21,296 nucleotides of DNA from a virus. The translations under genes were made by a program, and so were the position numbers. The DNA lies in the IMG/VR virus record IMGVR_UViG_3300025769_001011, positions 1-21,296 of that record; one strand, given 5' to 3'. A model generated the notes under the pieces. That model had not been told where the DNA came from. It ran no database searches and saw nothing but the letters and a program-made list of their open reading frames with translations. The first letter of the stretch is position 1. Each line of letters begins with the position of its first letter. Of this stretch, positions 1 to 21,296 are shown piece after piece.

Positions 1-261
1 ATAACTGTTTGTTAGTTCTTCAACACCAAACTGTGTGCGTGTAGCAAAACTGTTTAGGAACTTAAATGCTTGAGCACCTGTTTTGGCACTGCCAGTTACA
101 CTGTTTAGTGTATCTTCTAGATCCTCAAACTGGCTTGTGACATTGATGATACCACGCAAAACTGCACTACCGGCTAGACCTGCAAGTGCGGCTTTAACTA
201 ACCCTAAACTTCTGTCAAACTTACGGGTGTCGAGATTTAGGGTGATTGTTTGCTCTGCCAT
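1..261 (-). CDS. Tail tape measure protein, N-terminal fragment
   Basis: The reading frame starts at ATG 259-261 and runs off the left edge, so only the first 87 residues are visible. The start (MAEQTITLNLDTRKFDRSL) followed by a short Ala/Gly/Leu helical stretch (about residues 23-40) and the segment FEDLEDTLNSVTGSAKTG is typical of siphovirus tape measure N-termini. These proteins set tail length and are threaded inside the tail tube during assembly. Its position directly after the frameshifted tail chaperone genes is the conserved place for this gene. Its first 41 bases overlap the end of the frameshifted chaperone extension. The rest of the protein lies outside the window. Confidence 0.88.
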   Translation of the reverse strand, partial: MAEQTITLNLDTRKFDRSLGLVKAALAGLAGSAVLRGIINVTSQFEDLEDTLNSVTGSAKTGAQAFKFLNSFATRTQFGVEELTNSY

Positions 262-759
262 ACGCCTGTTTTTCCTGTTCTGCTACATAATGAAAGTAAG
301 CAAGCCAAATCTCAAGTTCTGGCATACTCATTTCCGCTACCTCTTCGAGGCTTTTTCCTAACTCTCGACCCACCTTACACAATAGTAGTAAATCTGGGTC
401 TTGCTTTAGTTTTTTACTGTTTGTTCCACATCAAACTGATAGTCATCTTGTTCTCCATTGATTGCGGCGGCAACTTCAATAATAACTGCCGGATCAACTT
501 CGTTTAACAATACTACTCTATCTGCTGGTTGAAACATTTTACTACCATCTTCATTGCGACACTTTACAATCAAACTTTCCACAAGTGCTTCTGTGGTTTT
601 GTTTTGTTGATGTAGTGTAAGCACTCTGCTTTCCTCTTTGAAACTGTTTACTTTTTTAAAATACACAGTTGTATCCCAAGATTTAACATAGAAACTTGAC
701 ATTTTTTCGTCTAGTTTGTCTCTGAAGTGGTCTGTTGCTTTTTTTAGAACTGGATTCAT
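221..759 (-). CDS. Tail assembly chaperone, -1 frameshift fusion (gpG-gpT type)
   Basis: Reading 117 codons from ATG 757-759 and slipping back one base at A_AAA_AAC (409-415) opens a second frame of 62 codons. It starts LKQDPDLLLLCKVGRELGKS and stops at TAA 221-223, giving a product of about 179 aa. The extension contains SLEEVAEMSMPELEIWLAYF, the short Leu/Trp-rich motif seen in the T domain of many siphoviral gpG-gpT fusions, which contacts the tape measure. The extension has no good start or ribosome site of its own and overlaps the tape measure start by 41 bases, which fits programmed frameshifting. The slippage efficiency cannot be read from sequence. Confidence 0.8.
406..759 (-). CDS. 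Tail assembly chaperone, short (unshifted) form
   Basis: This 117-aa protein is small and polar, lies between the tube-region genes and the tape measure, and ends exactly at a -1 slippery heptamer. Tail assembly chaperones at this position (lambda gpG type) coat the tape measure protein and recruit tube subunits; they are not part of the finished virion. I recognise it by position, size and frameshift architecture rather than by a diagnostic motif. Its ATG overlaps the stop of the upstream gene as ATGA, implying translational coupling. It ends DVEQTVKN, where the last three codons GTA AAA AAC contain the slip site. Confidence 0.8.
   Translation of the reverse strand: MNPVLKKATDHFRDKLDEKMSSFYVKSWDTTVYFKKVNSFKEESRVLTLHQQNKTTEALVESLIVKCRNEDGSKMFQPADRVVLLNEVDPAVIIEVAAAINGEQDDYQFDVEQTVKN
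409..415 (-). other. Programmed -1 ribosomal frameshift site A_AAA_AAC
   Basis: On the minus strand the heptamer AAAAAAC sits in the X_XXY_YYZ register of the chaperone frame (GTA AAA AAC TAA), with the zero-frame stop as the next codon. The -1 frame stays open for 62 codons beyond it. A stop directly 3' of the slip site and a homopolymeric P/A-site pair are classic features of bacterial and phage -1 frameshift signals. Confidence 0.8.
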
Positions 760-1055
760 TTTAGTTTTCCTCTAAGTCGTAAACTTCTTATTGTAGGTCT
801 AGTCATACCTTCGGGTGCTTGGCGACTATAACCGTTGTCCAATCTTCCACTGTAAGGTTTCGGATTGTTTATTACATAACTGTCGCCTTGTTTTCGTTTT
901 GTCCAGGCCCGTTTTGCGGCTCCCGAACGAACTGGTGTGCGACTTTTTACACCATTAAAGAGATCGGCAGCAAGGGAGTCAGCCTCTTTGTCTCGTGCTC
1001 GCTCCATTGCTAACCTTATGGCTACTGTAGATCCTACTGTAAGCCCTAATCTCAT
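756..1055 (-). CDS. HK97 gp10-like head-tail/tail completion protein
   Basis: This 99-aa basic protein contains SRTPVRSGAAKRAW (about residues 38-51) and PYSGRLDNGYSRQAPEGM (about 67-84). These match the pattern of the HK97 gp10 family: 'TPvrTG.l..sw', then a strand with 'Y...le.G.S.qAP.Gm'. Family members act at the neck or in tail completion. The start directly abuts the tail tube stop (TAAATG). The 3' end overlaps the chaperone start by ATGA. Its position after the tube gene, rather than before the tail terminator, is unusual for HK97-like gene order. The family call is motif-based and the exact structural role is uncertain. Confidence 0.65.
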   Translation of the reverse strand: MRLGLTVGSTVAIRLAMERARDKEADSLAADLFNGVKSRTPVRSGAAKRAWTKRKQGDSYVINNPKPYSGRLDNGYSRQAPEGMTRPTIRSLRLRGKLK

Positions 1056-1499
1056 TTATGCTACAGGGGTAAATGTAATGTTACCACTGCCTTGTGCTGT
1101 GAATGAACCTGTAACAATACCATCAAATGAACTTGTTACACTCATACCAGTTACAATACATGAGCCAGATAGTTTGATTTTACCTGCTCCTGTGTCACCT
1201 TCTGGATAAAGGATAATAGTTCCTGCTGGACTTGTTGAACCGTCACCAAACTGGAACTGACTAATCAACTGACTGCCTGAACCACTGATTTGTGGATCAC
1301 CACTGCTTGCGCCTGCTTCTACAATAAACTCACCGCTTACTGTAAAACTGCCCAAACCGTGTGTATAGGTTCTCATTTCATCGCCCATAGCCGATGTTTC
1401 TAGTGCGTCCATAGTTGTATCCATTGTGAAACTTGTTACTTCAACTAGTGTAGTTCCACCAATCTCTAGAACGCCCTGTGTGCCGCGAATCGCTGCCAT
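1056..1499 (-). CDS. Major tail tube protein
   Basis: This 147-aa protein is rich in beta-strand, Gly, Ser and Thr. It begins MAAIRGTQGVLEIGGTTLVEVTSFTM, contains a central TYTHGLGSFTVSGEF segment and ends with GIVTGSFTAQGSGNITFTPV. This layout (compact beta-sandwich, 'G..tvsg.f' strands and a final 'G.f...G.i.' strand) is typical of siphoviral tail tube subunits, which stack as hexameric rings around the tape measure. The gene lies between the tail terminator and the chaperone/tape measure genes, as expected. Its ribosome site, GAGGAG, is formed by the last two Glu codons of the upstream 62-aa gene. Confidence 0.78.
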   Translation of the reverse strand: MAAIRGTQGVLEIGGTTLVEVTSFTMDTTMDALETSAMGDEMRTYTHGLGSFTVSGEFIVEAGASSGDPQISGSGSQLISQFQFGDGSTSPAGTIILYPEGDTGAGKIKLSGSCIVTGMSVTSSFDGIVTGSFTAQGSGNITFTPVA

Positions 1500-1504
1500 T
1501 TGTC

Positions 1505-1693
1505 TTACTCCTCGTCTTCAGATTTTACATCTGTCATTGTCAGCGTAACTGGTTCATCCAGCACTACTGTTTTTGTTTGTTTTTTGGGTTGATCTTCCAT
1601 CATTTCCCAACCGTTTTCCAATAGAACATCTACCCTGTCTTGAGGTTTCATTCTAATCTTTCCTGAAACGATTTCTTTCATTTTAACTTTCAT
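1505..1693 (-). CDS. Small protein between tail terminator and tail tube
   Basis: This 62-aa charged protein has a basic N-terminus (MKVKMKEIVSGKIRMK), a phrase RVDVLLENGWEMMED and an acidic end (VKSEDEE). Its start overlaps the stop of the tail terminator gene (TAATG) and its acidic C-terminal codons provide the GAGGAG ribosome site of the tube gene, so it belongs to the tail operon. I recognise no family. Small genes at this position in other siphoviruses are of unknown function. Confidence 0.65.
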   Translation of the reverse strand: MKVKMKEIVSGKIRMKPQDRVDVLLENGWEMMEDQPKKQTKTVVLDEPVTLTMTDVKSEDEE

Positions 1694-2124
1694 TATGTTT
1701 GTCCTCTTGTGTATTGATATAACACATTTACTACAACTGTTACCTCACCATGTGGAGGTTCTACATCGTTATTTACAGTGACTTCAACTACCTGTGTGTC
1801 GATGGCGTTACTGTCTCTGGTGACATCTGCGACAAGTGCTTCTTCAACTCTTTCCACAATGTCATTACGAAGCGTGTCAATATTACTACCGGTAACATAA
1901 CAAACAATGTTATAAGTGATAGTGGCAATACGACTGCCACTGTTGCCCAAAAGACTAAGTGGGCCGCGCTCTTCCCCAGCAGTGCTGACAAAGATTGCAG
2001 GATACTGTGCTCTTGATAAGTTTTCAACATCTAAAGACTCCCTAGTTACAAAAGTTGGTTTAGGATCGCGAGCATCCTTTAAAACCTCAATAATATTTTT
2101 GGCAATAAGTTCTCGCTTGCTCAT
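1693..2124 (-). CDS. Tail terminator / tail completion protein
   Basis: This 143-aa alpha/beta protein has an N-terminal helix (SKRELIAKNIIEVLKDARDP), a strand-rich middle (AQYPAIFVSTAGEER, IATITYNIVCYV), a long helix (NIDTLRNDIVERVEEAL) and C-terminal strands (HGEVTVVVNVLYQYTRG). This matches the gpU-like tail terminator fold that caps the tail tube and joins it to the head. The 4-base ATGA overlap with the head connector gene upstream and position before the tube gene agree. It has no catalytic motif, so the call rests on fold pattern and synteny. Confidence 0.62.
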   Translation of the reverse strand: MSKRELIAKNIIEVLKDARDPKPTFVTRESLDVENLSRAQYPAIFVSTAGEERGPLSLLGNSGSRIATITYNIVCYVTGSNIDTLRNDIVERVEEALVADVTRDSNAIDTQVVEVTVNNDVEPPHGEVTVVVNVLYQYTRGQT

Positions 2125-2582
2125 CTAACCAATCTCTGGTAATGAACACTGATTTTTTCGCTGTCAGTGATTGATCCATCACCGTCATCGTCATATTCTA
2201 TTCCGTCTTTGAGTATGTCTGTCCATTCACGAGCATATTCTGCACGATAAAAGTTCATCATGTTGTAGAATCTGTCTGTTTCTGGATCATGTCTACTAAG
2301 TTGTGGAAAGATGTAATAACCCAAACAATGGTAAACACTGGCTCTGGTAAACTGACTTTCTGTTAGTTTTGTTTCATCCATTTCGATTGGATCTGCAAGT
2401 TGACTGATGTCTACTTCCGCAAGTCCATATGCTCTTCTGGGCCACCACTCAATACGCAATGCTCTAAAGATATCCTGACGGCTCTTTTCGAACAAATCGT
2501 TAAAGTTTAGAATACCATAATCGCGGATATCCGGGACATATTCTTCAACATTGCTAATAGTAATCATATCTGCTGTTGCCAT
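2121..2582 (-). CDS. Head-tail connector/adaptor protein with an EF-hand-like loop
   Basis: This 153-aa mostly helical protein lies directly after the capsid gene. It contains NDLFEKSRQDIFRALRIEWWPRR, then a helix (ESQFTRASVYHCLGYYIFPQLS) and DRFYNMMNFYRAEYAREW. The layout of helices matches head-completion adaptors that plug the portal ring. Residues 131-142 read DDDGDGSITDSE, a perfect match to the canonical calcium loop DxDxDGxIxxxE. The ATG has a good site, AAGGA, about 6 bases upstream. The 3' end overlaps the tail terminator gene by ATGA. The adaptor role comes from position and helix pattern; calcium binding is inferred. Confidence 0.62.
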   Translation of the reverse strand: MATADMITISNVEEYVPDIRDYGILNFNDLFEKSRQDIFRALRIEWWPRRAYGLAEVDISQLADPIEMDETKLTESQFTRASVYHCLGYYIFPQLSRHDPETDRFYNMMNFYRAEYAREWTDILKDGIEYDDDGDGSITDSEKISVHYQRLVR

Positions 2583-2601
2583 TGCTTTTCCTTGTAAAGA
2601 T

Positions 2602-2625
2602 AAGCAAGGGCCGAAGCCCTTGCTT
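2602..2625 (-). terminator. UUCG-capped hairpin after the major capsid gene
   Basis: On the minus strand AAGCAAGGGC-TTCG-GCCCTTGCTT forms a perfect 10-bp stem capped by the very stable C(UUCG)G tetraloop. It begins 17 bases past the capsid stop codon. It is followed by TTATCTTTAC, only a weak U-tract, so it may be a leaky terminator or a stem that protects the capsid transcript's 3' end. No gene lies in this 59-base gap. Confidence 0.7.
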
Positions 2626-2641
2626 GTATTCTACTCAACTA

Positions 2642-3490
2642 CTAGTTAAGTTGGTTCTGTGCAATGATGTGAACACCATATGTGTCTTTAAGCACTGCCT
2701 GACCTGCTGTCATCGACATAACAAGTTCAGTTGCACGAAGTGATGCGTCACGCTGTTGTTCCATGCGTGGCTCACGACCTACCGCAATACCAAGTGCATC
2801 GCGTGAGAACACGCCACATGATAGACCGTCACTACTTGAAACACCAACTAGTGAATGCTCAACTACAGTGATGCCTGCTACCTGACCAATAACGCCAGTT
2901 TGTAGTGCTTGGTTACCCACTTGTGAAAGATTTGGAATGTTGTTTCCGCCTGCTGTTGCAAGTTCTTTCTTTAGTGTGTAAGCCGCATATGGATGCACAA
3001 CTGCATAATATGGACCAGGTGCATTTACCTGACGCAAGTATGCTGCTGCTTGGAACAAACTGTCAATGCTGATTCCTGTTGCATCATTGCCGATTGTTGT
3101 AGCAAATGATGGGAACAATGCAGCCATGTCTGTGTCAAACTTTTCTGCTACTGCACGACCTAGGATGTTACCAATGTCTGAAGCCACATCAAATGGGCTT
3201 GACTCTAGCATAAGGTCTGTTACAGTTGCCATTACACCAAGTTCACCAAGTGTGATAGTTACACTTTCTGGGTTGATTGCTGTGTTTGAAAGGTCTGTGC
3301 CTTCTGCAACACCTGCTGCGCTAACAGTTTGGTAAACAGGAACTTGAAAAGTCTTGCCTGCGCCGCCTGCGAGTGTGTAGTTGCGTCCTACTGCACGAGC
3401 AACTGACTGTTCTGTTGCTGTGAATAGTGCTTCTTGCAGAATGTTAGTAAACAGTTCTGCGCCAAGGGTGGTTGTTGTTTCGTTAGCCAT
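2642..3490 (-). CDS. Major capsid protein (HK97 fold)
   Basis: This 282-aa protein has the profile of a HK97-fold capsid subunit without a long delta domain. The N-arm starts MANETTTTLGAELFTNILQ. An E-loop-like region follows (GKTFQVPVYQTV...GVAEGTDLS). The spine helix covers VASDIGNILGRAVAEKFDTD and a P-domain segment APGPYYAVVHPYAAYTLKKEL. The A-domain end is AGQAVLKDTYGVHIIAQNQ. The protein assembles the icosahedral head around the scaffold encoded just upstream. The ribosome site GAGGAG lies about 10 bases before ATG, one of the strongest in the window and fitting high expression. No maturation protease is visible nearby. Confidence 0.85.
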   Translation of the reverse strand: MANETTTTLGAELFTNILQEALFTATEQSVARAVGRNYTLAGGAGKTFQVPVYQTVSAAGVAEGTDLSNTAINPESVTITLGELGVMATVTDLMLESSPFDVASDIGNILGRAVAEKFDTDMAALFPSFATTIGNDATGISIDSLFQAAAYLRQVNAPGPYYAVVHPYAAYTLKKELATAGGNNIPNLSQVGNQALQTGVIGQVAGITVVEHSLVGVSSSDGLSCGVFSRDALGIAVGREPRMEQQRDASLRATELVMSMTAGQAVLKDTYGVHIIAQNQLN

Positions 3491-3505
3491 GATATATTAC
3501 TCCTC

Positions 3506-4192
3506 TTATCTGGCAGAGTCACGCTGTTTTCGCCACTCAGCATATTGCTCTCTGTGGTCTTTGCGTGACATATCTAACTTGGAAATATCTACTTTATTTC
3601 CAACTGTGTTATTTGCAGTCTGTGATTGACTGCCACTGCCTCCTGGAGTAGAAGCAACAAAGTGAGGATTACTTGTTAACCATTCACTTACATACTGATC
3701 CACTGTGAGTAGTTTTCCGTCATCTCCATAACGGGGTGCTCCATTGTCATCCACAATCTCTACTTCACCTGTTTCAGTGAGGTTAACACGATCCTGCAGA
3801 AGTCGTGATACTTGTTGTGGGTTTACTGCTTTCTTACTGCTCGCGGCATTAAGAAGTGCACCTTCTACTTTAATACTGTGAACCTGCTTTTGTAAGTCTT
3901 GGATAACACTATCCTTCTTACCAACAGTTTCCTCGAGAATCTTTTCGAACTCGCCTCGCTGTTTTTTAGCCTCCAGTTCTTTACGCTCTTTAGCCTGAAT
4001 CATGTTGTTATATTCGTCTAGATCTACATTGCTGTATCGCTTTTCGAACTTGGCACGCTCACGCTGAATACGCTCCGCAACGATTTTGTCCACATCTTCT
4101 TGACGGAACATTTTTGATTCCTCTTGAACAGGTGTTACGGGGTCCTGCTCTTGAGTATTGACCACTGGGGTCTCCAAGTCTTCACTTGTCAT
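3506..4192 (-). CDS. Capsid scaffold protein
   Basis: This 228-aa, highly charged, low-hydrophobicity protein lies directly before the capsid gene. An acidic disordered N-terminus (TSEDLETPVVNTQEQDP) leads into FRQEDVDKIVAERIQRERAKFEKRY and a long coiled coil (about residues 30-110, rich in K, E, R and Q). A linker rich in Gly, Ser and Asn follows, with a basic C-terminus (RKDHREQYAEWRKQRDSAR) suited to capsid binding. The 'eevd.iv..R..rer.k' motif is characteristic of phage minor structural GP20-type scaffolds. Scaffolds nucleate procapsid assembly and leave before DNA packaging. Confidence 0.85.
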   Translation of the reverse strand: MTSEDLETPVVNTQEQDPVTPVQEESKMFRQEDVDKIVAERIQRERAKFEKRYSNVDLDEYNNMIQAKERKELEAKKQRGEFEKILEETVGKKDSVIQDLQKQVHSIKVEGALLNAASSKKAVNPQQVSRLLQDRVNLTETGEVEIVDDNGAPRYGDDGKLLTVDQYVSEWLTSNPHFVASTPGGSGSQSQTANNTVGNKVDISKLDMSRKDHREQYAEWRKQRDSAR

Positions 4193-4227
4193 TTTTTAGT
4201 CTCCTTAAGGATTGGGTATCTTGTAAG

Positions 4228-4235
4228 TATTTATC
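4228..4235 (-). promoter_or_regulatory. Late-promoter-like motif GATAAATA upstream of scaffold
   Basis: Minus-strand GGGTCGATAAATACTTAC lies about 36 bases before the scaffold ATG, in the gap between it and the 182-aa gene. It resembles the TATAAATA element found before other late genes here, and shares GGGTC upstream with the copy at 15986-15993. The match is short and AT-rich, so it is tentative. Confidence 0.3.
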
Positions 4236-4253
4236 GACCCGTTTTAACCGCGT

Positions 4254-4802
4254 CTATTTCCGCCCTTTTTCTTTTTTTTCTTCATTGCCATAGTCGTATC
4301 CTCTTCTAAATATTTGGAATGTGCTTCTTCCAAACTCCCTTTTTTCACCAAGTATACTGCTCCAGTCAACTTTGGTTTTAATCAAATAGTTTTTTTGCAT
4401 GTATATTACAGGTATACTGTGTAACCAATCCTGATAATCCTTTAGCAAATCATAAACTATTTGGTTGTCTGATATCTTTAACCAGTGTGTGGGTTCCGGT
4501 TTGAAATCATCCAACAATCTATATTCTGCACTTCTATTATTGATACGAGCATTTACACGAGCAACATCAAGCATAAATGGTTGATCATACACAATAATAT
4601 CCACTGTGCTGTTCCATACTTCTTTTCCGTGATCTGTTCCGATTATTATGCCGGGTTTTGTTTGATCTCGGAAATGTGTTAAACTGCAATCCATAAGTTG
4701 ATTTGCAACTAAACAACTTTCTTTATGGTATCTACTTACTCTCCAAAACTTGTCCGCATTAGGTCGTCGTTCCTGACTCCAAGTTAGTGTCTCTACTGTC
4801 AT
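4254..4802 (-). CDS. Unknown protein between portal and scaffold
   Basis: This open frame of 182 aa overlaps the last 44 bases of the portal gene in another frame. The protein is mixed alpha/beta and rich in Trp and Tyr, with WNSTVDIIVYDQPFMLDVARV and a C-terminus dominated by Lys/Glu/Arg (EEKKEKGRK). No signal peptide, membrane segment or known motif is visible. The ribosome site for ATG 4802 is poor (AGAAGAAA). The next ATG, at 4694, would shorten the protein to 146 aa and remove the overlap. A gene between portal and scaffold often encodes a capsid-associated or head morphogenesis protein, but nothing in the sequence shows that here. Confidence 0.55.
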   Translation of the reverse strand: MTVETLTWSQERRPNADKFWRVSRYHKESCLVANQLMDCSLTHFRDQTKPGIIIGTDHGKEVWNSTVDIIVYDQPFMLDVARVNARINNRSAEYRLLDDFKPEPTHWLKISDNQIVYDLLKDYQDWLHSIPVIYMQKNYLIKTKVDWSSILGEKREFGRSTFQIFRRGYDYGNEEKKEKGRK

Positions 4803-6285
4803 CGAATATTTCTTCTATTTCTGGATGTAACTCTAGTATTTCACTATCGCTCATGCCTTGATTGATCATCTCTCTAATATGAGCAACCAAGTCTTGACTG
4901 CCTTCCACCGGATCGTGTTCTAGTATAATCTCTCCTCCAACCGCGGTTTCTTCTTTAATCTCGTTGAGTGTTTCCTCGTCCTCAATGAGAATCTCTGCTA
5001 CGAGAATGTCTATTTCTCGTAATAATCTTGGGTTTGTGATTTCACTGTCTTTAGCCATTTTAATCTGCTCAAGTTCTGCAGTTTTATCACGCATGTTGTA
5101 TACATTGCTGTATTCAATAATGCCATCAAATGTAGAGTTTTGCCACAATGCCCACAAACGCCAAATCTGTTCTTCAGCAAGTTCTAATCCACTGGCTTTT
5201 TCTGTGAGTTTTGCTTGTAGCAGTTGAAACTCGCTTTGCAGTGCAACACCACTTTGATTGCGTGTTGCTGTGCTACGAATACCACCTAGGTGTGCAAGTT
5301 TGTCAATGGTGTCAACTGTTCGTTCAATGCTTGCCAACAAACCATCAATGTTGTTGCTGTCTGGTTGCAACAAGTATGGCTTTAACCCTTCAGGTGTGTT
5401 CTCCGGCACAGTGATAATAGCGCCTGCTCCAGCACTTGCAGTAACCATTTCTGTTTTTACAAGACTTGGATGGTTGCCAATGCGAGCAAGTTGAATAAGT
5501 TCGCTGTTTAGGTTAAAGATTTTAAGTTGGTGATCCGCAATATCTTCAATATCGCTGATGCCAATGCCACGCTGCCAACTGCGACTGTTGTATAGAACAA
5601 CCAAAGGAACTTTGCCCAGTGCGTTTGGTGTTGATTCAATAACATCAACAGGATTCTTTGTGTTGCCTTTGCTGAACACAACAACATCAATACTTTCAGG
5701 TGTGTAGATTCGATACACTGCTTCTGTTTCACTGATGTGACGCTCAAACACTTTTACATAGGTGAGTTCATATGCACCATTTGGTCTGCGTGTGTAATCC
5801 CAATCCACAACATTGATTGGGCTTATTAAACTTACATAAGGACGGATTTCCTGTTCAAGTTCCTGTGCTCTAGTGGTTGTTTGTGTTTGTGGTTTATCAA
5901 CTACAATCCAAGCAGTGCCATAGATGCTTGCTTGAACGCAAGCGTCACGCATAAAGTTGTTGAAGTTGCGACCATCGAGGTCAGCATCCTGCATAAACGA
6001 CTCTAAACTAGGATCACGCTCAATACTACCAAACTCTCTGTAAGGTGCTTCACGGAATAGGAAACTTGAATATGTATGAATAATATTCTTACAGTGATTG
6101 TCTAATGGTGTTTCTTGTTTGCGGTTATCATACTCCTGTTCATTTTCATAAACATAGCGAGTAAGGTAGTCGTTTTTGCGATAATAGAAGCCACCCATAT
6201 ATGAATCGTAGAGAAATCTCCAACGAGTGTGTTGGCTCTGGTGTCCCGGGTGAATCGCTTCCATTTGATAGTAATCATATTTCAT
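4759..6285 (-). CDS. Portal protein
   Basis: This 508-aa protein follows the large terminase and precedes scaffold and capsid genes, and has a portal-like layout. The N-terminal region has RWRFLYDSYMGGFYYRKNDY and aromatic helices. A wing/stem region follows (FMRDACVQASIYGTAWIVVDKP, then RPYVSLISPINVVDWDY). A crown-side segment contains GIGISDIEDIADHQLKIFNLNSELIQLAR, the long central helix typical of portals, followed by GGIRSTATRNQSGVALQSEFQLLQAKL. The C-terminus is acidic. Twelve copies would form the DNA entry ring at one capsid vertex and dock the terminase. The ribosome site is AAGGAT, 7 bases before ATG. Confidence 0.88.
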   Translation of the reverse strand: MKYDYYQMEAIHPGHQSQHTRWRFLYDSYMGGFYYRKNDYLTRYVYENEQEYDNRKQETPLDNHCKNIIHTYSSFLFREAPYREFGSIERDPSLESFMQDADLDGRNFNNFMRDACVQASIYGTAWIVVDKPQTQTTTRAQELEQEIRPYVSLISPINVVDWDYTRRPNGAYELTYVKVFERHISETEAVYRIYTPESIDVVVFSKGNTKNPVDVIESTPNALGKVPLVVLYNSRSWQRGIGISDIEDIADHQLKIFNLNSELIQLARIGNHPSLVKTEMVTASAGAGAIITVPENTPEGLKPYLLQPDSNNIDGLLASIERTVDTIDKLAHLGGIRSTATRNQSGVALQSEFQLLQAKLTEKASGLELAEEQIWRLWALWQNSTFDGIIEYSNVYNMRDKTAELEQIKMAKDSEITNPRLLREIDILVAEILIEDEETLNEIKEETAVGGEIILEHDPVEGSQDLVAHIREMINQGMSDSEILELHPEIEEIFDDSRDTNLESGTTT

Positions 6286-6300
6286 TTTGTTATCCTTGTG

Positions 6301-6308
6301 TATTTATA
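6301..6308 (-). promoter_or_regulatory. Late-promoter-like motif TATAAATA before portal
   Basis: The 13-base minus-strand sequence GGTGCTATAAATA (6301-6313) is repeated exactly at 15383-15395, before the long tail fibre. TATAAATA is the consensus of T4 late promoters. It lies in the gap between terminase stop and portal start. A start site 5-7 bases downstream would leave a very short leader, so function is uncertain. Confidence 0.35.
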
Positions 6309-6312
6309 GCAC

Positions 6313-7539
6313 CTATCTAACGGCAACTGACCAGGACTCTGGTTGCGCCGGCATGGGTCTGTTATCTGTAATCGGGAATAGATATTCTATACAGTAGGTA
6401 GCAGCATCAACCATATGATCATAACCGCTGTTCTTGTCTATCTGACTTGTCCCCTCTTTGTAGGTAAGTTTTTCAAATGCAGTTATCAGTGTTTTGCATT
6501 TTGGGTCTATCTGCAATCTATTTTCATCATTAGTGTTTTTAAGCAGGCTGTTTGCACTGTTTATTCTGTCTCTAACTGCAGGGTGTTTTCTGCGATATAA
6601 ACACACAAATCCAGCATTTTGTAATATCTGTATGTCTGTTCTGCCGCCTGCTGATGTCTTGCGTTGCACACCTGCAGGATCTGGGTATGCAGTGATGCGA
6701 CTGTGTGGATATCTTGTTTTTATTTCGTCACACAGTTCATCACTGTTTGACCCTGGGATAACAATCTCATCTATAGCATGCAATCCAGTTGCAGTTTTTA
6801 CATATACCACTGCACTCATTGGATTGATATTGAAGTCAACACCAATGTGTAGATCAGTTGTTGGCCCTTCATATGGATCTTCATATAGTCTACTCCAGTT
6901 ATACATCACAATACCAGCCCAGGTTTCGAACTTTGCTTCAAACTCTTGCCTGAATGTGCGAGTATCCAGCATACTGCGAGCATTTTCTACTTCATCTTCA
7001 CTTACATTACCGCCTTCCAGAGTAGTAAATGCGTGTTGACTCCAATCCGGATGGTTTTGATAGCGTGTATAGATATCATAAAACCAGTTGCCTGTGCCTT
7101 TAGGCGTGCCAGCAAACAGTGCGTGTCCTTGCTCGTCAGCAAGTGCAGGGCGAATAACTTCGTAGAATGTTTCTTCTGCAATATCTGCTGTTTCATCAAG
7201 CATTGCAAACCACAGTTTATTACCACGCAGACTGTCAGGGTTGTCTGCACCGCGTAGTGCAATAGTTGATCCATTTACGAGATCCAATCTCAAATCACTT
7301 TCGTCCTTCTTCTCTACCCAGTTCATATCCATCAACTTTTGTTTTAGTGGCGTCCAGATAATCTGTTTTGCCATTCTATAACTGGGTGCAATATACCACA
7401 CCGTTTTATTGGGAACACGAGCAAACCTTGCAAGTTCTCTCATGCCCAAATGTGTTTTACCAAAGCGTCTTCCTGCAACCAACACTCTGAAGCGAGCGTC
7501 ACTGGTCGCTACTTGTGCTTGCGGTATCGTCAGTTTCAT
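6313..7539 (-). CDS. terL: Terminase large subunit
   Basis: This 408-aa packaging motor protein has both expected domains. The ATPase part has a Walker A AGRRFGKT at residues 22-29, an adenine-side segment VWYIAPSYRMAKQIIW, a Walker B LWFAMLDE at 109-116, and the coupling motif FAGTPKGTGNWFYD (142-155). The nuclease part has the RNase H-like acidic residues D235 (GVDFN), D287 (YPDPAG) and D378 (YDHMVDAATY). It cuts concatemeric DNA and drives it through the portal using ATP. The start overlaps the small subunit gene by 41 bases. It is complete and of usual length for the compact terminases of siphoviruses. Confidence 0.95.
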   Translation of the reverse strand: MKLTIPQAQVATSDARFRVLVAGRRFGKTHLGMRELARFARVPNKTVWYIAPSYRMAKQIIWTPLKQKLMDMNWVEKKDESDLRLDLVNGSTIALRGADNPDSLRGNKLWFAMLDETADIAEETFYEVIRPALADEQGHALFAGTPKGTGNWFYDIYTRYQNHPDWSQHAFTTLEGGNVSEDEVENARSMLDTRTFRQEFEAKFETWAGIVMYNWSRLYEDPYEGPTTDLHIGVDFNINPMSAVVYVKTATGLHAIDEIVIPGSNSDELCDEIKTRYPHSRITAYPDPAGVQRKTSAGGRTDIQILQNAGFVCLYRRKHPAVRDRINSANSLLKNTNDENRLQIDPKCKTLITAFEKLTYKEGTSQIDKNSGYDHMVDAATYCIEYLFPITDNRPMPAQPESWSVAVR

Positions 7540-7924
7540 CCGGTGCCTCTTCTACAGTAAATGTTGCAGGCAGATCAGCATCCGTCCAGGGCAACGGCTG
7601 TCTATCATCACTGTTTCTTTCGCCGTTTTCTGTTTGGTGTAGGAACTGTTTGCCAAGCCAGATAAGCATTGTCTTATCCTGCTTTTCAATAGCAAGATCA
7701 ATCTGGGCTTGTCTTAGTCTTGCTCTAGTATGTGCTTTGACTTGATTGATGAGTGTGCTGAAACGATCTCTCACAGTGCTACTGTGACAGCCGAAAAACT
7801 TGCCCATCTCATCATAGGTGCATCCAATCTGTGCCAGTTTTATAAGTGTATCTCTGTCTATTTCAACAGTTTTTGCACTTTTACCGGGCAGTTCTTCCTC
7901 AAACCATTCTGGTTCAAGTTCCAT
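7499..7924 (-). CDS. terS: Terminase small subunit
   Basis: This 141-aa protein lies directly upstream of and overlaps the large terminase gene. Residues about 22-55 form a helix-turn-helix (DTLIKLAQIGCTYDEMGKFFGCHSSTVRDRF), the usual DNA-recognition domain of small terminases. A helical oligomerisation stretch follows (RARLRQAQIDLAIEKQDKTMLIWLGKQFL), a motif very common in this family. The C-terminus is acidic and probably disordered and would contact the large subunit. It would bind the packaging site and regulate TerL. The ribosome site AAGGAG precedes ATG, and the ATG shares a base with the upstream stop codon. Confidence 0.88.
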   Translation of the reverse strand: MELEPEWFEEELPGKSAKTVEIDRDTLIKLAQIGCTYDEMGKFFGCHSSTVRDRFSTLINQVKAHTRARLRQAQIDLAIEKQDKTMLIWLGKQFLHQTENGERNSDDRQPLPWTDADLPATFTVEEAPDETDDTASTSSDQ

Positions 7925-8253
7925 TATACGCTCCTTGGCTCAACCAATATTCTAAACTGTCTTGCAACTGTAAGACTGTTGGTTGTTGTTATTGTGCAGG
8001 TCACTGTGTATACACTGTCCTCACTGCCGCCACTCAAAAACACTGTGCTTTTAGTTGAGTTGTTAGTTTGACTGTCGATGGTGAGTGGTGCACTGTCTCC
8101 TGCAATCGTGCTAACTGTAAAAGTGCTGGTTGAGATTGAGTTTTGTGCTGGCATCCAATCTGTCCAATCTACACTGTAGTCTAACACATCTACTGGAGAT
8201 TTTCTAATAAAGACACCGTCTCTGTCTTGTTCAAATCCTGTTAGTGTTGTCAT
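7924..8253 (-). CDS. Ig-like virion appendage protein
   Basis: This 109-aa protein has the motif VLDYSVDWTDWMPAQNSIS (about residues 23-41), then alternating strands rich in Thr/Ser and a final RQFRILVEPR strand. This pattern ('vlDy.vDWsdWl....i.tstwtv...l......t....vwlsgG..g..Ytvt..itt..g') recurs in small beta-sandwich proteins near phage terminase and fibre genes, and probably forms an Ig-like domain. Its exact place in the virion is unknown. It directly abuts the 451-aa gene (TAAATG), so the two are probably made together. No catalytic residues are visible. Confidence 0.6.
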   Translation of the reverse strand: MTTLTGFEQDRDGVFIRKSPVDVLDYSVDWTDWMPAQNSISTSTFTVSTIAGDSAPLTIDSQTNNSTKSTVFLSGGSEDSVYTVTCTITTTNSLTVARQFRILVEPRSV

Positions 8254-9609
8254 TTAGTTTGTCCTTGTTCTCGTTCCAGGCGCATATGCTGGCACTGGGA
8301 TTTTGTATGTTCTTGTTTCGCTGCTTGCTGTTTCTGTTCTTGTATATTCATCCAATACCATTAGCGTTCTTGCTTCTGTGGCAATGGTTGCTGTTCTATA
8401 TGGATCGAAAGTTTGAACTGCCGCTAAAGTAGCAGTGACAGTGCCCAGTGTGATATTTAGTGAGCCCGCAAATACCGCATTACCAGTTGTGGTTAAACTG
8501 GTTGTGCTTGCAAGATCGCTTGTTGCACTGATGTTGTTTATTGCTGTTGTAATCACACCGCTGGTTGTGACTACATCAATGTCGCCGAATACAGCACGCT
8601 CGCCTATTGTTGTTGTGACAGTGCCCAGTGACATGTTGATTTCGGCACTCTGATGTATTAGATTACCTGTTACATTTACACCACTGGTGCTTGCAATAGT
8701 GATATCACCAAAGAACAGTTCACCGCCGGCTACAACTGTGACAGTGCCAAGTGCAATATCAACCGTTGCTGCTCTGTTTCTCACAGCGTCCACTGTTACT
8801 GTGCTTGCAGTGTTTACAGTGCTAATACCCGCCGCAATAAAGCCACCGGTTACATTAGTTGTTGCGAAACTGCCAATATGAGCACCATCTACAGGACCCC
8901 ATACTGCTTTGGGCCATGTATTCCAGTCATCATACAGTCCAACATTATCCCAGGTATATGCATATCCTGCGTCATATGGATCGCGTAGTGTGTCATGCAG
9001 TTGATTACCCAGTGTAGTTGTAGTTGTGGAGTTAGCAATAGTTGCATCAACGGCAATCGTGTTTGTTGCTGTTGTGCTTACACTGGATGATGCCTGCACT
9101 GTTGCACTGTTAGCACTAAGAACACTGGCATCTGTAGATATAAGAACGGTGCCGGCAACGATGACGACACCCAAGTCTGCGTCCACTGCATCCGCACTGA
9201 CTGCGAGTGAACTTGCTATTGTTGAACTACCACCCTGATTTAGTTTTGGAACTGCACTGATTTGATGTGCCGCACTAATGCTGATATTTGCTCCAGCCAG
9301 TCTTGCGGCATCTGTGCTTAATCCTGATGCAATGCTTATATCAATAGCACCGCTTGCAGTGGCACTGGCAACTGTAACTGTGCTTGTGCCTAATGTAAGG
9401 TTTATACTTGCCGATAGTGTGTTTGTTGCAGTAGTAGTGGTAGCAGCAGTGGCAGTTATTTCAGACTCTGCACTTAACTCGAGACTCGCACTTGCACTTG
9501 TAGTGGTTTGGGCACTACTGTTTAAGGTGAATACTTCAAAGAAGTCACCTGTAACATATGATTGTGCGTCTGCGGGGCTTAGATAATAGCCTGATACAAT
9601 AACTGCCAT
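8254..9609 (-). CDS. Beta-repeat structural protein (probable tail appendage)
   Basis: This 451-aa protein is strongly biased to Ala, Thr, Ser, Val and Ile. It contains degenerate repeats with the signature '[DN]I.LGTVT' (about four, spaced near 40 and 60 residues), including GELFFGDITIASTSGV and ERAVFGDIDVVTTSGV. The pattern suggests a beta-helix or stacked beta-sandwich fibre. A distinct aromatic module in the middle (residues about 210-250: DPYDAGYAYTWDNVGLYDD and the Trp-rich stretch after it) interrupts the repeats. It sits between a tail-fibre-like protein and the Ig-like protein, upstream of terminase. It could be a decoration or host-contact protein; no enzyme motif is visible. Confidence 0.6.
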   Translation of the reverse strand: MAVIVSGYYLSPADAQSYVTGDFFEVFTLNSSAQTTTSASASLELSAESEITATAATTTTATNTLSASINLTLGTSTVTVASATASGAIDISIASGLSTDAARLAGANISISAAHQISAVPKLNQGGSSTIASSLAVSADAVDADLGVVIVAGTVLISTDASVLSANSATVQASSSVSTTATNTIAVDATIANSTTTTTLGNQLHDTLRDPYDAGYAYTWDNVGLYDDWNTWPKAVWGPVDGAHIGSFATTNVTGGFIAAGISTVNTASTVTVDAVRNRAATVDIALGTVTVVAGGELFFGDITIASTSGVNVTGNLIHQSAEINMSLGTVTTTIGERAVFGDIDVVTTSGVITTAINNISATSDLASTTSLTTTGNAVFAGSLNITLGTVTATLAAVQTFDPYRTATIATEARTLMVLDEYTRTETASSETRTYKIPVPAYAPGTRTRTN

Positions 9610-9622
9610 AGCGTTTTTCCTA

Positions 9623-10054
9623 TTAGTCTAGTGTAATCTCTAAACTACCTGATGAAATAATGAATGTGTCACCATTTGTGATTGTTTTGTTAACTGACAA
9701 CGCACCCCAAGCAATCAAGTTGCCGCCACTTGCCGCATCCCAGATACCAATGTGTGTAACTGTTCCCCAGTCACCGGTAGCACTTGGGAATGTAATCTGT
9801 GTGTCAGTTGTGATTGTTCCGTCTGTTGCTGCTCCTGCAGCCGAGAAACTATTTGTTCCAGCGGTGCCATCAGTGATTTGCCGACGAGCGTAAGCATCTG
9901 TGCCCACGGTTAGTTCTGTTAAACCTACACCATCTGATCCGCTCATGCCTGTTGCTAGACCTAGATATAGGTCAAAGTCTGTCCAATCGGCGATTTCGCC
10001 ATTTCTAAAGATATGATCGAGAACCTTGTTCTCTGCATAGTTTGATAAACTCAT
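9623..10054 (-). CDS. Phage tail fibre protein, paralogue 1
   Basis: This 143-aa protein matches a common small 'phage tail fibre' pattern. It starts MSLSNYAENKVLDHIFRN, continues with DLYLGLAT, then TQITFPSATGDWGTVTHIGIWDAASGGNLIAWGAL, and ends with ITNGDTFIISSGSLEITLD. The gene at 11626-12015 has the same layout at lower identity, so the cluster carries two paralogues. The fold is expected to be all-beta, and members are predicted virion surface proteins. The ribosome site is AAGGAG, nine bases before ATG. Confidence 0.7.
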   Translation of the reverse strand: MSLSNYAENKVLDHIFRNGEIADWTDFDLYLGLATGMSGSDGVGLTELTVGTDAYARRQITDGTAGTNSFSAAGAATDGTITTDTQITFPSATGDWGTVTHIGIWDAASGGNLIAWGALSVNKTITNGDTFIISSGSLEITLD

Positions 10055-10099
10055 TTTGCTAACTCCTTATGTTTTATCATTGTATTTACTGGGTTTTAG

Positions 10100-10822
10100 T
10101 TAGGCTGTTTTTATGAATCTAGCCATAAATCCGCCCCCGATGAATCCCAGCCCAGTTGCTGAACTCAAACTTGTTATTGTTGCTGTTGCTTTTACTTGTA
10201 TGTTTGTTGCACTTGCAAAAGTTTCAGTTGTAGTTAAATCACACCACATTAATCTATGCGTCCGGTTAAGGTCAGTGCTTATATCATGCGTTTGACTGGG
10301 TGTGAATGTTGCTAACACTGTGCTTGTGTCTGTGTTTAGCAGTTCTATTTTAACGCTTACACCATAACTAGGAATATTTCCTGTAGTTCGTTGTATTTGA
10401 ATGCTCCAATAGCCATCTATTTGTATTTGGTATGTGCCTGCAGGTATTTCTGGATTGTCATCTGCACTGCTAAGATTGAATATGTTTTGATCATCAAAGT
10501 TATTAGCCGGACTAAACTCAAATGTTTGTGTAATCGTAGCACTGGGACTTGCTGACCAACTGATGGGATATTGCGTGTTGCCGCCCGAGTTGGTTAAAGG
10601 CATGTAACTACCATTTAACAGAGTATTATTGGTTACATTCCATTCTGTGCCATCGTATGCCAATACCTGACCATCCTGAGGTGTGCCTAGGTCTACTGTG
10701 CCAAACTCAGCAATAATAGCATTGACATTGTCAATGTTTCGCTTTATATCCGCGCGGGCATTCTGTGGTGCATCATATGCATTGTCTACGCTATCTGTTG
10801 TTGTTGTTGTGGGCCAAGTCAT
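10100..10822 (-). CDS. Modular tail fibre protein A (shared N-terminal anchor)
   Basis: This 240-aa protein begins MTWPTTTTTDSVDNAYD and shares the segment ARADIK-NIDNVNAII-EFG plus a 'G..L.YDG..W' turn with the 204-aa gene immediately upstream. The C-terminal 150 residues differ and look like a jelly-roll head domain: IPAGTYQIQIDGYWSIQIQ, then YGVSVKIELLNTDTSTVLATF and a Gly-rich final strand (GLGFIGGGFMARFIK). The likely role is a short fibre or receptor-binding protein, with the N-terminus attaching to the virion. The head-domain fold (C1q/TNF-like) is inferred from strand pattern only. Confidence 0.6.
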   Translation of the reverse strand: MTWPTTTTTDSVDNAYDAPQNARADIKRNIDNVNAIIAEFGTVDLGTPQDGQVLAYDGTEWNVTNNTLLNGSYMPLTNSGGNTQYPISWSASPSATITQTFEFSPANNFDDQNIFNLSSADDNPEIPAGTYQIQIDGYWSIQIQRTTGNIPSYGVSVKIELLNTDTSTVLATFTPSQTHDISTDLNRTHRLMWCDLTTTETFASATNIQVKATATITSLSSATGLGFIGGGFMARFIKTA

Positions 10823-10824
10823 CG

Positions 10825-11439
10825 TTATACTCTAAACAACTTTATGCTAATGTTGAAACTTACACTACCATCAGTGATAATATCTGTAGTAAATGTTACT
10901 CGAACATCACTAGTGGTAGTGAGTGTAAAACTGTTTGCACTGCTTATGCTATACACTCTGTGTTCATCATTGTCTGTGTGCATGATTTGAGCATATGCAA
11001 TATTGTCGATATCCGCACCTGCTGTGTTATTGCGTAGTTTTAGTGTCTCAAGGTTTGGTTCTGGATCCGGATTGTTGTGTTGAGCACTGAATATTCCTGT
11101 AATAATGGCTTTGTAAGTGCCTGCGTCTAGATTCATATCCACACCACTTACACTGTTAACAATGCTGTATTCATCATTGCTGATTGACATTGTGTTTGCA
11201 CTGAATGTCAGGTAGGCTGCTCTTGTGCCGGCTGCTCCACTATTGATCCAACGACTATTACTGCCATCATACACAAGTGCTTCGCCATTCGCCGGCGCAG
11301 TTATTGCTACTTCACCAAACTCATCAATAATAGCATTTACATTGTCAATGTTTTGTTTGATGTCAGCACGAGCAAGGCCCGGGTTGTCACTACCGCTGTC
11401 TACATTTGCTGTGCTTGCTGGTGTTGTGGGCCAAGCCAT
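10825..11439 (-). CDS. Modular tail fibre protein B (shared N-terminal anchor)
   Basis: This 204-aa protein begins MAWPTTPASTANVDSGSD and has the same N-terminal anchor (ARADIKQNIDNVNAIIDEFG) and 'G..LVYDG' turn as its neighbour at 10100-10822. The C-terminal domain (from about residue 75) is a different all-beta head: LDAGTYKAIITGIFSAQ, then SFTLTTTSDVRVTFTTDI and the final SFNISIKLFRV strand. Two tandem genes with conserved anchors and divergent heads indicate duplication followed by head-domain divergence or swapping. The ribosome site AGGGAG overlaps the end of the 55-aa gene region. Confidence 0.6.
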   Translation of the reverse strand: MAWPTTPASTANVDSGSDNPGLARADIKQNIDNVNAIIDEFGEVAITAPANGEALVYDGSNSRWINSGAAGTRAAYLTFSANTMSISNDEYSIVNSVSGVDMNLDAGTYKAIITGIFSAQHNNPDPEPNLETLKLRNNTAGADIDNIAYAQIMHTDNDEHRVYSISSANSFTLTTTSDVRVTFTTDIITDGSVSFNISIKLFRV

Positions 11440-11449
11440 GGTGTTCTCC

Positions 11450-11617
11450 CTATAGTATATCTATGTTTAGTGTTTCAAGTCTGCGGTCTGCTGACTCTTC
11501 TGCTTGATCATCATCACACTCTACAGTGCGTGGCAGTGTAACTGCTACACCTGGAATAGCGTTTAGCATCGCTGCCTGATCCTGTGTTAAATCCTGTGTT
11601 GTTGTTAGTGTTATCAT
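11450..11617 (-). CDS. Small 55-aa protein in the fibre cluster
   Basis: This short gene fills the otherwise empty gap between two fibre genes. ATG at 11615-11617 is preceded by a strong AGGAG site that overlaps the upstream gene's stop region. The 55-aa product starts MITLTTTQDLTQDQAAML and ends with an acidic/basic helix (DDDQAEESADRRLETLNIDIL). The stop lies just before the ribosome site of the next gene. I recognise no family. The good ribosome site and exact fit between neighbours are the main evidence that it is expressed. Confidence 0.6.
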   Translation of the reverse strand: MITLTTTQDLTQDQAAMLNAIPGVAVTLPRTVECDDDQAEESADRRLETLNIDIL

Positions 11618-11625
11618 TGTTGCTC

Positions 11626-12015
11626 CTAACTGAGTTCTATAATAAGTTTGCCTGCTTCCACGATGAATGATTCACCATCGCTGACCTGCGCACTGGGCGT
11701 AATGCTGCCATATGCAAGTAGGTTGCCGCCTGTGCTGGCATCATACACACCAAAAGCAACAACAGTGTTCCACGCTCCGCCACTGGCTGTGAATGTTTCA
11801 TCGCTGGTATTCGCTACCTGTTTGTTTGAACTATAAGCATCAAATGCTGTTGCTTGTCGAGCATAACCATATAGACTGGCAAGTTCTGTGCCACTGGTGC
11901 TGTCTGTAGGTGCCACACTGAGCAAACCCAGGTATAATGTGGTTGGGGCTGTATACGCTGTGTTGCGAAATACATGCTCTAATACCTTTTGTTCTAAATA
12001 ATCTGTGAAACTCAT
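11626..12015 (-). CDS. Phage tail fibre protein, paralogue 2
   Basis: This 129-aa protein has the same plan as the 143-aa protein at 9623-10054. It starts MSFTDYLEQKVLEHVFRN, continues with TLYLGLLSVAP, then the motif WNTVVAFGVYDASTGGNLLAYGSI, and ends with VSDGESFIVEAGKLIIEL. Small all-beta proteins of this type are widely annotated as tail fibre proteins. It follows the 339-aa gene at a distance of one base, so both are probably translated from one message. The ribosome site is AGGAAG. Confidence 0.7.
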   Translation of the reverse strand: MSFTDYLEQKVLEHVFRNTAYTAPTTLYLGLLSVAPTDSTSGTELASLYGYARQATAFDAYSSNKQVANTSDETFTASGGAWNTVVAFGVYDASTGGNLLAYGSITPSAQVSDGESFIVEAGKLIIELS

Positions 12016-12016
12016 A

Positions 12017-13036
12017 TTATATACTTCCTGTTGTTAAACTACCGGTTGTGTCATCTGTTAGTGCTGGACCATATGCACCGGTGCCCGCGAGTCTATCTGC
12101 ATCTGTAGCGCCAACCCAGTTGTAATATATTTGACTTGTAAACCCGTCATATAATCTGCCTCGAGGCAGTGCCGGTGTGCCTGATAGCATTCCGTATATG
12201 TAGTTTTCAAACTGCGCCGAGCCATCCAAGCCCACAGTCATATGCACCGGACCTAATCTCAACTTATCACCGGCATAGTTGGGTTGGATGGTTCCATAAC
12301 TGATGTGTGTGGGATTGACATCCCAGTTGTAAATGTTATTGTCAAAGTGATCTTCTAACACATAGAATGTTGTGCTATTATAGGGTGCTATTACACTTTT
12401 TACTTGTCTGTCGCCGACGCCGATGGCATAATCTCCTCTAATATCTCCATTGTATGGAAAAAACCCAAATACATTCGTGTAGTTACTATACCAGAATGAA
12501 AACTTGCACCAACCTGCGAATGTGCCGCTATCACTGGGTTGTAGTGCTACTAGACTGACATTACTCATGTTGTTGCCATTTAACTCTAGTTTGTTTAGTA
12601 TAAACTCGATACTACAGTTTGCAAAACTGCTGGTTAAACCGGTTCTTCTGTTCACCAGTGCTGTGCTTGGATGTGTTTTTACCAGGATCTCAAACTCGTT
12701 GCCAACGCCGGTGCTGCTTGTAGGATTTTCACTGCCCATGCTTACTAATCGCGCGGTTTCTGCACTGGTAATGCCGGTTCCACTAAATGCACTGGCTGGC
12801 AAATAAACCCAAAACTCCATGAGCACGCTACCAAAGTTTACATATGACGCTGTGGTATTAAGATCAACTGCCATTCTTGTGGACGATGAGTTGCTACCAT
12901 ACTCTGCGTTCATTTCAATATAACGAGCATCCAGAAACTGCGGGCCAGTGGCTGTGCTACTACTAACAGTTCTGCTCAAGTAGTTTGCAGGCGATGCACC
13001 TGCATGCCAGGCTGCTCTGTGTGTTGCCAAAAACAT
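12017..13036 (-). CDS. Lectin-like virion surface protein (unrecognised family)
   Basis: This 339-aa protein follows the long fibre gene with its ATG directly after that gene's stop (TAAATG). It is rich in Asn, Ser, Thr and aromatics. A strand pattern such as FGSVLMEFWVYLPASAF, GWCKFSFWYSNYTNVFGFFPY and KLRLGPVHMTVGLDGSAQF resembles concanavalin/LamG-like jelly-rolls that bind glycans, which is inference. The C-terminus ends in a Gly/Thr-rich tail. It is probably a fibre tip or accessory receptor-binding subunit. No catalytic motif is visible and I cannot assign it to a family. Confidence 0.5.
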   Translation of the reverse strand: MFLATHRAAWHAGASPANYLSRTVSSSTATGPQFLDARYIEMNAEYGSNSSSTRMAVDLNTTASYVNFGSVLMEFWVYLPASAFSGTGITSAETARLVSMGSENPTSSTGVGNEFEILVKTHPSTALVNRRTGLTSSFANCSIEFILNKLELNGNNMSNVSLVALQPSDSGTFAGWCKFSFWYSNYTNVFGFFPYNGDIRGDYAIGVGDRQVKSVIAPYNSTTFYVLEDHFDNNIYNWDVNPTHISYGTIQPNYAGDKLRLGPVHMTVGLDGSAQFENYIYGMLSGTPALPRGRLYDGFTSQIYYNWVGATDADRLAGTGAYGPALTDDTTGSLTTGSI

Positions 13037-15358
13037 TTAGATATAGTTCCCACTTATAGTCCACAAATAAGTGCCATCTACATTCATAACACTTACAACT
13101 GTGTAGTTGCCTGCACCCGAATCTACGGTGGTGATGCCATTTGCAATCTTAAATGTTTCACCTGCGCCTGCTGTGAATGATACAGTTCTACCGCCTGTGC
13201 CATCCTGTTTCAAGAACAGTGTAACACTGCCTATCATTGGTGTTCCACTGGCATTGTTATCGCCTGGGAAGTTGCTCATTGTGAAACTTGTTATATTATC
13301 ACTTAGTGTGACAATCTGTGTGTTACCATTGTTGTAGTCAACTGTGTATGTTCCACTTGCACTGTGAGTTTCTTCATAACTGAGTTCACTGTAGTAGCCC
13401 ACACTGCCGAACTTTTCTACATAGTGAGGCATGTCGTTTTTCACATTATAGAATAGTGCACCGCTGCTTACATTAAAGTTGCCGTTGCTGGCATCTCTAG
13501 AATCTCTATGTGTATGCCATACACTAACATCACCTGTAATATTGACCGAGGCGCTGCCGGCACTTTCAACACCTACTCTTGCTGCGTATACACTGCCATG
13601 ATCGATTGTTAAATCTTGTGGATTCGATACCGCGCTATATTCATTGTCAAAACCGGCTTGGAAGTATAACTGATTTTCTATTGCCGCGGCTCGTTCTACT
13701 GTAGCACCATATGTTTCATTACTGTTGGTAACATTAAAGTTGTTTCTGATGCCGATAATGCCTCTGCCTGCTCTGTCACCATCCAGGTAGGTCATGCCAT
13801 TTACATCTATAGCATATTGCATATGATTAGTGCGGAATCTTGCATTAGAACTGCTTATTGTAGAGTTAGCATTGTTAAACTTGATGTCTCTACCAATACT
13901 TTCGCCATAATAACGACCTGCGCTTGCATCTAGACTTCTGTTACGCCAGTTTATAAATGCTGCTGTTGTGCTGTTCGTTCCATAAAAGCCCGCGTTTAAT
14001 GAAGGACTACCAATAACATAATGGGTGCCTCTGGCAGTGTTATCAGCATCTGTGGCGATTGCATTTGAACTTGCCATTGTGACTTTAATATTGCCTGTGC
14101 CGTCTGGTGCAAGTTCAATGTCACCATTGCTTGCCGCGGCGCTAATGATGCTATTGCCATTTACATCTAAATCGCCACCAAGTTGCGGAGTTGTGTCATC
14201 AACGACATCGCCGCCTCCGCCACCACCACTCACAGTTGTGAAACTTAATACACCACTGCCGTTGGTTGTGAGCACTTGTCCATTAGTGCCGTCTGCACTG
14301 GGCAATGTTAGTGCTAGATCCGCGGCCATACTTGCAGGCGCACGAAGCACAACACCTTTGCCGGTTGTGTCACTTTCCAGTAAGAAGTTGTTACCGGTTG
14401 TGTTGCGGAAATAATACTTGCTACTGCTTACAACAAACTGTGTTGCGGCTGTGATAGTTTGGTTATTTGTATCGAAACTGTCTGCAAGTTTAAGGTTAGT
14501 AACCAGTGTGTTGCCTGTGCCGTTGGGTGTGATTGCAATGTCACCGTTTGACACACTTGTAATAGCGTTTCCATTTACATCTAATGCACCGCCAAGTTGT
14601 GGAGTTGTATCCTCAACAACATTGCTGATTCCTCCACCACCACCGCCTGTGATCCAATCATAGTCTGCACCATCCCAACTAAGAACTTGTCCTGTGGTTG
14701 CTGTGCTGGTGTTTAGGTGTGTGTCTACATCTGAGTTTGCGTAACCATCTGTAATACCATATCCACTCAGTGTGGTTGGTGTTGATGTAATGCTTGCAAA
14801 TGGCAAACTGGTAGTATGGCTTAAATCACTAATCTGACTTTCTGTAATGCTTAGTGCCGCTTGGTGTTGTGTGACACTGCTCTGTGTAATATTAGCGTCG
14901 GGCACATTAGCCCAAGTTACTGCTGCACTTAGATCATTTGTTTCTGTAAATGAAGTTAGATAACCACTGTCATTTGTTAGACTGCTAACTGCTGTTGGAA
15001 TATCACTTGTAAGTGCCACTGTTCCAGTTGTGGTTGGCAGTGTTAGTGTGCCGGTGTTACTAATGCTACTAATAATGGGTGTGGTAAGCGTTTTATTTGT
15101 AAGTGTGTCTGTGCTTGACGCAGTAATATAACTGCCCAAGTCACTGATTTGACTTTCTGTAATGCTAAGTGCGGCTTGGTGCTGTGTCACACTTGATTGC
15201 GTGATGTTTGCATCCGGAACATTTGCCCAGGTCACTGCGGCAGTTAAATCGTTGGTTTCTGTTTCAATCTTAGCCGTGTTTAGGTTTGTAAAGTTAGCAT
15301 CAAGTTCTGTGATCGTTAGCGCCGAACCTTTTGCAGTTCTGGTTACAATAGTAGCCAT
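13037..15358 (-). CDS. Long tail fibre protein
   Basis: This 773-aa protein is the largest fully contained product. The start MATIVTRTAKGSALTITELDANFTNLNTAK is a standard fibre N-terminus. Residues 34-74 and 139-179 are a near-perfect repeat (ETNDL..AVTWANVPDAN...). Two 'DTTPQLGG.LDVNGN' modules follow, each after a poly-glycine hinge. From about residue 440 comes an Asn- and aromatic-rich beta domain with typical trimeric-fibre phrasing (YYGESIGRDIKFNNANST). The C-terminus has the strand series SVTLFLKQDGTGGRTVSF. It is probably trimeric and contacts the host surface. No chaperone self-cleavage domain is visible. Confidence 0.75.
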   Translation of the reverse strand: MATIVTRTAKGSALTITELDANFTNLNTAKIETETNDLTAAVTWANVPDANITQSSVTQHQAALSITESQISDLGSYITASSTDTLTNKTLTTPIISSISNTGTLTLPTTTGTVALTSDIPTAVSSLTNDSGYLTSFTETNDLSAAVTWANVPDANITQSSVTQHQAALSITESQISDLSHTTSLPFASITSTPTTLSGYGITDGYANSDVDTHLNTSTATTGQVLSWDGADYDWITGGGGGGISNVVEDTTPQLGGALDVNGNAITSVSNGDIAITPNGTGNTLVTNLKLADSFDTNNQTITAATQFVVSSSKYYFRNTTGNNFLLESDTTGKGVVLRAPASMAADLALTLPSADGTNGQVLTTNGSGVLSFTTVSGGGGGGDVVDDTTPQLGGDLDVNGNSIISAAASNGDIELAPDGTGNIKVTMASSNAIATDADNTARGTHYVIGSPSLNAGFYGTNSTTAAFINWRNRSLDASAGRYYGESIGRDIKFNNANSTISSSNARFRTNHMQYAIDVNGMTYLDGDRAGRGIIGIRNNFNVTNSNETYGATVERAAAIENQLYFQAGFDNEYSAVSNPQDLTIDHGSVYAARVGVESAGSASVNITGDVSVWHTHRDSRDASNGNFNVSSGALFYNVKNDMPHYVEKFGSVGYYSELSYEETHSASGTYTVDYNNGNTQIVTLSDNITSFTMSNFPGDNNASGTPMIGSVTLFLKQDGTGGRTVSFTAGAGETFKIANGITTVDSGAGNYTVVSVMNVDGTYLWTISGNYI
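14822..14944 (-). repeat. Fibre repeat copy 2 (41 codons)
   Basis: This encodes 41 residues starting ETNDLSAAVTWANV. It differs from the copy at 15137-15259 by one residue (Ser for Thr) but by about 27 bases, nearly all synonymous. Confidence 0.9.
15137..15259 (-). repeat. Fibre repeat copy 1 (41 codons)
   Basis: This encodes 41 residues starting ETNDLTAAVTWANV. It is the first of two in-frame copies; the start-to-start distance is 315 bases (105 codons). Confidence 0.9.
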
Positions 15359-15381
15359 AGGGTGTTATCTCCTCGTATATG

Positions 15382-15912
15382 TTATTTATAGCACCAAGTT
15401 TCCCACTGTTTTGGCGTGCTCAAGCAGTGTAACACTGTGGGTTTGCTGTCTGCTAATAACAGATGATACTGGTCTCTAAATCTTTGGGTCTTTTTAATAG
15501 TGCCCCGTTTAAGTTCATGTTCATGCCATCGTTCAGTTCCATCATGTGTAACTGTGTCGAATCCTATGCAGTGAATGTATTCTGGTGCGTGTGCCAATGC
15601 CAGTTTTATTGCCAGTGTTCCTGTAATGTCTAAATCACTGTTGCCAGGCACCGTGTGTTGACTGTGTCTTGTAGCCCATCTGTCTGTGGTATAGCAGGGT
15701 CTGCGACAGTGTTCTTTGTTGTATTGAACCCAGTGATCATCACAGGCAACTACATAATCAATGGCAATCTTATCTTCCAGTTCTAACCAAGCACCATTGC
15801 ACACTATAACTCTAAGTTCCGAATCAACCCGGTGCCATTCAAATGCGTGTATGCTTGCACCGTTTCCCACTACAAGAAACTCTAAAGGCTCTAGGTCATA
15901 TTTGTTCATCAT
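15382..15912 (-). CDS. Rossmann-like DUF115-type protein, function unknown
   Basis: This 176-aa protein begins with a nucleotide-binding-like strand-loop (EFLVVGNGASI, about residues 11-21). It continues with IDYVVACDDHW and GTLAIKLALAHAPEYIHCIGFD. The combination 'VvGNG.S ... D.vva.D ... G..Ai.lA.......I...GfD' resembles DUF115 / MptE-like and GT42 sialyltransferase-type folds, which have been tied to glycan or flagellin modification. If right, it might modify a virion or host glycan; this is inference from motifs. It lies just before the long fibre gene. Two ATG codons are in tandem at the start. Its last codons TAT AAA TAA coincide with the TATAAATA motif. Confidence 0.45.
   Translation of the reverse strand: MMNKYDLEPLEFLVVGNGASIHAFEWHRVDSELRVIVCNGAWLELEDKIAIDYVVACDDHWVQYNKEHCRRPCYTTDRWATRHSQHTVPGNSDLDITGTLAIKLALAHAPEYIHCIGFDTVTHDGTERWHEHELKRGTIKKTQRFRDQYHLLLADSKPTVLHCLSTPKQWETWCYK
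15383..15390 (-). promoter_or_regulatory. Late-promoter-like motif TATAAATA before long tail fibre
   Basis: It lies 25 bases before the fibre ATG, with GAGGAG as ribosome site between them. The 13-base context GGTGCTATAAATA is identical to that before the portal gene (6301-6313). It overlaps the stop codon of the preceding gene (TAT AAA TAA), so coding constraint could explain part of the match. Confidence 0.4.
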
Positions 15913-15924
15913 ACTGTTTCCAAA

Positions 15925-15982
15925 TGGGCACTGGAAGTTGTTATATATAATCTAGGAACGAAACCACAGCATCCAGTGCCCA
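15925..15982. repeat. 11-bp inverted repeat in the leader of the DUF115-like gene
   Basis: TGGGCACTGGA (15925-15935) and TCCAGTGCCCA (15972-15982) are perfect inverted arms separated by 36 bases that contain an AT-rich TATATATAA block. This fills most of the 76-base gap between the HNH gene and the DUF115-like gene. It could be an operator pair or a 5' leader stem. Confidence 0.65.
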
Positions 15983-15985
15983 GTA

Positions 15986-15993
15986 TATTTATC
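15986..15993 (-). promoter_or_regulatory. Late-promoter-like motif GATAAATA
   Basis: Minus-strand TGGGTCAGATAAATATAC overlaps the end of the HNH gene. A start 5-7 bases downstream would place the RNA 5' end at the first arm of the inverted repeat, upstream of the DUF115-like gene. This is a weak, short match. Confidence 0.3.
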
Positions 15994-16447
15994 TGACCCA
16001 TTTATAGGCTCGTCTTGTGACTATGGCATGTATGCTTTGTTGTGTTACACCCCATTCATCAGCGAGCAGTGTTTGACTGTCACCTAAACTGTGATTTCTG
16101 CGTATGGTTTGAACTTCTTGTTCAGTGAATAACTGTTTTACACCCCGTGTGCGACATTTATGTTCCATGTGTTCCTGTGGGTTCATTATACGCATATGAT
16201 AGGGATTCACACACAGTTTGTTGCCACACATTTTGCGAATAAGTCTAGTTGGATCATCGTTGGTGCGTTTTTCTACTCGACAATACCTATCCCAGAGTAT
16301 GCGATGCACATAACAAAGTTTACCGTGCCAGCGTGTTATGGGTTGTCCACTGGCATTCACACCGCCGGGCCATATCCAACAAGTTTCTTTATCCACGGGT
16401 TGTATGCGTTTTAACAGGTGTTCTACTGTGTTAGTCAGCATCGTCAT
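15989..16447 (-). CDS. HNH endonuclease (freestanding)
   Basis: This protein of about 152 aa has a classic phage HNH layout. It begins with an N-terminal 'CWIWPGGVNASGQP' strand and GKLCYVHRILWDRYC with the first His. Then comes MCGNKLCVNPYHM, which supplies the metal-binding Asn and His. The C-terminus (FTEQEVQTIRRNHSLGDSQTLLADEWGVTQQSIHAIVTRR) is a helix-turn-helix for DNA recognition. These proteins nick or cut DNA, either as homing enzymes or as packaging cofactors. No intron or split gene is seen nearby. The first two codons of the longest frame are TTG and GTG, so ATG 16447 (or 16441) is more likely. It overlaps the 120-aa gene by 17 bases. Confidence 0.85.
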   Translation of the reverse strand: MTMLTNTVEHLLKRIQPVDKETCWIWPGGVNASGQPITRWHGKLCYVHRILWDRYCRVEKRTNDDPTRLIRKMCGNKLCVNPYHMRIMNPQEHMEHKCRTRGVKQLFTEQEVQTIRRNHSLGDSQTLLADEWGVTQQSIHAIVTRRAYKWVR

Positions 16448-16793
16448 CACCAAATAGCCTATTCCAATGACTTTGTTGTTTCCAAAACTCTGCCATTTGT
16501 TCTGCTAAATCTTGTTTACTTGTGACTACTTCTACACTAATCCTGCTATCAGCGTCTATGAGATTCTTACTCTCATCTTTCCAGCGTAGATTATTCAGCA
16601 CAACACCTTTGGTTCTGGCTGCTTTGATAGTAGTTTCCCATCGTCTAAAGTTTCTATTGCCGGGATCCACATAACATGTTAACTCTTGCTGTGTTTTAAC
16701 CCCCACAAGTTTTACACGACAGATCATTCCGCCGTGCTTGCTTTCGATATCATTAATATCACTTATAAATGCTGGTTCGTTTAATCGTGCCAT
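16431..16793 (-). CDS. Unknown 120-aa protein with acidic tail
   Basis: This protein reads as a small strand-rich domain (HGGMICRVKLVGVKTQQELTCYVDPGNRNFRRW) followed by SRISVEVVTSKQDLAEQMAEFWKQQ and an aromatic/acidic end (WNRLFGDDDAD). A beta core with an acidic C-terminal tail is also seen in single-stranded-DNA-binding proteins, but I see no firm OB-fold signature. It is the first gene after the strong promoter at 16825-16854. It has a GGAG site seven bases before ATG. It overlaps the HNH gene, suggesting one message. Function unknown. Confidence 0.6.
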   Translation of the reverse strand: MARLNEPAFISDINDIESKHGGMICRVKLVGVKTQQELTCYVDPGNRNFRRWETTIKAARTKGVVLNNLRWKDESKNLIDADSRISVEVVTSKQDLAEQMAEFWKQQSHWNRLFGDDDAD

Positions 16794-16824
16794 TTTTTGT
16801 CTCCGTTCAGTGTTATCATTGTAT

Positions 16825-16854
16825 ATTATACTACTTGTATTTAGCCGTTGTCAA
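16825..16854 (-). promoter_or_regulatory. Perfect sigma70 promoter TTGACA-18-TATAAT
   Basis: On the minus strand TTGACA (16849-16854) and TATAAT (16825-16830) are both exact consensus, spaced by 18 bases. Predicted start is near 16818, about 25 bases before the 120-aa gene's ATG, with GGAG between. The -35 box overlaps the stop codon of the 61-aa gene. Confidence 0.85.
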
Positions 16855-17036
16855 GTTTTTTTGTTGTTTTGGGTGTATTGTTCACAGTAGTGTTTGCAAA
16901 GTGTGTATAGTTCCCCCGCAGTGTCTGTGGTGTAATCTGTTACAGGTGCGTAAGTCATTATTTCTATGATTACTCTATGTAGATTAGGATGTATATTTTT
17001 AGGTGGTTTATTCATCCACACAGTGTTATTTGCCAT
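16851..17036 (-). CDS. Unknown 61-aa protein
   Basis: This small protein starts MANNTVWMNKPPKNIHPNLH and has a helical end with two Cys (LYTLCKHYCEQYTQNNKK). It is the last gene of the methyltransferase operon and overlaps the end of the 118-aa gene by 11 bases. Its stop coincides with the -35 box of the next promoter. I recognise no family; the cysteines are too few to claim a zinc site. Confidence 0.55.
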   Translation of the reverse strand: MANNTVWMNKPPKNIHPNLHRVIIEIMTYAPVTDYTTDTAGELYTLCKHYCEQYTQNNKKT

Positions 17037-17382
17037 GTCTCATTGCCTCCAGCACACTCAATCTCTGCACTATAACACAGGCTTGGGGTGGTTGTGGGTT
17101 TGCGTTTGTGGGGTTTAGAGGATCCATGTAGAAGCAAACAGTGTCTGTGTATCGTGCGTGTTCACTATCATTGTGTAATAGGGTTGCGATGTTCAGTCTC
17201 TGTGCGGAGTTATATGCTATTATAACTGCTGAATATCCCAAGGGAACTAACATGCTTGCTACACCTTCTATATCACTGCGTGGGTTATCTGTGCCCTGTA
17301 TAACTGTGATGGGTCCTGTGCGTATGCCCGGGCAAGTGCCAGATGTGTGTAGTGTGTTAAAATAGTCAAGCCACTGTTTCAT
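17026..17382 (-). CDS. Unknown 118-aa protein downstream of the methyltransferase
   Basis: The product begins MKQWLDYFNTLHTSGTCPG and contains PITVIQGTDNPRSDIEGVASMLVPLGYSAVIIAYNSAQ, suggesting a small alpha/beta domain. I do not recognise it. The longest frame would use a TTG at 17412, but ATG 17382 is preferred. It has AGAGG about 9 bases upstream and overlaps the stop of the mini-gene as ATGA. Cotranslation with the mini-gene and methyltransferase is likely. Confidence 0.6.
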   Translation of the reverse strand: MKQWLDYFNTLHTSGTCPGIRTGPITVIQGTDNPRSDIEGVASMLVPLGYSAVIIAYNSAQRLNIATLLHNDSEHARYTDTVCFYMDPLNPTNANPQPPQACVIVQRLSVLEAMRHGK

Positions 17383-17444
17383 AGTTCTAACCTCTCGTGT
17401 ATAAACTCGCAATAATCTGGGTCTATTTCTGTATTGATTATCAT
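17379..17444 (-). CDS. 21-aa mini-gene between methyltransferase and 118-aa gene
   Basis: ATG at 17442-17444 overlaps the methyltransferase stop (ATGA) and has AGGAG eight bases upstream, within that gene's 3' end. The frame reads MIINTEIDPDYCEFIHERLE and one more residue, and its TGA overlaps the ATG of the next gene. Such perfect overlaps at both ends suggest a coupling ORF or a true micropeptide. Interestingly it begins MIIN, as do the methyltransferase and the 127-aa protein at 19773-20156. Confidence 0.55.
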   Translation of the reverse strand: MIINTEIDPDYCEFIHERLEL

Positions 17445-18190
17445 GTTAGTCTCCTATTTGCTATATCAATATAGTCCGGGCTGATTTCTGTGCCAATACC
17501 AATCCTGCTATTCTGTTTGGCTATCTTGATTGTAGTGCCCGAGCCAGCAAAGGGATCATATACGGTATCGCCCGTGTTTGTCCAAGTTAGAATCTGATCT
17601 TCTGCTAACTGCTCTGGCATAATCGCAGGGTGTTCAAATGCTATTTTATCTTTGGTTGTATGGCCACCACCAACAGTGTATACAAACACATTGTTCAACT
17701 TAGTGTGCGTGTTGCGTTTGGTTTTTTTGTATTCAATAGTGCCTGCTTTACCGCGATATCGCATATTTGCTTCACCAGTATACGCTGTTTCACGCATCAA
17801 CGGGTTGAAGGTCTTTGGCTTTCCTAAACTAAAGCAAAAGATATATTCCCATGCTTGATGATATCGTGGGCTGCTGCTTGAACTTGGCATTGGGTTTCTT
17901 TTAACATAAATCATGGTGTCATTTAGTTTAAAACCCGCGTCAATGAATGCTAATGCTTGACGCATACTTGTGCCAGTTTCGCTACCTTTTACAGTAGCAT
18001 CAGCAACATTCCAAACAATAACACCTCCTGGTTTTACTATTCTCTTTAACTCCGGAAGCATATTTGGTAAATCAAAATCAAAACCCGTGTATTCTCGTAG
18101 GTTGTCGTATGGAGGACTTGTCAATACCATATCAACACAGTCATCTGGTTGTGTTCGCATCCATTCTACACAGTCTTGATTGATGATCAT
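17441..18190 (-). CDS. DNA methyltransferase (beta class, m4C or m6A), orphan
   Basis: This 249-aa enzyme has the catalytic motif IV TSPPYDNLREY at residues 24-34 near the N-terminus and the AdoMet-binding motif I DPFAGSGTT at 212-220 near the C-terminus. This is the order of beta-class amino-methyltransferases (N4-cytosine or N6-adenine). Between them lies KPGGVIVWNVADATVKGSE and a target-recognition region (SSSSSPRYHQAWEYIFCFSLGKPKTF). C-terminal NSRIGIGTEISPDYIDIANRRL completes the domain. No restriction partner is seen, so it probably protects phage DNA or marks it for regulation. The start overlaps the 95-aa gene by ATGA. Target base and sequence cannot be read. Confidence 0.9.
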   Translation of the reverse strand: MIINQDCVEWMRTQPDDCVDMVLTSPPYDNLREYTGFDFDLPNMLPELKRIVKPGGVIVWNVADATVKGSETGTSMRQALAFIDAGFKLNDTMIYVKRNPMPSSSSSPRYHQAWEYIFCFSLGKPKTFNPLMRETAYTGEANMRYRGKAGTIEYKKTKRNTHTKLNNVFVYTVGGGHTTKDKIAFEHPAIMPEQLAEDQILTWTNTGDTVYDPFAGSGTTIKIAKQNSRIGIGTEISPDYIDIANRRLT

Positions 18191-18474
18191 TGTTCTGTCT
18201 TTGTTAACTGTTCACTGAGTAAGAATAAACTAAAGTCTAGGTTAGCAAGTTCTACATCAGGTATGTTAGCATATGTTTGTAGTAGGTTATTTTGTTTGCT
18301 GACGATTTCAAACAACTGCTGTTGCACAGTGCTGTGCCGTTTCATAATATTCAGCATAGTGCTTGCCAGTGTGTTTATTGTGGTCTGCAACTCAACTTGA
18401 TTTTTTGCAAGTTGTTGTAGTATTTCATATGGATTATCATACTGTGCCATATCACCGAGATCTATTGGTTTCAT
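18187..18474 (-). CDS. Unknown coiled-coil protein upstream of the methyltransferase
   Basis: From ATG 18474 the product is about 95 aa, starting MKPIDLGDMAQYDNPYEILQ. It is a Gln/Asn/Leu-rich helix (LAKNQVELQTTINTLASTML, then HSTVQQQLFEIVSKQNNLLQTY) with heptad-like spacing, so probably a coiled coil. A GTG at 18541-18543 would extend it into the terminator hairpin, which is unlikely. No clear ribosome site precedes ATG 18474, and ATG 18450 is another possibility. Its TGA overlaps the methyltransferase ATG, so it may be a partner protein or just a leader gene of that operon. Family unknown. Confidence 0.55.
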   Translation of the reverse strand: MKPIDLGDMAQYDNPYEILQQLAKNQVELQTTINTLASTMLNIMKRHSTVQQQLFEIVSKQNNLLQTYANIPDVELANLDFSLFLLSEQLTKTEQ

Positions 18475-18503
18475 AGTGTATTTAAGCCCGTGTGTTTTTG
18501 GGT

Positions 18504-18553
18504 AAAGAAAAACCCAACAAGTTGTCAGATTAGAGGAGACCACTTGTTGGGTT
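18504..18553 (-). terminator. Intrinsic terminator with 12-bp stem
   Basis: On the minus strand AACCCAACAAGT ... ACTTGTTGGGTT forms a perfect 12-bp stem (18511-18522 with 18542-18553) around a 19-base loop, directly followed by TTTTTCTTT. That is a good Rho-independent terminator for transcripts coming from the right. The loop contains CTAATCT, complementary to AGATTAG just upstream, so it could take part in attenuation. Confidence 0.75.
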
Positions 18554-18620
18554 AGGTTAAACTAATCTAGGAGAATAGTTATGCTGTATAATACACGACG
18601 CACTTGTTATGCGTGTATTG
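18504..18620 (-). ncRNA. Candidate structured small RNA or attenuator leader
   Basis: A perfect promoter (18627-18655) predicts a start near 18620, and the terminator ends near 18504, giving an RNA of about 115 nt with no ATG. The 5' part can fold through AATACACG / CGTGTATT (8 bp). The 3' part is the 12-bp terminator hairpin whose loop (18527-18533) pairs perfectly for 7 bp with 18562-18568, giving an H-type pseudoknot. It could be a standalone small RNA or a leader controlling the methyltransferase operon. No known RNA family is recognised. Confidence 0.45.
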
Positions 18621-18668
18621 TTTATTATTATACATATTTACAGTGCGTGTGTCAACCTTTTTTATCAC
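18579..18668 (-). CDS. Possible 29-aa peptide overlapping a promoter
   Basis: A GTG at 18666-18668 follows TAGGAGACAGC, the same ribosome-site junction used by other genes in this array. It opens a 29-codon frame (starting MIKKVDTRTVNMYNN) to TAA 18579-18581. It spans the consensus promoter, so it could only be made from read-through of the upstream operon. Composition is Tyr/Asn/Lys/Val-rich. It may instead be a remnant of a gene start whose body has been lost. Confidence 0.3.
   Translation of the reverse strand: MIKKVDTRTVNMYNNKQYTHNKCVVYYTA
18627..18655 (-). promoter_or_regulatory. Perfect sigma70 promoter TTGACA-17-TATAAT
   Basis: Minus-strand TTGACA (18650-18655), 17-base spacer and TATAAT (18627-18632) are exact consensus with ideal spacing. 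The 16 bases ATAAAAAAGGTTGACA around the -35 box are identical to the 81-bp cassettes, but the rest differs, including loss of the operator-like core. Confidence 0.88.
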
Positions 18669-18679
18669 GCTGTCTCCTA

Positions 18680-19033
18680 TTAGTAGTCTACGGTTGTATA
18701 ACAAGGTGTTAGTGTTGAACGCACCCGAGTGAATACTGCCCGTGGATGACACTGCCAACCCAACTTAGGGCCAATATTGGAATATTCATCCAGTGTTTTT
18801 TGTAGGCTATCAATATATTCTTCTGATACATTTTCTACAACCACAGCATCACAAGTCTTGGCTGCCTTTTTGTATATGGCACTTGCTGTATTGCGGAATA
18901 ACCAAACGGTATTTTTGCCTTCTAGACATTTAACAGGGTTGCGGTTATATTTGAAACGCCCGATAATGCTGACTAAGTCTGGTGTATGTGCTACATTATC
19001 GATTGTGATTGCTTCGAAGTTTGTGTTTTTCAT
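18680..19033 (-). CDS. Unknown 117-aa protein (second gene of cassette A unit)
   Basis: This basic alpha/beta protein begins MKNTNFEAITIDNVAHTPDL and contains SIIGRFKYNRNPVKCLEGKN and CDAVVVENVSEEYIDSLQKTLDEYS. Four cysteines are scattered, with no clear metal site. Its ATG follows a strong junction ribosome site (GAGGAGGCAGCGTAATG) and shares a base with the stop of the 57-aa gene. It is probably an early or accessory phage protein; no family is recognised. Confidence 0.65.
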   Translation of the reverse strand: MKNTNFEAITIDNVAHTPDLVSIIGRFKYNRNPVKCLEGKNTVWLFRNTASAIYKKAAKTCDAVVVENVSEEYIDSLQKTLDEYSNIGPKLGWQCHPRAVFTRVRSTLTPCYTTVDY

Positions 19034-19206
19034 TACGCTGCCTCCTCTACAAGAGTTTCAAGTTTTAGTTTTAGAAGTTGGGGGTTGTTTCTGTAAGTGT
19101 TTTGGAAAGTTTTAATAGCCCAACTAGCAACCATACGGTCTTCACTGTTTGCTGGGTATTGCTTTAGGATCTTTGCAACTATTTTGAACCGTTCTGCGTT
19201 AGTCAT
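19033..19206 (-). CDS. Unknown 57-aa protein (first gene of cassette A unit)
   Basis: ATG 19204-19206 is the last codon of cassette A, with AGGAG ten bases before it. The 57-aa product starts MTNAERFKIVAKILKQYP and continues with VASWAIKTFQNTYRNNPQLL, all helical and basic, ending in an acidic VEEAA. Its TAA overlaps the next gene's ATG (TAATG). No family is recognised. The ribosome site, exact cassette junction and full-length open frame make it a confident gene despite its size. Confidence 0.75.
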   Translation of the reverse strand: MTNAERFKIVAKILKQYPANSEDRMVASWAIKTFQNTYRNNPQLLKLKLETLVEEAA

Positions 19207-19283
19207 TTTGTATTCTCCTAGTTCGTTTGTTTAACTTATTCTTTATAATAACACGGTATTGCTACCTGTCAACCTTTTTTATT
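19203..19283 (-). promoter_or_regulatory. Promoter/leader cassette, copy A (81 bp)
   Basis: It is identical at all 81 positions to copies B (19697-19777) and C (20965-21045). On the minus strand it carries TTGACA (19267-19272), a 16-base spacer and an extended -10 TGTTATTAT (19245-19253), then a 5' leader, AGGAG and the ATG of the 57-aa gene. The spacer holds ACGGTATTGCTACC (19253-19266, plus-strand reading), an operator-like element. The cassette runs from the stop codon of one gene to the start of the next. Confidence 0.9.
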
Positions 19284-19473
19284 ACGCTGAGTCCTCTTGA
19301 AACTTCTTGTAAGATGCTTCCGGACCCAGTTCTAATCTGTTCCAGTTATTCTCCCCAGACCATTGATTTGCTTGTTGAACTAATGCATTACAATCAAAGT
19401 AATCATTGACTGTGCCAAAACTTACTTGAACATCATCCAAATAAACATACAATGTGTAAAACTTGTGTGTCAT
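19282..19473 (-). CDS. Unknown 63-aa protein (second gene of cassette B unit)
   Basis: The product begins MTHKFYTLYVYLDDVQVSFG and contains DYFDCNALVQQANQWSGENNW, a strand-rich start followed by a helix. ATG 19473 is preferred over the longer upstream reading. It follows the junction GAGGAGACAGCGTAATG, where the upstream stop TAA overlaps it. It ends EDSA with codons GCG TAA, as do its neighbours. The stop lies inside cassette A. Function unknown; a small inhibitor or adaptor protein is possible but unproven. Confidence 0.68.
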   Translation of the reverse strand: MTHKFYTLYVYLDDVQVSFGTVNDYFDCNALVQQANQWSGENNWNRLELGPEASYKKFQEDSA

Positions 19474-19700
19474 TACGCTGTCTCCTCTGTAATAACATCC
19501 CAAGCATTGAAGTCATCATACTCAACACCAACACGCAAACACGCCATTTCTTTTACAGTGTCAGCATCATCAAAGTATTCACCATAACCACTGTCAATGT
19601 AAAGAGCAGTTTCAGCATCACTCATTACAATCTTGTTCAGTAGATTGCCAGTCTGTGGGCAATAGTTCATCATTACAAAGTTGTCTAGTTGCTGTGTCAT
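19473..19700 (-). CDS. Unknown 75-aa acidic protein (first gene of cassette B unit)
   Basis: The product is acidic (MTQQLDNFVMMNYCPQTGNL ... SGYGEYFDDADTVKEM ... EYDDFNAWDVITEETA). Its start is the ATG of cassette B. Small acidic phage proteins are often DNA mimics or inhibitors of host enzymes, but no specific motif supports that here. Its last codons GAG GAG ACA GCG TAA form the ribosome site of the 63-aa gene. Confidence 0.7.
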   Translation of the reverse strand: MTQQLDNFVMMNYCPQTGNLLNKIVMSDAETALYIDSGYGEYFDDADTVKEMACLRVGVEYDDFNAWDVITEETA

Positions 19701-19777
19701 TTTGTATTCTCCTAGTTCGTTTGTTTAACTTATTCTTTATAATAACACGGTATTGCTACCTGTCAACCTTTTTTATT
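19697..19777 (-). promoter_or_regulatory. Promoter/leader cassette, copy B (81 bp)
   Basis: Same 81 bases as copies A and C. It drives the 75-aa/63-aa pair. The TAA stop of the 127-aa gene lies within its first bases on the minus strand. The operator-like core is at 19747-19760. Confidence 0.9.
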
Positions 19778-20156
19778 TGTTAGAAAGAGGAATACGAACA
19801 TCAACTAACCAATAGTCATCACTATTATCTCCCATCAATGTGGCAGTCTTGTCAAGTCTTTCAACTGCTTTCCATTTTTTCTTGCTGTTCTTAAAACGCA
19901 GTTTATACTTACGCCAAGGAACGGCACCAATATCTTCACTGCGAAACTGAAATGCGACATTATTGTGTGAGGCTGTCTTACAAGTCGCGGATTCAGTTAG
20001 CCAAGCGTGACGCCCGATCAAACTATAACCCAAACGACGCTGACTGCGTGTCAGTAAATCCCAACCGCGGTGGGCATTACACCCTTCTAAATCAATATAG
20101 CCGCTGTCATTGATAAGTTTAGCAGTAATGCTGTTAGTAAAATGGTTGATAATCAT
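19773..20156 (-). CDS. Unknown 127-aa protein (second gene of cassette C unit)
   Basis: The product begins MIINHFTNSITAKLINDSGY and is basic in the middle (RGWDLLTRSQRRLGYSLIGR and KYKLRFKNSKKKWKAVERL), ending with DYWLVDVRIPLSNK. It looks like a small alpha/beta domain. The junction TAGGAGACAGCGTGATG offers GTG 20159 or ATG 20156 as starts; ATG is preferred. It follows the 266-aa gene, whose TAG stop overlaps the ribosome site. Family unknown. Confidence 0.65.
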   Translation of the reverse strand: MIINHFTNSITAKLINDSGYIDLEGCNAHRGWDLLTRSQRRLGYSLIGRHAWLTESATCKTASHNNVAFQFRSEDIGAVPWRKYKLRFKNSKKKWKAVERLDKTATLMGDNSDDYWLVDVRIPLSNK

Positions 20157-20167
20157 CACGCTGTCTC

Positions 20168-20968
20168 CTAGTTCGTTACCTTTATGGCGCTTGTTTCTTT
20201 AGAATATTTTGGATCTATAACGGTTTCCGATAGTTGCATGTATTTTTTAATATCACCTTTTCGATAAGCGTTGCATATCCGTAGTTGCTCAACACTCATT
20301 TGATCGTCTCTAATATAAGTCATTGCATAAAATGTTAAGTGATGTGTTGCGTTATCTGCAGGTGTTACTGTAAACTGTCGTTTTTTATAAGTCAGATTTA
20401 TATTCAGAGAGTTCTGGCCTATAGCACCATGGCCCAAGAACGCACCTTGTTTTAGAGGCAATAAGTAATCTTTTCTGTATGAAACGCCGTCGTCTGTGCG
20501 TTTTATTTTAGATGGTGGCGGCAAATGAACAATATTTTCGATTTCTTCTATGTCAATAAAAGTTCCTGTTCTTTCACGGTATCTACCAAAAGCGTGTGGT
20601 GTTATTTTAACACAGCCTAGTTTGTCTGTAATAGTCCAGTTTGCTCTGTTTTTTAACAAAAGTTTTCTACTGACAACATAACAATGCAAAGGGTTTCCCA
20701 AATATTTGTCAAGTTGCCAATACCGTTTACCTGTTTGCCAAAATGGTAAACGGTATTGATACCGTTTACCTGTTTGCGGTATTTTACCTTGTGCCATAAT
20801 CTGCAAATCTTTTTCATCGTCTTTCAATGTGCGTGGATTAAATATTCCTACTTTGGCAAAAGCAAGTTTGAAACTACGCATAGCCTCTTCGTCTTTTAAA
20901 AGGTCATTCCACATGTCAGAGTTTATCATGTCCAACTCGTCTTTGCTAAAAGTTTCCATATCGTTCAT
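20168..20968 (-). CDS. Unknown 266-aa protein with internal 13-residue duplication
   Basis: This is the longest gene of the array. An acidic helical N-terminus (FSKDELDMINSDMWNDLLKDEE) leads to a duplicated QTGKRY motif (residues 65-70 and 78-83, with QYRLPFW between). ITPHAFGRYRERTG (about 121-134) has the H-x3-R-x2-ER pattern seen in some DUF4258/RelE-like small nucleases, followed by IDIEEIENIV and beta strands (LNINLTYKKRQFTVT). A toxin-like nuclease domain is possible but weakly supported. The duplicated segment contains a 26-bp DNA palindrome whose core matches the cassette operator. The start is the ATG of cassette C. Confidence 0.65.
   Translation of the reverse strand: MNDMETFSKDELDMINSDMWNDLLKDEEAMRSFKLAFAKVGIFNPRTLKDDEKDLQIMAQGKIPQTGKRYQYRLPFWQTGKRYWQLDKYLGNPLHCYVVSRKLLLKNRANWTITDKLGCVKITPHAFGRYRERTGTFIDIEEIENIVHLPPPSKIKRTDDGVSYRKDYLLPLKQGAFLGHGAIGQNSLNINLTYKKRQFTVTPADNATHHLTFYAMTYIRDDQMSVEQLRICNAYRKGDIKKYMQLSETVIDPKYSKETSAIKVTN
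20720..20777. repeat. 39-bp-spaced direct repeat inside the 266-aa gene
   Basis: The 19-base ATACCGTTTACCTGTTTGC occurs at 20720-20738 and again at 20759-20777, in frame, encoding the doubled QTGKRY. CAATACCGTTTACC (20718-20731) is also inverted as GGTAAACGGTATTG (20745-20758). Confidence 0.9.
20745..20770. promoter_or_regulatory. 26-bp palindrome, candidate operator
   Basis: GGTAAACGGTAT-TG-ATACCGTTTACC has perfect 12-base arms. Its core ACGGTATTGATACC (20750-20763) differs by one base from ACGGTATTGCTACC in the spacer of all three cassette promoters. It lies inside a coding region, so it could be a repressor site or silencing site, or arise from the duplicated codons. Confidence 0.5.
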
Positions 20969-21045
20969 TTTGTATTCTCCTAGTTCGTTTGTTTAACTTA
21001 TTCTTTATAATAACACGGTATTGCTACCTGTCAACCTTTTTTATT
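20965..21045 (-). promoter_or_regulatory. Promoter/leader cassette, copy C (81 bp)
   Basis: Same 81 bases as copies A and B. It drives the 266-aa/127-aa pair. The stop of the right-edge gene lies within it. The operator-like core is at 21015-21028. Confidence 0.9.
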
Positions 21046-21296
21046 ACCATCTTGGTGTATGATATTCGGTGTCCAAAACACTGTGTCCACGATTGGTCAT
21101 ACACAGTTTTAGAACCCGTTTAAAGTTGTATTCCTTCTCGTCCAACAAATACAAACTTGCTGGGCGAACAAACCAGTTATACCAAGCCTTGGGTATATCT
21201 GTGATTTTGGCGTTCTCGTGTGCAATACGCAAACAGGTGTCCAAATCATCTTCATAGCGTAGTGCTACTTCTGGACTACGGGCACCTCCACTGTCT
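21044..21296 (-). CDS. Unknown protein, C-terminal part (start beyond right edge)
   Basis: The frame is open from the right edge to TAA 21044-21046, giving 83 residues (DSGGARSPEVALRYEDDLDT ... AWYNWFVRPASLYLLDEKEY ... TNRGHSVLDTEYHTPRW). An internal TTG at 21244 is an unlikely start, because the open frame and similar composition continue upstream. The protein is mixed helical with several Trp and Tyr. No family is recognised. It precedes cassette C and probably belongs to the same accessory array. Confidence 0.5.
   Translation of the reverse strand, partial: DSGGARSPEVALRYEDDLDTCLRIAHENAKITDIPKAWYNWFVRPASLYLLDEKEYNFKRVLKLCMTNRGHSVLDTEYHTPRW

Follow-up and report, generated by a model that had tools for sequence, protein, structure and literature searches.

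Repeated Promoters and Antisense RNAs in Phages

Repeated promoters are common in phages. SPO1-like phages carry many strong and similar early promoters, ribosome-binding sites and shared leaders before small genes, and we know of no antisense partner for these repeated early promoters.

The start-associated sequences (SAS) of the cluster K mycobacteriophages are 13-bp motifs containing AGGAG, found in 11-19 copies directly before the starts of unrelated non-structural genes, and some of them follow a repeated element that carries a putative promoter of the sigma70 type (PMC3203893, PMC11373665). The ESAS of Adephagia is about 46-47 bp long and contains a putative SigA promoter (PMC11373665); the ESAS has 17-bp imperfect inverted repeats, and one SAS copy in opposite orientation, away from a gene start, is reported for four K1 phages (PMC3203893, PMC11373665). 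Whether the SAS binds RNA or protein was left open by the authors in 2011 (PMC3203893). Among phage-encoded antisense RNAs, sar of P22 is described as acting on ant, OOP of lambda on cII, and aQ on Q, each on one phage gene and, in the case of sar, by blocking translation initiation, whereas VpdS uses Hfq to act on several mRNAs of phage and host (PMC12197685).

Here we analyse a stretch of 21,296 nucleotides from a tailed phage (the window), where three identical promoter-leader cassettes precede small genes of one operon that ends with a putative small-RNA locus complementary to the same leaders. Our preferred interpretation, to which we give slightly better than even credence, is that of an early operon made of shared promoter-leader units and repressed by its own antisense small RNA.

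Three Identical Promoter-Leader Cassettes

The cassettes are located on the minus strand at 19203-19283 (copy 1), 19697-19777 (copy 2) and 20965-21045 (copy 3). A direct comparison revealed 81 of 81 identical bases in all three, as a sequence-only reading of this DNA had claimed, and the agreement between copies 1 and 3 extends over 83 bases; chance is not a serious option for the origin of such an exact 81-nt triplicate. The layout described by that reading was also found in each copy: the stop codon of the upstream gene lies inside the cassette or overlaps it, and the cassette continues with TTGACA, a 16-nt spacer, TATTAT with a preceding TG, the leader, AGGAG and the ATGA of an unrelated gene. 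In this way, copy 1 starts a 57-aa ORF (19033-19206, minus), copy 2 a 75-aa ORF (19473-19700, minus) and copy 3, with its promoter at 21034-21007, a 266-aa ORF (20168-20968, minus). Pairwise comparison of the three proteins gave no meaningful similarity (best E 0.96 over 4 residues), and homology among the cassette-started genes was rejected. A Pfam scan of 10 proteins passed the cut-off for the DNA methylase only; the 57- and 266-aa proteins had no family match, and the 75-aa protein none in Pfam at E 0.1. All three cassette promoters keep 11 of the 12 consensus bases, scored, like the small-RNA promoter described below, against a sigma70-type consensus; the assignment of these four elements as promoters is nearly certain.

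The same three copies, each 81/81, are present in contig IMGVR_UViG_3300034418_007081 (G001; 30,611 b), with spacings of 494 and 1269 compared with 494 and 1268 in the window. An assembly artefact is unlikely, since this second contig is diverged and has the same three copies.

Other genes of the operon are joined by a second start-associated repeat, AGGAGNCAGCGTRAT, which we call type-B and which occurs in five minus-strand copies located by motif search. Three of these are found at 20155-20169 (AGGAGACAGCGTGAT), 19472-19486 (AGGAGACAGCGTAAT) and 19032-19046 (AGGAGGCAGCGTAAT), at the starts of a 128-aa ORF (19773-20159), a 63-aa ORF read from ATG (19282-19473) and a 117-aa ORF (18680-19033), all on the minus strand, the last of them being the final gene ahead of the small-RNA locus. 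The other two are fused, without a gene between, to cassette 1 (19281-19295, with one mismatch) and to the small-RNA promoter (18664-18678). The 128-aa ORF, entered as 133 aa in the tables for G001, corresponds there to a 134-aa frame because of a 1-base indel at 19782.

The cassettes resemble the SAS of cluster K in being repeated AGGAG elements before unrelated small or non-structural genes, and the ESAS in having a sigma70-type promoter inside the repeated element (TTGACA-16-TATTAT with TG, in 3/3 cassettes). In contrast with both, promoter, leader and start form here a single identical block of 81 bp present in three copies; the 11-19 SAS copies compare with three cassettes plus five type-B repeats, which are confined to one small-gene operon, and in place of the 17-bp imperfect inverted repeats of the ESAS the cassette has, by reading, just a 4-bp GGTA/TACC pair in its spacer. 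This pair, considered as an operator candidate, is only partly kept in three of the four copies of relatives. The SAS motif itself (GGGATAGGAGCCC) has no match in the window on either strand with up to 2 mismatches. Hence the resemblance to the cluster K SAS initially proposed holds at the functional level only, and the inclusion of the promoter, which had been offered as a contrast, is an incomplete one given the putative SigA promoter described for the Adephagia ESAS (PMC11373665).

Relatives of the Cassette

The alignment of the window with G001 has one part of 14,022 positions with 51 mismatches and 9 gap openings, and another of 6,663 with 5 mismatches (about 0.4% divergence). Within 18397-21296 there are 4 substitutions and 1 indel, all of them outside the cassettes. 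A search with the 266-aa protein found G001 only, as did one with the leader alone. A methylase search gave 39 loci, and a promoter scan of the 38 besides G001 showed no recognisable cassette, a general repeat search covering 11 of those 38. In more distant relatives the promoter family is kept as diverged versions: a pattern built from the window and a second contig, G002, matches five viral contigs, three of which were not used in building it. The two cassette copies of G002 are 292 bp apart and sit, as in the window, between tail-fibre genes and a DNA methylase; two copies are also carried by another contig, L073. The closest named phages among the matches listed were the pelagiphages HTVC111P, HTVC202P, HTVC026P and HTVC112P and phage DSL-LC06, with 46-50% identity in the large terminase and with the genes for terminase, portal, scaffold and capsid arranged similarly; consensus-promoter scans of these five genomes showed no such repeated cassette, and the leader-anchored pattern found none. 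In genome contigs the search returned a single match, from a bacterial MAG; it is promoter-like, stands alone in GC-rich DNA, and was taken as chance.

Since the two copies of G002 are only 78% identical to each other, the perfect identity in the window points to homogenisation or recent duplication in its own lineage. The recent spread or gene conversion suggested from the sequence is consistent with these data; conversion itself is not singled out, because the window and G001 are so close (about 0.4%) that it is inseparable from recent duplication or purifying selection. As for the idea that cassette-to-cassette recombination gains or loses genes, the comparison gave no instance of it: G001, the only other genome found with the cassette, keeps the same operon gene order.

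A Putative Antisense RNA at the End of the Operon

Downstream of the 117-aa gene we find a diverged fourth promoter at 18655, which shares AAAAAAGGTTGACA with the cassettes and carries all 12 consensus bases (TTGACA-17-TATAAT, 18627-18655, minus). It would direct the synthesis of a 114-nt RNA (18507-18620, minus), with the start set by convention 6 nt after the -10 element, and whose fold z-score of -6.05 was matched by none of 200 shuffles. The predicted RNA ends in a terminator-like hairpin followed by TTTTTC (18507-18553, minus), which, as read from fold and sequence, would be the end of both the small RNA and the operon; no plausible gene lies between promoter and hairpin. A terminator rule restricted to loops of 3-8 does not list this hairpin. 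Two parts of the RNA are antisense to gene starts. An arm at 18567-18584 (GCATAACTATTCTCCTAG, minus) is complementary to the cassette ribosome-binding site, through its part TATTCTCCTAG, and to the start of a 108-aa gene; the type-B junction is matched in antisense by GTCTCCTCT (18532-18540), which lies in the loop region of the hairpin. The locus is identical in its two carrier genomes, the window and G001, which are a near-identical pair, and a search with the small-RNA segment matched G001 only.

Membership of a known RNA family was considered and rejected. At the gathering score there was no Rfam match in the window or in L009, L073, L069, L070, L071, L024, L025 and L012, four permissive scans gave sub-threshold matches or none, and the best of these in the small-RNA locus reached 19.5 bits against a cut-off of 66. 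Neither the fourth promoter nor the type-B repeats nor the antisense locus had been included in the sequence-only reading.

Complementarity to the Gene Starts of the Operon

The arm pairs with the cassette leader at -20.1 kcal/mol, an energy reached by none of 5000 shuffles of the arm, and when the whole RNA was shuffled, 4 of 2000 sequences attained their perfect match of 11 nt; whole-RNA shuffles are less impressive for duplex energy (16 of 2000). On the 30.6-kb transcribed strand, the arm is the sole perfect complement of at least 10 nt to the Shine-Dalgarno region of the leader, and GTCTCCTCT occurs once, in the hairpin loop of the small RNA. When 48 gene starts were ranked by energy, the six best for the arm all fell in the cassette operon. 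The longest perfect complements at the eight operon starts are 11, 11, 11, 11, 9, 9, 8 and 8 nt, compared with one of 10, two of 8 and 37 of at most 7 nt at the 40 other starts, the 10-nt case being a doubtful 51-aa TTG ORF opposite a 161-aa ORF. Because the arm was noticed through its likeness to the cassette, statistics that include the cassette are partly chosen, and the contrast between operon and other starts was therefore also calculated without it: counting the cassette once gives 2.93, against a maximum of 1.37 among 505 same-strand windows, and omitting it gives 2.60, against 1.47. At the edge of the operon, one window of the reverse strand has a score almost as high (2.95), which is explained by its being a junction in reverse complement. 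Altogether, energy ranking, shuffles and window null indicate that the complementarity of the predicted RNA to the operon starts exceeds chance. At one site in the capsid gene, pairing with the leader is slightly better than that of the arm.

A comparable arrangement was found in L073, where a 78-nt RNA (fold z -6.2) is predicted between a promoter and a terminator at the end of the cassette operon. In this RNA, 11 nt are perfectly complementary to a cassette leader, a length attained by 6 of 3000 shuffles, compared with at most 6 nt at the 15 other starts tested. Its duplex energy is modest, with 49 of 2000 shuffles reaching it and three other starts having lower energies; the 11-nt match concerns the leader's 5' part and falls, on the RNA side, within the RNA's own 5' hairpin.

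Alternative Explanations

These observations could also arise if the cassettes were plain repeated promoter-leader units, products of recent duplication or gene conversion, and 18507-18655 a terminator region whose match to ribosome-binding sites is due to chance or to a pyrimidine content in common, an explanation that we consider unlikely while granting it some weight. Relatives do have such repeats, and in the 10 kb of G002 examined, the transcribed strand shows no perfect complement of at least 10 nt to either G002 leader. Moreover, any CTCC-rich RNA pairs with Shine-Dalgarno sites because these contain GGAG or similar, and the start with which the loop pairs at the best energy is that of the capsid gene, the 117- and 63-aa genes coming after it. 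Plain repetition, however, does not account for a perfect promoter with no plausible gene before the hairpin, nor for a start contrast far outside the 505 same-strand windows, with or without the cassette. A rather improbable option is that the locus works in cis, as a 3'-UTR or attenuator that stops transcription or lets part of it through to the 95-aa and methylase genes, the arm pairing within the same long mRNA between 5' leader and 3' UTR. The 95-aa gene starts at 18474, soon after the hairpin and with no promoter-like site listed between, operon transcripts would reach the same hairpin, and, as read from the sequence, the arm (with AGATTAG) and the loop (with CTAATCT) can pair with each other; nevertheless, a 12/12 promoter directly before the arm would yield a free small RNA, and the targets belong to several promoters, so that cis pairing alone would not reach them all.

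Far less probable still is a by-product origin of the antisense appearance, with the plus strand around 18555-18590 being an inverted start region left by a reversed gene (a 43-aa ORF, 18581-18712, plus). Although GTTAAAC..CTAGGAGAATAGTTATG makes a good start signal on that strand, the ORF has a coding score of -0.51, compared with a mean of -0.26 (sd 0.28) for 35 antisense ORFs, and falls below all nine regional genes scored; it was rejected on this score as not gene-like. Furthermore, no plus-strand promoter-like site is listed from 17364 to 18603, and a single inverted copy would leave the complementarity to three start types unexplained.

A Model of Antisense Control

According to the antisense model, the cassettes would be identical copies of a strong phage promoter of the host sigma70 type with its 5' leader and Shine-Dalgarno site, each preceding two small genes, and in this way every such pair would be transcribed and translated from the same start signal. 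From its own, more consensus-like promoter, with an upstream part common to the cassettes, the locus at the operon end would produce the short antisense RNA. One arm would pair with the Shine-Dalgarno region of the three cassette leaders and with the similar starts of the 114-, 108- and 128-aa genes, and the terminator loop with the type-B junction of the 63- and 117-aa genes. Such pairing would block ribosome entry at the targeted starts, and as the RNA accumulates it would shut down translation of the whole block. A common RNA target, together with a common promoter, may be one reason for the copies staying alike.

Like the RNA predicted here, sar, OOP and aQ are short phage RNAs complementary to phage mRNA; unlike these RNAs with one gene each, a single predicted RNA matches here a leader present in several copies and eight gene starts within one operon. 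The repeated promoters before small genes of the SPO1-like phages are similar by description. If the model is true, repeated phage leaders would be a common RNA target, and small genes could join a regulated set by acquiring a leader.

A Reverse SAS in Cluster K Phages

The antisense model suggests a direct test of SAS function in cluster K phages. More broadly, start-associated leader repeats might be addresses for phage-encoded antisense RNA, a copied leader enrolling a gene in a translational regulon of one RNA; we put this idea forward tentatively, as a doubtful one that might apply to some of the cluster K phages. With up to 1 mismatch allowed, all 18 cluster K records contain forward SAS, 11-18 in each. 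In five phages (5 of the 14 in which the locus was aligned, 5 of 18 overall), namely Adephagia, Angelica, LastHope, Validus and Yunkel11, the single reverse SAS, with 1 mismatch, occupies the apical loop of a stable hairpin predicted for the gene strand. The locus is absent, despite the SAS, in Yuna, Pixie, ShedlockHolmes, MacnCheese, Amgine, Amohnition, Unicorn and Shandong1, and because the hairpin is mixed across phages the address idea is not general in cluster K. A standard promoter before the locus was considered and discarded, its TTGRCN and TAGACT elements being just 11 bases apart. In Adephagia, LastHope and Yunkel11 the locus falls between genes, in Angelica and Validus it is annotated as a hypothetical gene, and LilPharaoh keeps the hairpin loop with a reverse SAS of 2 mismatches. 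Left out of the alignment were SirPhilip, KiSi and Chris, which match just the first part of the query for this locus, and ZoeJ, which has one reverse SAS.

A triplicated promoter-leader unit

The 81-bp stretches at positions 19203-19283, 19697-19777 and 20965-21045 of the window are three exact copies, all on the minus strand, which confirms the triplicate repeat originally proposed in the sequence-only reading. From 5' to 3', each one comprises AATAAAAAAGG, TTGACA, a 16-nt spacer, TG followed by TATTAT, a 25-nt leader, AGGAG, 8 bases and ATGA, and the promoters keep 11 of the 12 consensus bases in every copy, as judged by a simple promoter scan. The proposed promoter-leader nature of the cassette is near certain. 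The genes led by these cassettes encode products of 57, 75 and 266 aa, mutually unrelated in pairwise protein comparisons and with no meaningful match in Pfam or PHROG. Inside the 266-aa gene, a near-perfect inverted repeat (90%, 20-nt arms) occurs at 20718-20758, where the near-identical relative G001 (IMGVR_UViG_3300034418_007081) carries a 19-nt direct repeat, GCAAACAGGTAAACGGTAT; the AATACCG of this region is also present in the cassette spacer.

A second repeated gene-start motif, the type-B junction AGGAGNCAGCGTRAT, occurs five times in the window, once with a mismatch, when shuffled sequences average 0.01 copies. In four cases it joins or ends genes without a cassette of their own. Moreover, two of the five sites run straight into AAAAAAGGTTGACA with no intervening gene, a fusion that may reflect either insertion of the promoter unit at an old start site or, equally possible, gene loss.

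The phage, its operon and its relatives

The 21,296-base viral record has its recognisable genes, including terminase and capsid, on the minus strand. G001 (30,611 bases) matches it in two blocks at 99.6% and 99.9% identity, and this contig is broken within the terminase gene, pointing to circular permutation of a genome of some 31 kb. Among the terminase matches listed, the nearest named phages are DSL-LC06 and pelagiphages, at 46-50% identity.

Immediately ahead of the operon, following the transcribed strand of G001, a stretch of roughly 690 nt after the tail-fibre genes (7830-8515 in L009, the G001 stretch) shows no recognised gene and a late terminator-like hairpin. The same stretch holds TTGTTTAACTTA, complementary over 12 nt to the cassette leader in its 5' part, and gave the top-scoring of 505 null windows in an earlier null run. 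An oppositely oriented ORF of 161 aa follows, and then a promoter at L009 9175 ahead of a 114-aa gene, a lipoprotein-like 108-aa gene, a cassette with genes of 266 and 133 aa (the latter 128 aa in the window), a cassette with genes of 75 and 63 aa, and a cassette with genes of 57 and 117 aa, after which come the small-RNA locus and the genes for a 95-aa product and a DNA methylase. At window position 19782, a one-base indel relative to G001 affects the end of the 128-aa gene, and the G001 stop codon moves into the promoter of the second cassette.

A promoter pattern derived from the window and contig G002, GGTTGACAGRTANNNNWWCYGTGYTAYWWT, matched five viral contigs: G001, G002 (3300007346_000185), L072, L074 and L073. 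Over the stretch compared, L072 and L074 do not differ from G002 in promoter sequences or flanks. The two G002 copies, 78% alike and 292 bp apart, have tail-fibre genes and a terminator on one side and a DNA methylase on the other, as in G001, and L073 has two promoters of this type. The promoter-cassette architecture is therefore old within this phage group, and among the genomes seen identical copies occur only in the window and G001. Consensus promoter scans of five named phage records revealed nothing cassette-like. Behind one L073 promoter (9104-8700, minus strand), a 56-aa ORF has its ribosome-binding site spanned by a 15-nt inverted repeat (TATGAGGGAAACAAA / TTTGTTTCCCTCATA). Some 400 nt that look non-coding come next, and the region has no match in Rfam. 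Three methylase-bearing phage contigs (L032, L035 and L036) contain repeats of 31-58 nt in 3-8 copies, such as AACTGGGCCCCTGAAAGTGC, unrelated to the cassette.

A predicted antisense RNA at the end of the operon

The best promoter-like site found by the simple scan within 17000-21296 lies at 18655-18627 (minus strand), a TTGACA-17-TATAAT with 12 of 12 consensus bases, preceded by AAAAAAGG as in the cassettes. No plausible gene was found between this promoter and a hairpin with TTTTTC that ends at 18507, whose loop, at more than 8, is too long for our terminator rule to list it. The predicted 114-nt RNA (fold z of -6.05) would form a hairpin on its 5' side, an arm with weak pairing that contains GCATAACTATTCTCCTAG, and a final hairpin. 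Within the arm, TATTCTCCTAG is antisense to the Shine-Dalgarno region of the cassette and GCATAACTATT to the 108-aa gene start; the type-B junction has its antisense counterpart, GTCTCCTCT, in the loop region.

By a modest balance of probability, this locus is best explained by antisense regulation of the whole operon. Pairing of the arm with the cassette leader reaches -20.1 kcal/mol, a value that no dinucleotide-shuffled version of the arm attained in 5000 trials; when the whole RNA was shuffled, 16 of 2000 sequences reached the duplex energy and 4 of 2000 the 11-nt perfect match. Among 48 G001 gene starts, the six best partners of the arm (-20.1 to -18.3) all belong to this operon, being the three cassettes plus the starts of the 114-, 108- and 133-aa genes; the seventh is at -16.0. 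For the loop, the capsid start ranks on top (-19.3), ahead of the 117-aa (-19.2) and 63-aa (-18.7) genes. The longest perfect complements at operon starts are 11, 11, 11, 11, 9, 9, 8 and 8 nt, and those at the 40 other starts are 10 nt in one (a doubtful 51-aa TTG ORF opposite the 161-aa ORF), 8 nt in two and at most 7 nt in 37. With the cassette counted once, the operon-versus-other contrast was 2.93, reached by none of 505 same-strand windows of 114 nt (mean -0.03, sd 0.41, maximum 1.37); without the cassette it was 2.60, again reached by none (mean -0.03, sd 0.44, maximum 1.47). On the reverse strand outside the operon, 0 of 457 windows reached 3.01, the small-RNA value of an earlier run with 37 of the 40 other starts, and one window at the operon edge, the reverse complement of a type-B junction, scored 2.95. 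Two points count against the antisense reading: a site within the capsid gene is a slightly better pairing partner for the leader, and it was likeness to the cassette that first drew attention to the arm.

Two further genomes were searched for such an RNA. L073 has a gene-free unit directly after its cassette operon, in which a promoter precedes a predicted RNA of 78 nt (fold z of -6.2) and its terminator. This RNA is perfectly complementary over 11 nt to the leader of the 108-aa gene that a cassette starts in L073, a length reached by 6 of 3000 shuffles, and over at most 6 nt to the 15 other tested starts. The match falls within the RNA's own 5' hairpin, and the duplex energy is less decisive, being matched by 49 of 2000 shuffles, with lower energies at three other starts. 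In G002, no perfect complement of at least 10 nt to either leader was found on the transcribed strand of the 10 kb searched. Two of the three genomes are thus compatible with the antisense reading, one of them weakly.

Start-associated sequences of cluster K mycobacteriophages

The likeness of the cassettes to the start-associated sequences (SAS) of cluster K, pointed out in the sequence-only reading, is a functional one, and in that sense apt. Published accounts call the SAS function unknown and report a single reverse-orientation SAS in K1 phages (PMC3203893, PMC11373665), and the 2011 work left an RNA partner open (PMC3203893). On the gene strand of Adephagia, a stable hairpin is predicted (z of -4.92) whose apical loop holds this reverse SAS (record position 58,682, in the 92-93 intergenic region). 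Loop and match are retained at one mismatch in 5 of 14 aligned phages and at two in LilPharaoh; in the remaining 8 it is lost or altered, with the SAS kept. In Angelica and Validus the place of the hairpin is annotated as a hypothetical gene, and no standard promoter was found ahead of the cluster K hairpin. We regard it as a lead, which does not support a general antisense rule. A literature search, with most subscription journals outside its coverage, found, among the results listed, neither a published antisense partner of SAS nor phage small RNAs targeting several gene starts of the same phage.

The surrounding Adephagia locus (JF704105, 58,540-58,880; 33540-33880 in L077, the stretch used here) is conserved in many cluster K phages, close to the right end of the genome, and has a strong predicted hairpin. 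It has no match in Rfam and is possibly a non-coding RNA. A 301-nt query from Adephagia matched 177 phage records, and among the 60 of these listed, 37 have no annotated feature at this place and 23 a hypothetical protein.
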